64,000 bases of DNA from Streptomyces noursei ATCC 11455 (GTDB taxonomy: Bacteria > Actinomycetota > Actinomycetes > Streptomycetales > Streptomycetaceae). Where the stretch lies: contig NZ_CP011533.1 in assembly GCF_001704275.1 (NCBI RefSeq), positions 3,658,001 to 3,722,000 of the forward strand. Reading direction: 5' to 3'. Shown piece after piece: positions 1-64,000 of the stretch (the first letter of the stretch is position 1; the number at the start of each line of letters is the position of its first letter). Both the position numbers and the translations under genes were made by a program. The notes under the pieces are model-generated. The model searched no databases and had not been told where the DNA came from. It saw only the letters and a program-made list of their open reading frames with translations.

Positions 1-162
1 CACGATGCCCAGGGTCTCGCCCTGCCGGAGGTCGAAGGAGACCCCGTCGACGGCCTTGACCGCGCCCACCTGCTTCTTGATCAGCACGCCCTGGGTGAGC
101 GGGTAGTGCTTGACCAGGTCGCGGACCGCGAGGAGGGGTTCACGGGGTTCAGCGGGCGCCAT
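1..162 (-). CDS. Oligopeptide/dipeptide ABC transporter ATP-binding protein, DppF/OppF type (partial, N-terminus only)
   Basis: Only the first 54 codons are in the window; the gene runs off the left edge. The visible N-terminus reads [20 protein letters not shown] and continues into the conserved strands that precede Walker A ([20 protein letters not shown]). This is the standard start of the second ATPase of a peptide importer. In this family the pair of ATPases forms a heterodimer that powers uptake through the DppB/DppC channel. It overlaps the preceding ATPase gene by 14 bp, so it is the last visible gene of the operon and is translationally coupled. Substrate cannot be deduced from this fragment. 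Confidence 0.85.
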
Positions 163-1186
163 CGAACGCCTCCTTCCGGCCCTCGATCGTCTCTTTCCAG
201 AAGTGGCAGGCGCTGGTCCGGCCCGGCCCGACGTCGTAGAGCGGCGGGCGGTCGGTGTGGCAGACGTCGCGGGCCAGCGGACAGCGGGGGTGGAAGGCGC
301 AGCCCGGCGGGATGGCGGTGAGGTTCGGCGGCAGGCCCTTGATCGCGTGCAGTTCCCGGCCCTTGTGCCCCAGGCGGGGGACGGACTCCAGCAGTCCGCG
401 GGTGTACGGGTGCGCGGGCGCCTTGTAGAGCTGGTGCACCGGGGCGGTCTCGACGACCCGGCCCGCGTACATCACGGCGATGGTGTCGGCGACGTCGGCG
501 ACCACGCCCAGGTCGTGGGTGATCAGGATCAGGCCCATCCGATATTCCCGGCGCAACTCCGCGAGCAGGTCCATGACCTGGGCCTGGACCGTGACGTCCA
601 GGGCGGTGGTCGGCTCGTCGGCGATGATCAGGTCGGGTTCCAGGGCGAGCGCCATGGCGATCATGATGCGCTGGCGCATACCGCCGGAGAACTGGTGCGG
701 ATAGTCCCCCACCCGCGCCCGGGCCGCCGGGATGCCGACCCGTTCCATCAGCTCGACGGCCTTGGCGCGGGCTTCCTTGCGGGACGTCCCGGTGTGCACC
801 CGGAACATCTCGCCGAGTTGGGTGCCGACGCTGAGCACCGGGTTCAGTGCGGAGAGCGCGTCCTGGAAGATCATCGCCATCTTCGCGCCGCGGATCCTCC
901 GACGCTCCTCCTTGCCCAGGGTGAGCAGATCGCGTCCCTGGAAGAGGATCCGGCCGCCGGTGACGAAGCCCGGTGGGGAGTCGAGGATGCCCATCACGGC
1001 CTGCGCGGTGACGGACTTGCCGGAGCCGGACTCGCCGAGCACCGCCAGCGTCTGGCCGGCGGCCACGGTGTAGCTGACGCCGTTGACGGCCTTGGCCACC
1101 CCGTCCCGGGTGCGGAACTCCACCGCCAGGTCCTGGACGTCGAGCAGGGGCTGCGCCGGGGGCGCGCCGCCGTCGGTCATCTCCAC
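149..1186 (-). CDS. Oligopeptide/dipeptide ABC transporter ATP-binding protein, DppD/OppD type
   Basis: 345 residues, a normal length for the family. Walker A (GESGSGKS) lies near residue 51, the ABC signature (FSGGMRQR) near 165 and Walker B ([12 protein letters not shown]) near 185. The C-terminal peptide-importer extension has the cysteine-rich pattern typical of OppD/DppD ([14 protein letters not shown]), which in relatives can bind an Fe-S cluster. It hydrolyses ATP to drive peptide import. It starts 8 bp after the permease gene with a GAGGAGG ribosome site, and ends inside the next ATPase gene. Family is certain; the transported peptide is unknown. Confidence 0.93.
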
Positions 1187-1193
1187 CGCCTCC

Positions 1194-2177
1194 TCAGCGC
1201 AGCTTGGGGTCGAGGGCGTCGCGCACCGCGTCGCCGAGCATGATGAACGCCAGCACCGTGATGCTCAGCGCGCCCGCGGGCCAGAGCAGCATGTGGGGGG
1301 CGTTGCGGATGTGGGTGGAGGCGGCGGAGATGTCGATGCCCCAGGAGACGGTGGGCGGTTTCAGACCCGCGCCGAGGTAGGACAGGGTGGCCTCCAGGGC
1401 GATGTAGGTGCCCAGCGCGATGGTGGCGACGACGATGACGGGGGCGACGGCGTTGGGGGCGATGTGCCGCAGCAGCAGCCGCCCGTTGCCCGCGCCCAGG
1501 GCCCGGGCGGCCTGGACGTAGTCGTTCTGCTTGGCGGTGACGACCGAGCCGCGGGCGATCCGGGCGATCTGCGGCCAGCCGAGCAGCACGATGAAGCCGA
1601 TCACCGGCCAGACGGTGGTGCTGGTGACCACGGAGAGGAAGACCAGCCCGCCGAGCAGCACCGGGATGCCGAAGAAGATGTCGGCGAGCCGGGAGAGCAG
1701 GGTGTCCGACCAGCCGCCGAAGAAGCCGGCCAGGCCGCCGAGCAGGCCACCCAGGAGGGCGACGCCGGCGGTGGCGCAGGTGCCGACCGTGATGGAGGCA
1801 CGGGCGCCGTAGACGACCCGGGTGTAGACGTCCCGGCCCTGGGTGTCGTAGCCGAAGGGGTGGCCGGGGCCGGCGCCCTGCTGGGCCTTGGCGAGGTCGG
1901 CGCGGTAGGGGTTGCCGGTGGCGATCAGCTGCGGCCAGAGGGCGATGACCACCAGGAAGACGATGACCAGCGCGGAGACCACGAAGACCGGGTTGCGGCG
2001 CAGGTCGTGCCAGGCGTCGCTCCACAGGCTGCGGGGTTTGCCGGTGGGTTCGCCGCCCGGGGGCAGGGGCCCGGCGGCGGGGGCGCGTTCGAGCGATTCG
2101 GCCTCGCCGATGGCGAGCGCGGCGGTGCCACCGTCGCCGTGGCCGATGGCTTCCTTGGGCACGTGGGGCTCAGGCAT
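1194..2177 (-). CDS. Peptide ABC transporter permease, DppC/OppC type
   Basis: 327 residues. The cytoplasmic N-terminus of about 60 residues is followed by about six hydrophobic segments. The binding-protein-dependent transport (EAA) motif is around residues 205-235 (ARALGAGNGRLLLRHIAPN), where the ATPases dock. The first membrane span (VFVVSALVIVFLVVIAL) precedes the OppC_N-type periplasmic stretch. The start overlaps the end of dppB by 8 bp, so coupled translation is likely. It forms the channel heterodimer with the next permease. Confidence 0.93.
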   Translation of the reverse strand: MPEPHVPKEAIGHGDGGTAALAIGEAESLERAPAAGPLPPGGEPTGKPRSLWSDAWHDLRRNPVFVVSALVIVFLVVIALWPQLIATGNPYRADLAKAQQGAGPGHPFGYDTQGRDVYTRVVYGARASITVGTCATAGVALLGGLLGGLAGFFGGWSDTLLSRLADIFFGIPVLLGGLVFLSVVTSTTVWPVIGFIVLLGWPQIARIARGSVVTAKQNDYVQAARALGAGNGRLLLRHIAPNAVAPVIVVATIALGTYIALEATLSYLGAGLKPPTVSWGIDISAASTHIRNAPHMLLWPAGALSITVLAFIMLGDAVRDALDPKLR

Positions 2178-3093
2178 AGCGGATCCTCGGGTCGAGGACG
2201 GCGTAGAGCAGGTCGACCAGCAGGTTGGCGATCAGGAAGACCAGCACCAGGATCGTCACGAAGCCCACCACGGTGGGCGAGTTCTGCCGGAGGATGCCCT
2301 GGTAGAGCTGGTAGCCGACGCCGTGGATGTTGAAGATGCGCTCGGTGACGATGGCGCCGCCCATCAGCGCGCCGATGTCGGTGCCGATGAAGGTGACGAC
2401 CGGGATCAGGGAGTTCCGCAGCAGGTGACGGGTGATCACCCGGTGCCGGGGCAGGCCCTTGGCGATGGCGGTGCGGACGTAGTCGGCGCGGGCGTTCTCC
2501 GCGATCGAGGTCCGGGTCAGCCGGGTGACGTAGGCGAGCGAGACCAGCGCCAACACCAGGCCGGGCAGCAGCAGTTGGCCCAGCGGCGCGTCCAGGGCGA
2601 CGGTCGGCGCGGCCCATTCCCACTTCACGCCGAAGACGTACTGGAGCAGATAGCCGCTGACGAAGGTCGGTACGGAGACCACGACGAGGGTGAGGACCAG
2701 CACGGTGGTGTCGATGCCCCGGCCGCGCCGCAGCCCGCTGAACACCCCCAGCGCGATGCCCACCACCATTTCGAGGACGATCGCGACCAGGGTGAGCCGG
2801 AGGGTGACGGAGAAGGCCGAGGACATCAGCTCGGTGACCGGTCGGCCGTTGAACGCGATGCCGAAGTTCCCCTGGAAGATCTGGCCCATGTAGTGCGGGT
2901 ACTGCTTCCACAACGGCTGGTCGAGGTAGAGGTCGCGGCGGATCTGCGCCGCGGTGGCGGGGTCCGGCGCCCGGTCGCCGAACATCGCGGCGACCGGGTC
3001 GCCCAGTGCGTAGACCATCAGGAAGATCAGAAAGGTGCTGCCGATGAACACCGGGATCATCTGGAGCAGCCGCCGGATCACATAACGTCCCAT
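2170..3093 (-). CDS. Peptide ABC transporter permease, DppB/OppB type
   Basis: 307 residues from ATG at 3093, chosen because a GGAGG ribosome site lies 10 bp upstream and MGRYVIRRLLQMIPVFIGS is the canonical DppB N-terminus; an upstream in-frame start would run into the binding-protein gene. Six membrane spans are predicted. The EAA loop (TAIAKGLPRHRVITRHLLRN) is near residues 185-205 and the protein ends with the common LDPRIRYA motif. Second gene of the operon, 20 bp after the substrate-binding gene. Confidence 0.93.
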   Translation of the reverse strand: MGRYVIRRLLQMIPVFIGSTFLIFLMVYALGDPVAAMFGDRAPDPATAAQIRRDLYLDQPLWKQYPHYMGQIFQGNFGIAFNGRPVTELMSSAFSVTLRLTLVAIVLEMVVGIALGVFSGLRRGRGIDTTVLVLTLVVVSVPTFVSGYLLQYVFGVKWEWAAPTVALDAPLGQLLLPGLVLALVSLAYVTRLTRTSIAENARADYVRTAIAKGLPRHRVITRHLLRNSLIPVVTFIGTDIGALMGGAIVTERIFNIHGVGYQLYQGILRQNSPTVVGFVTILVLVFLIANLLVDLLYAVLDPRIRYA

Positions 3094-3113
3094 GAGCGCG
3101 TCTGCCTCCGTGG

Positions 3114-4736
3114 TCAACCGACGGTGATCTCGTTGTAGACCGGCACGCTGAACGGATTGAGCCGGACATTGCTGATCCGTTCCGAATAGCCGGCGCTGCC
3201 GTTCTGGTACCACAGCGGGATGGCGGGCATCTCGCGAGCGAGGACCCGCTCCGCGTCCTGGAATTTCGCCACCGCCTGCCGGGTGTCCGGGGCGGCGTTC
3301 GCCTGGTTGACGAGTTTGTCGAATTCGGGGTTGCTGAATTTTCCGTCGTTGGAGGAGGCGCCGGTGTAGTACAGCGGCTGGAGGAAGTTCTGGATCAGCG
3401 GGTAGTCCATCTGCCAGCCGGCCCGGAACGGCCCGGTCAGCTGTTTGGCACTGATCTTGTTACGGAAGTCCGCGAAGGTGCCGACGGGATTCCCCACGCA
3501 CGCCTTGTCGTCCCCCAGCGTCTTGTTGATGCTGTTGCAGATCGCGTCGACCCAGTCCTTGTGCGAGCCGGTGTCGGCGTTGTACGTGATCGTGGTCCGG
3601 CCGCCGGGAATTCCGCCGCCGTCCTTGATGAGTTGCCGGGCCTTCGCCGGGTTGAATTCACAGGGTTCGCCGCAGAGCCCCGGTTTGTAGCCGCCCTTGA
3701 CGCCCAGTACCGGTGAGGTCCAGTCGGTGGCCGGGGTGCGGGTGTGCTGGAAGATCTCCTTGGTGATCTGCCCCCGGTCGATCGCCATCGACAGGCCGCG
3801 TCGCACCTGCGCCGTACCCGATTTGCTCCACCGCGGGTCGTACATGGGGAAGGTGAGGGTCTGGATGATCCCGGCCGGCGTGTTCAGATACCGGTCTCCC
3901 AGATCTGCCCGGACGTTCTTCAGTTGGGAGGCCGGAATGTCGTCCACCAGGTCGAGGTTCCCGGCCTGGAGGTCGGTGTAGGCGGTTTCGTTGTCGGTGT
4001 AGACGCGGAGGTCGATCCCGCCGTTCTGCGCCGGGTCGGAGCCGGGGTACCTCGTCCACTTCCGCATTTTCAGCACGCTGCCCTTGGCATACGAATCCAC
4101 CAGGTACGGGCCGTTGCCGATGGGTTTCGCCAGCCAGCCGGCATGGTCGCGGAAGAACGTCTGGGGCAGCGGCATGAAAGCCGAATAGCCCAGGGTGTCC
4201 GGCCAGCTGGAGAACTTCTGGTTCAGGGCGACGGTGAAGGTGTGGTCGTCCTTCACCCGGAGTCCGGAGAGGGTCTTCGCGGTGGCCGAACCACTGTCCG
4301 GGTGCACCTTGTCGAAGCCGTCGATGTACTGGAAGAAGGGCGCGTTCTTCTGCTTGTTGTCCAGCAACGCGCCGTAATTCCAGGCGTCCACGAAGGACTT
4401 GGCGGTGACCTTCTCGCCGTTGCTGAAGGTCCAGCCGCGCTTGAGCGTCACGGTGTAGTGCTGGGCGTCGGTGGTCTCGATCTTCTCGGCGAGGACGTTC
4501 TCCGCGGCACCGGTCCCGGGGTTGTAGCGCTTGAGGCCGCGGAACAGCATTTCCAGGACCTTGCCGCCCTGCACCTCGTTGGTGTTGGCCGGCTCCAGCG
4601 GATTCTGCGGGTCCCCCCAGGAGGCGCTGACCACGGCGGAGCCGCCCGGCCCGGCGGTCCCGCCCCCGCAGGCGGTGGCCACGAGGGCCAGCACCCCCGC
4701 GCAGACGGCCCACTTCGCGCGCACGGCTCCGCGCAT
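3114..4736 (-). CDS. Peptide ABC transporter substrate-binding lipoprotein (solute-binding protein family 5)
   Basis: 540 residues. A lipoprotein signal peptide ends in the lipobox LVATAC, with lipidation expected at Cys23. The mature protein has the family-5 layout (LEPANTNEVQGGKVLEMLF near the start, then the GWTFSNGEKVTAKSFVDAWN signature around residues 100-120). An AAGGAGG ribosome site lies just upstream of the ATG. It is the first gene of a five-gene operon and should capture peptides at the outer face of the membrane. In S. coelicolor the bldK peptide importer, from memory, lies near typA as here, so a BldK or neighbouring-paralogue role is possible, but gene order differs and I cannot verify orthology. 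Confidence 0.92.
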   Translation of the reverse strand: MRGAVRAKWAVCAGVLALVATACGGGTAGPGGSAVVSASWGDPQNPLEPANTNEVQGGKVLEMLFRGLKRYNPGTGAAENVLAEKIETTDAQHYTVTLKRGWTFSNGEKVTAKSFVDAWNYGALLDNKQKNAPFFQYIDGFDKVHPDSGSATAKTLSGLRVKDDHTFTVALNQKFSSWPDTLGYSAFMPLPQTFFRDHAGWLAKPIGNGPYLVDSYAKGSVLKMRKWTRYPGSDPAQNGGIDLRVYTDNETAYTDLQAGNLDLVDDIPASQLKNVRADLGDRYLNTPAGIIQTLTFPMYDPRWSKSGTAQVRRGLSMAIDRGQITKEIFQHTRTPATDWTSPVLGVKGGYKPGLCGEPCEFNPAKARQLIKDGGGIPGGRTTITYNADTGSHKDWVDAICNSINKTLGDDKACVGNPVGTFADFRNKISAKQLTGPFRAGWQMDYPLIQNFLQPLYYTGASSNDGKFSNPEFDKLVNQANAAPDTRQAVAKFQDAERVLAREMPAIPLWYQNGSAGYSERISNVRLNPFSVPVYNEITVG

Positions 4737-4926
4737 GGCGCCTCCTTACGGTCCGGACTCCGGGTCACACGTAGTCACGGGGACCACACGTAGCCCACAT
4801 CAGAGCCCAAACCGGGGCATAGCGCACCTCGGCACCGGCCGCCACTGCTCCGAACCCCCGGGAAACCCCTCGGATGACCGACCCCCGGTCACCGCCCCGT
4901 GCCACCGGGGCCGTACCGGCATACGG

Positions 4927-4962
4927 CGGCGCCCCGTCGGACCATGGTCCGACGGGGCGCCG
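4927..4962. terminator. Perfect 36-bp palindrome downstream of typA
   Basis: Two 18-base arms centred on ACCATGGT pair without a mismatch. It sits 24 bp beyond the typA stop, in the 250-bp gap to the start of the peptide-transporter operon, which lies on the same strand. It most likely ends typA transcription before that operon. The rest of the gap (4737-4926) holds the operon promoter region; I see no clear -35/-10 pair. Confidence 0.75.
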
Positions 4963-4986
4963 GGAAGAGCCGTGGCGCGGGTCGCG

Positions 4987-6894
4987 TCAGCCGTGCTTGG
5001 CGCGCGAGGCGGTGCGGCCGCGCTCCTTCTGGTCCAGGACGACCTTGCGGATGCGGACGGCCTCCGGGGTCACCTCGACGCACTCGTCGTCGCGGCAGAA
5101 CTCCAGGGACTGCTCCAGCGACAGCTTGCGCGGCGGGACGATCGCCTCGAAGGAGTCGGCCGAGGAGGAGCGCATGTTCGTGAGCTTCTTCTCCTTGGTG
5201 ATGTTCACGTCCATGTCGTCGGCGCGCGAGTTCTCGCCGACGATCATGCCCTCGTACACCTCGGTGCCGGGGTCGGTGAACAGCACGCCGCGCTCCTGCA
5301 GGTTCGTCATCGCGAAGGCGGTGACGGCACCGGCACGGTCGGCGACCAGCGAGCCGTTGTTACGGGTCGTCAGCGTGCCGAACCACGGCTCGTGGCCCTC
5401 GTGGATGGAGTGGCCGATGCCCGTGCCGCGGGTCTGCGTCAGGAACTCCGTACGGAAGCCGATGAGGCCGCGCGACGGGACCACGAACTCCATGCGGACC
5501 CAGCCGGAGCCGTGGTTCGACATGTTGTCCATGCGGCCCTTGCGGACACCCATGAGCTGCGTGACGGCGCCCATGTGCTCCTCGGGCACGTCGATCGTCA
5601 TGCGCTCGACCGGCTCGTGGACCTTGCCGTCGATCTCCTTGGTGACCACCTGCGGCTTGCCGATGGTCAGCTCGAAGCCCTCACGGCGCATCTGCTCGAC
5701 GAGGATGGCCAGCGCCAGCTCACCGCGGCCCTGCACCTCCCAGGCGTCGGGGCGCTCGGTGTCCAGGACGCGCAGCGAGACGTTACCGATCAGCTCGCGG
5801 TCCAGGCGGTCCTTCACCTGGCGGGCGGTGACCTTGCGGTCCTTGACCGCCGTCTTGGCGGCGGCGCCCTTGCCGGTGCCGCCGCGGCCGACCAGCGGCG
5901 AGGTGTTCGTGCCGATGACCATGGAGATGGCCGGCTCGTCGACCGTGATCAGCGGCAGCGCGATCGGGTTCTCCGGGTCGGCCAGCGTCTCGCCGATCAT
6001 GATGTCGGGGATACCGGCGACCGCGCAGATGTCACCGGGGCCCGCGACCTCGGCGGGCTTGCGGGTGAGCGCCTCGGTCATCATCAGCTCGGAGATGCGG
6101 ACGTTCGAGACCGTGCCGTCGCGCTTGATCCAGGCCACGGTCTGGCCCTTGCGCAGCTCGCCCTGCTCGACGCGCAGGAGCGCGATACGGCCGAGGAAGT
6201 TGTCGGCGTCCAGGTTCGTGACGTGCGCCTGGAGCGGGGCCGTCTCGTCGTAGGTCGGGGCCGGGACGTGCTCCAGGATCGTGGAGAAGAACGGCTCCAG
6301 GTTGGTGGAGTCGGCCGGGACCGTGCCGTCCTCCGGCTTCGTCAGCGACGCGATGCCGTCACGGCCGCACGCGTAGACGATCGGGAACTCGATCTGCTCC
6401 TCGTCCGCGTCCAGGTCCAGGAACAGGTCGTACGTCTCGTTGACGACCTCGTCGATGCGGGAGTCCGGACGGTCCGTCTTGTTGATGCACAGGATGACGG
6501 GCATCCGGGCCTGCAGCGCCTTGCGCAGCACGAAGCGGGTCTGCGGGAGCGGGCCCTCGGAGGCGTCCACCAGCAGGACCACCGCGTCGACCATCGACAG
6601 ACCACGCTCGACCTCGCCACCGAAGTCGGCGTGACCGGGGGTGTCGATGATGTTGATCGTGATGGGCTCCCCGCCGTCCTTCGGGTGATACTTCACCGCG
6701 GTGTTCTTGGCGAGGATCGTGATGCCCTTTTCACGCTCCAGGTCGTTCGAGTCCATGACGCGGTCGTCGACGGACTCCAGCTGGTGCGCGGCGAAGGCGC
6801 CGGCCTGCTTGAGCATGGCGTCGACGATGGTCGTCTTGCCGTGGTCGACGTGGGCGACGATGGCGACGTTACGGATGTCGTGGCGCGTGGCCAT
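4987..6894 (-). CDS. typA: Translational GTPase TypA/BipA
   Basis: 635 residues, the normal BipA length. G1 is AHVDHGKTT at residues 14-22, the G3 element reads DTPGHADF, and the G4 element is NKTDRPDSR. Beta-barrel domain II, EF-G-like domains III and V and the BipA-specific C-terminal domain all align along the length. It is a ribosome-associated GTPase linked to 50S assembly and stress adaptation. The ATG at 6894 has a GGGAG element about 12 bp upstream. The gene appears monocistronic, with its own terminator palindrome downstream. The 184 bp upstream hold its promoter and the 3' flank of the next gene. Confidence 0.97.
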
Positions 6895-7078
6895 ATTGCG
6901 GCGTACTCCCGAAGTGAGTGGACGGCTGCGCGTACGTCTGTGTTACGCGGCCCTGCCGGGCTTGACACGCCACGGCCTCACCCCATGGTACGGGGCTGCG
7001 GCGGCATTGGCCGCCCCAGCCCGTACGCACTACCTCTGACCTGCGGTTCCTTATCGAACTTTAGCTCTGGCGCAACCC

Positions 7079-9430
7079 CTACTTCGTGTAACCGATGTCT
7101 TGGAAGCGGGGTGTGGCGAAGCCGAACGCGCCGATGTTGGCGAGTGACTTCCTAGTGGCCACCAGTTCCGGCCGCTGGTAGAGCGGGATCGAGCCGGCGG
7201 CGGCCCAGATCCGGGCGTCGGCCTGCTCGACCAGGGTGTGCTCGGCGTCCGTGTCCAGCTCCGAGGCGGCCTGCTCGAAGAGCTGGTCGATGTGGTCGGT
7301 GCCGACCCGGGTGTAGTTCTGCTCGACGGTCAGCGAGCCGTCCGGCGCCGGCTGCGGCTTGGCGAAGATCGGCCGGGCGTCGGTCGCCGGGTAGGCGGTG
7401 CCGGGCCAGGAGTACAGCGCCAGATCGAAGTCGCCGGAGGCGATGTGGTCCTGGAAGTAGCTGGAATCCGGCACCTGCTGGATCGTGGTCCGCACCCCGA
7501 TCCGGTTCAGCATCCCCGAGATCCGCCGGCCGACGGTGCGCAGCTGCTCGGAGCCGGGCCCCTCGGGGAGGACGAAGCGCAGCGCCAGCGGCCGGCCGTC
7601 CTTCCGCAGCACCGGCGCCGCGCCGGGGGCCCGGCCGGCCGCCGCCTGCGGGGAGCGCCCGGCGTCGGCCGGCCGGGCGTGCAGCAGACCGGTGCCGGAC
7701 CACAGGGCGGCGGCGTGGCCGGCGGCGGCGCCCGGCAGATGCGGGGCCTGCCCGGTCTCGATCCGCTCGGCGGCGCCCAGCACCTGCGCGGCCCGCTTCT
7801 TGTACCGCCGGTACCTGCGGTACGCCGGGGAAGCGGTGTCCCCGCCCGACGCCACCTTCTGCTGGGCGGCCTCGGCCTTGTAGAACCCCGCGCTCTGCCG
7901 CAGCAGGGCGGCCTGCTGGACCTCGGAGCCGACCGCCCCGGCGAAGGACAGCGGCGCCTCGGCGGCGGCCGGACGGGCGCCGTCCCGGTCGTCGACCGCG
8001 CCGGGCCGGTGCGGGTTGCGGCCGTCGCTCCCGGCGTCACCGGACTGGTCCACGGCCGTGCCGTCGCCGGGCTCGTCCGCCCGGGGGGCCTCGGAGTACC
8101 CGTCGGCGGCCCGGTCCGGCGTGACCGCCCGGCCGGCGCCGGCCTGCTCCTCCCCCGCCGGCTGCCCGGCGGACCCGCCGGACGGCTTCCAGCCGGCCTC
8201 CGCGAGCAGTTTCTTCGCCTCACCCGAGTCGGTGTCGCCCAGGGCGTCGCTGTGGTCCTCGTAGCCGTGCTGGCCGGCCATCAGCAGGTGGTTGCCGAGC
8301 GGCTTGGCGGGCAGGTCCAGCGGCTTGAGGACGGTGTCGGCGAGCGCCTGCCGGTCGATCGCGCGGGCCACCGCGCGGCGCACCCGCTGGTCGGCGAGCG
8401 GCCCGGCGCTGCCGTTGAGGGCGAGCTGGGTGTAGGCCGGCTCCAGGGCCTTGCGGATGGTGTAGCCGCGCAGCGCGGCGTTCCGGGCGGCGGCGTCCCG
8501 GCCCTCGGCCTTGGCGTCCGCGCCCTTGGCCGCGGGGGGCCCGGCGGCCTGGGCGACCCGCTTGGCGGCGACCTGGTCGACCGCGGCGACGTCGACCGCC
8601 CCGGCGGCCAGCGCCTTGGCCCGCTTGCTCCGGGGCAGCGCCGTGAGCACCAGCCGGTCGAGCTTGGCCCGCTCGCCCCACCACTGGGGGTTGCGGACGA
8701 GGGTGACGGTGCGGTGGTCGGCGTCCCGCTTCTGGACGAGGAACGGGCCGGCGCCGACCGGGAGTTTCTCCCGTACCGCGTCGTTGAAGGCGTTGGCGTC
8801 GCCCATCACGCTCTTCGGGTAGAGCGGGGTGAACAGCGACTGCCAGTCGGCGTACGGGCGGGCGAAGGTGACCTTGACCTCGCGCGGTGTGGCGCCCGCC
8901 GCGACCTTGGAGATCCGGTCGTAACCGGCGTTGCGGGCGGTCCAGTAGGCGTTGTCCTTGCCGCGCAGCGCGTTCCACTGGGCGACGAAGTCCGCGGCGG
9001 TGATCGACCGCCCGTCGCTCCAGCGGGCCTTGGCGTTGAGCTTGTAGGTGACCACCTGCCGCGGCTCGCGGGCGCTGACGTCGGCGGCGGCGAGGTAGTC
9101 GGCGTTGCGCTGCGGCCGGCCGTTGGCGTCGAGGGTGAACAGGCTGGGCAGGACGGCGCCGGTGACCCGGGCGGTGGCCGCGTCGGCGTCGCTCTGGAAG
9201 GCGTTGAAGGTGCCGGGCAGCGAGTCGATCGCCCAGCGGACCGTACCGCCGTCCTTGACCGATCCGCGCGGGGCCGGCGCGATGTCCTGGGACTGGGCGA
9301 CGGAGGGCGCGGTGTCGCCCTGGCTGCATCCGGCCAGTGCCGGCAGCGGGAGCAGCACCCCCACCGCGACGAGCGCGACACAGCGGCGTCTCCGGCACAC
9401 CGCGCCGCCTGGGCTGACGTGGTCGGTCAT
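7079..9430 (-). CDS. Orphan family-5 substrate-binding lipoprotein with a long internal low-complexity insertion
   Basis: 783 residues from ATG at 9430, supported by a GGAGGGA ribosome site; the longer reading frame from 9478 lacks one. A signal peptide ends in LPALAGC, with lipidation expected at Cys35. The N-terminal half and the last 200 residues have the family-5 fold pattern (ARWSDGRSITAADFVAQWNA near residues 130-150). Between about residues 375 and 590 lies an Ala/Gly/Asp/Pro-rich, probably disordered insertion, which makes the protein much longer than the usual 500-600 residues. No permease or ATPase gene is adjacent, so it probably works with a transporter encoded elsewhere or has a different role. 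Stop codon at 7079. Confidence 0.85.
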   Translation of the reverse strand: MTDHVSPGGAVCRRRRCVALVAVGVLLPLPALAGCSQGDTAPSVAQSQDIAPAPRGSVKDGGTVRWAIDSLPGTFNAFQSDADAATARVTGAVLPSLFTLDANGRPQRNADYLAAADVSAREPRQVVTYKLNAKARWSDGRSITAADFVAQWNALRGKDNAYWTARNAGYDRISKVAAGATPREVKVTFARPYADWQSLFTPLYPKSVMGDANAFNDAVREKLPVGAGPFLVQKRDADHRTVTLVRNPQWWGERAKLDRLVLTALPRSKRAKALAAGAVDVAAVDQVAAKRVAQAAGPPAAKGADAKAEGRDAAARNAALRGYTIRKALEPAYTQLALNGSAGPLADQRVRRAVARAIDRQALADTVLKPLDLPAKPLGNHLLMAGQHGYEDHSDALGDTDSGEAKKLLAEAGWKPSGGSAGQPAGEEQAGAGRAVTPDRAADGYSEAPRADEPGDGTAVDQSGDAGSDGRNPHRPGAVDDRDGARPAAAEAPLSFAGAVGSEVQQAALLRQSAGFYKAEAAQQKVASGGDTASPAYRRYRRYKKRAAQVLGAAERIETGQAPHLPGAAAGHAAALWSGTGLLHARPADAGRSPQAAAGRAPGAAPVLRKDGRPLALRFVLPEGPGSEQLRTVGRRISGMLNRIGVRTTIQQVPDSSYFQDHIASGDFDLALYSWPGTAYPATDARPIFAKPQPAPDGSLTVEQNYTRVGTDHIDQLFEQAASELDTDAEHTLVEQADARIWAAAGSIPLYQRPELVATRKSLANIGAFGFATPRFQDIGYTK

Positions 9431-9817
9431 GACTGTTCCCTCCGGGCTCGCGCGCGCCGCGCCGAGCCGCAGCAACACGTTCGGCCGACTTTGCGGCTCA
9501 TCACATCTATGGGCTCCCTACTGAAGGTGACCGCCCAGGCCCGGGTCGTTCGACACGTCGGGGGTCCGGGCAAGGCCACCCGCCCGGCCCAATTGCGACT
9601 CGTCCGGCTGACGGATGCGGGGAGCACGCAGGGAACTCCGCGGACCGCCGTACCGGCTCGATTCGCACCGGAGTTCGGCGTAGCGCAGGTACGGCCGTCC
9701 CGCAACGCACCGGTTCGAGTCGTACTCGCGCCTGCCCCCTTCCCAAGCCCTACTGTGACGCGCGACACTCTCGGGCGCATGAGATCGCCCACCACACTCA
9801 TGAAGTGAGGGCATGTG
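9431..9817. other. Divergent intergenic region (about 385 bp)
   Basis: The gap separates the orphan binding-protein gene (minus) from the succinate dehydrogenase operon (plus) and must hold both promoters. I found no convincing coding frame, terminator or palindrome in it. A tRNA T-loop-like string near 9710 has no matching stem. A GTGAGGG ribosome site at its right end serves the next gene. Confidence 0.4.
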
Positions 9818-10117
9818 ATGTCCGTACAGGACGACTTGACGGCGGTTGAACGCAGCCTGGACGCCCTGGTCCAGGCGGTCGGAAAACTTCAGACGCGGAT
9901 CGGTGGCGGGCTGGACGTCCGCCGGGTCCGCAGCGACACGGACCATCTGCGGGAGAGTCTGGCGCTGCTCAAGCAGGGCCTGGCCGGTGCCCCACCGGGC
10001 CGGCCGGACAAGGCCGAGGACGAGATGGTGCCGATCCCGGACACCCCCTACAACGCCGCGCTGTGGACGGACGCCGAGGACGAGGGCCTGGGCGCCAAGG
10101 ACCGGCACGCGCCCTGA
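9818..10117 (+). CDS. Small hypothetical protein, first gene of the sdh operon
   Basis: 99 residues from ATG at 9818; a GTG three bases earlier is an alternative. The GTGAGGG ribosome site is just upstream. The N-terminal two thirds is a heptad-like amphipathic helix (LTAVERSLDALVQAVGKLQ), suggesting a short coiled coil, followed by an acidic proline-containing tail. There are no cysteines, signal peptide or membrane segment. It ends 15 bp before the membrane-anchor gene, so it is very likely co-transcribed with succinate dehydrogenase. Function unknown. Confidence 0.7.
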   Translation: MSVQDDLTAVERSLDALVQAVGKLQTRIGGGLDVRRVRSDTDHLRESLALLKQGLAGAPPGRPDKAEDEMVPIPDTPYNAALWTDAEDEGLGAKDRHAP

Positions 10118-10132
10118 GGACGGAGACCGACG

Positions 10133-10960
10133 TTGGCCACTGGCATCGAACCCGCATCGCAATCGGGCCCGACCGGCGTGCACGATGCCTCGCGCGCCGC
10201 CATCCCCGCCCGCCACCTGCGCACAGACCGCTGGTGGCTGGCGCCGGCCGGCACGGCCGCCGGGCTGCTCGCGTTCGTCGTCTACTCGACCTGGCGTGCG
10301 TTCGCGAACGCCGACTACTACCACGCGCCCTATGTCTCGCCGTTCTACTCACCGTGCCTGGCGGACAACTGCCACACCATGCGCGGCGGCCCCAACTGGG
10401 CGCTCTTCGGCAGCTGGTGGGGCCTTTCGCCCGCCCTGCTGATCCTGATCTTCCCGCTGGGCTTCCGGCTGACCTGCTACTACTACCGCAAGGCGTACTA
10501 CCGCGGCTTCTGGGCCTCCCCGCCGGCCTGTGCGGTCGCCGAGCCGCACCGGAAGTACACCGGCGAGACCCGCTTCCCGCTGATCCTGCAGAACGTCCAC
10601 CGCTACTTCTTCTACTTCGCGGTGCTGGTCGCCGGCATCCTCACCTACGACACCGTGCTGACCTTCCGCGACGACCACTACCGCTGGGGCCATATGGGCC
10701 TGGGCTCGCTGATCTTCCTCGCCAACATCGGGCTGATCTGGGCCTACACCCTCTCCTGCCACTCCTGCCGGCACATCGTCGGCGGCCGGCTGCGGCACTT
10801 CTCCAAGCACCCGGTGCGCTACCGGCTGTGGGGCTGGGTCAGCAAGCTCAACGCGCGCCACATGCTGCTCGCCTGGTCCTCGCTGATCAGCGTGGCGCTG
10901 GCGGACTTCTACGTCTTCCTGCTGGCCAGCGGCGCGTTCGAGGATCCGCGCTTCTTCTGA
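10133..10960 (+). CDS. Succinate dehydrogenase membrane anchor subunit (Sdh1 type)
   Basis: 275 residues from a TTG start at 10133 with a GGACGGAG-like site upstream. About five membrane spans follow a 40-residue cytoplasmic N-terminus, with several histidines within or next to spans that could ligate haem. Length and order (anchor, flavoprotein, iron-sulfur) match the mycobacterial Sdh1 operon (Rv0249c-Rv0247c). It should fix the dehydrogenase to the membrane and pass electrons to quinone. Sequence similarity to classical SdhC is weak, so the call leans on context and topology. Confidence 0.85.
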   Translation: MATGIEPASQSGPTGVHDASRAAIPARHLRTDRWWLAPAGTAAGLLAFVVYSTWRAFANADYYHAPYVSPFYSPCLADNCHTMRGGPNWALFGSWWGLSPALLILIFPLGFRLTCYYYRKAYYRGFWASPPACAVAEPHRKYTGETRFPLILQNVHRYFFYFAVLVAGILTYDTVLTFRDDHYRWGHMGLGSLIFLANIGLIWAYTLSCHSCRHIVGGRLRHFSKHPVRYRLWGWVSKLNARHMLLAWSSLISVALADFYVFLLASGAFEDPRFF

Positions 10961-11030
10961 CGAACGACAACCGAGGGAATCCGGGGGAATCCACGGACTC
11001 CGACGAGAACCGAGGGAAGGTGTGCCGCTG

Positions 11031-12953
11031 ATGGCGCATGTGGACCGGCAGACCTGGGACGTGGTCGTGGTGGGGGCGGGCGGCGCCGGGCTGCGTGCCG
11101 CCATCGAGGCCCGTGAGGCGGGCATGCGGACGGCGGTGATCTGCAAGTCCCTGTTCGGCAAGGCCCATACGGTGATGGCCGAGGGCGGCATCGCGGCCAG
11201 CATGGGCAATGCCAACGAGCACGACAACTGGCAGGTCCACTTCCGGGACACCATGCGCGGCGGGAAGTTCCTCAACCACTGGCGGATGGCCGAGCTGCAC
11301 GCCCGCGAGGCCCCGGACCGGGTATGGGAGTTGGAGACCTGGGGCGCGCTCTTCGACCGCACCCCGGACGGCCGGATCTCCCAGCGCAACTTCGGCGGCC
11401 ACGAGTACCCGCGGCTGGCGCACGTCGGCGACCGGACCGGCCTGGAGCTGATCCGCACCCTCCAGCAGAAGATCGTCTCGCTCCAGCAGGAGGACGAGCG
11501 GGTCTCCGGCTCGTACGAGGAGGGGCTGAAGGTCTTCCAGGAGTGCACCGTCACCCGCGTCCTGAAGGCCGACGGAAAGGTCTGCGGCGTCTTCTGCTAC
11601 GACCGGGAGTCCGGCCGTTTCTTCGTGCTGGAGGCGCCGGCCGTGGTGCTGGCCACCGGCGGCATCGGCAAGTCCTTCAAGGTGACCTCGAACTCCTGGG
11701 AGTACACCGGCGACGGCCATGCGCTGGCGCTGCTGGCCGGCGCGCCGCTGATCAACATGGAGTTCGTCCAGTTCCACCCGACCGGGATGGTCTGGCCGCC
11801 GTCGGTCAAGGGCATCCTCGTCACCGAGTCGGTGCGCGGCGACGGCGGAGTGCTGCGCAACACCGACGGCAAGCGGTTCATGTTCGACTACATCCCGGAC
11901 GTCTTCAAGGAGAAGTACGCCCAGACCGAGGCCGAGGGCGACCGCTGGTACGAGGACCCCGAGCACAACCGCCGGCCGCCCGAACTGCTGCCCCGCGACG
12001 AGGTCGCACGGGCCATCAACGCCGAGGTCAAGGCCGGCCGCGGCTCCCCGCACGGCGGGGTGTTCCTGGACGTGTCGACCCGGATGCCGGCCGAGGTGAT
12101 CAAGCGCCGGCTGCCGTCCATGCACCACCAGTTCAAGGAGCTGGCGGACGTGGACATCACCGCCGAACCGATGGAGGTCGGCCCGACCTGCCACTACGTG
12201 ATGGGCGGCGTGGAGGTGGACCCGGACACCGCGGCGGCGACCGGGGTGCCGGGGCTGTTCGCCGCCGGCGAGGTGGCCGGCGGGATGCACGGCTCCAACC
12301 GGCTGGGCGGCAACTCCCTCTCCGACCTGCTGGTCTTCGGCCGCCGTGCGGGGCTGTACGCGGCCGAGTACGTCAGCGGACTGCGCGCCCGGCCGGCCCC
12401 CGAACCGCGTGAGACCGACGCCGCCGAGGCGGAGGCGCTGCGCCCGTTCAGCGCCGAGGACGGCCGCGGCCCGGCGGAGAACCCGTACACCCTGCACCAG
12501 GAGCTCCAGCAGTCGATGAACGACCTGGTCGGCATCATCCGCCGGGAGGGCGAGATGGCCGAGGCGCTGGACCGGCTGGCGAAGCTGCGGGCGCGGGCCC
12601 GCCGGGCGGGCGTGGAGGGCCACCGGCAGTACAACCCGGGCTGGCACCTCTCCCTGGACCTGCGGAACATGCTGCTGGTCAGCGAGTGCGTGGCGCGGGC
12701 GGCCCTGGAGCGCACGGAGAGCCGCGGCGGACACACCCGCGACGACCATCCGCAGATGGACCGGCACTGGCGCAACGTCAACCTGGTCTGCGAACTGGCC
12801 GACTACCGGACGGATCCGGGCGAGGCGGATCCGGTGCTGGGTCAGATCCGGCTCTCCCGCCGGGAGACCCCGCCGATCCGCCGCGACCTCCTGGAACTCT
12901 TCGACAAGGACGAGCTGGTGAAGTATCTGACGGACGAGGAGCTGAGCCGGTGA
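11031..12953 (+). CDS. sdhA: Succinate dehydrogenase/fumarate reductase flavoprotein subunit
   Basis: 640 residues from ATG at 11031, chosen because the GAGGGAAGG ribosome site is 10 bp upstream; a GTG at 11022 is only one base from that site. The dinucleotide-binding VVVVGAGGAGLRAAIEA motif lies at the N-terminus. The covalent-FAD region (HTVMAEGGIAASMGN) follows near residue 50, and the catalytic region with the conserved His/Arg pattern (FVQFHPTGM) near 245. It oxidises succinate to fumarate and passes electrons to the iron-sulfur subunit, whose gene overlaps by 4 bp. Confidence 0.96.
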   Translation: MAHVDRQTWDVVVVGAGGAGLRAAIEAREAGMRTAVICKSLFGKAHTVMAEGGIAASMGNANEHDNWQVHFRDTMRGGKFLNHWRMAELHAREAPDRVWELETWGALFDRTPDGRISQRNFGGHEYPRLAHVGDRTGLELIRTLQQKIVSLQQEDERVSGSYEEGLKVFQECTVTRVLKADGKVCGVFCYDRESGRFFVLEAPAVVLATGGIGKSFKVTSNSWEYTGDGHALALLAGAPLINMEFVQFHPTGMVWPPSVKGILVTESVRGDGGVLRNTDGKRFMFDYIPDVFKEKYAQTEAEGDRWYEDPEHNRRPPELLPRDEVARAINAEVKAGRGSPHGGVFLDVSTRMPAEVIKRRLPSMHHQFKELADVDITAEPMEVGPTCHYVMGGVEVDPDTAAATGVPGLFAAGEVAGGMHGSNRLGGNSLSDLLVFGRRAGLYAAEYVSGLRARPAPEPRETDAAEAEALRPFSAEDGRGPAENPYTLHQELQQSMNDLVGIIRREGEMAEALDRLAKLRARARRAGVEGHRQYNPGWHLSLDLRNMLLVSECVARAALERTESRGGHTRDDHPQMDRHWRNVNLVCELADYRTDPGEADPVLGQIRLSRRETPPIRRDLLELFDKDELVKYLTDEELSR

Positions 12954-13747
12954 GCGAGCGGCAGGCGGAGCAGCGGTCCGGCGCCTACCAGGCGCGCTTC
13001 CGGGTGTGGCGGGGCGACGCGGACGGCGGCGCGCTGCGGGACTTCGAGGTGGAGGTGCACGAGGGCGAGGTGGTGCTCGACATCATCCACCGCCTCCAGG
13101 CGACCCAGGCGCCGGACCTCGCGGTCCGGTGGAACTGCAAGGCGGGCAAGTGCGGTTCGTGCAGCGCGGAGATCAACGGGCGGCCGCGGCTGATGTGCAT
13201 GACCCGGATGTCGGTCTTCGGGCGCGCCGAGACCATCACCGTCACCCCGATGCGGACCTTCCCGGTGCTGCGCGACCTGGTCACCGACGTCTCCTTCAAC
13301 TACACCAAGGCGCGGGAGATCCCGGCGTTCGTGCCGCCCGCGGAACTGGGACCGGGCGAGTACCGGATGAAGCAGGAGGACGTGAACCGGTCGCAGGAGT
13401 TCCGTAAGTGCATCGAGTGCTTCCTGTGCCAGAACACCTGCCACGTCGTCCGGGACCACGAGGAGAACAAGGGCGCCTTCGCCGGCCCGCGGTTCCTGAT
13501 GCGGATCGCCGAGCTGGACATGCACCCGCTGGACGCCGCGCCGGCCGGCGGGGTGGACCGCAAGCGCACCGCGCAGGACGAGCACGGGCTCGGCTACTGC
13601 AACATCACCAAGTGCTGCACGGAGGTCTGCCCGGAGAACATCAAGATCACCGACAATGCGCTGATCCCGATGAAGGAGCGCGCCGCGGACCGCAAGTACG
13701 ACCCTCTGGTGTGGCTCGGGAACAAGATCCGGCGACGGGCCGAATGA
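12950..13747 (+). CDS. sdhB: Succinate dehydrogenase/fumarate reductase iron-sulfur subunit
   Basis: 265 residues from GTG at 12950, which forms a GTGA overlap with the flavoprotein stop codon. The N-terminal [2Fe-2S] ferredoxin domain has CKAGKCGSCSAE and a following Cys. The C-terminal domain has CIECFLCQNTC for a [4Fe-4S] cluster and CNITKCCTEVCPEN for the [3Fe-4S]/[4Fe-4S] set. It carries electrons from FAD to the membrane anchor. The operon then ends; about 105 bp without a clear hairpin precede the next gene. Confidence 0.96.
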   Translation: MSERQAEQRSGAYQARFRVWRGDADGGALRDFEVEVHEGEVVLDIIHRLQATQAPDLAVRWNCKAGKCGSCSAEINGRPRLMCMTRMSVFGRAETITVTPMRTFPVLRDLVTDVSFNYTKAREIPAFVPPAELGPGEYRMKQEDVNRSQEFRKCIECFLCQNTCHVVRDHEENKGAFAGPRFLMRIAELDMHPLDAAPAGGVDRKRTAQDEHGLGYCNITKCCTEVCPENIKITDNALIPMKERAADRKYDPLVWLGNKIRRRAE

Positions 13748-13852
13748 CCCGGCCGGCGCCCAAGTCGCCCTACTTGCCGTAGTTCTGACGCCACGTCGCA
13801 TGACTGGAAACCCTCTTACGGCGCATTCGAACAGCCGCGGTATAAGAACGGA

Positions 13853-15265
13853 ATGAATCTTCCAAGTATGAGCCGGCGGCGCGTCCTGGCCGGCCTGAGC
13901 ACCGTTCCCCTGGCCGCCGCCGCCGGCTTCCCCGAGCTCGCCCAGGACCGCCCCGGCCGCCCGGCGGAGGACCCCGGCCACCGCCGCACGACCCTGCTGC
14001 GCGGCGCGGACCTGGTCCTCACCATGGACCCCCGCCTGGGCAGCGGCCCCCTGGGCCAGCTGGAGAACGGCGTGGACGTGCTGCTGCGGGACGGCACCGT
14101 CGCCGCGGTCGGCCACGGCCTGGCCGCCCCCGACGGCGCCCGTGTGCTGGACGCCCGCGGCAGGATCGTCCTGCCGGGCTTCGTCGATCTGCACAACCAC
14201 CTGTGGCAGTCCAGCATCCGCGGCGGCTGCGCGGACGAGGGCCTCTACGGCTGGATGAAGGACTGCAACCGCGCCACCCTCCCCAAGATCGATCCCCAGG
14301 ACATGTACCGCTTCGTCCACCTGGCCGCGCTCGACGCCCTCCAGGCGGGCGTCACCACCGTCGTCGACTGGGTGCACCCCATCCCCTACGACACCAGCGA
14401 GCGCTACATCAGGGCACTGGACGACGCCGGGCTGCGCTTCGTCTACGCCTCGGCCCAGAGCGCCGCCGACGCCCACCTCATCCCCAAGATCAAAAAGGAC
14501 CTCCTGGACCCGCTCCCGCTGGCCTCCGTCCAGGTGTCGGCCCACGCCGGGATGTCACAGCTGGCGAACCTGCGCACGCTGCACGCGCTCGCCCGGGACC
14601 TCGGCGTGATGCTCAACTCCCACGTCCTGGAGAACCGCGGCGACCGCAAGGACGACCCGATCCGCTCGCTGCGCGAGGTCGGCGCGTTCGGCCCGCGGCT
14701 GCTGATGAACCACGCGATCCACCTCACCGACGAGGAGATCGCGCTGACCGGCGAGCACGACGTGCGGATCGCGCACTGCCCGCTGAGCAACATGCGGCTG
14801 GCGTCCGGCATCTGCCCGCTGCCGGCGTTCCACCGGCACGGCGTCAAGGCCGGGCTCGGCCACGACGGCGGGACCAACGACACCTCGGACATGTTCAACG
14901 TGATGAAGGCGGCGGTCGGCCTCCAGCGGGCCCGCCACGAGGACGCCGCGATCCACCCCACCATCCCGGCGGTGCTGCGGATGGCGACCCTGGGCGGCGC
15001 GGAGGCCATCGGGATGGCGGACCGGGTCGGGTCGCTGACACCGGGCAAGCGCGCCGACGTCGTCGTCCTCGACCCCGGCACCCTCAACTTCGCCCCGCGC
15101 TTCGACTGGACCAGCCAGATCGTCCTCAACGGCCAGCCGCCGAACGTCAGCGAGGTCTTCGTCGACGGCCATCTGCGCAAGGCCGGCGGCGCGCTGCTGC
15201 ACGTGGACACCGCCCGCGTCGTCCGCGAGGCCGAGCTGGCCGCCGCCCACGTCCGCACCGCCTGA
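13853..15265 (+). CDS. Amidohydrolase-superfamily protein with a Tat-type N-terminus
   Basis: 470 residues. The first 30 residues (MSRRRVLAGLSTVPLAAAAG from the second ATG at 13868) look like a twin-arginine signal. The rest is a TIM-barrel amidohydrolase: the metal site HNH is at residues 114-116, further conserved His residues lie in SAHAGM and NHAIHLTDEE, and the late Asp is in GHDGGTND. The pattern resembles the cytosine-deaminase/chlorohydrolase (SsnA, TrzN/AtzB-like) branch, which deaminates or dechlorinates ring compounds. Substrate unknown. Secreted members are uncommon, because these enzymes are normally cytoplasmic. Confidence 0.85.
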   Translation: MNLPSMSRRRVLAGLSTVPLAAAAGFPELAQDRPGRPAEDPGHRRTTLLRGADLVLTMDPRLGSGPLGQLENGVDVLLRDGTVAAVGHGLAAPDGARVLDARGRIVLPGFVDLHNHLWQSSIRGGCADEGLYGWMKDCNRATLPKIDPQDMYRFVHLAALDALQAGVTTVVDWVHPIPYDTSERYIRALDDAGLRFVYASAQSAADAHLIPKIKKDLLDPLPLASVQVSAHAGMSQLANLRTLHALARDLGVMLNSHVLENRGDRKDDPIRSLREVGAFGPRLLMNHAIHLTDEEIALTGEHDVRIAHCPLSNMRLASGICPLPAFHRHGVKAGLGHDGGTNDTSDMFNVMKAAVGLQRARHEDAAIHPTIPAVLRMATLGGAEAIGMADRVGSLTPGKRADVVVLDPGTLNFAPRFDWTSQIVLNGQPPNVSEVFVDGHLRKAGGALLHVDTARVVREAELAAAHVRTA

Positions 15266-15278
15266 ACCGCCCCACGGC

Positions 15279-15316
15279 GCCCGGGTCCGTCCACCCGGGG
15301 TCCGGCCCCGGGCGGT
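15279..15316. terminator. GC-rich inverted repeat between convergent genes
   Basis: Arms CGCCCGGG and CCCGGGCG flank a GC-rich loop in the 64-bp gap between the amidohydrolase and the convergent phosphatase. Its position suits a bidirectional terminator. There is no T-tract. Confidence 0.5.
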
Positions 15317-15329
15317 GTCCCGCGGGCCC

Positions 15330-17987
15330 TCAGAAGAGGCTCAGCAGCGCCTCTGCCGGGTCCATCGGCGTCGCGTCGCCGTCCGGCAGGGCGAGCTCGA
15401 ACCAGACGGTCTTGCCGCGCGGGGTGCGCCGGCTCCCCCAGCGCTCGCTCAGCAGGCCGACGAGCTGCAGACCGCGGCCGCCCTCGTCCGTGTCCCGGGC
15501 CCGCCGTCGCCGCGGCTGGGCCAGATCGGCGTCCCAGACCTCGCAGACCAGCGTCCGGTCCAGCAGCAGTCGCAGCCGGATCTCCCCGTGCCCGTGCCGC
15601 AGGGCGTTCGTCACCAGCTCGCTGACCAGCAGCTCGGTGGTGTCGACCAGGGCCTGCAGCCCCCAGTCGTTCAGCTGGTCGCGGGCCAGTTCCCGCGCCC
15701 GGGCGACCGAACGCGGCTCCGGCGCCAGGCTCCAGTCGCCCACCGCGTCCTTGGGCAGCCCGTGCACCCGGGCCATCAGCAGCGCGATGTCGTCCTCGCC
15801 GTGCGAGGTGTCCAGGGCGCTCAGGACGTGGTCGCAGACGTCCTCCAGCGGCCGGCCGGAGTCCGACAGCGCCCGCCGGAACGCCTGCAGCCCCTCGTCC
15901 AGCGGATGGTGCCGGGACTCCACCAGGCCGTCGGTGTACAGCGCGAGCAGCGCGCCGTCCGGCACCTCGACCTCGATCTCCTCGAACGGCTCCCCGCCGA
16001 CGCCCAGCGGCATCCCCGGCGGGACGTCCAACAGCAGCGCCTCCTCGCCCTCCTCGACCAGCACCGGCGGCAGATGCCCGGCGTTGGCGAAGGTGCACAC
16101 CCGGGTGATCGGGTCGTAGACGGCGTAGACGCAGGTGGCGAGGTAGACCTCGGAGAGGTCGGCGGTCCGGGCCGAGCGGCCCTGGGCGGCCCCGCCGGAC
16201 GCGGCGCCCGAGCGGCTGCGCGCGGCCCCCCGGTCCCCGCTGCCGCCCAGCCCCCGGGCGATCTCGTCCAGCGCTCCGAGCACCTCGGCCGGCTCCAGGT
16301 CCAGCAGCGCCAAGGTCCGCACCGCGGTGCGGAGTTCGCCCATGGCGACCGCGGCCCGCAGGCCCCGCCCCATGACGTCGCCGACCACCAACGCGGTGCG
16401 GTGCCCGGGGAGTTCGATGACGTCGAACCAGTCGCCGCCGACCTCGGTGGCGGTGGTGCCGGGCAGATAGCGGCAGGCGATGTCGAGGCCGGCCGCCTCG
16501 GGGTCGCCGGGCGGCAGCAGGCTGCGCTGCAGTATCAGGGCCCGCTCGTGCTCCCGGCGGTAGAGGCGGGCGTTGTCGATGCAGACCGCGGCCCGCGCGG
16601 CCAGTTCCACCGCCAGCGCGGTGTCCCGCTCGCCGAACGGCTCGCTGCCCTTCGTACGGGAGAACTGCACCAGGCCGACGACGGTGTCCCGGGCGACCAT
16701 CGGCACCGCGAGGGTGGAGTGCACCACCGCGCCCAGCTCCGGCCCCTCGTCGCTCTCCCGGCCGGGGATGATCTGCGCCTGGGCGGTCCGCAGGGCGGCC
16801 GCGCACGGGGAGTTGAACGGGTAGCGGTGGACCGCGCCGACCGCGACCGGGTCCTCCTCCGGCGTCTTGCCGGGGAGCGGGGCGTCGGAGACCGCGCTGG
16901 CGAAGGCGACCCGGCGCAGCTCCGCGCTGCCGTCGCTCATCCCCGGCTGCTCCTCGTCGCCGGCCAGCAGCCCCTGGTAGAGGTCCACCGACGCCAGGTC
17001 GCAGAACTGCGGTACCGCGACGTCCAGCAGGGTGCGGGCGGTGGTCTCCAGGTCGAGCGAATTGCCTATCCGGGCACCGGCCTCGTTGAGCAGCGCGAGA
17101 TTGCGGCGGGCGTTGGCCGCCTCGCGTTCGGCGCGGCGGCGGCCGGTGACGTCGGAGGCGAGCGCGGCGACGCCGATGGGACGGCCGCTGGCGCCGTGCA
17201 GCCGGTACAGCGAGACCGACCAGCGGCGGCGGTCCTCCTCGCCGGGGACGCGGCCGACCAGTTGCATCTCGCTGACCGGTTCGCCGGTCTCCAGCACCCG
17301 GCGCAGCGCGACGGTCATCCGCTCGGCCTCGGGGCGGGGCAGGAAGTCGTGCGGTGTGCCGCCGCGGTACTTGCCGGCCGGGCCGCCGAAGACGGTGGCG
17401 AAGCGCTCGTTGACCCGCAGCAGCTTCAGGTCGGTGCCGAACAGGGTGAAGCCCATGGGGGATTGACCGAAAACGGCCTGCGCGGCGGCGAGGTCGGTCT
17501 CGATGCCGCGGAGCGCCCGGACGTCGACGACCAGGCAGACCGCGCCGCGTTCGCCGTCCTCGTTCTCGGCCGGCATCACATAGATCTCGGCGAGCCCTTC
17601 GGCCGCGCCGCCCGCTTCCCTGCGGTAGGGCACCAGACCGGTCCACTCCCGGCCGTCGAGGATCTCGCACACCTTGCGGCGCCCGGTCTCCCGGAACTCG
17701 CTGGGGACGAAAGCCTCGACGGGGTCCTTGCCGAGGGCGTGGCGGGCCGGGATGCCGAGCATCTGCTCGGCCCGCTCGCTCCACTGGTCGATGTGCCCGT
17801 CGGGCCCGAGCGAGAACGAGGCGACCTTGATGTAGTCGTAGATCGATCCGGGCCGGCTGCTCTGCCACACGGGCGCGCCCTGCGGCTCGCGGGCATGGCG
17901 ACGTTCGCCAGGGTCCACCGGACCGACCGCACCGCCCCGGCCACCGTCCTGCGCAGGTACCACCCCGCCAGATGACTTCTCGCTCAC
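15330..17987 (-). CDS. PAS-PAS-GAF-SpoIIE phosphatase with C-terminal HATPase domain
   Basis: 885 residues from GTG at 17987 with a GGAGGGGAC ribosome site. Two PAS domains lie at about 52-155 and 170-280, and a GAF domain at about 300-480. The PP2C-like SpoIIE domain starts near 500 (EVGGDWFDVIELPG and VVGDVMGRG carry its metal-binding aspartates). An anti-sigma-type ATPase domain covers about 750-870 (LVSELVTNALRHG). This is the OsaC/RsbU-like architecture of Streptomyces, in which one protein can both phosphorylate and dephosphorylate anti-anti-sigma factors. It is probably cytoplasmic. Input signal and partner are not evident; a small ATPase of the same type follows. Confidence 0.93.
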   Translation of the reverse strand: MSEKSSGGVVPAQDGGRGGAVGPVDPGERRHAREPQGAPVWQSSRPGSIYDYIKVASFSLGPDGHIDQWSERAEQMLGIPARHALGKDPVEAFVPSEFRETGRRKVCEILDGREWTGLVPYRREAGGAAEGLAEIYVMPAENEDGERGAVCLVVDVRALRGIETDLAAAQAVFGQSPMGFTLFGTDLKLLRVNERFATVFGGPAGKYRGGTPHDFLPRPEAERMTVALRRVLETGEPVSEMQLVGRVPGEEDRRRWSVSLYRLHGASGRPIGVAALASDVTGRRRAEREAANARRNLALLNEAGARIGNSLDLETTARTLLDVAVPQFCDLASVDLYQGLLAGDEEQPGMSDGSAELRRVAFASAVSDAPLPGKTPEEDPVAVGAVHRYPFNSPCAAALRTAQAQIIPGRESDEGPELGAVVHSTLAVPMVARDTVVGLVQFSRTKGSEPFGERDTALAVELAARAAVCIDNARLYRREHERALILQRSLLPPGDPEAAGLDIACRYLPGTTATEVGGDWFDVIELPGHRTALVVGDVMGRGLRAAVAMGELRTAVRTLALLDLEPAEVLGALDEIARGLGGSGDRGAARSRSGAASGGAAQGRSARTADLSEVYLATCVYAVYDPITRVCTFANAGHLPPVLVEEGEEALLLDVPPGMPLGVGGEPFEEIEVEVPDGALLALYTDGLVESRHHPLDEGLQAFRRALSDSGRPLEDVCDHVLSALDTSHGEDDIALLMARVHGLPKDAVGDWSLAPEPRSVARARELARDQLNDWGLQALVDTTELLVSELVTNALRHGHGEIRLRLLLDRTLVCEVWDADLAQPRRRRARDTDEGGRGLQLVGLLSERWGSRRTPRGKTVWFELALPDGDATPMDPAEALLSLF

Positions 17988-18149
17988 GAGCCCCGTCCCC
18001 TCCAGCTCATCGTGCCCGGACCGGACCTGCCGAGTATTCCAGCACCTCGGCTATCCGGAACACGGTCTTCACGATCACAGCACAGTCTCGATCGCAGGCC
18101 ATCTACAAAATGTCGATGAAATGGCAACGATCAGGACTCCTCATGAGTC

Positions 18150-18602
18150 CTAACCAGCCACAGCCAGCTCGAACCACACTGTCTTGCCGCTCTTTCCCTG
18201 CCGGGTGCCCCAGCGCCGCGAACTGTGCGCGACCAGCTGGAGTCCGCGTCCCCCCTCGTCGTCGGGGGCGGCGTTACGGGTCCGCGGCGGGTCGGGCAGC
18301 GGATCGGAGACCTCAACGAGCAGCGCCCCGGCGCCGAGCAGCACCATGCGCACGCCGATGGGACCGCTGGCATAGCGGAGGGAGTTGGTGACCAGCTCGC
18401 TGACCAGCAGCACCGCGACGTCCGCGGCGCCGTTCAGCCCCCAGTCGTCGAGCACCTGACGGACCATGGTGCGGGCGGTGCGCACCGCGCCGGGATCGGC
18501 GGGGAAGCTCCATTCCGCGCTCGGTGCACCGGAGATCCTGCCGCGCTTGCGGACATCGGCGGGGTCGGGATCCGGGGCCTCTGCCGCTGCGCTGTCACTC
18601 AC
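18150..18602 (-). CDS. Anti-sigma-factor-type ATP-binding protein (HATPase_c_2)
   Basis: About 150 residues from GTG at 18602, which has a GGGAAG element upstream; a TTG at 18692 would add 30 residues. It contains the N box LLVSELVTNSLRYA and the G boxes EVSDPLPDPP and DEGGRGLQLVAHSS of the RsbW/SpoIIAB-like kinase fold. Such small ATPases are abundant in Streptomyces and usually bind anti-anti-sigma or sigma factors. It lies 162 bp from the large phosphatase on the same strand, so a shared pathway is possible but not shown. Confidence 0.88.
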   Translation of the reverse strand: MSDSAAAEAPDPDPADVRKRGRISGAPSAEWSFPADPGAVRTARTMVRQVLDDWGLNGAADVAVLLVSELVTNSLRYASGPIGVRMVLLGAGALLVEVSDPLPDPPRTRNAAPDDEGGRGLQLVAHSSRRWGTRQGKSGKTVWFELAVAG

Positions 18603-18848
18603 GCCGATCACTTCCCAGGCCGAGGGGTCCCCCGTCGTACCCGACCCACGCCGAACGGGGCCAATCAGGACATACCCGATATCGAGCGGCAAGTACCGCC
18701 TTCAACCGTGCACTGTGGCACAAATGGCCCATATCCCGGCAAAGTGTCGCCGTGTCGCGCACACCCGCGGAACGGCGGAGCCCGACGGCCCACCGCGAGC
18801 GCCACCGGCCCGCGCCCACGAAGGCACACCGGACGGCGCCCCGGCCCG

Positions 18849-19277
18849 CTACAGCCGGGCGCCCGGGATCCCGACCGCGGGCCTGGAGCCCAGCCGGCGC
18901 ATCACCTCGGCGACCGCCGGGCGGTCCTGGTCCAGCCAGTCCACCTCGCGCTCCTCGCCGGGCCGCAGCCAGCGCAGCTCGTCGTGGTCCTGGAGCGTCT
19001 CCGGCCGGCCGGAGACCAGCCGGGCGGTCCACACCTGGAGCACGAAGCCGGGCCGCAGCACCCACTCACCCGGGATCCGCTCCACGGGGGCGACGTCCAC
19101 GCCCAGCTCCTCGCGCAGCTCGCGGACCAGCGCCTGCTCCGGCGTCTCGCCGTCCTCCACCTTGCCGCCGGGCAGCTCCCAGCGGCCGGCCAACGCGGGC
19201 GGCGCGCTCCGTCGGGCGGCCAGCAACCGCCCCCGCTCACACACCGCACCGCCCACCACTACGCGCACCGTCGTCAT
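18849..19277 (-). CDS. Nudix hydrolase (MutT/8-oxo-dGTP diphosphatase-like)
   Basis: 142 residues. A complete Nudix box at about residues 37-59 (GGKVEDGETPEQALVRELRE, then ELGV) provides the magnesium-binding glutamates. N-terminal VVVGGAVCERGRLLAARRS and the GRWELPGG strand match small MutT-type sanitising enzymes. The likely role is hydrolysis of nucleoside diphosphate-X compounds such as oxidised dNTPs; substrate specificity is not fixed by the motif. No strong ribosome site is visible. Confidence 0.92.
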   Translation of the reverse strand: MTTVRVVVGGAVCERGRLLAARRSAPPALAGRWELPGGKVEDGETPEQALVRELREELGVDVAPVERIPGEWVLRPGFVLQVWTARLVSGRPETLQDHDELRWLRPGEEREVDWLDQDRPAVAEVMRRLGSRPAVGIPGARL

Positions 19278-19340
19278 GCGCGGCAGCCTACGTCCCCCGC
19301 CGGACTCCCGCTCCCCGCTCCGCTCCCCTCATGCCACTCC

Positions 19341-19520
19341 TTACGAGGCCCCCTGCCCGACCCGCTCGACCACGTAGAGCCGCTGATTGCCACGGGTGTC
19401 CAGGCGCTCGGCGACCCGCTCCGCCTCCGCTCGGGTGGCATAGCGGCCGACGCGATAGCGGTTACCGCCTTCGTCCTGGCGGATGACGAGCCAGGGCAGC
19501 GCGGTCTCGTTATCGGTCAT
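19341..19520 (-). CDS. Very small SPOR-like protein (59 residues)
   Basis: ATG at 19520 to TAA at 19341. The translation begins MTDNETALPWLVIRQDEGGN and continues RYRVGRYATRAEAERVAERL, then a short tail ending VERVGQGAS. The pattern of a short strand, a Y-R-V-G-x-Y/F turn and an Ala/Glu-rich helix resembles a single SPOR-like repeat. There is no signal peptide. Third-position G/C bias is that of a real gene. Function unknown. Confidence 0.75.
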   Translation of the reverse strand: MTDNETALPWLVIRQDEGGNRYRVGRYATRAEAERVAERLDTRGNQRLYVVERVGQGAS

Positions 19521-19658
19521 TGCGCCCCTCCGTCCGCCGCGCAGCGCGCCGCGGCGGCGCGCCCCTCCTGTGCTGATGCCGAAATCGCAATCCGCATATG
19601 CCCGAGCCTACGCCCGACCTTCACGCACCGGTTATGGATTTACACAAAGAGAAACCGA

Positions 19659-19711
19659 ACCGGCCACTCGCGGGCCCTGGGTGCACCAGGGGCGGCCCGC
19701 GAGTGGCCGGT
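19659..19711. terminator. Strong hairpin downstream of the amino-acid permease
   Basis: Two perfect 18-base arms (19659-19676 and 19694-19711) enclose a 17-base loop, 46 bp past the permease stop. Read on the minus strand it is followed by a T-rich run, as in an intrinsic terminator. Confidence 0.8.
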
Positions 19712-19756
19712 GAAGGTTTGTGCGCTGAGGGAAGAAAGCGCGCCGCGAACGGCCGC

Positions 19757-21439
19757 TCAGGCGGTGGTCGGGGCCTTGTCGCCCTCGGCCTCCCCGGCGC
19801 TCTCCTCCGCGGCCAGTTCGGCCTCGACGGCGACCAGCGAGGGGTTGCGCCAGGCGCTGCGCACGCCCCAGTAGTAGAAGGCGAGCGCGATCACCGCGAC
19901 CACCGCGAGGTCGAGGCCCGGCGGCAGGTAGCCCTTGCCGCCGAACTCCTTGCCGCCCAGGTAGGAGACGGCCGCCATGACCACCAGGTAGACCACCATC
20001 CAGGCGCCCGCCTTCAGGTGCGGCAGCAGCTCCCGCAGCGGGCTGCGGCCCTGCCTCCACGGCCGGACGATCTCGTACCACGCCCAGACCGGCAGGCCGA
20101 TGGCCATGATGAAGATGACCTTGCCGGTGAGCGGCCACTTACCCCAGTACAGGACCAGCGAACCGAAGATCATCGCGATCGGCGCGATGACCGGCATGGC
20201 GCGCAGCTTCACCGGCCGCTTCATCTGCGGCGCCAGCCGCCGCAGACCCATCACCGCGACCGGCCCGGTGATGTACGAGATGACGGTCGCGACCGAGACG
20301 ATCTCGGCGAGCGAACCCCAGCCGCGGAAGACCGCGAGGAACATGAACGCGACGACGAGGTTGAGCACCAGCGCCGGGCGCGGAATGCCGGTCTTGGCGT
20401 CCACCTTGCCGAAGACGCCCGGCAGGTGACCGTTCTCCTGGACACCCTGGATCATGCGCGAGGTGGTGGCGGCGTAGATCATGCCCGTGCCGGACGGCGA
20501 GACGAACGCGTCCGCGTACAGCAGCAGCGCCAGCCAGTTCAGACCCCAGGCGAGGCCCAGCTCGGCGAGCGGCGAGTGGTAGGACAGACCGCCCCAGCCC
20601 TTGCTCAGGTCGGCGGCGGGCACCGCGAAGAGGAAGGCGACCTGCAGCGCGAGGTAGATGACCAGCGCGATGACGATCGAGAAGGCGACGGCCTTGGGCA
20701 GCGAACGGCCCGGGTTGCGCGCCTCACCGGCGAGGTTGAGCGGCGACTGGAAGCCGTTGTAGGCCCAGACGATGCCGGAGAGCGCCACACAGCTGAAGAC
20801 CGCGCTCCAGCCGTTGGGGGCGAAGCCGCCGGCGCGCTGGATGTTGCTGGTGTCGAAGTGCGCGAAGATCAGGGCGCCCGCGGTGAGGATCGGCACCACG
20901 ACCTTGAAGACCGTGATCGCGGTGTTGGTCTTGGCGAACAGCGAGACCGCGAACCAGTTCATGAAGAAGTAGAAGATCAGCAGGACGCTGGCCACCGCGA
21001 CACCGGAGCCGGTGAGCTCCGTGCCGTCGTACAGCGCCTTCGCCCAGCCGAACTCCCAGGAGCTCATGTACTGGACCGAGGCGGTGGCCTCGCCCGGGAT
21101 CACCGAGACGATGGCGATCCAGTTGGCCCAGGCCGCCAGATAGCCCGCGAGCGAGCCGTGCGAGTACTGGCCGTAGCGGACCATGCCGCCCGCCTTGGGG
21201 AACATCGAGCCGAGCTCGGTGTAGGTCAGCGCGATGGTCAGGGCGACGACCGCGCCGATGACCCAGGCGATGATCGCGGCCGGACCGGCGATGGCGGCGG
21301 CGCGCTCGGCCCCGAACAGCCAGCCGGAACCGATGATGGACCCGAGACCAGTGGCGGTCAGGGCGATGGTCCCGAGGGACCGACGGTAATTCGACGAGTG
21401 CGAGCCCTGCTCCGCACTCGTCGTCTTCGTCGTGGTCAC
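19757..21439 (-). CDS. APC-family amino-acid permease
   Basis: 560 residues from GTG at 21439 (AGGAG site upstream); the in-frame extension to 21760 lacks coding character. About 12-14 membrane spans. The first span carries the APC signature LTATGLGSIIGSGWLFG, whose unwound glycines bind the amino-acid backbone. The C-terminus is a charged Ala/Glu-rich cytoplasmic tail (EAELAAEESAGEAEGD). Probably a proton-coupled amino-acid importer; substrate not determinable. The next gene on the same strand is a GntR regulator, which may control it. Confidence 0.93.
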   Translation of the reverse strand: MTTTKTTSAEQGSHSSNYRRSLGTIALTATGLGSIIGSGWLFGAERAAAIAGPAAIIAWVIGAVVALTIALTYTELGSMFPKAGGMVRYGQYSHGSLAGYLAAWANWIAIVSVIPGEATASVQYMSSWEFGWAKALYDGTELTGSGVAVASVLLIFYFFMNWFAVSLFAKTNTAITVFKVVVPILTAGALIFAHFDTSNIQRAGGFAPNGWSAVFSCVALSGIVWAYNGFQSPLNLAGEARNPGRSLPKAVAFSIVIALVIYLALQVAFLFAVPAADLSKGWGGLSYHSPLAELGLAWGLNWLALLLYADAFVSPSGTGMIYAATTSRMIQGVQENGHLPGVFGKVDAKTGIPRPALVLNLVVAFMFLAVFRGWGSLAEIVSVATVISYITGPVAVMGLRRLAPQMKRPVKLRAMPVIAPIAMIFGSLVLYWGKWPLTGKVIFIMAIGLPVWAWYEIVRPWRQGRSPLRELLPHLKAGAWMVVYLVVMAAVSYLGGKEFGGKGYLPPGLDLAVVAVIALAFYYWGVRSAWRNPSLVAVEAELAAEESAGEAEGDKAPTTA

Positions 21440-21782
21440 GTGCTGGTCTCCTGATCTTCCCCCGTGCCGTGCACAAACTTCGCCATCGTATGAGCGAATC
21501 CGAAGATCCGGTTCCCACACCGGCCAAAAAATCCCGCCGAGTTGAGCCTCTGTGAGGTTTCCAACACCGATATCCGGACGACTTTCTGGAGCGAACTCCC
21601 GCAAATCGGACAGCAAAGTCGGCCGAATGTCATGCCCAACAGACTTTGCGGATAGCGCAGGATCCCCATACCGGCCGTCGACTTGACGAACACAGGGAGT
21701 GCGCAGGGCGCTCACCGGCCCCCGGAACGCCCCCGAAGACCGCCGCCTTCCCCGCCCCACCGGCGGCCGGGCGACCGACCGG
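21440..21782. other. Intergenic region (343 bp) between permease and GntR gene
   Basis: This stretch is relatively A/T-rich, especially around 21500-21680, and should hold the permease promoter. I found no coding frame with normal codon bias and no clear GntR-type palindrome. Two related strings, GCAAAGTCGGCC near 21612 and AGACTTTGCGGA near 21648, form a loose inverted pair of uncertain meaning. Confidence 0.4.
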
Positions 21783-22532
21783 TCACTTCACCGGCAGGTG
21801 GTAGGCCACCCGATGGCGCGCCGCGAGCGCGATCACGTCCGCCGTCTCGACCGGCCGGCCGCCCGCGAAGTACGTGCGCGAGATGACCAGCACCGCATGG
21901 CCCGGCACCCCGCCCAGCGCCATCGCCTCCTCGGCCAGGCCCGGCCGCGCCCCGACCTCCTCGACGACGTTGTCCACCACCACGTCGATGGCCGCCATCC
22001 GCTCGACCACCCCGCGCCCCGCCAGCGGGCCCTCCTCGGGCAGCATCACCGGCGTGCGCCCCGTGATCTCCAGCGGCTCCCAGGAGGTGGAGAGCATCGA
22101 CGGCTCCCCCTCCGCGCGGAACACGTACCGCGTGCGCATCACACGGGCGCCCACCGGGATCCGCAACCGGGCCGCCACCGCCGAACCGGCCGCCTCCTGC
22201 TCACTGTTGGACTCCCAGGTGCCCCGCACCCGCTCGTCCGTCTGCTCCTGGCGGAACGGCGTGCACCCCAGGGTGTGGTAGCCGCCGCGGGCGATCCGGC
22301 GCGGCACCGGATGCTCCCGCACATACGTCCCGGACCCGGACCGGCCCTCCACCAGACCCTCGGCCATCAGAACCTTGCGCGCCTCCAGCGCGACGGTGTC
22401 CGAGACGCCGTACTCCTCACGGATGCGGGCCTGGGAAGGGAGCCGGGTGTGCGGGGCCAGCACCCCGTCGACGATCTTCTGACGCAGGTCACCGGCGACG
22501 CGGAGGTACGCGGGCTGCTCACCGAAAGGCAC
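21783..22532 (-). CDS. GntR-family transcriptional regulator with UTRA domain (HutC subfamily)
   Basis: 249 residues from GTG at 22532 with a GGGAGGGG ribosome site. The N-terminal winged helix is typical (YLRVAGDLRQKIVDGVLAPH, LPSQARIREEYGVSDTVALEA). The C-terminal UTRA effector domain covers about residues 95-240. It should repress target promoters until a small ligand binds. Candidate targets are the adjacent permease or the divergently transcribed PIG-L deacetylase. No operator could be assigned. Confidence 0.93.
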   Translation of the reverse strand: MPFGEQPAYLRVAGDLRQKIVDGVLAPHTRLPSQARIREEYGVSDTVALEARKVLMAEGLVEGRSGSGTYVREHPVPRRIARGGYHTLGCTPFRQEQTDERVRGTWESNSEQEAAGSAVAARLRIPVGARVMRTRYVFRAEGEPSMLSTSWEPLEITGRTPVMLPEEGPLAGRGVVERMAAIDVVVDNVVEEVGARPGLAEEAMALGGVPGHAVLVISRTYFAGGRPVETADVIALAARHRVAYHLPVK

Positions 22533-22750
22533 AGGCCCCTCCCAACAGCTTGACAGTCAGCGACAGCGTGGCAACCGCGCGTCGCCGACCGCAAGCTCTG
22601 GCCAAATCTTCACTACCGGCAATGAATGCAGCTCAACGCCGCCTCATGTGCCCACCCCATCCGCACCGAAACACCCGTTCCACCACGGTCCGTGGCTGTC
22701 TGTCCGTGACCGGCCGTGCCACCATCGTCACCGACCAGAAAGGGGCCGCG

Positions 22751-23512
22751 ATGCCGACCGAGAACGCCGCCGTCAGCTCCCTCCGGCCGATGCCCGACGA
22801 CTGGCAGCGGGCACTGGCCGTCGTCGCCCACCCCGACGACCTCGAATACGGTGCGGCGGCCGCCATCGCCGAATGGGCCGACGCCGGCCGGGAGATCCGC
22901 TACCTCCTGGTCACCCGCGGCGAGGCCGGCATCGACGGCCTGGCGCCGCCCGCGTGCGCTGCGGTCCGCGAGGCCGAGCAGCGCGCCGCCGCGGCCCATG
23001 TCGGCGCGCACACCGTCGAGTTCCTCGACGGCCACCGGGACGGCGTGATCGAGGCCGGCACGGCGCTCCGCCGCGACCTGGCCGCCGCGGTCCGCCGACA
23101 CCGCCCCGAGCTGCTGATCACCCTCAACCACCGCGACACCTGGTTCGGCACGCAGTGGAACACCCCCGACCACCGGGTGGTGGGCCGCGCCGTCCTGGAC
23201 GCCCCGGCCGACGCCGGCAACCGCTGGATCTTCCCCGAACTCACCGACGCCCAGGGCCTCGCCCCCTGGTCCGGCGTCCGCTGGACCGCCGTGGCCGGCT
23301 CCCCGCGCCCCACCCACGCCGCCGAAGTGGGCCCCGGCATCCCCCGCGCCGTCGCCTCCCTGGCCGCCCACACCACCTACATCAAGGCGCTCACCGCCCC
23401 CGACCAGGACCCGCACGCCTACGCCCGCGACTTCCTCGACCGCTCCTTCGCCAGGGCCGCCGCCCGCCACCACGGCCGCCCCGCGGTCCTCTTCGAGGTG
23501 TTCGGGCACTAG
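22751..23512 (+). CDS. PIG-L family deacetylase
   Basis: 253 residues from ATG at 22751 with an AAAGGGG site. The zinc motif AHPDDLEYG lies near residue 24 and a later His in the TPDHRVVGRA segment. The family removes N-acetyl groups from amino sugars, for example GlcNAc-inositol in mycothiol synthesis or sugar-modified metabolites. Length and the short N-terminus fit the general PIG-L branch rather than MshB or Mca. Its TAG stop codon coincides with the left CTAG of a MITE-like insertion, so the original C-terminus may have been altered. Confidence 0.92.
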   Translation: MPTENAAVSSLRPMPDDWQRALAVVAHPDDLEYGAAAAIAEWADAGREIRYLLVTRGEAGIDGLAPPACAAVREAEQRAAAAHVGAHTVEFLDGHRDGVIEAGTALRRDLAAAVRRHRPELLITLNHRDTWFGTQWNTPDHRVVGRAVLDAPADAGNRWIFPELTDAQGLAPWSGVRWTAVAGSPRPTHAAEVGPGIPRAVASLAAHTTYIKALTAPDQDPHAYARDFLDRSFARAAARHHGRPAVLFEVFGH

Positions 23513-23676
23513 CGCCTGTCCGATGGGTCAGGGTCGGCAAGGCCGTGGCGTCTGGTGCGGTGCATCGCAAGGTGCCGGAGCGGCTCGATAGCGGAGTTAT
23601 TGGGGCGTTTCGGCAACGCGGCGAGGTGCCGTACCAGACGCCACGGACCCGGCCACGACCCATCGGACAGCCCTAG
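23509..23676. mobile_element. MITE-like palindromic element flanked by CTAG
   Basis: About 160 bp with perfect 14-bp terminal inverted repeats (CTGTCCGATGGGTC at 23516-23529; its complement at 23657-23670). A second perfect inner pair of 13 bp lies at 23544-23556 and 23633-23645. Both ends abut CTAG (23509-23512 and 23673-23676), consistent with a 4-bp target duplication. There is no transposase gene; it is likely mobilised in trans by an IS with the same ends. The left CTAG supplies the stop codon of the PIG-L gene. Confidence 0.75.
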
Positions 23677-23705
23677 CGGCCCCCACCGGACCAACGGAAA
23701 CGGAA

Positions 23706-23733
23706 GGGGCGGGACGCCCCGGCGTCCCGCCCC
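23706..23733. terminator. Perfect 13-bp hairpin between convergent genes
   Basis: GGGGCGGGACGCC and its complement are separated by two bases. It lies between the PIG-L gene with its MITE and the convergent SWIM-domain gene, so it is probably bidirectional. The rest of the gap to 23859 shows nothing further. Confidence 0.65.
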
Positions 23734-23859
23734 ACTCACCCTTCCCGGTCCGATCCAGCACGTGTCCAGCGGTCGGCGATGGCCGCTGCCATGCCGCTCA
23801 CGGAGCGAAATCCGGCGGCGGGGAAGTATGGCGCGGGGGCCTCCGCGGCGTCGCCCGGT

Positions 23860-25536
23860 TCACAGATGGTGCTCGTCCATCAGGCGCATCAGGTTCCGCT
23901 TGCGTTTCTGGGCGGTACGCAGGGCGGTGACGTATCCGGTGAACTCCTCCGGCGATTCCAGGCGGCGGTGGCAGTCCCGGATGCTCAGGAGCAGGCTGAC
24001 GAGCTGTTCGTAGATCGCGTTGCCGGTCTGTGCGGTCAGCGGCTCTACCAGGCGTAGGTAGACGCCGAGCGCGTCGGTGGGGCGGGTGGCTCGGGCGTGG
24101 TCGGCGAGGGTGAGCCACTGTCGGTCATCGGCACCGGTCTCGGTGGCGGCCTGCCAGGCGGCGTCGACGTCCTTGTCGTCGAGCAGGGCGTCGACCAGGG
24201 CAGGACCACCACACCGGCCCGGTTGCCGCTGCTCCGCGTCGGCACGCAGGAGGGCCAGCGCGCCCTCGCGCTCGGCCGGCCAGCAGTCCGCGGCCCGGGC
24301 GGCGGCACGCAGCTGCTGGTACGTGAGCAGGGTGCGGCGGGCGCAGAAGTGATCGCGACGCAGGGCGACGGCCTCGGCGAGCCGCTCCGCCTGTGTGTAA
24401 CGGTCGCAGAGATGGTCGACGAGGGCGGTGTCGACCGCGGCGAGGTCCCTGGCCTCCCGGATGCCGCGCTCCGCCCAGCACAGGGCCTCGGCGGGGCGCC
24501 GGGCGGTGTCCAGCTCGCGAGCGATGACCAGATGCGTGTGCCCGTTCGGCGCGAGGTCGGCCGCATAGACGGCGATCACTGCGTCGACGTCGCCTCCCGC
24601 CTTGGCCAGACGCTCCATCAGATACTTCTCCGCCCAGCCACGGCGGTTGCCCTGCCACGCCTGGACCGCCAACTTCCGCAGGACGACCAGCCCCTCCGTG
24701 CCGAGCACGTCCGCGTAGTCGAGCGGATCGATGTCGGTGAGACCGTCGTCCGACTCGCCGAGCGCATGGCCGATCAGCCAGCGCGCGAGCTCCTCCGGAT
24801 CGGGGCGCGCCGCACGGCACGCGGCGAGGTGGGCGTCGGCGAGGCCGGCGCCCACCTCGCCGAGCCACCCGTCGGAGTCGTCGACGCTCTCCACCGCCCC
24901 GGCCAGCAGCTTCATCGCCTCCCGCACCAGGATGATCGCGTCGGCTGCCCGTCCGGAGCCGGTGAGCCCGCCGATCGCCGACACCGCCTGCCCGGCCTGG
25001 TCCGCATAGGCGCGGGCATCGGCGTACTCGACGTACCCGTACTGTGCGAACGGACCGATGTCGAGCAGTTCCCGGATGCGGGCCCGGACCGAGGCGATAT
25101 CCCCGCGGGCGCTCGCGGCACGCAGCTCCAGGCGGCGCCGCAACCGCCGGTCCTCGCCGACCTGTTCCCGCACCAGAGCGAGCAACTCGTCCTTCGACAG
25201 GGCACACAGCCATGTGTCGAGGTCCAGTGCCCGGTCCCGCGCCGCCTTCCGCTGCCGCGGCAGGCTCTCCGGCCGGGCGAGCACCGTCAGGCCGAGAGCG
25301 ACCAGGTGCTTGCAGAAATTGCCCTCCCGGCCATACGGGCAGTCGCACTCGCCGGACAGCCCGCCGGGCCCGTCCAGGAACAGCTCCACCTCATACCGCT
25401 CCGTGCCGTGGACGCTCGCGGTGACCCATCCCTCACCGACCTCGACCCCGGACACCGCATCCAGATACCCGCGCCCGCGCTCGAAGGAACGGGCACCAGC
25501 CAACATCTTGAGGTTCGCCTCGGTGAGGCCGCTCAT
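23860..25536 (-). CDS. SWIM zinc-finger domain protein
   Basis: 558 residues from ATG at 25536 (AAGGAGA just upstream). The SWIM motif (GECDCPYG, then NFCKHLVALGL) lies at about residues 58-80, with the CxCx(n)CxH zinc ligands intact. It is followed by a long, mostly helical region with TPR-like alternation of Ala/Leu and charged residues (LADAHLAACRAARPDPEELA). SWIM domains bind DNA or proteins; bacterial members often sit next to SNF2 helicases or metal-chelatase-like genes, but none is next to this one. Function unknown. Confidence 0.85.
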   Translation of the reverse strand: MSGLTEANLKMLAGARSFERGRGYLDAVSGVEVGEGWVTASVHGTERYEVELFLDGPGGLSGECDCPYGREGNFCKHLVALGLTVLARPESLPRQRKAARDRALDLDTWLCALSKDELLALVREQVGEDRRLRRRLELRAASARGDIASVRARIRELLDIGPFAQYGYVEYADARAYADQAGQAVSAIGGLTGSGRAADAIILVREAMKLLAGAVESVDDSDGWLGEVGAGLADAHLAACRAARPDPEELARWLIGHALGESDDGLTDIDPLDYADVLGTEGLVVLRKLAVQAWQGNRRGWAEKYLMERLAKAGGDVDAVIAVYAADLAPNGHTHLVIARELDTARRPAEALCWAERGIREARDLAAVDTALVDHLCDRYTQAERLAEAVALRRDHFCARRTLLTYQQLRAAARAADCWPAEREGALALLRADAEQRQPGRCGGPALVDALLDDKDVDAAWQAATETGADDRQWLTLADHARATRPTDALGVYLRLVEPLTAQTGNAIYEQLVSLLLSIRDCHRRLESPEEFTGYVTALRTAQKRKRNLMRLMDEHHL

Positions 25537-25614
25537 GGTCTCCTTCACCCTGCTCCTGGTCCTGTTCACTGCACGAGAAGAGCCCCCATGCCTCATGAGG
25601 CGCTTCCACGCTAC

Positions 25615-25902
25615 TCAGATGACCCCATGCTCGCGAACGTCGGCAGGAACCCGACCTCGCTCGTTGACCTCGAAGAAACCCAACGCGGCGCAACGAGGAC
25701 ACGCATACACACCGATTCGCTTCCCTGGCCGTACCTCGACGCAGAGAGTCAGCTCCACTACAACCTGCACCGTTGTTGCGACGCGGAGACCACGCGCTAC
25801 ACCGCGCCGCATCCCTGGCCCTCGCGCCGGAGCCCACCCTCTTGACCTACGTCCACAGTCCGCACACTTGGGCGGACCCCTCGGTCTCTCCCTCGACCAC
25901 AT
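25615..25902 (-). CDS. Possible small zinc-ribbon protein
   Basis: 95 residues from ATG at 25902, with a GTG codon directly before it. It has two CxxC pairs, CADC near residue 13 and CPRC near residue 69, which together could hold one zinc. The stretch between them is a beta-rich VATTVQVVVELTLCVEV. Codon third positions are only moderately G/C, unlike core genes around it, so it may be recently acquired or not expressed. A plus-strand frame ending at 25978 overlaps its start. Low certainty. Confidence 0.35.
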   Translation of the reverse strand: MWSRERPRGPPKCADCGRRSRGWAPARGPGMRRGVARGLRVATTVQVVVELTLCVEVRPGKRIGVYACPRCAALGFFEVNERGRVPADVREHGVI

Positions 25903-26031
25903 CACCGTCTACCGGGAGCAGACCGGTCACCCTGGGAGTCAGCGCATCGAGATCGGCTCCACTGTCTACGACGCCTGAACCATCCTGACGCCAGGTCAGA
26001 ACATCCGGTACCGATCCAGCGCGGGATCGAA

Positions 26032-26065
26032 GAAGGGGTTGGGCTCCCAGGAGCCCAACCCCTTC
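26032..26065. terminator. Perfect 16-bp hairpin at the left border of the ychF island
   Basis: GAAGGGGTTGGGCTCC and its complement enclose a CA loop and are followed by TCTC. It sits immediately left of the first ychF-tail copy, in the place where the ychF terminator hairpin stands at 34659-34686. It may therefore be the original chromosomal ychF terminator, displaced by integration. Confidence 0.75.
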
Positions 26066-26067
26066 TC

Positions 26068-26139
26068 ACCAGCATGTTCGCCACGCCGACAACGTGGTGC
26101 CATGCCATCCGCTCAGACGTTGCAGCGGGATTCCACCAC
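26068..26139 (-). repeat. att-like copy A of the ychF 3' end (left border of island)
   Basis: By hand, 58 of 72 positions match copy C at 34692-34763 without gaps. On the minus strand it still encodes VVESRCNV plus a stop, compared with VVEFRFNV plus a stop in real ychF. It is out of context here: the upstream coding sequence is a TetR remnant. I read it as the outer attachment site of a tandem integrated island. Confidence 0.75.
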
Positions 26140-26681
26140 AAGGCTCTGACCTGCGGAAATGCAGGCGGATCCCAGCACCGTCCCAGCACGGGAATCGCTG
26201 CAAAGTACAAGTGGGCTCAGGGCCGCCAACGCTACACAACCTGGTCGACCCACGAACTGAGATCCGACGGACTGCGCAAGTAGTGCGTCGGCGAGACGCA
26301 TGAGGTTGGCCAACGCGGCGGCGATGGGGACGGCCTCGGGGTCCAGCAGCGATTGATGGACGGCACCGCGCAACGCGCCGACGATCAGCATCGCGGTCGC
26401 GGGCACATCGACACCGGTCGCCCCTCCGCGGTCCCGCTCTCAATCCTGCGGCGCAGGTCGCGATGGAGGACGGCCATCTGGTCACGCAGGAACGGTGCAG
26501 GAAGCACCACCTCGAACGTGAGTACGTACAGCGCGCGCATCTGGTGCAGTTTGCGGCTCCAGCTGGTGCGCAGTTCATCGAAGAAGCGGTGCAGTCCTTC
26601 GGCTCCGGTCCGGTCGCCGACCGCCGGCGTCAGGGCTCGTTCGCGCGGCCCCGCGACCGCCGCGAAGGCTCGGCAGGCGCA
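26113..26681 (-). pseudogene. TetR-family regulator remnant (no HTH, frameshifted)
   Basis: The minus strand encodes a TetR C-terminal domain. One frame gives GAEGLHRFFDELRTSWSRKL and YVLTFEVVLPAPFLRDQM. The frame then shifts by one base at a G-run (26421-26424 on the plus strand) into VPATAMLIVGALRGAVHQ and LANLMRLADALLAQ. The N-terminal DNA-binding domain is absent, because a stop precedes residue 1 of the fragment. The 3' end runs through the element border and stops at the ychF-like VVESRCNV codons. It cannot make a working repressor. Confidence 0.75.
26171..26189 (+). repeat. Paired CCCAGCAC repeats, left end of element 1
   Basis: CCCAGCAC at 26171 and 26182, 11 bp apart, follow copy A and the string ACCTGCGGAAATGC. 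The same order recurs after copy B. They fit arm-type binding sites of a tyrosine recombinase. Confidence 0.6.
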
Positions 26682-26705
26682 TCACTGGCACGCCATTCTG
26701 TTGTC

Positions 26706-27178
26706 ATGACGCACCCTGGCCAGGACGACTCAGCAAGGATCACAGCGGTGACACGGCGCGATGTCTTCGACTTGCTACGCGCTACGGAGGGCGGCTGGTG
26801 GGACGCCTGGACGAAGTCGCCTTCCTGGGCGGCCTGTACGACCTGGACGCCCTCCCATCAACCGACTCGCGCCACCCGACCGCCCGCACCGACATCATCC
26901 AGCACCGGTTCAACAACTACGACTGCGAGGACGATTGGGTCTTCGAGGACCCGCGGTTTGGGCTTCTCGATGGCCCGGACGAGGTGCTGCTGGCATTCCT
27001 CGCACGGCTGGTACATCCCGAGGTACGCCCCGACGCCGACGAGGCGGCCAGGCGCGTCGATGAGCTGAACCGGCTTCTGGCAGCGGATGGCTGGGCGCTG
27101 CGCCCTCGAGACTTCGTGTCCGGGCGGCCCGTCTATGCACCGCTTCCAGAGAGCGCCGTCACTCCGACGGCCGCCTGA
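26706..27178 (+). pseudogene. AbiJ_NTD3-like abortive-infection gene, frameshifted and truncated
   Basis: ATG at 26706 opens MTHPGQDDSARITAV and reaches RRDVFDLLRATEGGWW. One G is missing in the run at 26800-26802. The next frame then reads GRLDEVAFLGGLYDLDALPS, followed by DIIQHRFNNYDCEDDWVFED and LARLVHPEVRP to the stop at 27178. This pattern (short helix, FLxxLYDLDALPSTDSR, QHRxNNxDxEDDWVF, HPxVRPD) is what I recall for the N-terminal domain of AbiJ-type abortive-infection proteins. The usual C-terminal effector half is missing. Either a decayed defence gene, an intact NTD-only gene starting at GTG 26798, or a sequencing error in the G-run. Confidence 0.65.
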
Positions 27179-27396
27179 CCGAATACATCACAGCAGTACG
27201 CGACCACACCACATCACTCCCGCCCGGGCAGGAGCGGACCGAGATCGAGGCGTGGCTCGCGTTCGCGGACGCGCACCTCCAAAACCTCACCGAATCGGTA
27301 TCAGCGCTGAAACTGCCCACGCCGCCGAAGCCAAGCGGCGACGACCGCAAGCCCTTCCTCGGTCACTGGAGCCCCTACGGGCCCCGCTCCTATTGA
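27163..27396 (+). pseudogene. C-terminal fragment of an unidentified gene
   Basis: The frame reads DGRLTEYITAVRDHTTSLPP, then EIEAWLAFADAHLQNLTESV and ends PFLGHWSPYGPRSY with stop at 27394. Codon bias is Streptomyces-like. No start codon or ribosome site exists upstream: a stop at 27061 and the overlapping AbiJ-like frame cut it off. It looks like the tail of a larger protein, brought here by rearrangement. Family not recognised. Confidence 0.5.
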
Positions 27397-27556
27397 GCCT
27401 TGGCTCCGCCCGCGACCTACGGAATTTCACCAGGCGGAGGAGCGGCAACATAGCGGCGGATCGCCGGATACCGAAGCTGGTGGTCCGCCGAATACTGGTA
27501 GCTCCACCGCCACTCACTGATCAACCGTCGAAAGGCAGAAGCCGGACCAGGGGAAA

Positions 27557-27970
27557 TCACACCGCCACGAGCCGGACCCGCTCGCCGCACAGCTTGGCCA
27601 TGTCGTCAATATCGGAAGTCAGCATGACCACGGGGCGGTGCTGTCGCAGTGCGGCCTCGGCGACGGCCGCATCGATCGCGTACTTGTGTCCGTCCAACCT
27701 GGCATTCATCAGCAACTTCGAGGCAGCCCTCGCCTCCTCGTCACCGACGGGGACGACTCGCAGCCCGGAAAGCACCCAGTTCAGGTGGGACTTGTTCGTA
27801 CGGGCGTGGACGGCTTCGATGATGGTGAGCGCACTGATCACGACCTCCATGCCGCGCGAGCGCGCCTCAGCGATCAGAGCCACCACCTGCTCGTCGTCGG
27901 CGAGTAGCTTCGAGAACCCCTCGCTGTCGAGGACCAGCGTCCCCTCGTGACTCAACCTGCGGCGGGCCAC
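27557..27970 (-). CDS. PIN-domain ribonuclease toxin (VapC-like)
   Basis: 137 residues from GTG at 27970 with an AGGAGGCC site. Acidic PIN residues are in place: Asp in VLDSEGFSKLL (about 15), Glu in LTIIEAVHARTNKSH (about 53), Asp in KYAIDAAVAEAAL (about 98) and Asp in VMLTSDIDDM (about 119). It should be an RNase active on tRNA or other RNA. The start overlaps the antitoxin gene by 19 bp, the usual antitoxin-first arrangement. It lies inside element 1 of the island and seems intact, unlike its neighbours. Confidence 0.85.
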   Translation of the reverse strand: MARRRLSHEGTLVLDSEGFSKLLADDEQVVALIAEARSRGMEVVISALTIIEAVHARTNKSHLNWVLSGLRVVPVGDEEARAASKLLMNARLDGHKYAIDAAVAEAALRQHRPVVMLTSDIDDMAKLCGERVRLVAV

Positions 27971-28236
27971 TCGGCCTCCTCGGCGAACACCTCGTCGAAG
28001 ACCTGCCGCGCCCGCTGACGAGCCGGCTCGGAGACCGGCCCCTTGCGGCTCTCGTAGTCCGCCAGGTACTCGTCCAGGACCTGCCCGCGCAGCTCACGCT
28101 CGACCGCCTCGGCGATGAATGCGGAGAACTCCCGCTTGCCCACCCGCGCCCGGATCGCCTCCGCAGTCCCCTCCGGCAGCGACAGACTCACCCGCGTAGC
28201 CGGGCCTTCCCCGATGCTGTACGTCGTCTCAGCCAT
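27952..28236 (-). CDS. Antitoxin of the PIN toxin (ribbon-helix-helix-like)
   Basis: 94 residues from ATG at 28236 (GGGGGC site just upstream); the longer frame to 28317 lacks one. The N-terminal part (ATRVSLSLPEGTAEAIRARV) fits a ribbon-helix-helix DNA-binding domain. The C-terminal part is an acidic helix (YLADYESRKGPVSEPARQR), the typical toxin-neutralising tail. Expected to bind its own promoter and the PIN toxin. No clear palindrome was found just upstream. Confidence 0.8.
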   Translation of the reverse strand: MAETTYSIGEGPATRVSLSLPEGTAEAIRARVGKREFSAFIAEAVERELRGQVLDEYLADYESRKGPVSEPARQRARQVFDEVFAEEAEWPAAG

Positions 28237-28319
28237 GCCCCCGATTGTGTCAAACGAGTAGGAAAAGTGCCACGTCCGCACTACCTTCACAGCTTGGTCA
28301 GCGCCCTGCTCGCACAAAT

Positions 28320-28428
28320 CCCAGCACGGGCACCCTCATCCCATCCCAGCGCGATCCCAGCACGGTAGGGATGAGCAGGGGCGAGGACAGGTGACGAGGG
28401 GTCAGCTATCCCAGCACCATCCCAGCAC
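28320..28428 (+). repeat. CCCAGCAC repeat cluster, right end of element 1
   Basis: Copies at 28320, 28356, 28410 and 28421, plus the variant CCCAGCGC at 28345. Two pairs are spaced exactly 11 bp (28345/28356 and 28410/28421). The last pair continues CGGGAAA, the same wording as the repeats left of copy C. No gene lies between 28237 and 28472; this stretch is the element end. Confidence 0.6.
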
Positions 28429-28472
28429 GGGAAAAAACTAAGGGCCGACCCCGAAGAGCCGGACCCTCTCTG

Positions 28473-28542
28473 ACCTGCACATTTGCCAGATCAGCGACGG
28501 GGTGATAAGTCAGCCGCTACACGTTGAACCGGAACATTTTGC
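28473..28542 (-). repeat. att-like copy B of the ychF 3' end (between the two elements)
   Basis: It matches copy C over most positions with one single-base gap. On the minus strand it still encodes KMFRFNV plus a stop. It is flanked on the left by repeats like those left of copy C, and on the right by GAGCTCCCACCTGCGGAAAC, which resembles the flank right of copy A. It thus reads as the shared attachment site between two tandem elements. Confidence 0.7.
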
Positions 28543-28585
28543 GCAGAGCTCCCACCTGCGGAAACGCCGTTTTGGACGGGGTCAT

Positions 28586-28623
28586 CCCAGCACAATCCCA
28601 GCACGGGAGATCCATCCCAGCAC
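28586..28623 (+). repeat. CCCAGCAC repeats, left end of element 2
   Basis: Copies at 28586 and 28597 (11 bp apart) and a third at 28616. The arrangement to the right of copy B mirrors that to the right of copy A. Confidence 0.6.
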
Positions 28624-28651
28624 CAGCGGACGCAGACGCCCCTTGGCGCCA

Positions 28652-28715
28652 CAACGAGGCTTGTGTAGCCGTGGCCCCTCACCCCAAGCCGGCTTCGCTC
28701 GTCCAAGCCTCGTTG
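28652..28715. terminator. 12-bp inverted repeat downstream of the ATPase gene
   Basis: CAACGAGGCTTG (28652-28663) and CAAGCCTCGTTG (28704-28715) pair perfectly across a 40-base loop, about 40 bp beyond the ATPase stop. It could be a terminator, though the loop is long, or a protein or recombinase site. Confidence 0.4.
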
Positions 28716-28756
28716 AGACGGACCGTGACGCCCGGACCGCCTTCCGGCGTACTGCG

Positions 28757-30685
28757 TCACCCAGAGGAGTCAGAGTCTCCACCGCCGGCCGCCCCACCCA
28801 GCACCCGCTCAAGCCTGCGCGCCTCGTCGGCCAAGCGCAGAGTGACAGCCTCGCTGCCATAACCCTCGTGGGCGAGATGGCCGGCGAGTGTCTCCAGGAG
28901 GGTGATGCCGGAGCGCACCCGCGCCTCGACACCTGCGCCCTCCCCTGCGAGGGCATGGTCCTGCCCGCGCAGTGCCGACAGAGCGAGTCTCGTTTCCTCG
29001 CGTACATCGACCGGCAGTCCCGATCGCCCAAGGTGGCGGAGTAGACGCTGCATCACGCGATCTACCTCCTCAAGGAGGCGCACATCGCGATCAACGGTGA
29101 ACCCTGCGTCCGTCACGGCGATGTTACGCAGAAAGCTGGTGTGCGTGCCGCTCGGCAGCGGGGTCTGCAGGGCTAGGTCCGCCGCCGTCGATCTTGCCGT
29201 AGTGCCCTCCCTGCAGTTCAGTGCTTGGCGGAAACAGGGATGGACGTGGAGATCGTCCTCGTAGAGTTGGACGGGCAGCGATGTTGAACCCGCATACGCG
29301 ACGCTGTCGCCCCGCCGCACACCGAGGAAACCGACGGCGAAGAGGGCCGCCACCATGGCTTGTGCGGTGAGGTGTTCCGTGTAGGCGGAGTGCGCCTCGT
29401 GCAAGTTTGTGTGGATGGCCGAAAAGCGCTCGCCGAACTCCTCCCGGGAGACACGAGGTTCGCCGTTCTCGAACAAGGCGAAGACTTGGCGCAGAAACGG
29501 AAATCCGACGTTGTATTCCCTGGCAAGATCCTCCAGCTTCCACTGCGAGAAGCGCTTGGTCGCAGCCAGCACATCGGACTCGCGCACCGTGCTGTGCCCC
29601 CGTTCCCATGCGACGTCACGGCAGAGGGTGAGGAATTGGATGGCGTCGCGCGGGCGAGGCAGGCAGTGACGTTCAAGATAGTCAGCCGTCGGCTCGCCGC
29701 AGACGGAGCTGGGGAAGACATCGCCCCACAACTGCTCATGGCTGAGCTGTCGCCTCAAGGAAACAGAGGCTCGGGCGAGTGCCAAGCGACGCAGGGCCTC
29801 CGGGGTCCAGGTGATCTGCATCTCCTCACTGCGGAACTTGTCACCGTCCGCGAAGTTGAGGGTGTCGTAGATGTCGGAGCGGATGAACAGCACGCAGCGA
29901 GCCGACGTGGCATAGGTCCTTGCGAGGTGCTTGGAAGCCAGAAGCAGCCCAGTGACCAGGGCATGGCTGTCGGGGTCCGCCTCCCACACCAGTTCCAGCT
30001 GGTCGACAAGAATGAGCAGAGGCGGGTGCCCGTCAGTGGCACAGTCCAACACTCTTTGAGCCGCTAGGACGCCGGCCTCGAGCGCGTCGAGTTGGTGCAT
30101 CGCGCGGGCGCCCTCGGAGCCGAGCCCGGCTGTGCCGTCGCCAGTCGCCACACTGGCCTCGATCCCGAACATCTTCAGGGACAGTGTCGCCGACTGCAGG
30201 CGACTCGTGCCACGCCTGAGCCTGTCCGTGAGGCGTGCCTCGTGCTCCTCGCCGTTGATCCGCAGAAATTCGCGCAGCGCGCGGACCGGCGCGGGTTGCC
30301 GTAACGACCGGCTGTGCCGGGCGCGCGCATGGTCGACGACATACCGGGCGACCTGTACAGCGAACAGATAGCGCCAGATCAGCGACTTGGCGGTGTCCGA
30401 CGTGATGCCCTGAAGATCGAACCGGCGGATCTCATCGCCCGCAGCGCTGTCCGGCATGATCTCGGCCGTCGGACCGGGATACATGCCCCCGTGGGCGAGT
30501 TGAGCGCAGATGGCACTCTTACCCGAACCCTTTCTGCCAATGACCAGCGACTTACGCCCGTGGAGTGCCGCTTCATAGGCGAGCGTCCGCTGGAAGCCTT
30601 GCCTCAGCAGGCCATCGGCGAAGTCATGTTCGGCGTCATCACGCCCAAAGAAGAGATCACGTACGGGCTGGTGCACCTGATCCAC
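28757..30685 (-). CDS. P-loop ATPase resembling the Sll1717 family
   Basis: 642 residues from GTG at 30685 with a GGAGGAG site. The N-terminal FFGRDDAEHDF is followed by Walker A GRKGSGKS (50-57), Walker B LLILVDQLE (223-231) and a FIRSDIYDTL motif (267-276), an order I know from Sll1717-type P-loop ATPases. A helical region of about 350 residues follows, probably a sensor or effector. There are no membrane segments. It is transcribed divergently from a coiled-coil membrane protein and a kinase, 158 bp away, within element 2 of the island. Codon use is less biased than in core genes, which suggests transfer. Relatives are poorly characterised; a role in phage or plasmid conflict is inference. 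Confidence 0.8.
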   Translation of the reverse strand: MDQVHQPVRDLFFGRDDAEHDFADGLLRQGFQRTLAYEAALHGRKSLVIGRKGSGKSAICAQLAHGGMYPGPTAEIMPDSAAGDEIRRFDLQGITSDTAKSLIWRYLFAVQVARYVVDHARARHSRSLRQPAPVRALREFLRINGEEHEARLTDRLRRGTSRLQSATLSLKMFGIEASVATGDGTAGLGSEGARAMHQLDALEAGVLAAQRVLDCATDGHPPLLILVDQLELVWEADPDSHALVTGLLLASKHLARTYATSARCVLFIRSDIYDTLNFADGDKFRSEEMQITWTPEALRRLALARASVSLRRQLSHEQLWGDVFPSSVCGEPTADYLERHCLPRPRDAIQFLTLCRDVAWERGHSTVRESDVLAATKRFSQWKLEDLAREYNVGFPFLRQVFALFENGEPRVSREEFGERFSAIHTNLHEAHSAYTEHLTAQAMVAALFAVGFLGVRRGDSVAYAGSTSLPVQLYEDDLHVHPCFRQALNCREGTTARSTAADLALQTPLPSGTHTSFLRNIAVTDAGFTVDRDVRLLEEVDRVMQRLLRHLGRSGLPVDVREETRLALSALRGQDHALAGEGAGVEARVRSGITLLETLAGHLAHEGYGSEAVTLRLADEARRLERVLGGAAGGGDSDSSG

Positions 30686-30843
30686 GATGTCTGCGACTCC
30701 TCCTGTGCCGGTGGCTCCTTGACGGGTGCCGCGGCTGCCCCTGCGGTACGGATCCGCGCCGACAGCCCGCCCAGATTAACCGTTCATAAGCCCAGTGGCG
30801 CAGGCGTACGCATAATGAGCAAGACAGACGCGAGTCTTATGCG
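30686..30843. promoter_or_regulatory. Divergent promoter region with nested inverted repeats
   Basis: The 158-bp gap serves both arms of the module. CGCATAA (30809-30815) pairs with TTATGCG (30837-30843), and inside it AAGAC (30821-30825) pairs with GTCTT (30834-30838). The structure ends exactly at the start codon of the next gene. It may be an operator, or a hairpin over its translation start. CATAAT at 30811 could be a -10 box. Confidence 0.5.
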
Positions 30844-32712
30844 ATGCCGAGTGAGGAGCCTCGTCGACGGAGGCATCATCCAATTCCGGGGGACGACGTG
30901 GAAGAGTACGGGGACACGGAGGCGCCTCTCAATGAAGTCGCGGGAGCGTTACGCCGGCTGGACGGAGATGTCGACGCCCTGGGAACGCGGGTCGAAGCAG
31001 TGCAGGGCAATGTCACAGCGCTACGAGGCGAGCTGCGGACCATGGCCTCTGAACTCGGTGACGTCTCGCACACCATCGACCGGGTCGAAGGTTCCGTACG
31101 TCAGCTTGAGCATAAGTTAGTTGAGTTCACGGATCAGTACACCAGAGATCAGGTCCGGGCGCGTGCTGAGGCAGAGTTGGCCCGGCTGACGACTGAGTGG
31201 CACGCACGGTTCGAACAGCGCCGACAAACACGCGCCCTGGCTCACGGACTCGTCCACGCGCTGACGAAGGACGCTCTGGAGAAGGGCATGGTGGACAAAG
31301 ACCTGGTAGCCGCCTGCGCCCAGGAACGCATGCTCATGGACCGTGGATTCTGGCTCGGCCCGGCGGTGGTAGCTCTCGCGGCCCGCCATCTCGACAAAGA
31401 ACCACAGATGCACCGTGCCCGGGCTCAGGCGTACTCGATCGACCAGGCCCGTGCCAACCTCTTCTTCACCTTGACCTGTACACGCCTGGGCGAATTGGAC
31501 GAAGCCGCCCGCTGGATGGACCGCTATCTGCAGTCACTCGACCCCTACGCCTTGGACGAGGACTTCCACGTCGTACTCGACGCCGTCGCTTGCAACGAGC
31601 TGGGGGCACAAGCACATGCATACACCCGGCAGGCAATGCGGCAGTGGCTCAGCCGTCTTGAGCTGGCGCAGGCGACCACACTTGAGACTCAAGTCGCCCG
31701 TCACATGGGTGACTTGGGGAAGGCCCTGCCAACACAGCGATACCAGGAACTAGGCAGCTTGTGCACCGACGGTTGGGATGGCCTGCGCAGCGGCTGGGAG
31801 TGGGCGACCGTCCCGAAGGCCACGCTCGCCCATCTGCGCCGCGCCTTCCCCGGTGACCTAGACGACGGTCCGGCAGGACACGTCGACAGCGCTCTCGACG
31901 CGCTCATCGACCGACATGACACCGACGAGGCACAGCTCGCGTCACGCATCCGCTATCTCGAACTCGTCGTCGAGCACAGTGGTGACGAGAAGACAGCACG
32001 CCAGGAGCACACGGCACAGCGGAACGCCGCAAAGCCGGTGAACCTCCGGACACTGCTGGTGAACGCTGTCTTCATGCCGGAAGCCGTGCATCTTGGAGAG
32101 GAGGCACGCTTGTTGGCACTCCGTGCAGTGTGGCCCCACGTGCTGAACTCGTCCGAAGCCTACGTGCAACGCTCCCGGTCACTACTCCCCCGGCAGATCG
32201 ACGTCAGCTGGGGTGAGTGGAATCGCCCGCTTCCCGCAGACCCGACCGCGCCCGTCCCAGAACAGCAACTGGTCGACGAAGTGCGGGAGCTGATAGAGGA
32301 GCGCACCCATCAGAAGGTCGAATCCGTCCGGCTCAATCGGTTCCGGTTCCTCGCCGCTGCCGTGACGACCGTGGTGGGCGTGATCACGGCGTTCCTCCTT
32401 CCACAAGGCGTACCGCGGGTCATCGCCGCCACACTCGCAACCGCTGCCGTCATTCTGACGATCGCCGAGTGGCGGCGAGTCCCGGCACGCAAGCAGGAAC
32501 TCAGCCGTGAAGGCCGAGACAGTGCCCAGACCGCCGCCGCCGTCCTGAACCAGGCGTTGACCCAACGCGTCACGTTCTTCACTACATGGCATGAGAACCT
32601 CGATGTTGCTCCCCAACTGGCAACCTGGGCGAACCAGGCGTGGCGGCGCGAGGCGGGTGTGCTCGAAGGAGGCACTCGGGACGCAAGCAGCGACAACAGG
32701 GAGAACGAATGA
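30844..32712 (+). CDS. Coiled-coil protein with two C-terminal membrane helices, unknown function
   Basis: 622 residues from ATG at 30844; a GTG at 30898 preceded by GGGGGA is an equally good start. Residues about 25-115 are a heptad-rich coiled coil (RLDGDVDALGTRVEAVQGNV and a second run). A large helical region of about 350 residues follows, with TPR-like runs (LGELDEAARWMDRYLQSLDP). Two adjacent membrane spans lie near residues 500-540 (FLAAAVTTVVGVITAFLL and VIAATLATAAVILTI). The final 80 residues are cytoplasmic. It overlaps the kinase gene by 4 bp. I do not recognise the family. The layout suits a membrane-anchored sensor or effector coupled to the kinase. Confidence 0.75.
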   Translation: MPSEEPRRRRHHPIPGDDVEEYGDTEAPLNEVAGALRRLDGDVDALGTRVEAVQGNVTALRGELRTMASELGDVSHTIDRVEGSVRQLEHKLVEFTDQYTRDQVRARAEAELARLTTEWHARFEQRRQTRALAHGLVHALTKDALEKGMVDKDLVAACAQERMLMDRGFWLGPAVVALAARHLDKEPQMHRARAQAYSIDQARANLFFTLTCTRLGELDEAARWMDRYLQSLDPYALDEDFHVVLDAVACNELGAQAHAYTRQAMRQWLSRLELAQATTLETQVARHMGDLGKALPTQRYQELGSLCTDGWDGLRSGWEWATVPKATLAHLRRAFPGDLDDGPAGHVDSALDALIDRHDTDEAQLASRIRYLELVVEHSGDEKTARQEHTAQRNAAKPVNLRTLLVNAVFMPEAVHLGEEARLLALRAVWPHVLNSSEAYVQRSRSLLPRQIDVSWGEWNRPLPADPTAPVPEQQLVDEVRELIEERTHQKVESVRLNRFRFLAAAVTTVVGVITAFLLPQGVPRVIAATLATAAVILTIAEWRRVPARKQELSREGRDSAQTAAAVLNQALTQRVTFFTTWHENLDVAPQLATWANQAWRREAGVLEGGTRDASSDNRENE

Positions 32713-33884
32713 TGATGGGTCCCCGCGACGGCCGCCGCTTCGTCGGTCTGGGCGGCCGCTTCGAACTGGTCGACCACATGGGTAGCGGCGGATTCGGAGA
32801 CGTTTGGCGTGCCCGCGACGCGATGCTCGGCCGCGAAGTAGCTCTGAAATTCCTCGCCTTAGACAGGCTGGCGGGGCCGCGGCCGGATCCGGAGCGGGTC
32901 CGGCAAATACGTGAGCGGTTCGCGCGCGAGAGCCTGATCGCTGCCAAGGTCGACAGCCCGTATGTCGCCAGCATTTACGACTGTGACATGGACAACGAGA
33001 CGCCATTCCTCGTCATGGAATACGTGGACGGTGAGCCGCTGAACGCCCATGTGGGCATCACCCCCCTACCACTGGCACGTACCTGTCGTTGGAGCGGTCA
33101 GATTGCCCAGGGCCTCGCCGCCGCTCACGACCAGAGCGTCGTCCACCGTGACATCAAACCCGGCAATGTGCTCGTGCGGGAGGCCGACAGCGACGTACGC
33201 CTCGTCGACTTCGGTCTGTCCCGTTTCGTCGACGCTACCGAGACACGCAGCGCGGCTGGCACACCGCTGTACATGTCACCCGAGCGGTGCCGCGCCGAGC
33301 CTGGCGACGAACGCAGCGACCTGTACTCACTCGGCTGCGTGATGTACGAAATGGTCACTGGATGGCCACCATTCGGCGACACCCGCGCCGATCCCGTCGC
33401 TCTCACCCAAGCCCACCAGAACAAGGCGCCCACGCCGCCGCGAGCGCGGGTGGCAGGAGTGCCACCGACACTCGAAAAACTGATCATGACACTACTCGCC
33501 AAGGATCCCCAGCACCGGCCCCGCAACGCGCGCGCGGTCGTCCATGCGATCAAGGAGATCGAACAGGACCTCGACGCTTCCGGAGCAGAGCAACGTGCTC
33601 ACGGCCCCGCACCGGGCTCGGACGCGTCCGGCAACGGCTTTGCGGATCAACTCAGCGCTGCCGAACTCACCGTACGGCGGCTTATCTGGAAGCACGGCCA
33701 AGACCATGCTCTGGTCATCACAGCGCGCATGGAACTTGCCGACCTCACCGGGCATAGCGGTGACGTGCGCGGAGCCGCCGAACTGTACGACCGTCTCGGT
33801 CAGGACTGCAGCACCTGGTTCGGTCCGGGGCACAGTCGCACGCTCGACGCCTTTGAAGGTATGGCGCGGTGGGTCAGCGCTTAA
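32709..33884 (+). CDS. Serine/threonine protein kinase with C-terminal TPR-like segment
   Basis: 391 residues from ATG at 32709 (GGGAGA site), overlapping the previous stop as ATGA. The Hanks-type kinase is complete: glycine loop GSGGFGDV (25-32), Lys47 in VALKFL, catalytic HRDIKPGN (146-153), DFG (167-169) and SPE (190-192). After about residue 290 comes a linker and a TPR-like segment (ARMELADLTGHSGDVRGAAE, then YDRLGQD). There is no transmembrane helix or PASTA domain, unlike housekeeping kinases, so it is soluble. It probably phosphorylates its membrane partner or the divergent ATPase. Resemblance to known phage-defence kinases is only general. Confidence 0.93.
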   Translation: MMMGPRDGRRFVGLGGRFELVDHMGSGGFGDVWRARDAMLGREVALKFLALDRLAGPRPDPERVRQIRERFARESLIAAKVDSPYVASIYDCDMDNETPFLVMEYVDGEPLNAHVGITPLPLARTCRWSGQIAQGLAAAHDQSVVHRDIKPGNVLVREADSDVRLVDFGLSRFVDATETRSAAGTPLYMSPERCRAEPGDERSDLYSLGCVMYEMVTGWPPFGDTRADPVALTQAHQNKAPTPPRARVAGVPPTLEKLIMTLLAKDPQHRPRNARAVVHAIKEIEQDLDASGAEQRAHGPAPGSDASGNGFADQLSAAELTVRRLIWKHGQDHALVITARMELADLTGHSGDVRGAAELYDRLGQDCSTWFGPGHSRTLDAFEGMARWVSA

Positions 33885-34005
33885 GGCGAGGAAACCCAGA
33901 GCACTGCCCTCGGATCCCGACCTTCCCCTCCGGAAACCTCCCCCTCGATCGCCCCCAGCATCAATCCGGCACGAGAGCGGCAACCCAGCACGGATGGCCC
34001 CGCGG

Positions 34006-34260
34006 TCAGTAGTGATAGCGCGCCGCGAGGATCACGATCTCTTTGTCCGTGACCAGGTATACGAGGCGGTGTTCGTCGTCGATCCGCCTCGACCATGCCC
34101 CAGGCAAGTGGTACTTGAGTGGCTCGGGCTTGCCGATCCCCGTGAAGGGATCGCGCTTGACGTCCTCGATGAGCTTGTTGATCCGAGCGAGCATCTTGCG
34201 GTCGTTCTTGAGCCAGGACGTGTAGTCCTCCCAGCCCTGATCCTCGAAGACAAGCCTCAC
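34006..34260 (-). CDS. yoeB: YoeB-family mRNA interferase toxin
   Basis: 84 residues, the exact length of E. coli YoeB, and like it ending in His83-Tyr84, part of the catalytic site. The RelE-type fold is clear: [20 protein letters not shown], then [20 protein letters not shown]. It cleaves mRNA on the ribosome. The start overlaps the antitoxin gene by 4 bp (order yefM-yoeB). It lies near the right end of element 2 and is probably a stabiliser of the element. Confidence 0.93.
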
Positions 34261-34538
34261 GCAGCACCCTCAGCAGGATCCGTAGCATCCGGATCGATCA
34301 GCTCGCGCTCCGAGACGTTGATGTCGCCCAGGGCGTTCTCGTACGCCTTGAGCAGTCGCCGCGCGTTCGCAGGGGAACGCAGCAGGTACGAGCCCTCGCG
34401 CAGTGCCGCGTAATCCTCGGCCGAGACGAGCACAGCATTGCCGTGCTTGGAGACAATCTCGATGGCCTCGTGATCGTCATTGACCTTCTTGATCAGTGGA
34501 AAGAGAGCCTTGCGGGCTTCGCTCGCAGTTATCGACAT
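34257..34538 (-). CDS. yefM: YefM/Phd-family antitoxin
   Basis: 93 residues from ATG at 34538 (AGGGGGT site), beginning [20 protein letters not shown], the canonical YefM/Phd start. The second half ([20 protein letters not shown]) wraps the toxin in relatives. It should neutralise YoeB and repress the operon through the palindrome just upstream at 34558-34583. Confidence 0.93.
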
Positions 34539-34557
34539 GAACTGACCCCCTACCTCG

Positions 34558-34583
34558 AGTGGTACTGAATAACGTACCACTCA
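34558..34583. promoter_or_regulatory. Palindromic operator of the yefM-yoeB operon
   Basis: GAGTGGTAC and its perfect complement GTACCACTC enclose eight A/T-rich bases (TGAATAAC), 20 bp before yefM. YefM repressors of E. coli bind palindromes with a TGTACA core; the GTAC here fits that family. It probably overlaps the promoter. Confidence 0.7.
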
Positions 34584-34627
34584 CGGCCACCTCAAGCGAA
34601 GTCAATAAGTGACGATCCGTCATGAAA

Positions 34628-34646
34628 CCCAGCACCATCCCAGCAC
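34628..34646 (+). repeat. Paired CCCAGCAC repeats, right end of element 2
   Basis: CCCAGCAC at 34628 and 34639, again 11 bp apart and followed by GGGAAA, as at 28410/28421. A lone copy lies at 33984. Confidence 0.6.
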
Positions 34647-34658
34647 GGGAAACAGCAG

Positions 34659-34686
34659 GGGGTCGACTCCTTGAAGAGTCGACCCC
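34659..34686. terminator. Hairpin downstream of ychF
   Basis: GGGGTCGACTC and its perfect complement with a six-base loop (34659-34669 and 34676-34686). On the plus strand it is followed by GTTTTAC. It ends ychF on the minus strand and/or the island on the plus strand. An imperfect counterpart precedes copy B. Confidence 0.75.
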
Positions 34687-34691
34687 GTTTT

Positions 34692-34763
34692 ACCTGCATG
34701 TTTGCCAGGTCGCCAACGTGGTGTTATTTCATCCGCTCACACATTGAAGCGGAACTCCACCAC
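34692..34763 (-). repeat. att-like copy C: the real 3' end of ychF plus downstream flank
   Basis: This copy contains the last codons of ychF (VVEFRFNV and stop) and 45 bp beyond. The conserved part spans both coding and non-coding sequence, as expected when an integrative element carries a copy of a gene's 3' end to keep the target gene intact. Confidence 0.7.
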
Positions 34764-35825
34764 GTCCCCGTCCTGCATGATGTATTCCTTGCCCTCCATG
34801 CGGGCCTTGCCGGCGGAGCGGGCTTCGGCGACGGAGCCGGTCTCGACCAGGTCGGCGAAGGAGACGACCTCGGCCTTGATGAAGCCCTTCTGGAAGTCGG
34901 TGTGGATGACTCCGGCGGCCTCGGGGGCGGTGGCGCCCTTCTTGATCGTCCAGGCGCGGCTCTCCTTGGGACCGGCGGTCAGGTACGTCTGCAGCCCCAG
35001 GGTGTCGAAGCCGACGCGGGCGAGGGTGGCCAGGCCGGGCTCCTCCTGGCCGACGGACTGCAGGAGTTCCAGGGCCTCCTCGTCGTCCAGCTCGGCGAGG
35101 TCGGCCTCCAGCTTGGCGTTGAGGAAGATCGCCTCGGCGGGGGCGACCAGGGCCCGCTGCTCGTTCTTGAAGTCCTCGTCGGTGAGCTCTTCCTCGTCGA
35201 CGTTGAAGACGTAGAGGAAGGGCTTGGTGGTGAGGAGGTGCAGGTCGTGCAGCAGCTCGGTCTTCTCCGTGCCCTGGACGTAGCCGGCGGCGAAGAGGGT
35301 GCGGCCCTCCTCCAGGATGGCCTTGACCTCCTCGACGGCCTTGACCTTGGGGGCCACGTCCTTCTTGATCCGCGACTCCTTCTGGAGGCGCGGCAGCACC
35401 TTCTCGATGGTCTGGAGGTCGGCGAGGATCAGCTCGGTGTTGATGGTCTCGATGTCGCTCTTGGGCGAGACCTTGCCGTCGACGTGGACGACGTTCTCGT
35501 CCTTGAAGGCGCGGATGACCTGGCAGATCGCGTCGGACTCGCGGATGTTGGCGAGGAACTTGTTGCCCAGGCCCTCGCCCTCGGAGGCGCCCCGGACGAT
35601 GCCGGCGATGTCGACGAAGTCGACGGTGGCGGGCAGCACCCGCGCGGAGCCGAAGATCTCGGCGAGCTTGGTGAGGCGGGCATCGGGGACGCCGACCACG
35701 CCGACGTTCGGCTCGATGGTGGCGAACGGGTAGTTGGCCGCCAGCACGTCGTTCTTGGTCAGGGCGTTGAACAGGGTCGACTTGCCGACATTGGGCAGAC
35801 CGACGATTCCGATCGTGAGCGACAC
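34737..35825 (-). CDS. ychF: Redox-regulated ATPase/GTPase YchF (Obg family)
   Basis: 362 residues from GTG at 35825. The P-loop GLPNVGKST (9-17), the YchF-specific NxxE element in place of NKxD, an alpha-helical domain in the middle and a C-terminal TGS domain ending FRFNV are all present. YchF is a ribosome-associated, ATP-preferring P-loop protein of the OLA1 group. It is complete. Its 3' end is the apparent integration site of the neighbouring island, and the coding frame is preserved. It is divergent from the DUF6542 gene. Confidence 0.97.
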   Translation of the reverse strand: MSLTIGIVGLPNVGKSTLFNALTKNDVLAANYPFATIEPNVGVVGVPDARLTKLAEIFGSARVLPATVDFVDIAGIVRGASEGEGLGNKFLANIRESDAICQVIRAFKDENVVHVDGKVSPKSDIETINTELILADLQTIEKVLPRLQKESRIKKDVAPKVKAVEEVKAILEEGRTLFAAGYVQGTEKTELLHDLHLLTTKPFLYVFNVDEEELTDEDFKNEQRALVAPAEAIFLNAKLEADLAELDDEEALELLQSVGQEEPGLATLARVGFDTLGLQTYLTAGPKESRAWTIKKGATAPEAAGVIHTDFQKGFIKAEVVSFADLVETGSVAEARSAGKARMEGKEYIMQDGDVVEFRFNV

Positions 35826-36096
35826 GGTGGCGACTTCCCGGAGCTGGAGGTGGGCGAAGGGCGGGCCGCTTCCCGGATCCGGCCGGTGGGACCGGGCCTG
35901 GCCGAGGAGGGCCGATCCACCAGTCTACTGGGCGGGCCCCGCCGGGCCGGGCGGACCGCACGCGGCGCCGGGGAGGGCGCCCGCCGCGCCGCGTGCCCCG
36001 GTGGCGTGCGCCGGGCCGCCTAACAGTGCCCCCAAGGGAGGTCAAAGCGCGTGTCCCATGACCGATTAATCCCACTTAGCGGCCTACCGTTGCCGA

Positions 36097-36987
36097 GTGG
36101 AGCAAGACGTGGAGCAATACACGGAGGAACGCGAAGCGCGCACGGCCCCGTGCGGTCGGCCGCACGACGGCGGCCCGGACCCGGGGCGGGACGCCCGGCT
36201 CCCACGCCCCGCGGAGGCCGTGGGACCCGATCCCGACGACGCCTTCCTGTCCGCGATGCGGGCGTCGGGCTATGCGTCGGTACCGGCCGGCACCGAGGTC
36301 ACGGCCCGCGGCTACGCCCCCACGCCGGCGGAGTTCCGGGCGTCGGCCGTGCGGGCGGGCGAGTGGATGCCGCGGCCGGCCGCCGGGCCGCCCACCGAGG
36401 GCGAGGAGGTCGCGGCCGTCTACCGGGCGGGCCCGCGGCGTCCCCCGGCGCCCGCCCCGGTGGCCGGGCTGCTCCGCCGGATGCCGGCCGCCAAGCTGAC
36501 CGGCCTCGGCTGCGGGCTGCTGGCCACCGCCGCGCTGCTGGCCTTCGGGTTCCTGGACCGCTGGCTGTTCGGCGGCACACAGACCGCGTACGGGGTGTTC
36601 TTCCTGCTGGTCAGCGTGGCGGCCGGGGCGTGGGTGCGGCCCCTGGACCTGGTCGCGGCGCCGGTCGCGCTGCCGATCGCGTTCGCCGTCGGCACGCTGC
36701 CGGTGCAGCACGGTCCCGCGGGCCTCACCGGGCTGCTGATCGGCGTCTTCACCGTCCTGGCCCTGAACGCCGGGTGGCTCTACGGGGGCACGCTGGTCTG
36801 CGGGCTGCTGGTGCTGGTCCGTAAGGCGCTGCTCATCGCCGGCCGTCGGGCCAGCCGACCGGTGAGTCGACAGCGGCGCTCGGGGCCCGGTCCGCGGGCG
36901 TCGGCCCCGGGGCCGGACGGGTCCGCGCCGCGGGCCCCGGACCGTTCCCGGCCGGGGAGCCGCCCGCGGCAGGCGGCGCGCCGGTAG
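36097..36987 (+). CDS. DUF6542-type membrane protein
   Basis: 296 residues from GTG at 36097; no strong ribosome site and other in-frame GTGs are possible. A long Pro/Ala/Gly-rich cytoplasmic N-terminus (about 1-125) is followed by about four membrane spans at 145-250 ([33 protein letters not shown]) and a basic Pro/Arg-rich tail. This layout matches the actinobacterial DUF6542 family. Function unknown. Its last 155 bp overlap the 3' end of the convergent ppgK gene. Confidence 0.8.
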
Positions 36988-37774
36988 CGGGCGCGGCCTG
37001 GGCGGCTCCGGTGGAGCCGGCGGCGGAGGGCCGCGCGGCCATGGCGGCCCCCACGATCCCCGCGTCGTTCTGCAGCCGCGCCGGCACGATCTCGGCCCTG
37101 ATCCCCTCGATCAGCGGCAGGAACTTCTCCGCCTTGCGGCTCACCCCGCCGCCGATCACGAACAGGGCGGGCGAGAAGAGCATCTCCACGTGGGCAAGGT
37201 ACTTCTGGACCCGGTGCGCCCACTGCTGCCAGTTGAGCTCCTCGTCCTCCTTGGCCTTGGTGGAGGCACGCTTCTCGGCGTCGTGGCCGTGCAGCTCCAG
37301 GTGGCCCAGCTCGGTGTTGGGGACCAGCCGGCCGTCGATGAAGACGGCGCTGCCGATGCCGGTGCCGAAGGTGAGGACGACGACCGTGCCATTGCGGCCC
37401 CGGCCGGCGCCGAACTGCATCTCGGCCAGGCCCGCGGCGTCCGCGTCGTTGAGCAGGGTGACCGGGCTGCCGCCGGTGTCGCCGCCGAGCCGGCCGGTGA
37501 GCAGCGCGGCGGCGTCCGTGCCGATCCAGCGCTTGTCGACGTTGGCGGCCGTCCTGGTCGTCCCGCCGGTGACCACACCGGGGAAGGTCGCGCCGACCGG
37601 GCCGGTCCACCCGAAGTGGTCCACGACCTCCCTGACGCAGTCGGCGACCGCCTCGGGGGTGGCCGGGTGCGGCGTCAGTACCTTGTAACGCTCGTCGGCC
37701 AGCTCGCCGCGTTCCAGATCGACCGGGGCGCCTTTGATGCCCGATCCGCCGATGTCCACACCGAAGACCCTCAT
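36833..37774 (-). CDS. ppgK: Polyphosphate glucokinase
   Basis: 313 residues. ROK-family start [20 protein letters not shown], phosphate-binding TFGTGIGSA near residue 140, and the active-site NDADAAG near residue 109. These match PpgK, which phosphorylates glucose with polyphosphate or ATP. After about residue 255 there is a Pro/Ala/Gly-rich tail of about 55 residues not needed for catalysis. That tail is antisense to the end of the DUF6542 gene. The ATG at 37774 is the only sensible start. Confidence 0.95.
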
Positions 37775-37797
37775 GAGAAAAGGCTAGGCGCGTACTC

Positions 37798-37833
37798 CGC
37801 CCGCCGCTCCCGGTATGGCGGGACGGCGGGCGG
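37798..37833. terminator. Inverted repeat downstream of ispH
   Basis: CGCCCGCCG and CGGCGGGCG with further partial pairing sit between the ispH stop (37848) and the ppgK start (37774), both on the minus strand. It likely separates the two transcripts. Confidence 0.5.
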
Positions 37834-37847
37834 GCGACGGTGGTCGA

Positions 37848-38840
37848 TCAGTCCTCGACGGCGGCCTTGGCCTCGGCGCGCAGGTCGCGGCGGAGCTCCT
37901 TGGGCAGCGAGAAGGCGATCGACTCCTCGGCGGCGGTGATCGTCTCGACGTCGTCGAAGCCGCGGGCGGCCAGCCACTCCAGGACCCCGTCGACCAGGAT
38001 CTCGGGGACGGAGGCGCCGGAGGTGACACCGACCGTGGTCACGCCCTCCAGCCAGCTCTCGTCGATCTCCTCGGCGTAGTCGACCAGGTAGGACGCGGTG
38101 GCGCCGGCGCCGAGGGCGACCTCGACCAGGCGCTTGGAGTTCGAGGAGTTCCGGGAGCCGACGACGATGACGAGGTCGGCGTGGGCGCCCATCTGCTTGA
38201 CCGCGATCTGACGGTTCTGGGTGGCGTAGCAGATGTCGTCGCTGGGCGGCGAGAGGAGGTTGGGGAAGCGGCCCTTGAGGGCGTCGACGGTCTCCATGGT
38301 CTCGTCCACGGAGAGCGTGGTCTGGGAGAGCCAGACGACCTTTTCCGGGTCGCGGACCTCGACGTTCGCGACGTCCTTGGGGCCGTCGACGAGCTGGATG
38401 TGCTCGGGGGCCTCGCCACTGGTGCCGATGACCTCCTCATGGCCCTCGTGGCCGATCAGGAGGATGTCGTAGTCCTCGTTGGCGAAGCGGACGGCCTCCT
38501 TGTGGACCTTGGTGACCAGGGGGCAGGTCGCGTCGATGGTGGCGAGCTTGCCGCGCGCGGCCTCCTCGTGGACGACGGGGGCGACGCCGTGCGCGGAGAA
38601 GATGACGATGTTGCCCTCGGGCACCTCCTCCGTCTCCTCGACGAAGATCGCGCCCTTCTTCTCCAGGGTCTTCACCACGTACTTGTTGTGGACGATCTCG
38701 TGGCGCACGTAGACCGGGGCGCCGTACTGCTCGAGGGCTTTCTCGACGGCGATCACGGCGCGGTCCACGCCCGCGCAGTAGCCGCGCGGGGCGGCGAGGA
38801 GGACCTTGCGGCTGGGCTGCGGACCGGGAGTAGCAGACAT
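37848..38840 (-). CDS. ispH: 4-hydroxy-3-methylbut-2-enyl diphosphate reductase (IspH/LytB)
   Basis: 330 residues from ATG at 38840; an ATG at 38849 would add three residues. The frame stays open far upstream but without ispH-like sequence. The three cluster cysteines lie in [23 protein letters not shown] and [11 protein letters not shown]. The reaction is the last step of the MEP isoprenoid pathway, reducing HMBPP to IPP and DMAPP with a [4Fe-4S] centre. The neighbouring ppgK, permease and xseAB genes are not functionally linked. Confidence 0.97.
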
Positions 38841-38924
38841 GGGTCCCATCGTACGGCCGCGCCCCGGCAGGGGGTGATCGCGGCGGTGGCCCAGACTGGT
38901 GCGGAGCACGGGTGAGGAGGCGGG

Positions 38925-40310
38925 ATGCCGGGTATGGACGGCGCGACCGTTGGTGAGAGGGCGCACGACGACACCGGAGCGCTGCGCCGGACGCTGTCGT
39001 TCCGGGATCTGGTCGTGTACGGGCTGCTGTTCATCGCCCCGATGGCGCCGGTGGGGATCTTCGGCACCCTCCAGGCCACGTCGCACGGCGCGATCACGGC
39101 CGTCTACGTCGTCGCCACGGTGGCGATGGCCTTCACCGCGTATTCCTATGCCCAGATGGTGCGGGTCGTCCCGAAGGCCGGCTCGGTCTACGCGTACGCC
39201 CGGGTCGGCCTGGGCCGGGGCGCGGGGTTCGTCGCCGGATGGATGGCGATGTTGGACTACCTGCTGATCCCGGCGGTGGCGTACCTGTTCTCCGGGATCG
39301 CGCTGCACGCCCTGGTGCCGCAGGTGCACCAGTGGGTGTGGACGGCGGTCGCTGTGGTGGTCACCACACTGCTGAACCTCTGGGGGGTGCGGACCGCGGC
39401 GGTGGTCGGGTTCGCGGTGCTGGCGCTGGAGATCGCGGTGCTGGTGGTCTTCGTGGTGGCGGCGGTGTGGGCGCTGGCCGCACACGGGGCGCAGCGCGGC
39501 TGGGCGGTGCCGCTGACCGGGGAGGGCGGCTTCTCGCTCGACGCGGTGCTGGCGGCGGTGTCGGTGGCGGTGCTGTCGTATCTGGGCTTCGACGCGATCG
39601 CGTCGTTCGCGGAGGAGGCTTCCGGAGGTTCGCGGCGGGTGGCGCGGGCGGTGGTGACGTGCCTGGTGGTGGCCGGGGTGCTGTTCGCGGTGCAGACGTA
39701 CCTGGCGGCGCTGCTGGCCCCGATGAGCGCCGCGGAACTGGCCGCCCGTCCGGGCGAGCAGGGAGCCGCGTTCTATACGACGGTGGACTCCGCGGTGGGC
39801 GGCTGGCTGCACGACCTGGTGGCGGTGAGCAAGGCGATCGGGGCGGCGTTCGCGGCGCTGGCCGGGCAGGCCGCGGCCGGCCGGCTGCTGTTCGCGATGG
39901 CCCGGGACCGGCGGCTGCCGGGGGCGATGGCGAAGGTGGACGCGGGCAGCGGGGTGCCGCGCCGGGCGCTGCTGGGGGCGGCACTGGTGACGCTGGTGGC
40001 GGCGGTCTGGGCGGCCGCCCGGGACGACGGTCTGGACCGGCTGTCGTCGATCGTGAACGTCGGCGCGCTGAGCGCGTTCGCGCTGCTGCACGCCTCGGTG
40101 ATCGGGTGGTTCCGGTTCCGCCGGCAGGGGGCGCCGCCGAGCGTGCTCCGGCATGTGGTGGTGCCGCTGCTGGGGCTGGCGGTGGTGGTCGCGGTGGTCG
40201 TCGAGGCGTCCCCGACCGCGCAGATCGTGGGCGGCGTCTGGCTGTTGGTGGGTCTGGTGGTGCTGGCGGTGCAGTACGCGAGGGCCGGCGCCGGTCCGTC
40301 CGACGCGTGA
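38925..40310 (+). CDS. APC-superfamily amino-acid permease
   Basis: 461 residues from ATG at 38925 with a GGAGG site. About 12 membrane spans. The first carries [20 protein letters not shown] and the sixth [17 protein letters not shown], typical of the APC family branch of putrescine/amino-acid transporters. Divergent from ispH and 40 bp before xseA. It may be co-transcribed with xseAB by proximity, but no functional tie is known. Substrate unknown. Confidence 0.92.
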
Positions 40311-40349
40311 GGCCCGGCACTGTCGGTGGCCGCCGCTACTCTCGCTCGT

Positions 40350-41606
40350 ATGGCTGTCTCTACGTCTCCGGAAGCGCCGATCCCGGTCGGCGAGGTGTCC
40401 CGACTCATCGGCGGGTGGATCGACCGACTCGGCGCGGTGTGGGTCGAGGGGCAGATCACCCAGCTCTCGCGGCGGCCGGGCGCGGGCGTGGTGTTCCTGA
40501 CGCTGCGCGACCCGTCGCACGACATCTCGGTGAGCGTGACGTGCTACCGCCAGGTCTTCGACAAGGTCTCCGAGGTGGTGAGCGAGGGCGCCCGGGTGGT
40601 GGTGCACGCCAAGCCGGAGTGGTACGCCCCGCGCGGTCAGCTGTCGCTGCGGGCCGCCGAGATCCGACCGGTCGGGGTGGGTGAACTCCTCGCCAGGCTG
40701 GAGCAGTTGAAGCGGACGCTGACCGCCGAGGGGCTGTTCGCGGCGGAGCGCAAGCGCCCGCTGCCGTTCCTGCCGCAGCTGATCGGGCTGGTCTGCGGCC
40801 GGGCCAGCGCCGCCGAGCGCGATGTGCTGGAGAACGCCCGGCACCGTTGGCCGGCGGTCCGCTTCGAGGTGCGCAATGTGCCGGTGCAGGGGGTGCACGC
40901 GGTGCCGCAGGTGATCGCCGCGGTGCAGGAGCTGGACGCACTGCCCGAGGTGGACGTGATCATCGTGGCGCGCGGCGGCGGCAGCGTGGAGGACCTGCTG
41001 CCGTTCTCCGACGAGCAGTTGGTGCGGGCGGTGGCGGAGGCGCGCACGCCGGTGGTCTCGGCGATCGGCCACGAGCCGGACAGCCCGCTGCTGGACCTGG
41101 TTGCCGACCTGCGCGCCTCGACGCCGACGGACGCGGCGAAGAAGGTGGTGCCGGACGTGGGCGAGGAGCTGGCCCGGGTCCGTCAACTGCGGGAGCGGGC
41201 CCGGCGCGCGCTCGGCGGCTTCCTGGACCGCGAGGAGCGGGGCCTTGCGGCGGCGCTGCAGCGCCCGTCGATACAGCATCCGCAGCGGATGGTGGAGCAG
41301 CGCGAGGAGCAGGTCACCGCCCTGCTGGAGCGCGGCCGCCGGACGCTGGGCCATCTGCTGGACCGCGCGGACTCCGAGCTGGTGCACACGTTGGCGCGGG
41401 TGGTGGCGCTCTCCCCCAAGGCGACTCTCCAGCGTGGTTACGCGGTGCTCCAGCGGCCGGACGGGGCGGCGGTGCGCGCGCCGTCCGAGGTGGCGGTGGA
41501 CGAGGAGCTGCGGGCCCGGGTGGCCGAGGGCGAGTTCCGGGTGCGGGTGGCCGCGGTCCCGGGTGCGGATTTCGAGCAGACGGTTCCGACCAGGGCGGAC
41601 TCATAG
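40350..41606 (+). CDS. xseA: Exodeoxyribonuclease VII large subunit
   Basis: 418 residues from ATG at 40350. An N-terminal OB-fold ([20 protein letters not shown]) is followed by the catalytic domain with the family signature around [19 protein letters not shown] and the HEPD motif. A long helical C-terminus binds the small subunit. It degrades single-stranded DNA from both ends in repair. It is 10 bp from xseB, one operon. Confidence 0.97.
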
Positions 41607-41616
41607 GGTGGGAGAC

Positions 41617-41886
41617 ATGGCGAAGACGGATGACGTGGTGGACGAGGCGGCCGGCGGAGCGCCGGTGGATTCCACCCTCGGCTACGAGCAGGCGCGGGAC
41701 GAGCTGATCGAGGTCGTCCGCCGCCTGGAGGCGGGCGGCACGACACTGGAGGAGTCGCTCGCCCTGTGGGAGCGCGGCGAGGAGCTGGCGAAGGTGTGCC
41801 GCCGCTGGCTGGACGGCGCCCGGGCGCGCCTGGACGCGGCGCTGGCGGAGGGGTCGCCGGAGAACGGCGAAGCGGAGCAGGAGTAG
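41617..41886 (+). CDS. xseB: Exodeoxyribonuclease VII small subunit
   Basis: 89 residues from ATG at 41617 with a GGGTGGGAG site. LGYEQARDELIEVVRRLEAG and LEESLALWERGEELAKVCRR are the XseB core. It assembles in several copies on XseA. The longer reading frame upstream is a shadow of xseA. Confidence 0.96.
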   Translation: MAKTDDVVDEAAGGAPVDSTLGYEQARDELIEVVRRLEAGGTTLEESLALWERGEELAKVCRRWLDGARARLDAALAEGSPENGEAEQE

Positions 41887-42030
41887 GCGTAGGAGTACGC
41901 GTAGGGCCGAACCAAGGGCGGACCCGAGCCCCTCGTCCCGAGCGGCGGCGAACCCGAGTGGCCTTCCGTATTCCGGATTCCGGAAGGTCGCTCCCGCCTT
42001 GTGAAGCGCCTCACACTTTCCAGCCGTTAG

Positions 42031-42058
42031 TTGAACTTTAATCTATCTCGGTTAGAGT
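42031..42058 (+). promoter_or_regulatory. Probable promoter of the nitroreductase-like gene
   Basis: TTGAAC (42031-42036) and TAGAGT (42053-42058) are 16 bp apart in a distinctly A/T-rich patch, 62 bp before the ATG at 42120. The patch TTGAACTTTAA recalls sites of MarR-type redox regulators. Housekeeping-type promoter, inferred. Confidence 0.6.
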
Positions 42059-42119
42059 GGTTCCCGTAGACAGCACAGTCTTCGAAGATCCGTAACCACC
42101 CCAAGCCCGAGGTGCCCCG

Positions 42120-42713
42120 ATGTCTCTCGCCCTTGACGCAGCCGCCCAGGACCTCCTCTTCCGCGAGGCCCAGACCGCCAACACGTTCACGGACGAGCCG
42201 GTGACGGACGAGCAGGTCCAGGCCATCTACGACCTGGTGAAGTACGCCCCGACCGCCTTCAACCAGTCGCCGCTGCGGATCACCCTGGTCCGTTCCGAGG
42301 ACGCCCGCAAGCGCCTGGTCGCGCACGCCATGGGCGCCAACGGCCCGAAGACCCTGGCCGCGCCGCTGACCGTGGTGCTCTCCGTCGACCTGGACTTCCA
42401 CGAGAAGCTGCCGCGGCTCTTCCCGGCCCTGCCGAACGTCAAGGACGACTTCTTCTCCGAGGCCGGGTACCGCGAGGTCGCCGGCACCCAGAACGCCACC
42501 CTCCAGGCCGGCTACTTCATCCTCGGCATCCGCGCCGCCGGCCTGGCCGCCGGCCCGATGACCGGCTTCGACTTCACCGGCGTCGACAAGGAGTTCTTCG
42601 GCGACGGCAAGCAGAAGTCCTTCCTGGTCATCAACCTCGGCAAGCCCGCCGCCGACGCCTTCTTCCCGCGCTCCCCCCGCCTGTCCTTCGACGAGGCCGC
42701 GACCACCGTCTGA
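42120..42713 (+). CDS. Nitroreductase-fold malonic semialdehyde reductase-like protein (RutE/HadB family)
   Basis: 197 residues, the RutE length. FREAQTANTFTDEPVTDEQV and the FMN-contacting APTAFNQSP lie in the N-terminal half; AAGLAAGPMTGFD follows near residue 140. The family reduces malonic semialdehyde or other carbonyls with NAD(P)H and FMN. No other pyrimidine-degradation (rut) gene is nearby, so the substrate is uncertain. A good promoter precedes it and a strong terminator follows. Confidence 0.88.
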   Translation: MSLALDAAAQDLLFREAQTANTFTDEPVTDEQVQAIYDLVKYAPTAFNQSPLRITLVRSEDARKRLVAHAMGANGPKTLAAPLTVVLSVDLDFHEKLPRLFPALPNVKDDFFSEAGYREVAGTQNATLQAGYFILGIRAAGLAAGPMTGFDFTGVDKEFFGDGKQKSFLVINLGKPAADAFFPRSPRLSFDEAATTV

Positions 42714-42735
42714 GCCGCCCCCGGCCCGACGCATC

Positions 42736-42774
42736 ACGAGGCCGCCGCACCCCAACCGGGTGCGGCGGCCTCGT
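42736..42774. terminator. Perfect 17-bp hairpin
   Basis: Arms at 42736-42752 and 42758-42774 with a five-base CAACC loop, lying between the convergent nitroreductase-like and DUF4245 genes. Most likely a bidirectional terminator. Confidence 0.8.
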
Positions 42775-42818
42775 CGTTGCTCCTGCGGCGTGCCCGGCGA
42801 ACGGGGCGGGCCGGCCGC

Positions 42819-43355
42819 TCAGCCCTTCTTGGCGACCAGGGCCGCGGCCAGCTCCGCCAGCCGCCCGTACGGCGCGGTGCCGGTGACGACCGTGGTCACC
42901 CCCGGCTCCTCGTTGACCAGCGCCTTGTAGGTGTCGCCCTGGTAGCGGTCCCACTTCTTGCCGCCGACGGCCTGCTGGCCGGCGACCTTGGCCGCGCCCA
43001 GTGTCACGTCCTGGATGAACTGCTTGGCGGGCGCATCGCTCTGCTCGACGGCCGCGTACTGCTGCTCCGGGTCGAGCAGCCCCAGGTGCCAGGCGCCGCC
43101 CTTGCCGTCGTTGCTGGCCTGGTAGCTCACGGAGGTGGTCCGCCAGGTCTTGGGCAGGCCCTCGGGGGCGGCGACCGGGTACGGGGCGGCGCGTCGGGCG
43201 GTGATGATCTCGACGCGGGTGTCGACGGTCTGCACCGCGTTCTTCTCCGCGGTCGCGCTGTCGTCGTGCGGGATGAAGAAGTAGATCGCCCCGACCAGGA
43301 CGCCGATCACCGCCAGCGACAGAACCATGTCCGTCACTCTTTGCCTGCCTCGCAT
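42819..43355 (-). CDS. DUF4245 family membrane-anchored protein
   Basis: 178 residues from ATG at 43355; a GTG at 43364 is possible. One N-terminal membrane span (MVLSLAVIGVLVGAIYFFI) anchors an extracytoplasmic domain of about 140 residues with the WRTTSVSYQ and WHLGLLDPEQQYAAVEQ motifs of DUF4245. There is no lipobox. In Streptomyces this gene lies divergent from glpX, as here. Function unknown. Confidence 0.88.
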   Translation of the reverse strand: MRGRQRVTDMVLSLAVIGVLVGAIYFFIPHDDSATAEKNAVQTVDTRVEIITARRAAPYPVAAPEGLPKTWRTTSVSYQASNDGKGGAWHLGLLDPEQQYAAVEQSDAPAKQFIQDVTLGAAKVAGQQAVGGKKWDRYQGDTYKALVNEEPGVTTVVTGTAPYGRLAELAAALVAKKG

Positions 43356-43583
43356 ACCAGCCACGTCCCTATGGTCCCCTATGCCCGTCGGCGACCGGAC
43401 GCGGCCCCCTCGGACCCCACCCACCTGCCCAAACGGAGCGGCGTCCGGATAACGGGCGGCGGGGGCGCTACCCAGCCAGTGGCTTGCTCATGCGAAGGCC
43501 CCCCTGCTCATTTTCGCGACCTACCGATAAAGTCATGAGCACCCTCATCAATCCGGCCGTCGCCGTACAGAAAGGTGCGCTCG

Positions 43584-44615
43584 ATGACCGAGCATCATCT
43601 CCCGTCCCAACTCGAGGTCAGCCCGGAGGCCCCGGACCGCAACCTCGCCCTGGAGCTGGTCCGGGTGACCGAGGCCGGCGCCATGGCATCGGGCCGCTGG
43701 GTCGGACGTGGTGACAAGAACGGCGCGGACGGCGCGGCGGTGAAGGCCATGCGCGCCCTGATCCACACCGTCTCCATGAACGGCGTCGTGGTCATCGGGG
43801 AGGGCGAGAAGGACAACGCCCCGATGCTCTACAACGGCGAGCGGGTCGGCGACGGCACCGGCCCGGAGTGCGACGTGGCCGTGGACCCGGTGGACGGCAC
43901 CACGCTGACCGCCAAGGGCATGGCCAACGCGGTCTCCGTGATGGCGGTCGCCGAGCGGGGCTCGATGTTCGACCCGTCCGCGGTCTTCTACATGGACAAG
44001 CTCGCCACCGGCCCGGAGGCGGCGGACTTCGTCGACATCACCGCCCCGGTCGCGGTGAACATCAAGCGGATCGCCAAGGCGAAGAAGTCCGCCGTCGAGG
44101 ACGTCACCGTCGTCATCCTGGACCGGCCGCGCCACGAGGGCCTGGTCAAGGAGGTCCGGGAGGCCGGCGCGCGGATCAAGTTCATCTCCGACGGCGATGT
44201 CGCCGGCGCGATCATGGCGGCCCGCGAGGGCACCGGCGTGGACCTGCTGCTGGGCATCGGCGGCACGCCCGAGGGCATCATCGCGGCCTGTGCGCTGAAG
44301 TGCATGGGCGGCACCTTCCAGGGGAAGCTGTGGCCCAAGGACGACGACGAGCGGCAGCGCGCCATCGACGCCGGCCACGACCTGGACAAGGTCCTGCAGA
44401 TCGAGGACCTGGTCCGCGGTGACAACGTCTTCTTCGTCGCCACCGGCATCACCGACGGCGAGCTGCTGCGCGGCGTCCGCTACCGCGCGGAGACCGCCTA
44501 CACCCAGTCCCTGGTGATGCGCTCCAAGTCCGGCACCATCCGCCAGATCGACTCCGAGCACCGCCTCTCCAAGCTGCGGGCCTACAGCTCGATCGACTTC
44601 GAGCGCCCGAGCTGA
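43584..44615 (+). CDS. glpX: Class II fructose-1,6-bisphosphatase
   Basis: 343 residues from ATG at 43584 (AAAGG site 10 bp upstream). Metal-binding motifs: [14 protein letters not shown], then [11 protein letters not shown] and GIGGTPEGI. GlpX dephosphorylates fructose-1,6-bisphosphate, an obligate gluconeogenic step. The 228-bp region shared with the divergent DUF4245 gene holds its promoter. A hairpin follows the stop. Confidence 0.97.
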
Positions 44616-44637
44616 TCCGGGCCGTCCCGGCACGCAA

Positions 44638-44674
44638 CTCGCCCCCGTCGGAAGCGACTTCCGGCGGGGGCGAG
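44638..44674. terminator. glpX terminator hairpin
   Basis: Seventeen-base arms (44638-44654 and 44658-44674) with one G-T pair and a CGA loop, 22 bp after glpX and before the convergent wbl gene. Confidence 0.75.
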
Positions 44675-44745
44675 CTGCTCCCCCAGCTGCCGCCGGGGGG
44701 TGCGCCCAGCCGCGGGTGCGGGAGCCCGTGCGGACTCGCGTGCGG

Positions 44746-45108
44746 TCAGCCGGCCGCGGGCATCGGGGCGGCGGCCCGCTGCAGTTCGTTCTCCCGGCGC
44801 CGCCTGCGGGTCAGCACCACCCGGCGCTCGGCGGCCGTCAGCCCGCCCCAGACGCCGTACGGCTCCGGCTGGAGCAGGGCGTGCTCCCGGCACTCGACCA
44901 TCACCGGGCAGCGGGCGCAGACCCGCTTCGCGGCTTCCTCCCTGGCCAGCCGTGCGGCGGTGGGCTCCTTGGAGGGGGCGAAGAAGAGCCCGGCCTCGTC
45001 CCGGCGGCACACCGCCTCCGAATGCCAGGGGCCGGCCTCGTCACGAGCGTGCCCTCGCTGGGACGGGACGACAGCGGCATCCTGCAGGGGCTGATGCGGT
45101 AGCAGCAC
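44746..45108 (-). CDS. WhiB-like iron-sulfur transcription factor
   Basis: 120 residues from GTG at 45108 with an AGGAG site. Four cluster cysteines: Cys34, Cys64, Cys67 and Cys73 (CARCPVMVEC), then the PYGVWGGLTAAER turn (84-94) and a basic DNA-binding tail (TRRRRREN). Wbl proteins bind RNA polymerase sigma region 4 and respond to O2 or NO. From memory, wblI occupies this place next to glpX in S. coelicolor, but I cannot confirm the orthology. Confidence 0.93.
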   Translation of the reverse strand: MLLPHQPLQDAAVVPSQRGHARDEAGPWHSEAVCRRDEAGLFFAPSKEPTAARLAREEAAKRVCARCPVMVECREHALLQPEPYGVWGGLTAAERRVVLTRRRRRENELQRAAAPMPAAG

Positions 45109-45290
45109 GGTCTACTCCTGACGACGGCTTCGGCGAGAGAAATCACCCTTGCCCGTCTCGCTGCGCACGGCCTTTTTCGCACCCCGCAGCCGTACGAGAG
45201 ACGATGCACCAGCCCTACCCGCTGTACGCGGGCTTATGCACACCGTGGCGATCGAGGACGTGACGACCGGTGCCGCAACGGCCCCTGCGA

Positions 45291-46172
45291 CTAGCCGAGT
45301 CGGCGGCGCCGGCGCTCCTCCCACCGCTCGTGGCGCTCCGCCCGCAGTCGGTCCATCCGCTCGTGCCGCTCGGCGCGGAGCTCGTCCATCCGTTCGTGCC
45401 GCTCGGCACGCAGCTCGTCCAACCGCTCGCGCCGGTCGCCGCGCAGCCGGTCCCGCAGATCGCGGATCCAGGCGCCGCGCTTGGGCTTGGCCTCCACGCT
45501 GCCCAGCAGCGCGAAGCCGTTCACGTCCACCTCGGGTGCGTTGCCGTCCTCCGCCTCGTGGGTCTCCACCTCGAAGGAGCCCAGGATGCCGGAGCCGCTG
45601 CTGCGCAGGGTGATGTTCTCCGGCACCCGGACCTCGACGCTGCCGAAGACGGAGGCGACGTTGATCTGCACCCGCTGCTGCGGGAAGACCGCCTCGGTCA
45701 GGTCGATCTCCACACTGCCGAAGATCGCGACCGCGTTGATCCGCCGCGGGACCCGCCAGCGGCCCTTGCGGTTGGCCGCGCTGAAGATCGCGACGAGGTT
45801 CTGGTCGGCCTCCGGGCCGGCCGGGCCGTACTCATAGGGATCCGCGGCCGGCTGCGGCCGGGCGCCGACGGCGGGCAGGTCCCGCACGACGGGCTCCAAC
45901 TCGCCGAGGGTCTTGGCGCGGTAGACCGCGTCGATCCGCTCGGCGTGCTCCTCGGCGTCCAGCCGGCCCTCGGCCAGCGCCTCCCGCAGGATCTCCGCGA
46001 CCCGGTCGCGGTCCGCGTCCGAGGCGCGCATCTCGGCCTGGGCCACCGGCCTGCCCTGCGGCTTCGCCTCACCCTTGGTCAGTTTCACCGCCTGCTGATC
46101 CGGCTGTGCAAGCGGCCCGGGCGGGGTCTCGGGGCCCGGTCGTCCCCCGTTTCCTGAAGCGTCCACGACCAC
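45291..46172 (-). CDS. DUF1707 domain protein with C-terminal charged tandem repeats
   Basis: 293 residues from a GTG at 46172; GTG at 46166 is an alternative. The DUF1707 domain covers about 48-100 (MRASDADRDRVAEILREALA, then RLDAEEHAERIDAVYRAKT). A cell-wall-active-antibiotics-response-like beta region follows (VAIFGSVEIDLTEA, VASVFGSVEVRVP). The last 60 residues repeat DELRAERHERM about four times, an extended charged helix. There is no signal peptide. Function unknown; DUF1707 may bind DNA or partner proteins. Confidence 0.85.
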   Translation of the reverse strand: MVVDASGNGGRPGPETPPGPLAQPDQQAVKLTKGEAKPQGRPVAQAEMRASDADRDRVAEILREALAEGRLDAEEHAERIDAVYRAKTLGELEPVVRDLPAVGARPQPAADPYEYGPAGPEADQNLVAIFSAANRKGRWRVPRRINAVAIFGSVEIDLTEAVFPQQRVQINVASVFGSVEVRVPENITLRSSGSGILGSFEVETHEAEDGNAPEVDVNGFALLGSVEAKPKRGAWIRDLRDRLRGDRRERLDELRAERHERMDELRAERHERMDRLRAERHERWEERRRRRLG

Positions 46173-46331
46173 AGCGTACCGAAACGCGATAGATCGCGAC
46201 TAGTGGAACGGGGGCGCGTCCGCAGGGACTGAGCCCTACCTCACAGCGGCGGCCCGACGCCGGGGTTCTACGCTGTTCAGGCGCTGCCGTAGAAGTCAGC
46301 CACCACCCCTCCGAGTAAGGACATATCCCCC

Positions 46332-48008
<1,677 letters not shown>

Positions 48009-48090
48009 CGACCCGGCGCCACTTCCGGCACCACGTCCTGACGTAACGTCCGGTATCACGTCCCACATAACGTCCCGGACGGTACGGTTC

Positions 48091-48134
48091 AACGGCCGTC
48101 ATTCGCAGCGCGCGAATGACGGCCGTTAATTTTT
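48091..48134 (+). terminator. Canonical rho-independent terminator of fumarase I
   Basis: A perfect 16-bp stem (AACGGCCGTCATTCGC and complement) with an AGCGC loop is followed by AATTTTT. Such a T-tract is rare in this genome. The rest of the 280-bp gap holds the promoter of the next cluster. Confidence 0.9.
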
Positions 48135-48288
48135 CGCTAATTCACCCGGTCACGGCCATGGCTGGAATCTTTCCCCCTCCTCGCCGCCACCGGAACGCTC
48201 TCTCTCATGCGCTTGACCCGCGGAATTACGCACGTGTTACTCTCGCCGGCCACGCGATGGATGACGACATGTCAAGGGGGCGGAACGG

Positions 48289-48627
48289 ATGTCGGGGGCA
48301 GGGGAATTCACGGTCGACGTCGAGGAGTTGGGTTCCCTGGCGACGCGATTGGAGCGCTGCACGGAGTCGATGAAGCACGCGAGCGGCGATCTGCGGAGCG
48401 CGACCACCGGAGATCTCGGCAACGACCAGATCGACAAGGCCGGGGCGGAGTTCAAAAGCTCCTGGGAATACGGCATCGACCAGATCACGCAGCTGACCGA
48501 CGCCATCAAGCAGGGCTTGGAGACCACGGCCCGGGCATACAACGAGACGGACGACGCGGTACGGCAGGCGTTCACGAAGGGCGTCCGCCAGGGCGGCGGG
48601 GGCCCGGCCACCAGTCCGTTCGGCTGA
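48289..48627 (+). CDS. WXG100-like small protein
   Basis: 112 residues, beginning FTVDVEELGSLATRLERCTE and continuing with a helix-turn-helix hairpin around FKSSWEYGIDQITQLTDAI; the Trp-Glu-Tyr turn stands where WXG is expected. Length and helical content fit the ESAT-6/WXG100 class. It has a GGGGGCGG ribosome site. First of four co-directional genes that look like a type VII secretion-linked set, though no EccC ATPase is in the window. Confidence 0.75.
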   Translation: MSGAGEFTVDVEELGSLATRLERCTESMKHASGDLRSATTGDLGNDQIDKAGAEFKSSWEYGIDQITQLTDAIKQGLETTARAYNETDDAVRQAFTKGVRQGGGGPATSPFG

Positions 48628-48684
48628 GCGGCCGGTCGCAGTGCATGGCTTGGACGTCGACCAGAGACATGGGGGAAATGAGCA

Positions 48685-49926
48685 GTGTCGCTCGGTGAGC
48701 AGCTGTGGGGGTACGGCGGCGACCCGTACGAGGACAACGGCAACTTTCCCGGATTGCAGTTCAATCCGGCGCCCGGGGTCCCGCAGGCGGTCAGTGACCT
48801 GGTCGAGGACCTGAACCGGGCACAGAAGAACATCACGAGTGCGTCGGAGACGCTGCACAACATCGGCGACGGCGACTGGACCGGAACCGCCGCAGAAGCG
48901 TTCCGCGCCAAGACCCAGGCGCTTCCCAAACTCCTTGACGACGCCGGCAAGAGCTTCGAACTGGCTCACGGTGTGCTGCAGAAATGGCAGAACCAGCTGG
49001 GCGCGATGCAGTCCAAGGCGCATGCGTACGAGGCCGAGGCCAAGACCGCCCGCAAACGCGCCGAACGGGCCGAACGGAACGACGACCTGAACCTCTTCCG
49101 TTTCGGCGGAATCGGAATGACGGACGAGGAGGCCGCGGACGCCAAACAGCGCTACAGCGCGGCGCTCAACGAACTCGGCACGGCCCGCGAGGAACTGTCC
49201 GGCATCGTCTCCTCGGCCAACAACATCCGCAGCCAGCACGAGGAGCTCGCCGGAACCGTCGCCTCGGTACTCAAACTCGCCGCCGAACAGGCCCCCAAGG
49301 AACCGGGCTTCTTCGACAACCTCAAGAACGGCCTGGAGCAGCTGGTCAAAGACCACGAGGCCCTCTTCCACGCGGTCGGGCGTTGGGCCCAGGAACACGC
49401 CAACGCGATCGCGGCCATCGGGGATGTGTTGTCGACGCTCAGTACGCTCACCGGGCTGGTTGGATTCTGCTTCCCGCCGGCGGAAGAAGTCATGGCACCG
49501 ATTTCCGGGCTGAGTTCGCTGGCCGCGTTTGCACTGCACAAGACGGCACAAGGCTTCGGCGGCAAAGACGTCGTCAGCGACCGGACACTGCTGGAGGACG
49601 AGCTGGGGATCGCCTCGTTCGGCCTGAGCAAGGGCGCCACAGTGGCGGAGAAGGTCGGCGGAGCGGTCCTGGGGGAGAAGGTCGACGAGCTCAGCAAGGC
49701 CGCTGGGTGGGGATCGACCGGCAAGACCGTGGTGGATTGGAAGCACGACCTGACGAGCCTTGGCTACTTCCTCCCCCACAACGCGGGCGAGGCCCTTGCG
49801 GTGGGCGGTTCCCTGCTGCTGGGCGGCACGGCGCCGCCGCTGGGCGGTCTAGTGGTCGCGTTCAAGCACGCCTGGGAAAACGGCAGCGAGAAGGACTCGG
49901 CCGCGGCACGGCAGCAAGCGGGCTGA
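48685..49926 (+). CDS. Putative type VII secreted protein with N-terminal WXG100-like domain
   Basis: 413 residues from GTG at 48685. Residues about 30-160 form a WXG100/LXG-like helical domain: DLNRAQKNITSASETLHNIG, then GDGDWTGTAAEAFRAKTQAL, with W-x-G at the turn. Hydrophobic helices follow (about 250-290), and a glycine-rich hydrophobic patch (LAVGGSLLLGGTAPPLGGLV) near 375. No known toxin domain ends the protein, so it resembles the N-terminal module of polymorphic toxins without an obvious warhead. It lies 57 bp after the WXG100-like gene and 12 bp before a membrane protein gene. Confidence 0.75.
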   Translation: MSLGEQLWGYGGDPYEDNGNFPGLQFNPAPGVPQAVSDLVEDLNRAQKNITSASETLHNIGDGDWTGTAAEAFRAKTQALPKLLDDAGKSFELAHGVLQKWQNQLGAMQSKAHAYEAEAKTARKRAERAERNDDLNLFRFGGIGMTDEEAADAKQRYSAALNELGTAREELSGIVSSANNIRSQHEELAGTVASVLKLAAEQAPKEPGFFDNLKNGLEQLVKDHEALFHAVGRWAQEHANAIAAIGDVLSTLSTLTGLVGFCFPPAEEVMAPISGLSSLAAFALHKTAQGFGGKDVVSDRTLLEDELGIASFGLSKGATVAEKVGGAVLGEKVDELSKAAGWGSTGKTVVDWKHDLTSLGYFLPHNAGEALAVGGSLLLGGTAPPLGGLVVAFKHAWENGSEKDSAAARQQAG

Positions 49927-49938
49927 GGAGATCACGCA

Positions 49939-50676
49939 TTGCTTTCCGACATCTTCCTCGTGGTGGTCCTGACCGGCACGCCGGTGATCGTCATCGCCAT
50001 TGTCGTCACCACCCTTTCCGATCTCGGCGCAACAGCGGACCAGCGACGCAGGAACTTCGAAAAGGTTTGCCGTGCATTCGACGGGAGGCCGGAAGTCAAA
50101 GTCCAGGTGCACGGCGCCGGAATGACGGCCGAGCAGACCGCATGGTTGGGCTATCAATACGGGTATTCCGTATCGCACTTCGAGACCCATCGAGGTTCGC
50201 CTCGCCGCCTCGTCATGCGTAGGACCAACACTGCCGTCCCACCGAACACGGGTGGCACGCCGGGATGGCCCACACCACCCGTTTCCGTTCGCATGGAACA
50301 CATCCAAGAGGAACTCCGCCAAGCACCCGATCCGGTCGCCCGGGAGAGGCAGTTCTGGGGCCTCCTGGCCTTCGGTGCCGGATCGGCGATAGTGGCCGTT
50401 CGCGAGTTCCACGCCGGGCGCCCCTACGCTCTGGCCGCCGCCACGGTCTCGGCCGTCTTCCTGGCCGGCGCCGCGGTGCTCGCCCGGTACGCGCGGCGCG
50501 CCAACCAGCGGAAGCGTAAGGCCGCCCCACCGCGTGCACATCCCGGTCCCGTTCCTGGCGCCCCACTGCCGCCGCCACCGGCGAACAACCCCTACATGGC
50601 ACCTCCCCCACCGGGATACGGCCCGCCACCGGGCCACTGGCCCCCCGGCGGACAACAGCCGCCGCAATCCCCCTGA
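49939..50676 (+). CDS. Membrane protein with proline-rich C-terminus, type VII-linked
   Basis: 245 residues from TTG at 49939 with a GAGGAG site. One N-terminal span (IFLVVVLTGTPVIVIAIVVT), a soluble middle of about 110 residues, two further spans near 150-200, then a Pro/Gly-rich tail (PPPPGYGPPPGHWPPGG). It overlaps no neighbour but is tightly packed in the cluster. Possible immunity or accessory protein. Family not recognised. Confidence 0.7.
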   Translation: MLSDIFLVVVLTGTPVIVIAIVVTTLSDLGATADQRRRNFEKVCRAFDGRPEVKVQVHGAGMTAEQTAWLGYQYGYSVSHFETHRGSPRRLVMRRTNTAVPPNTGGTPGWPTPPVSVRMEHIQEELRQAPDPVARERQFWGLLAFGAGSAIVAVREFHAGRPYALAAATVSAVFLAGAAVLARYARRANQRKRKAAPPRAHPGPVPGAPLPPPPANNPYMAPPPPGYGPPPGHWPPGGQQPPQSP

Positions 50677-50700
50677 GCCCAGCGAGCACGGTGAATCCAG

Positions 50701-51363
50701 ATGAGCACGGAACAGCCGGTAGAGATCGCCTTCGAGATCTCCTCGATCTTCCGGAAGACGACCCCAGGGCTGAATGTCGACCAGGCACGGGCCGAGGTCG
50801 CCGCCCACGCGCAAGCGCGCGGCGCGACACCGTCCGAGGCGCAGCTCGACGAGATGGCAGCGGAGTACGCAAAGGTCTCGCAGCTCCTCGCGGAGAACGG
50901 CGTGCGCTATTCCGCCACCTGTTTCGGGACGTTCGACGACGGCGACTGGTCCACGGGGACGGTCACCATCGCACTCCAGCCGCTCACCTATCAGGCCCCG
51001 GAGATCGCCGTCTCCGGCATGACCAAGATCCTCGCCGCCCACCACGGGCCGACCGCCGAGGTCAGCGCGATCGACCTGCCCTGCGGTCAGGCCACGCTCG
51101 TCCTCCGTCAGTCACCCGAGCTGCGCATACCCGCCGAATTCACGGCCTCGGGGGACGACATTCCGATCGATGTCGCACAGTTGCAGGCGTTCATCCCCGT
51201 TCCGCGGAGCGCGGTTCCGGGAGCCCAGGCTCTGGTCACGGTCACCTTCAGCACACCCAGCACGGACCACTGGGCCGATTACTGCGAGGTGTTGGCTCCC
51301 TTCCTCCGCAGCTTGCGCTTCGCGCCGGAGGGGGTTCCGGCTCCGCGGGACCTCTTCGGTTAG
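50701..51363 (+). CDS. Hypothetical protein of the WXG100-like cluster
   Basis: 220 residues, cytoplasmic, mixed alpha/beta, no cysteine cluster or membrane span. It begins STEQPVEIAFEISSIFRKTT and has a regular beta pattern (LVTVTFSTPSTDHWADYCEV) near the end. It starts 24 bp after the membrane protein gene. By position it could be a chaperone or immunity protein for the secreted protein. Not recognised. Confidence 0.65.
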   Translation: MSTEQPVEIAFEISSIFRKTTPGLNVDQARAEVAAHAQARGATPSEAQLDEMAAEYAKVSQLLAENGVRYSATCFGTFDDGDWSTGTVTIALQPLTYQAPEIAVSGMTKILAAHHGPTAEVSAIDLPCGQATLVLRQSPELRIPAEFTASGDDIPIDVAQLQAFIPVPRSAVPGAQALVTVTFSTPSTDHWADYCEVLAPFLRSLRFAPEGVPAPRDLFG

Positions 51364-51399
51364 CGGGCCTCCCGTGCGGCGGCGCCGAACGGCTCGGCA

Positions 51400-51603
51400 T
51401 CAACAGCTCTTGTGGCGCGGGCAAGCACACGGTGGCCACGCCTGGGAGAGGCCGTAGAGGTCGAAGCGGTCGCCGGCTACGACGTGGATCTGGGCGCGTT
51501 CCTGGACGACCATGCCGTCGCGGGTCGTGGTGTAGACGCGCAGGGTCATCAGCGATTGCCGGGACCGCGGGCCCGGTGAGGTGTGGCCGGCGCTCGTGGC
51601 CAT
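51400..51603 (-). CDS. Small conserved Streptomyces protein with terminal CxCPRxxxC
   Basis: 67 residues from ATG at 51603 with an AGGAGC site. Core TLRVYTTTRDGMVVQERAQI, then WPPCACPRHKSC at the end. Small proteins of this pattern often lie next to XRE/DUF397 pairs in Streptomyces, as here (divergent from the XRE gene). The cysteines could bind a metal. Function unknown. Confidence 0.7.
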   Translation of the reverse strand: MATSAGHTSPGPRSRQSLMTLRVYTTTRDGMVVQERAQIHVVAGDRFDLYGLSQAWPPCACPRHKSC

Positions 51604-51783
51604 GGATGACGCTCCTGTTCGGTGGGGGGTGTCGGTGCTGTCCCGTGGGTGGCGAGGGCGACTGCCGGGTTCCGTCGTGGGATGCCCCTAACTTTCAGCG
51701 GATCGTTACTTTCCGTGTTCCCATCGTTGCTCTCCGACGTAACCTTGAGAAGGGAGTGAGAGCTGATTCCTACAGACGTAAGA

Positions 51784-52749
51784 ATGGGAAGTGAGGCCGT
51801 GGCCAAGGAAATTGAACCGGCGTCATCGATGGCAGCGCTGTTCGGGACGCGGCTGCGGAAACTCCGGCTCGCCGCCGGGCTGACACAGGATGCGCTGGGC
51901 CGCCGCGTGCGCACGCACAGCACGCGCATCAACCAGGTCGAGCGGTGCACGGGCGCCAAGCCGACGCTGGAGCTGGCCCGGGCGTTGGACGAGGCGGTGG
52001 GGGCGGACGGCTTGCTCATCGACCTCTGGCCGTACGTCTACCGGGAGACGTTCCCGGACTGGTCGCGGAAGTTCATGGCGTTGGCGGAGCGGGCGGTGGT
52101 GATCCGTGAGTACGCGGCTGCCGTGGTGCCCGGCCTGCTGCAGACCGAAGAGTATGCGCGGGATTTGCTGAGCCTCGATCACACGCTCGCCTCCGCGGAG
52201 CAGTTGGAGGAGCGGGTGGCCGGCCGCCTCGGGAGGCAAGCCCGGCTGGAGGGGCCGGACTGCCCTGAGCTGGCGGTCGTCCTTGACGAAGCGGTGCTGG
52301 TGCGGCCCGTCGGCGAACCCTCCGTGATGCGGGCGCAGTTCGCGCGGTTGCTGGAAGCTGCGGACAATCCGCGCATCACGGTGCAGGTCCTGCCGTTCAG
52401 CAGCGGCAAGCACGAGGCAATGGGCGGATCGCTCACGGTGCTGTCCATGCCGGACGGCTGCCATGCGGCCTATCTTGAAGGTGCCGACTACGGCCAACTC
52501 GTCGAGGAACCAGAGGAAGTGAAGTCGTACCGTGTGGCCTACGAACGGCTCGGGGTACTGGCCCTGCCGCCGAATATGTCGCTCGATGTGATCCGATCCG
52601 CAATGGAGGGCACCTACCGTGGCGAGCACATCCCATCCCGATCTGAGCGCCGCCGTCTGGCGCAGGTCCAGCTACAGCAATCAGGCGGGTGGCAACTGCG
52701 TGGAGGTGTCGCCAGGGCACCCCGACCTCGTCCCCGTCCGGGACAGTAA
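51784..52749 (+). CDS. XRE-family regulator with DUF5753 domain
   Basis: 321 residues from ATG at 51784; GTG at 51799 is possible. The HTH is LRLAAGLTQDALGRRVRTHS (about 23-60). The DUF5753 ligand-type domain runs from about 90 to 270 (VPGLLQTEEYARDLL, AQFARLLEAADNPRITVQVL). The family partner, a DUF397 protein, follows. The last 43 codons overlap the DUF397 gene in another frame and look artificial (Arg/Pro/Gln-rich), so the native stop may have been lost. Confidence 0.92.
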   Translation: MGSEAVAKEIEPASSMAALFGTRLRKLRLAAGLTQDALGRRVRTHSTRINQVERCTGAKPTLELARALDEAVGADGLLIDLWPYVYRETFPDWSRKFMALAERAVVIREYAAAVVPGLLQTEEYARDLLSLDHTLASAEQLEERVAGRLGRQARLEGPDCPELAVVLDEAVLVRPVGEPSVMRAQFARLLEAADNPRITVQVLPFSSGKHEAMGGSLTVLSMPDGCHAAYLEGADYGQLVEEPEEVKSYRVAYERLGVLALPPNMSLDVIRSAMEGTYRGEHIPSRSERRRLAQVQLQQSGGWQLRGGVARAPRPRPRPGQ

Positions 52750-52822
52750 GCATCCCGAGGGGCCCGTGCTGGTGTTTCCGGGCCGTGTCTGGGCGGCGTT
52801 CGTCGATGTAGTACGGGCGTGA
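52619..52822 (+). CDS. DUF397 protein
   Basis: 67 residues from GTG at 52619. WRRSSYSNQAGGNCVEVSPG followed by VPVRDSKHPEGPVLVF is the full DUF397 pattern. DUF397 proteins pair with XRE/DUF5753 regulators such as the BldB-like and Scr1/Scr2 sets, acting like anti-repressors or toxin-antitoxin-like partners. It overlaps the regulator gene by 131 bp. Confidence 0.95.
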   Translation: MASTSHPDLSAAVWRRSSYSNQAGGNCVEVSPGHPDLVPVRDSKHPEGPVLVFPGRVWAAFVDVVRA

Positions 52823-52986
52823 GCGACTGGCGCTCCCTGAGCGCAGAGCCCGCGCAAGATCGGTAACGTGTGCGAGTGGCAGTCCTCGACCAAGGACGTG
52901 CCGTCGAACCTGACCGTGGGTCATGGCCGGACGACCGGTGCATGACCGTCGGGCACACCACCACCATGCACAGGGGGAAGCGAATC

Positions 52987-53301
52987 ATGCGCAAGATCAG
53001 TCGCTCGTTGGCCGCGGCCGTCACCACCTTGGCGGTCGCCGGCATCACCGTCGCCGGGGCCGTTCCCGCCACTGCCGCGCCGGCCAAGGCGGCGGCCGCG
53101 AGCAGCGCGCAGTGCGACAGCATCCGGGATGCGATCCGGCAGCACGCGGAGGCCGGGGACAAGTACACGGGGCTGGCCAAGGTGGAGGCCAGCAAGGCAA
53201 ACCCGGACCAGGACAAGGTCGCCCAGTACAACGCGAAGGCGAAGGCGGAGTACCAGGCCGCCGACGCGTACCAGGTGAAGTACGCCCAGCAGTGTTCATG
53301 A
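52987..53301 (+). CDS. Small secreted protein
   Basis: 104 residues from ATG at 52987 with a GGGGAAG site. The Sec signal peptide is MRKISRSLAAAVTTLAVAGI and on to VPATAAPA, with cleavage near residue 33. The mature part is a helical Ala/Lys/Gln-rich domain with two cysteines, likely a disulfide (AQCDSIRDAIRQHAEAGDKY to YAQQCS). The 165 bp upstream hold no other gene. Function unknown. Confidence 0.75.
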   Translation: MRKISRSLAAAVTTLAVAGITVAGAVPATAAPAKAAAASSAQCDSIRDAIRQHAEAGDKYTGLAKVEASKANPDQDKVAQYNAKAKAEYQAADAYQVKYAQQCS

Positions 53302-53377
53302 CGGTCACCGTTCATGGCCGGGCGGTCTTCGGGCCCGGTCGGTGATGTCGCGGTGTGACCGCTGAGCGGCGTCGTTG

Positions 53378-53404
53378 CGGGCCCGGCTCCCCGAGCCGGG
53401 CCCG
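53378..53404. terminator. 12-bp perfect hairpin
   Basis: CGGGCCCGGCTC and its complement around a CCC loop, between the small secreted protein gene and class II fumarase. Confidence 0.7.
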
Positions 53405-53486
53405 TGGCATGCCACCGGTGCGCCCGTTGGGTGCGCGGATCGGTGGATACGGGAACAGATCCCGGGGCGCGGGCACTGTCATAGAC

Positions 53487-54881
53487 ATGAGCGAAAACAG
53501 CGCATTCAGGATCGAGCACGACTCGATGGGCCAGGTGCGGGTTCCGGCGCATGCCAAGTGGCGGGCCCAGACCCAGCGGGCCGTGGAGAATTTCCCGATT
53601 TCCGGGCAGCGGCTGGAGCGGGCGCACATCGAGGCGCTGGCGCGGATCAAGGGGGCCGCCGCCAAGGTCAATGCCGAGCTGGGCGTGCTGGGCAAGGACG
53701 TCGCGGAGGCCATCGCGGAGGCGGCCGCCGAGGTGGCCGAGGGGCGGTGGGACGAGGACTTCCCGATCGACGTGTTCCAGACGGGGTCGGGGACGTCGTC
53801 GAACATGAATGCCAATGAGGTGATCGCGACCCTCGCCGGTGAGCGGCTGGGGCGGGACGTGCACCCCAACGATCACGTCAATGCGAGCCAGTCGTCCAAC
53901 GACGTCTTCCCCTCGTCGATCCACATCGCGGCGACGTCGGCCGTCCTGAACGACCTGATTCCGGCGCTGGAGCATCTGGCCGCGGCGCTGGAGCGGAAGG
54001 CGACGGAGTTCGCCGAGGTGGTGAAGTCGGGGCGGACGCATCTGATGGATGCGACGCCGGTGACGTTGGGGCAGGAGTTCGGGGGGTACGCGGCGCAGGT
54101 ACGGTACGGCGTCGAGCGGTTGCGGGCTTCGTTGCCGCGGCTGGCCGAACTGCCGTTGGGGGGAACGGCGGTGGGGACGGGCATCAATACGCCGCCGGGG
54201 TTCTCGGCGGCGGTGATCGCCGAGGTGGCGCGGACGACCGGGCTGCCGTTGACCGAGGCGCGCGATCACTTCGAGGCGCAGGGGGCGCGGGACGGGATCG
54301 TGGAGACCAGCGGTCAGTTGCGGACCATCGCGGTCGGGCTGACGAAGATCGCCAATGACCTGCGGTGGATGGCGTCCGGGCCGCGTACGGGGCTCGCCGA
54401 GATCAATCTGCCGGATCTCCAGCCCGGCTCGTCGATCATGCCGGGGAAGGTCAATCCGGTGATTCCGGAGGCGGTGCTGATGGTCGCCGCGCAGGTCACC
54501 GGCAACGACGCGACGGTGGCCACGGCCGGGGCGGCCGGCAATTTCGAGCTGAACGTGATGCTGCCGGTGATCGCCCGGAACGTACTGGAGTCGGTGCGGC
54601 TGCTCGGCAACGTGTCGCGGTTGCTGGCCGACCGGACGGTGGACGGGATCACCGCGAACGTGGGGCGGGCCCGGGAGTACGCCGAGTCGTCGCCGTCGGT
54701 GGTGACGCCGCTGAACAAGTACCTCGGTTACGAGGAGGCCGCGAAGGTCGCCAAGCGGTCGTTGGCGGAGCGGAAGACGATCCGAGAGGTGGTGGTCGAG
54801 AGCGGTTACGTCGAGCGCGGTCTGCTCACGGTGGAACAGCTCGACGAGGCGCTGGACGTGCTGCGGATGACCCACCCGTAA
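53487..54881 (+). CDS. fumC: Fumarate hydratase, class II
   Basis: 464 residues from ATG at 53487. Signature [13 protein letters not shown] near residue 100 and the mobile loop [15 protein letters not shown] near 320 identify FumC. The enzyme is iron-free and oxygen-stable. It complements the class I enzyme encoded 5 kb upstream. No strong ribosome site is visible at this ATG. Confidence 0.97.
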
Positions 54882-54961
54882 CGCTCGCCGTCATCGCCTT
54901 CGTAACCACGGGTGCGGCGCATGTCACCGCGCGCGTAACGCGACGCCCCTAAGATCTGCGC

Positions 54962-55699
54962 ATGACAGCGGACATGGTGGAGACGACGGAAGGCGAGACG
55001 GCCGGTGTGCCCGGGCCGACGGCCGGGGCGGAGCAGACGGCGGCCGAGCGGGGGCGCTGGGCCCCCGGGGACCACATCCTGTGGCGCTATCGCGACAACT
55101 CCGACCCCCGCCGGTTCCACATCTGTCGTCCGATGACCGTTGTGCAGGACACCGAGGAACTGCTCGCGGTGTGGATGGCGCCGGGCACACCGTGCATCAA
55201 GCCGGTGCTCGCCGACGGGACGCCGGTGCACCGCGAGCCGCTCGCCACCCGCTACACCAAACCGCGGCGGACGCTGCGCGACCAGTGGTTCGGCAGCGGC
55301 GTGTTGAAGCTGGCCCGGCCGGAGGATCCGTGGTCGGTCTGGCTGTTCTGGGAGAGCGGCTGGCACTTCAAGAATTGGTACGTCAATCTGGAGGAGCCGC
55401 GCCGCCGTTGGTCGGGCGGAATCGACTCGCTCGACCATTTTCTCGACATCTGCGTCTATCCGGACCGGCGCTGGGAGTGGCGGGACGAGGACGAGTTCGC
55501 ACAGGCACGGCGGGACGGGCTGATGACGGACGCGCAGGTGTCCGAGGTCAGAGCCGCCGGACGCGCCGCGGTCGCACAGATCGCGGCGTGGGGCGGGCCG
55601 TTCGCCGACGGCTGGGAGGATTGGCGGCCCGATCCGGCCTGGGAGGTTCCCGCGCTTCCGGAGGACTGGGAACGCCTGCCAGATCATTTGCTGCCGTGA
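54962..55699 (+). CDS. DUF402 domain protein
   Basis: 245 residues from ATG at 54962; ATG at 54974 is an alternative. The DUF402 core (KLARPEDPWSVWLFWESGWH, LEEPRRRWSGGIDSLDHFLD, WEWRDEDEFAQARRDGLM) spans about 100-200 and contains the acidic residues of the FomD-type phosphatase fold. Related proteins hydrolyse nucleotide-linked phosphonates or nucleoside diphosphates with metals. Actual substrate unknown. In Streptomyces this gene follows fumC. Confidence 0.88.
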   Translation: MTADMVETTEGETAGVPGPTAGAEQTAAERGRWAPGDHILWRYRDNSDPRRFHICRPMTVVQDTEELLAVWMAPGTPCIKPVLADGTPVHREPLATRYTKPRRTLRDQWFGSGVLKLARPEDPWSVWLFWESGWHFKNWYVNLEEPRRRWSGGIDSLDHFLDICVYPDRRWEWRDEDEFAQARRDGLMTDAQVSEVRAAGRAAVAQIAAWGGPFADGWEDWRPDPAWEVPALPEDWERLPDHLLP

Positions 55700-55942
55700 G
55701 GTTGCAAACGCGAAAAGAACTGCAGGAAGAGAGTGAAGGGGGCGAACGGTGGAAAGGTGCGCCTATGGGCAAAGCTGTTTCCCGCCGGGTGCCCCCGGGG
55801 TTCCCGCCGGACGAGAAGCGGCACCCAGCCCCCTTGCTGCGCCCTGGGCCTTCAAACGTAGGATCGTCCTCCGCAAGACTGCACAGGCGCAACTCCAGAA
55901 CGGGAAAACGAACTTGACCGCGGTCGCAGGAGGGGCGAGGTC

Positions 55943-56626
55943 GTGAGCGCGACAAGCTACGACACGTATGAGGGCCTGAATCGGTTAGCACTCGACCGGG
56001 CCGGACAGGCCGAGGCGTTCGACGCGATCGGGAACCAGTACGAAACGGCTTTTCCACATAAGGAAGGCCAGATCGCCTCGGGCGTATGGTTGAGCGGGGA
56101 ACTGCCGGCCGGGTCACGGATCCTCGACGCCGGATGCGGTACGGGACTGCCGACCGCCCGTCAACTCTGCGACGCGGGCCACCGGGTCGTGGGAATCGAC
56201 CTCTCCCCCGGGATGGTCAAACTGGCCCGGGAGAACGCACCGGGTGCCGAATTCCACCGGTTGGACATCGCCGATCTGCGCGGTGGCCGCCTGGGCGGAC
56301 CGGGTTCCTTCGACGGAATCACCGCCTATTTCTCACTGTTGATGATGCCCCGTGCGGAAATCCCCTGTGCCCTGGGCATGCTGCACGACCTCCTGCGACC
56401 CGGCGGGCTGATGGCCCTGGCAATGGTCGAGGGCGATATCGACGACTTCCCCATTCCGTTCCTCGGCAGCATGATCCGGGTATCGGGATATCTGCGGGAC
56501 GACCTGCGCCGGGTCGTGTGCGACGCGGGTTTCGACATCGTCGGGGAGGACTCGTATGCGTATGCCCCGGCGAGTACGGACGTACCACCCGAAATCCAGC
56601 TCTTCCTGCACCTGCGACGCGCTTGA
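55943..56626 (+). CDS. Class I SAM-dependent methyltransferase
   Basis: 227 residues from GTG at 55943 with an AGGAGGGG site. Motif I ILDAGCGTGLPTARQL lies near residue 54, followed by VVGIDLSPGMVKLARENAPG. The substrate-facing part (YFSLLMMPRAEIPCAL) is variable. Small-molecule methyltransferase; substrate unknown. The 243-bp upstream gap contains a GGGTGCC/GGCACCC inverted pair but no convincing gene. Confidence 0.9.
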   Translation: MSATSYDTYEGLNRLALDRAGQAEAFDAIGNQYETAFPHKEGQIASGVWLSGELPAGSRILDAGCGTGLPTARQLCDAGHRVVGIDLSPGMVKLARENAPGAEFHRLDIADLRGGRLGGPGSFDGITAYFSLLMMPRAEIPCALGMLHDLLRPGGLMALAMVEGDIDDFPIPFLGSMIRVSGYLRDDLRRVVCDAGFDIVGEDSYAYAPASTDVPPEIQLFLHLRRA

Positions 56627-56713
56627 GACGCACCGCGTCAGGCGCGTCCGCTCGGGCGGCGCGCACCGAACGCGGCGCGCCGGCGCCAGCCCCGGACGGA
56701 TGGAATCCCACGC

Positions 56714-59215
56714 GTGACGGAGCATCCCACCTCCCACGAAACGCGGCAGTCGGCCCCGACCGCCGCGTCCTCGGCATCCCCTGCTGCGGGGACGGCCGGG
56801 ACGGCGCCGCTCGGCGGCGTACCCGACCCGCGCAGCGCCCTCCAGCAGCCCGTCGGCACCGGCCACGATCCGGCGCCGGGTACGGGGTTCGCCGTGCGCG
56901 GGGGTGACGACAACGGCCTCGGCGGCGCGACCGGCACGTCGGCCGCCACGGCCTCCGCGGGGCCGCCGGCCGGGCAGGGGGACGCCGAGCCGGCAGCCGA
57001 CCACGGCCCGGCCGGTGACGGCGCACGGGCGTACGGCGCCGCCCGCGCGCCCCGCGACAGTTCCTACGGTGGATACACCGGGTCGTACGGGGGCTCGTAC
57101 GACCCGTACGGGGAGGTGGCCATGCCCGCGGAGGGACGGCCGGATACGGAGTCGGGCACGGAGCGCGCGGCGGTACGCGCGGGCCGGCCGGTGGCGCAGG
57201 GCGCGGTGGATCGCGCCGGGGCGCCGGAGCCGGACGAGGAGCCGGGGCATGCACAGCCGCGCCACGGCGGTGAGGGTGTCGGGCGGCCCCGCGAGGGCGA
57301 AGGGGCGGCCTGCGCGCACGGCGGTGAGCCGGGCGCGGGCGGGCTGCCGCCGGGGCCGCCGGGTGCCCGGGGCGGCGGGCGATCCGGTCCGGCCGATGCG
57401 GAGTTGCCGCCTCCGGCGGGGCCGCCGCACCCGCCCGTGGTGCCGCCCGCGCGGTCGGCGCACCCCGGCGAGAGCAGCGAGGTGACCGCGGCGCGGCAGG
57501 CGAGCGGCGACCGGCTGCGGTTCATCGGGGCGGCGACCCGGCGGATCGCCCGCGGCATCGACCTCGACGAGATCGTGCTGGGGCTGTGCCGGGCGACGGT
57601 GCCGACCTTCGCCGACGCGATCCTGGTCTATCTGCGCGATCCGCTGCCGGTGGGCGACGAGCGGCCGACCGGCCCGGTGGTGCTGCGGCTGCGCCGTACC
57701 GACCGGATCCCGGAGGAGCCGGACACCAACGGGCTGCGGCTGCCGGTGCTGCCCGCGCAGCCGGATCTGGGTCCGGCGATGGGCGGCAGCGCCGCGGAGC
57801 TGGCCGAGGTGCGGCCGGGCGGTCCGCTGGCGGAGGTGCTGCGCGGGGTCCGGCCGCTGTTCGGCGAGGCGCAGGCGGCGCGGACCGCGCTGCCGGAGCT
57901 GCTGGGTCCGGACACCCGGCTGCCGGGCGGCCACCGGGTGATCCTGGCGCCGCTGCGCGGGCGCCGGCGGGTGATCGGCGCGGCGGTGTTCCTGCGCCGC
58001 CCGGACCGGCCGGCGTTCGAGCCGGACGACCTGCTGGTGGCGGCGCAGCTGGCCACCCACACCGCGCTGGGCGTGGACAAGGCGGTGCTCTACGGCCGCG
58101 AGGCGTACATCGCCGACGCCCTGCAGCGCACCATGCTGCCGGACTCGCTGCCGCAGCCCACCGGCGTGCGGCTGGCCAGCCGCTATCTGCCGGCCGCGGA
58201 GACCGCCCGGGTCGGTGGCGACTGGTACGACGCGATCCCGCTGCCGGGCAGCCGGGTGGCGCTGGTGGTCGGCGACGTGATGGGTCACTCGATGACGTCG
58301 GCCGCGATCATGGGTCAGCTGCGGACCACCGCGCAGACCCTGGCGGGGCTGGACCTGCCGCCGCAGGAGGTGCTGCACCACCTCGACGAGCAGGCCCAGC
58401 GGCTGGGCTCGGACCGGATGGCGACCTGCCTGTACGCGGTCTACGACCCGGTGGCGCACCGGATCATCGTCGCCAACGCCGGGCATCCGCCGCCGGTGAT
58501 GCTGCACCGCGGCGGGCGCGCGGAGGTGCTGCGGGTGCCGCCGGGCGCGCCGATCGGCGTCGGCGGGGTGGACTTCGAGGCGGTGGAGCTGGACGCCCCG
58601 GCGGGCGCCACGCTGGTGCTGTACACCGACGGCCTGGTGGAGTCGCGGATCCGGGACGTGTGGACCGGCATCGAGCAGCTGCGCGAGCGGCTGGCCGAGA
58701 CGGCCCGGCTGACCGGGCCCAATCCGCCGCCGCTGGAGCCGCTGTGCGACGAGGTGTTGGACATGCTCGGGCCCGGCGACCGCGATGACGACATCGCGCT
58801 GCTGGCGGCCCGGTTCGACGGGATCGCACCGAGCGACGTGGCGTACTGGTACCTCGATCCGAAGGCGCAGACGGCCGGGCAGGCGCGCCGGCTGGCCCGG
58901 CGGGCGCTGGCCCGCTGGGGCCTGGACGAGCTGTCCGACCAGCTGGAGCTGCTGGTCAGCGAGGTGGTGACCAATGCGGTGCGGTACGCCGAGCGGCCGG
59001 TGACGCTGCGGCTGCTGCGCACCGACGTGCTGCGCTGCGAGGTCGGGGACGATGTGCCGCAGCTCCCGCGGCTGCGGCAGGCCCGGCCGTCCGACGAGGG
59101 CGGGCGGGGGCTGTACCTGGTCAACCGGATGGCCCGGCGGTGGGGCGCGACCCGGCTGAGCATGGGCAAGGTCGTCTGGTTCGAGCTGTCGATGCCACCG
59201 GGGACGCGGCGCTGA
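56714..59215 (+). CDS. GAF-SpoIIE phosphatase with C-terminal HATPase domain and disordered N-terminus
   Basis: 833 residues from GTG at 56714. The first 260 residues are Pro/Gly/Ala-rich and disordered. A GAF domain lies at about 265-460, followed by the PP2C-like SpoIIE domain ([20 protein letters not shown], then [10 protein letters not shown]) and the ATPase domain from about 710 ([28 protein letters not shown]). The same kind of switch protein as at 15330 but without PAS. It should act on anti-anti-sigma factors. It precedes the convergent penicillin-binding protein gene. Confidence 0.93.
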
Positions 59216-59419
59216 GCCGGCCGCACCGGCACGCTCCGGGAGGACCTCGTCCGGGATCGGGCGGGGTCCTCCGGTGCGTGCGGGCCCGGACAAGCTGCTG
59301 CTCGGCCGGCTGTTCTCGTACCCGGACACCCACCGGTACCGGATCGGTCCGAACCACGCACAGCTGCCGCCCAACCGGCCGCACGTGACGGCCCGTTCGT
59401 ACGCCAAGGAGAAAACGCG

Positions 59420-59450
59420 GCGGCCCGCACCCCCTTGGGGCGCGGGCCGC
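59420..59450 (-). terminator. Terminator of the penicillin-binding protein gene
   Basis: GCGGCCCGC and GCGGGCCGC pair around a 13-base loop, 25 bp past the stop. Read on the minus strand it is followed by CGCGTTTTC, a short T-run. Confidence 0.75.
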
Positions 59451-59474
59451 TGCGGTGCCGGGTGGCCGGGCGGG

Positions 59475-61814
59475 TCAGTTGCCGAAGTTCGGCACGGTGT
59501 TGCCGCCGGCGCCGTTGGCCCCACCGGGAGTGCCGGTGGTACCTCCGTTGCCGGTAGTGCCTCCGTTGCCGGTGGTGCCTCCGGTGCCGGTGGTCCCACC
59601 ATTGCCGGTGGTGCCCCCGTTGCCGGTGGTGCCGCCGTTCGGCGGGCCGCCCGCGGTGCCGCCGGTCGGCGGCGTGGGCCGGTCGGTCGGGCGGCCGGTC
59701 ACGCTGTCCGACGGGGTACCGGTCGGCGTCGGGGGGCCCGACGGCGTACGGGTCGGCGTCGGGGTCGGGGTGACCGGCGCGGACGGGGTCGGCGTCGGGG
59801 TGCTGGGCGGCGGCACCGCGGCACCCATGTCGGTCTCCAGGCTGAAGTCGCCGCCGGCGCCGTCGCCGACCGCGTCCTGGGTGTAGTCGGCCCAGACCCG
59901 GGCCGGGTAGCCGCCGCCGTTGACCCGGCCGCCGCCGCCGGTGCCCTTGAGGGTGACCTGCTTGCCGCCGTTGGGCGACTCGCCGAACATGCCGACCGCG
60001 GTGACCAGCTTGGGCGTGTAGCCCACGAACCAGGCCGACTTGTTGTCGTCGGAGGTACCGGTCTTGCCCGCCGCCTTGTAGCTGGTGTTCTTCACCGCTT
60101 CCGAGGCGGTGCCGTCGTCGACCACGCCGGTCAGCACGGAGGTGATGGTGTCGGCCGTCGTCCGGGACAGCACCTGGTCGCCGATCGGGTCCTTGAGCTT
60201 GACCTCCTTGTCGACGCCGTCCTGGGTGTGGACGGCCTTGACGACCATGGTCGGGGTGACCTTCGTGCCGTGGTTGTCGAACGTGGCGTACGCCCCGGCC
60301 ATCTGGAGCGGGCTGGCGCCCATGGTGCCCAGCGTCATGGCCGGCTGCACGTCCATCTTGGCGCCGTTCATGCCCAGGCTGACCGCGGTCTTCTTGACCT
60401 GGTCCAGGCCGACGTCGGCGCCCATCTGCGCGAAGACGGAGTTGACGGAGTTGTTGGTCGCGGTCTGAACGGTGATCCGCCCGTAGGTGTGCTCGTCCTC
60501 GTTCGGCGGGGCGAAGGGCTTGGTGCCGCCGACCACCGGACGGCGGTTGCGGCCGTCGTAGATCGCGTTCGGGGTGATCGGGACGCCGCTCTGCGTGGCC
60601 GCGTGGTTCTCCATGGCCGACGCCAGGATGATCGGCTTGAAGGTGGAGGCCGGCTGGTAGTCGGAGCGGGTGGCGTTGTTGGTGTAGTGCTTGGGGTAGC
60701 CTGCACCGCCGTACAGCGCCACGACGTAACCGGTCTTGGGGTCCACCGAGGCGGCGCCGAGCTGGGCGTCCCGGTCGACCGAGCGGCTGTCGGGCTTGAG
60801 GTCGTCGGTGAGCTTCTGCTTGACCGCGCCCTCCAGCGACTTCTGCCGCTTCTTGTCGATGCCGAGGGTGACGGTCCAGCCGCCGGCCTCGAATTCGTTC
60901 TCGTCGACGCCCTGGGCGAAGAGCTCCTTCTTGGCCGCGTCGATGATGTAGCTGGCCTGGCCGGTCAGACCGGGCAGCGGCTTGGGCGGCTGGGGCACCG
61001 GGAACTTCTGCTTGGCGCGCTCCTCGGGCGTGAGCCACTTCATCTCGACCATGTTGTCGAGCGTGTACGCCCAGCGCTCCTGGACCCGCTGCTTGCCGGC
61101 GTCGGAGGCGATGGCCCAGTCGTACTGGTTGGGCGCCTGCAGCAGCGAGGCGAGGTAGGCGCCCTGCGCGACGGTGAGCTTGTCGGAGTCCACGCCGTAG
61201 TACGCCTGCGCGGCGGCCTGGATGCCGTAGGCGCCGCGGCCGTAGAAGCTGGTGTTGATGTAACCGGCGAGGATGTCGTCCTTGGAGAACTTCTGGTCCA
61301 CCTTGAGGGAGATGACGATCTCCTGGAGCTTGCGGGAGACCGTCTGCTCCTGGCTCAGGTAGTAGTTCTTGACGTACTGCTGAGTGATCGTGGAGCCACC
61401 CTGCTTGCCCTTGCCGCTCAGGGTGTTGATGACGCCGCGGAGGGTGCCCTTCAGGTCCACGCCGGAGTCGTTGTAGAACGTCTTGTTCTCGGCGGCGACG
61501 AAGGTGTGCTGGACTTCCTTGGGTATCCGGCTCAGCGGGACGGTCTCGCGGTTGACCTGGCCGACCCGCGCCATGACCGAGCCGTCCGCGTACTTGAAGA
61601 CGTTGCTCTGGAGCTTGGCTTCCTTGTTGCCGGCCGGGACGTCCACGTAGAGGTAGAGCCCGATGAAGCCGAGGATGCCCAACAGGCAGAAGCCGAGGAC
61701 GGTCCCGAGGATCTTCTTCCAGGTGAAGAAGCGGCGTATGCCGGACTTCTTCTCGTTCTTTCCGGCCTGGCGGGCGCCGCCCTGCCGCGCCCGCCTCGCG
61801 TTCGCTCGGCCCAT
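59475..61814 (-). CDS. Bifunctional penicillin-binding protein (class A)
   Basis: 779 residues. A cytoplasmic basic N-terminus ([20 protein letters not shown]) is followed by one membrane span near residue 40. The GT51 glycosyltransferase domain lies at about 80-260 ([40 protein letters not shown]). The transpeptidase domain is at about 350-640, with STFK, SVNSVF as SxN and KTGTSDD. It builds peptidoglycan. The C-terminal 140 residues are Pro/Thr-rich and then Gly/Asn/Thr repeats, probably lying in the wall. Confidence 0.95.
59496..59640 (-). repeat. Coding tandem repeat in the PBP C-terminus
   Basis: About eight units of GNGGTT/GTGGTT (18 bp each, with slippage-prone CCACCGGCAACGG-type DNA) encode a Gly/Asn/Thr tail. 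Copy number probably varies between strains. Confidence 0.75.
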
Positions 61815-61995
61815 CGCTCGTGCAACTCCAGTCGTTCCGCCCCCGGCATAACTCAGCTGTTGAAGCTAACACCGCAACTGACAACAAATACTCATCGATC
61901 AAGGCTTTTCCCTACGTGACATACAGCACGGGGAAGGAGCGCAACCCTCGCGGCACCTGGCCGTATCCCGCTGGACCCCAGCAGGCCAGCACGTT

Positions 61996-62011
61996 AAAGT
62001 GATATCACTTT
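61996..62011. promoter_or_regulatory. Perfect 16-bp palindrome in the SPFH-RHH promoter
   Basis: AAAGTGATATCACTTT lies 76 bp before the SPFH start codon, in the 272-bp divergent region with the PBP gene. A TAGACC string follows 3 bp later and may be the -10. It fits an operator for the ribbon-helix-helix protein encoded at the end of the operon. Confidence 0.65.
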
Positions 62012-62086
62012 GCTAGACCAGCGAAAGCACGCGCTGCGGCACACATCACGTGCCGCGGCACGCGTCGTCCGAGAAACGGGGACCCC

Positions 62087-63046
62087 ATGACCGATACGAC
62101 ACCCGCCACCCCGACACCCGCCGCCTCCACGGACGCCCCGGAGATGCCGGCGCCGCAGGTCCGCGAGCGTGCCGCGCACAGCATTCCGGGCGGACTGGCC
62201 CTGCTGCTGACCGTCCTGGGCGTCGCCCTCGGCGTCGTCGTGATCATCGTCGGTGCCGTCCTGGGCGACGCCGGCCACGGTGCGGTCGCCGTCCCCCTGG
62301 TGCTCGTCGGGATCCTGCTCCTGGTCGGCTCGCTCTTCTGCATGACCGGCGTGAAGATGGTCGCGCCCGGCGAGGCCCGGGTGATCCAGCTCTTCGGGCG
62401 GTACGTCGGCACCATCCGCACCGACGGCCTGCGGTGGGTCAACCCGCTCACCTCGGCCCGCAGGATCTCCACCCGGGTCCGCAACCACGAGACCTCGGTC
62501 CTCAAGGTCAACGACGCCTACGGCAACCCGATCGAACTGGCCGCGATCGTCGTGTGGAAGGTCGAGGACACCGCCCAGGCGCTCTTCGAGGTCGACGACT
62601 TCCTGGAGTTCGTCGCCACCCAGACCGAGGCGGCCGTCCGGCACATCGCCATCGAGTACCCCTACGACGCGCACGACGAGGGCGACCTCTCGCTGCGCGG
62701 CAACGCCGAGGAGATCACCGAGAAGCTCGCCGCGGAGCTGACCGCCCGGGTCCAGGCCGCCGGCGTGCAGATCATCGAGACCCGCTTCAGCCACCTCGCC
62801 TACGCCCCGGAGATCGCCTCCGCGATGCTCCAGCGCCAGCAGGCCGGCGCGGTCGTCGCGGCCCGCCAGCAGATCGTCGAGGGCGCGGTGGGCATGGTCG
62901 AGTCGGCCCTGGAGCGCATCAACGAGCAGGGCATCGTCGAGCTGGACGAGGAGCGCAAGGCCGCCATGGTCAGCAATCTGATGGTGGTGCTGTGCGGCGA
63001 CCGTGCCGCCCAGCCGGTCCTGAACACGGGCTCGCTCTACCAGTGA
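62087..63046 (+). CDS. SPFH/band-7 domain membrane protein
   Basis: 319 residues from ATG at 62087 with a GGGGAC site. Two N-terminal spans ([20 protein letters not shown] and [20 protein letters not shown], about 30-85) precede a complete SPFH domain ([20 protein letters not shown] to about 270). It should oligomerise in the membrane as a scaffold of stress or lipid-domain function. It is co-directional with an RHH gene 74 bp further on. Confidence 0.92.
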
Positions 63047-63119
63047 GCGAGCGCAGCGAGCGAGCCATTGAGGGGTGCGCGCCGAGCGTATGCGAGGCCG
63101 AGCGAAGCGAGGTCTCGGC
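63047..63119. other. Intergenic G/C-rich AGCGAG-type repeat sequence
   Basis: The 73 bp are made of AGCGAGCG-like units with a GCCGAG/CTCGGC inverted pair directly before the next start codon. Similar strings recur between Streptomyces genes from memory. It may affect translation of the RHH gene. Confidence 0.4.
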
Positions 63120-63410
63120 ATGAGCACCGACAGCCCCCAGGGGGCCGGCGCGGACCGCGAACGGCCCGCCGGCCGCCGGCCGCAGCAGCGCAAGCAGGTG
63201 CTGCTGCGGCTGGACCCGCTCCTCCACGACGCCCTCACCCGCTGGGCCGACGACGAACTCCGCAGCGCCAACGCACAGATCGAGTTCCTGCTCCGCAAGG
63301 CCCTGTCCGACGCCGGACGGCTGCCGCGGGGCGCGGGCGCCCCGCCCCGCCGGGGACGCCCGCCCAAGCGCCGGGAGCCGGAGGACGGGACGGACGGACC
63401 GGCGGAGTGA
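63120..63410 (+). CDS. Ribbon-helix-helix-type small protein
   Basis: 96 residues from ATG at 63120. The core KQVLLRLDPLLHDALTRWAD followed by DELRSANAQIEFLLRKAL (about 24-62) is an Arc/HicB-like RHH fold. N- and C-terminal parts are basic and Pro/Gly-rich. It follows the SPFH gene and probably autoregulates the operon via the palindrome at 61996-62011. Confidence 0.85.
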   Translation: MSTDSPQGAGADRERPAGRRPQQRKQVLLRLDPLLHDALTRWADDELRSANAQIEFLLRKALSDAGRLPRGAGAPPRRGRPPKRREPEDGTDGPAE

Positions 63411-63506
63411 GCCGACACGGGGCGTCGCCTTCCGGGGGCGACGGTCGGACGACGGGGTTTCCGGTGACAGGCGGACGCATGCCCCACCGCCACTAGAAAC
63501 TCCATC

Positions 63507-63538
63507 TATACATACCGCGTATACACCTCATGTAGAGT
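63507..63538 (+). promoter_or_regulatory. Operator/promoter candidate before the ABC ATPase
   Basis: TATAC (63507-63511) and GTATA (63519-63523) form an inverted pair within TATACATACCGCGTATACA, in an A/T-rich patch about 100 bp before the ATG. TAGAGT at 63533-63538 could be a -10. PadR- and TetR-type regulators bind such sites; none is in the window. Confidence 0.5.
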
Positions 63539-63619
63539 TCGGTCGTGCTCATGGGACGGCGCCGCCATCGGTGCGCCCTGCCCTTGCCATGCCCTGCCCG
63601 TACTCCCGGAGGCCCGTGT

Positions 63620-64000
63620 ATGACCCCGGCCGGTTCCCTGCTCGAAGCCCGCGCGCTGCACAAGGCGTACGGCCCGACACCCGCACTCGACGGCGCGGAC
63701 TTCTCCATCCACCCCGGTGAGGTGGTCGCCGTCATGGGCCCCTCCGGCTCCGGCAAGTCCACGCTGCTGCACTGCCTCGCCGGGATCATCCGCCCCGACT
63801 CCGGCACCGTCCGGTACGGGACGCACACCCTGACCGAGCTCAGTGACGCGCGGTGCAGCGCGCTGCGCCGCACCGACTTCGGGTTCGTCTTCCAATTCGG
63901 CCAGCTCGTACCGGAGTTGTCCGCCCTGGAGAACGTCGCGCTGCCGCTGCGACTGAACGGCACCAAGCGCAAGGACGCCGAGCGGCAGGCCCGCGACTGG
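63620..64000 (+). CDS. ABC transporter ATP-binding protein, MacB/LolD type (partial)
   Basis: 127 codons from ATG at 63620 (CGGAGG site) to the window edge. Walker A GPSGSGKST, then FGFVFQFGQLVPELSALENV as the Q-loop region. The Q-loop and the LPLRLNG element resemble exporters of the MacB/LolD/FtsE class rather than importers. The ABC signature and Walker B lie beyond the window. The permease is expected downstream. Confidence 0.88.
   Translation, partial: MTPAGSLLEARALHKAYGPTPALDGADFSIHPGEVVAVMGPSGSGKSTLLHCLAGIIRPDSGTVRYGTHTLTELSDARCSALRRTDFGFVFQFGQLVPELSALENVALPLRLNGTKRKDAERQARDW

Follow-up and report, generated by a model that had tools for sequence, protein, structure and literature searches.

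The analysed stretch of the Streptomyces noursei ATCC 11455 genome (64,000 nucleotides; hereafter the window, whose numbering is used throughout) carries ychF on the reverse strand at 34737..35825, encoding a 362-aa protein with a YchF-GTPase_C domain (Pfam, 1.3e-38), and three copies of a sequence resembling the 3′ end of this gene lie at 26068-26139 (A), 28473-28542 (B) and 34692-34763 (C). These positions, given in a preliminary description of the window, were confirmed by sequence, and its hand count of 58 identities in 72 positions between A and C was reproduced by ungapped alignment; A and B are identical in 45 of 74 aligned columns, and B and C in 52 of 73. The alignment scores (A–C 44, A–B 17, B–C 31) compare with maxima of 12, 10 and 9, respectively, in 500 shuffles each. 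A profile of nine cores, A, B and C included, matched these three alone when scanned over 22.4-36 kb, with 61.5 bits for A (26055-26141), 81.6 bits for B (28456-28545), 79.5 bits for C (34676-34764) and 8.2 bits for the next best place.

The part of the copies shared with ychF is, by eye, about 16 bp, and the last ~5 codons of the gene fall inside this crossover core. All three cores are on the reverse strand: that of junction C (attL type), GTTCCGCTTCAATGTG, lies within the ychF 3′ end at 34740..34755, that of junction B at 28520..28535 and the degenerate core of junction A at 26116..26131. The preliminary description had read the repeats as the ychF 3′ end plus its downstream flank, of which only these ~16 bp belong to ychF. 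The remaining similarity, comprising the stop codon, the hairpin and a double arm motif, is element DNA, and every insertion supplies ychF with a new stop codon and hairpin. The double motif ATCCCAGCACNATCCCAGCACGGGA flanks B on either side and is also found to the right of A and to the left of C; to the left of A it is degenerate. Allowing at most two mismatches, CCCAGCACNNTCCCAGCACGG was found at five places in the 9.8-Mb genome, all at A, B or C (reversed-pattern control, 0), and the strict core-plus-arm pattern occurs within this genome at B and C only. No Rfam family reached its gathering score in 22-37 kb, and no tRNA gene was found in the window. A, B and C are the junctions of integrative elements that lack an integrase and are stacked in tandem at the ychF 3′ end.

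Cassette 1 lies between C and B. Its left end (34626..34736, reverse strand) holds a hairpin at ~34653-34690, whose segment on this strand folds with a z of -3.0, and the double arm motif at 34626-34651. A toxin–antitoxin module on the reverse strand follows, with a YefM/Phd-type antitoxin at 34257..34538 (longer frame 34257-34580; Pfam PhdYeFM 2.1e-13; NCBIfam YefM 3.9e-16, under its cutoff, and phd_fam 9.7e-11, over its cutoff) and an 84-aa Txe/YoeB-type toxin at 34006..34260 (NCBIfam 1e-38; Pfam YoeB_toxin 9.2e-42). The cargo comprises a Ser/Thr protein kinase on the forward strand at 32709..33884 (longer frame 32640-33884; Pfam Pkinase 3.5e-48), which also matches PADLOC PD-T4-6 (7.5e-79) alongside many other kinase models; its partner, a 622-aa protein of no recognised family at 30844..32712 on the same strand (no Pfam match, one NCBIfam match far under cutoff), whose gene adjoins the kinase gene at 10 of the 11 other loci read; and, on the reverse strand at 28757..30685, a 642-aa P-loop ATPase of the Sll1717 family (NCBIfam 1.1e-103; PADLOC PDC-M28C 3.6e-7). 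The right end (28543..28625, reverse strand, arm 28584-28609) resembles in type the DNA that immediately follows intact integrase genes in other species, with 84-88% identity over 82-100 bp to four such loci (L200, L192, L210 and L234), and an integrase or its remnant stands alongside at 12 of 17 sites with this type of end. This right end lends support to an origin of cassette 1 in an element that carried an integrase of this site specificity.

Cassette 2, between B and A, begins with a left end at 28343..28519 on the reverse strand, consisting of a hairpin and arms at 28408-28433 and 28343-28368, 65 bp apart; arm pairs at about this spacing recur in relatives. Shuffled versions of the B hairpin segment fold equally well (z -0.63). 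Next to this end, again on the reverse strand, are a 94-aa antitoxin-like protein at 27952..28236, with no Pfam or NCBIfam family match, and its partner, a 137-aa VapC-like PIN-domain toxin at 27557..27970 (Pfam PIN 3.3e-4, just under cutoff; NCBIfam TA_toxin_VapC 9.5e-5, under cutoff). At 13 of 93 cores, B being one of them, the left att is flanked by a relative of the antitoxin-like protein. The protein that we call 'PIN2' is 47% identical to the window PIN protein. Both cargo genes of cassette 2, on the forward strand, are broken. At 26748..27178 an AbiJ_NTD3 protein (Pfam, 7.6e-40) has a disrupted frame and has lost its C-terminal part; across 123 residues it is 96% identical to a copy of 406 aa in locus L036. 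At 27172..27393 the last 74 residues of a 463-aa cassette protein are encoded, 86% identical to the protein in L044 (3e-36). The right end (26140..26215, reverse strand, arm 26169-26194) is of a type not seen with an integrase: none was present at any of 22 such sites, where the upstream stretch was read for 2.5 kb (1.5 kb at two), and a VapBC-like module was present there at nine. These ends are 80-92% identical to that of the window despite differing neighbours. As the type stands without an integrase at all 22 sites, cassette 2 is not necessarily an element that decayed on its own.

The sequence to the left of A belongs to a third cassette. Its left end (25958..26115, reverse strand), recognised by DNA similarity to the att end in L256, contains a hairpin and a degenerate arm at 26010-26029; over 182 bp (25958-26139), 75% identity extends to the ychF-side att end of that locus, which is followed there by a ParDE-like module, and the hairpin segment of A folds with a z of -5.1. 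A ParE remnant to the left of A, likely by eye, was not found by protein comparison, and what stands is the DNA similarity to the L256-type att end. The cargo is a DUF6880 protein on the reverse strand at 23860..25596 (Pfam 6.2e-8), a phage-defence candidate (PADLOC PDC-S62, 6.2e-39), whose region is 88-90% identical in DNA to L206 and L095. The outer edge of the island falls at 23513..23530, where backbone homology to the relative G137 (L258) stops at 23521, past an lmbE-like gene; no core is recognisable at this edge (~23.52 kb). Since the DUF6880 region of L206 and L095 is situated past an integrase and a core, and since the backbone homology ends only at ~23521, A is an inner junction. On this sequence comparison the island extends to ~23.52 kb and contains at least three cassettes; the preliminary description had proposed two elements joined end to end, of which the tandem accretion is borne out by comparison with other Streptomyces and the number is not. 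With a degenerate core at A and none at its outer end, cassette 3 is probably immobile.

The arrangement recurs across the genus. The arm motif is present in 44 of 295 Streptomyces genomes and the strict core-plus-arm pattern in 42 (S. noursei included in both counts), with no hit for either control, reversed in the case of the arm motif. Among 30 arm-motif loci of ~3 kb that were read, 29 of them from other genomes, ychF lies at a nearly fixed distance in 16 of the 29. The order and orientation of ychF and the GntR gene are the same in 45 of 50 relatives compared, and the interval between them ranges from 3.8 to 171 kb in 46 genomes. An empty site, which the preliminary description had hoped to find in relatives, was sought via the GntR marker and was not seen among these 46 intervals, the shortest of which holds a weak core and an adjacent cassette-type gene. 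The Streptomyces genomes compared showed no excised circle, no attP and no two strains that differ by presence of the island; viral contigs lacked the exact motif pattern, and the junction-B region had no match in plasmid and phage collections. Core subtype correlates with toxin–antitoxin type (25 cores; none of 2000 shuffles as strong), and neighbouring cores of one array can differ in subtype. The 61 cargo proteins compared with PADLOC matched 333 of its families, whereas the 59 flank proteins matched 4. The names Uma2-like, ParDE-like, TIR-like and 'PIN2' were given by eye rather than by family search.

The preliminary description knew of no integrase that targets ychF, and no ychF-specific integrase was found described in the open-access literature searched; relatives carry a matching tyrosine integrase, a family reached via a remnant in L040 and then L047. 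A search of 20 loci for an HxLRH-type motif had given two matches, both false. With at most 10 candidates scored per genome, the family is present in 36 of 295 Streptomyces genomes at E≤1e-25, carried by prophages and by small elements with restriction–modification genes. The preliminary description had suggested looking for integrases near ychF in other strains, and they are there. In the 29 of these 36 genomes in which ychF was placed (the other seven are all weaker matches), the integrase lies within 60 kb downstream on the same strand in 20, at 113 and 166 kb in two, on another contig in five and unlinked in two. The 97 distinct integrase matches include a few genes counted as two pieces. 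In 41 of the 97, a ychF-type core lies no more than 260 bp from the stop codon; the simple core pattern is missing at the other 56, many of them in more distant clades. Integrase remnants occupy the expected gene place, beside a core or right arm, in L040, L047, L078, L102 and L104. Arm type was rejected as a clean marker of integrase clade, as GGAT was unclustered on a tree of 65 full-length rows, 46 of them without an arm by the pattern used (141 of 500 shuffles as low; GGGAT, 29 of 500; GACTT, 0 of 500). The island itself (23.4-34.76 kb) gave no credible match when compared with 65 related integrases (best E 0.034, scattered), in agreement with the claim that it lacks a recombinase.

The anatomy of the array, its target gene, the relation of its ends to integrase-bearing elements, its recurrence in other species and its lack of an integrase are thus observed. 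The best explanation overall, which we consider highly probable, is that at least three recombinase-less integrative cassettes with defence-type cargo have inserted by their cores at the ychF 3′ end, would be mobilised in trans and may be held by toxin–antitoxin modules. Insertion would have proceeded by site-specific recombination at the ~16-bp core GTTCCGSTTCAAYGTGT, which encodes the terminal residues of YchF. Outward from ychF the array runs from the core through the stop codon and hairpin that the element supplies, one or more arm sites, a type II toxin–antitoxin module (in cassettes 1 and 2) and cargo of defence type or remnants thereof to the right arm and the following core. Integration and excision would be carried out in trans by a ychF-specific tyrosine integrase, presumably delivered by a prophage or small integrative element with matching arms, while the modules may keep the cassettes in place and the cargo may protect against phages.

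Other accounts of the array were weighed. Integrative elements or prophages may have inserted serially at ychF and each lost its integrase, trans mobilisation now being over. The remnants at the five loci where an intact gene would be, the integrase-bearing type of the cassette 1 right end and the broken cargo of cassette 2 all fit this account, which we regard as possible but rather doubtful: integrases are missing from all 22 cassette 2-type sites over the stretch read, against 12 of 17 with an integrase or remnant for the other type (Fisher P 1.6e-6, the sites of related species not being fully independent), and decay alone does not explain why ends stay alike next to different neighbours. 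Homologous recombination between conserved att ends, which with the toxin–antitoxin module span hundreds of bases, would move cassettes without any recombinase. Ends and cores roughly 75-93% alike between genomes, and the conserved ychF–GntR order, would allow this, but different core subtypes adjoin in one array and integrases with matching right ends occupy the same site, and we think it unlikely.

The case that the preliminary description had set against its own reading, that the ychF 3′ end was simply duplicated in place, would account for three similar copies within 9 kb. It is contradicted for B and C by closer cores in other genomes: over a 55-bp stretch B is identical at 51 positions to cores in L224, L048 and L036, and C at 49 to L264, each lying outside the other's best eight. 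A, with 45 of 55 to L264 and L265, is only slightly nearer to these than to C (43 of 55). Duplication also leaves the arms, integrases and variable cargo unexplained, and is exceedingly improbable. A broader form of the trans-mobilised cassette reading is an integron-like system without an integron, in which a non-autonomous lineage with conserved ends loads interchangeable anti-phage operons at ychF, many with a toxin–antitoxin module at either end (in some where autonomous elements have the integrase gene), and depends for its movement on integrases supplied in trans by the temperate phages and small elements that share the site; we put this forward tentatively, with less than even confidence.

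The ychF–GntR interval is a hypervariable landing site in a genus that makes many medicines, and in relatives it receives both phages and defence genes. The att grammar and the integrase family make such cassettes countable in any genome, and shared ends, trans-acting phage-type integrases and att-tied toxin–antitoxin modules are a candidate answer to how recombinase-less defence islands grow and persist. Furthermore, the ychF integrases are possible new integration tools, as their site lies in a conserved gene that is rebuilt by insertion.

Several known systems resemble the array. A satellite prophage of S. pneumoniae BM6001 also lies beside ychF, but it is intergenic, upstream of the gene, with a 26-bp att and in another phylum (PMC10383233). 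The Dehalococcoides ssrA islands likewise stand in tandem, many to a single conserved gene, some having an integration module and others none, but target the tmRNA gene, carry rdhA among their cargo and use another integration module (PMC3146451). Streptomyces AICEs stack several integrative elements on one site, tRNA-Arg; they differ in this target and in having TraB, no such gene being recognised among the window cassette genes scanned, and the study counts 14 insertions in protein-coding genes, tallied in a supplementary table (PMC9513070). Neither an FtsK/SpoIIIE-type TraB, nor a replication initiator, nor an integrase was found among the window cassette proteins scanned, and phage structural, packaging and capsid-interference genes were absent from them by Pfam, NCBIfam and PADLOC (PHROGs was applied to relatives' genes only).

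Sedentary chromosomal integrons hold recombinase-less cassette arrays with one recombination site per cassette, many toxin–antitoxin modules and some defence genes. The ychF cassettes, in contrast, presumably have double-stranded att with arm sites rather than attC hairpins, are several kb long with several genes each, and belong to an array that owns no integrase. The ychF integrase of L086 scores 53.5 bits against an integron integrase cutoff of 265.

CIMEs are defined as elements that have retained attL and attR but have no genes for integration or transfer, and their accretion with ICEs at one site, as in the Streptococcus ICESt1 family, is the tandem stacking seen at ychF (PMC5704250). 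Cassettes 1 (C–B) and 2 (B–A) have att sites on both sides and cassette 3 has one recognisable core; the integrase search of 23.4-34.76 kb and the Pfam scan of window cassette proteins, among them the 622-aa protein of no recognised family, gave neither integrase nor transfer genes. The suggestion that these are CIME-like elements accreted at ychF is supported by comparison with Streptomyces genomes. A CIME of this genus, TR1, lies beside the related ICE TR2 at aviX1 with the internal att shared, as here, and differs in its site, virulence cargo and conjugative partner (PMC8369830). CIME accretion itself is known. What appears to be new is ychF as a site, the integrase family that goes with it and the lineage of cassettes without an integrase. 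Compared with the Streptococcus CIMEs, the ychF array has another target gene and integrase family; its cargo is of defence type, many of the att ends have a toxin–antitoxin module at a nearly constant distance, and one right-end type was not found with an integrase.

Alignment of the three att-like junctions at the 3′ end of ychF confirmed the positions given in the preliminary description (A, 26068–26139; B, 28473–28542; and C, at ychF itself, 34692–34763), and A and C are identical at 58 of 72 positions, the same figure as its hand count. A and B agree at 45/74 positions and B and C at 52/73. The best of 500 shuffles scored less than half of either the A–C or the B–C alignment, and the A–B score was 17 against a shuffle maximum of 10 (500 shuffles). 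A profile built on nine cores (the ~16-bp crossover segment), including A, B and C, matched only these three above 8.2 bits within 22.4–36 kb. A double motif close to the core, the arm (ATCCCAGCACNATCCCAGCACGGGA), flanks B on either side and is present to the right of A and to the left of C; B has two copies on its left, spaced by 65 bp, and the copy left of A is degenerate. With up to two mismatches, CCCAGCACNNTCCCAGCACGG occurs in the whole 9.8-Mb genome at these five island places only, and its reversed-pattern control has no match there. Between the core and the left arm is a hairpin segment, which folds better than shuffles in A (z = −5.1) and C (z = −3.0) and no better than shuffles in B (z = −0.6). 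The copies had been read as the ychF 3′ end with its own flank; beside the integrase genes of other species, the ychF and element sides agree by eye only over ~TTCCGCTTCAACGTGT, which is the part of that reading that holds, the remainder of the 72-bp similarity being element DNA. Insertion thus keeps the last ychF codons and supplies a new stop codon and hairpin. Also by eye, the stop after FNV in relatives' ychF is TGA, TAG or TAA, and the DNA 3′ of it is of several types. The YchF proteins of two relatives, L116 (G097) and L149 (G022), end in ...GGTSGSGKK rather than ...EFRFNV, and from their sequences it looks as if the last codons had been replaced by another element.

The island yielded no trace of an integrase gene, consistent with the earlier view that it lacks a recombinase. 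Searches in other strains revealed a family of tyrosine recombinases, which was reached via a remnant in locus L040 and then copies in L047; a common integrase motif had shown no integrase in 20 loci. The L086 protein matches Pfam Phage_integrase at 1.6e-14. At E ≤ 1e-25, with up to 10 candidates scored per genome, the family is present in 36/295 genomes, and in the 29 of these where ychF was placed, the integrase lies downstream of ychF and co-oriented with it, at a distance below 60 kb (2.1–55 kb) in 20, at 113 and 166 kb in two (166 kb in G248), on another contig in five and unlinked in two (G204 and G012). A scan of named genomes, covering the best 80 of 87 relatives down to ~32% identity, which need not all share the ychF site, yielded 78 loci, mostly in Streptomyces (including S. 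scabiei, S. albospinus, S. lincolnensis and S. xanthochromogenes); a small number are from Actinacidiphila, Streptantibioticus, Actinokineospora and others. Across all loci, a ychF-type core lies no more than 260 bp from the stop codon in 41 of the 97 distinct integrase matches. The carriers are of two kinds, i.e. prophages (terminase, portal, minor tail protein and primase in G157; endolysin and DnaB-like helicase in G278) and small elements, whose integrase is mostly 2–20 kb from ychF and which carry a 60-aa HTH protein, restriction-modification genes and sometimes an AAA_25 protein. Among 65 integrases placed on a tree, 46 of which have no arm by the pattern used, the arm labels are jointly clustered (14 changes versus a shuffled mean of 18.3, 0/200 as low). 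This clustering rests on GCTGACTT (0/500 shuffles as low); it is weaker for GCTGGGAT (29/500) and absent for GCTGGAT (141/500).

The arm motif occurs in 44 of 295 Streptomyces genomes and the strict core-plus-arm pattern in 42, S. noursei included in each, with zero matches for the reversed control of the former and the control of the latter. Thirty arm-motif places were fetched with ~1.5 kb per side, and ychF lies at a nearly fixed distance in 16 of the 29 from other genomes. Using the GntR gene beyond the island (21783–22532) as a backbone marker, we measured the ychF–GntR interval in S. noursei and 45 of the 50 relatives searched. In all 46 genomes GntR lies 3′ of ychF, at 3.8–171 kb (median 27.9 kb; 171 kb in G093); in the five other relatives the two genes are on different contigs (four) or 2.4 Mb apart (G010). 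The empty site for which the preliminary description had looked to relatives was not seen among these 46 intervals, and even the shortest (G018) contains a core, though a weak one of 27.8 bits, together with a gene whose kind also occurs beside other att sites. Four loci, L141, L142, L147 and L151 (G003, G016, G015 and G024), carry a different, mutually similar sequence 3′ of ychF, which may represent a further element family at this site.

Read from ychF, cassette 1 (C to B) has YefM/YoeB adjoining C, then a kinase, a 622-aa protein and an Sll1717-type ATPase. The genes for the 622-aa protein, which belongs to no recognised family, and for the Ser/Thr kinase are a conserved pair (30844–33884 in the window; L272–L282). 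The 622-aa gene is found in 15/295 genomes, S. noursei included, and within ~1.5 kb per side at 11 other loci it is adjoined by a related kinase gene in 10 and by a relative of the ATPase in two. Cassette 2 (B to A) has a PIN-type toxin and small partner adjoining B, then remnants of AbiJ_NTD3 and of a 463-aa cassette protein, the latter a C-terminal piece. This 463-aa (or 458-aa) protein has no Pfam or NCBIfam match and recurs beside VapBC-like modules (L044:2825–4216, L045, L041 and L051). Cassette 3, left of A, carries DUF6880, a candidate by the PADLOC defence-family models, with 88–90% DNA identity to copies that lie past the integrase and core of L206 and L095; backbone homology to the closest genome, G137, ends at 23521. 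Cassette 3 is probably too decayed to move, and perhaps junction A is as well. At 1e-10, 61 cassette proteins, picked from 89 listed and including those of L047 and L200, loci whose linkage to ychF is putative, match 333 PADLOC families, chiefly type I restriction-modification; because of overlap between families, this number does not count systems. A set of 59 proteins from outside the marked cassette stretches matches four. The families suggest that the cargo acts in defence. A recurrent cargo operon at the ychF site in three genomes (L055, L102 and L258) encodes a MPDVFVNYRTGDEESAA (or close variant) protein, TIR-like by eye, with ~661- and ~430–452-aa proteins.

The right end at B, which is the end of cassette 1 farther from ychF, is 84–88% identical over 82–100 bp to DNA directly behind the intact integrases of L200, L192, L210 and L234, and of 17 distinct sites of this type, the window among them, 12 are adjoined by an integrase or remnant. 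The right end of A is of another type, with 22 sites including the window, an integrase at none of them (2.5 kb read; 1.5 kb in two) and a PIN2 module 155–166 bp away at nine. Fisher tests between the two types gave P = 1.6e-6 for the integrase and P = 0.0025 for the module, with sites in related species not fully independent. At the ychF-facing left ends, among cores of at least 30 bits, one of eleven tested module proteins lies within 1.3 kb at 31/93 cores (28 toxin–antitoxin type, three Uma2-like) and none at 62. Module distances are near-constant by type, mostly 189–269 bp for VapB-like, mostly 138–141 bp for YefM and 106–129 bp for ParE-like. Genes starting MTALP[DN]WMRPPR..., Uma2-like by eye, are also found near att in L192, L200, L251 and L262. 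Core subtype tracks module type (25 cores; identity within type 0.83 versus 0.73, 0/2000 shuffles as large), so B and C have separate histories, and with these, local duplication of B and C fails as an explanation. The nearest outside cores match A at 45/55 versus 43/55 for C, only a marginal difference. Most likely, a ychF integrase, resident or incoming and matching the arm specificity, would act in trans on the cassette ends, and the att-tied toxin–antitoxin modules, from what such modules do, would select against cassette loss. On a bolder reading, the ychF array may be a cassette system.

The titles and abstracts of open-access papers matching ychF and integration name no ychF-targeting integrase in Streptomyces, and a search of the same library on Streptomyces defence hotspots with a tyrosine integrase and toxin–antitoxin modules found no paper. 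CIMEs, i.e. integrase-less elements that keep att sites, and accretion are already known (PMC5704250), including in Streptomyces at aviX1 (PMC8369830); AICE accretion occurs at tRNA-Arg, in a paper that also counts 14 insertions in protein-coding genes (PMC9513070); and at ssrA of Dehalococcoides, islands are stacked in tandem, some with an integration module and others lacking one (PMC3146451). The nearest case to ychF insertion among these papers is a pneumococcus satellite prophage, located upstream of ychF (PMC10383233). The trans-acting integrase model is the same as that proposed for CIMEs.
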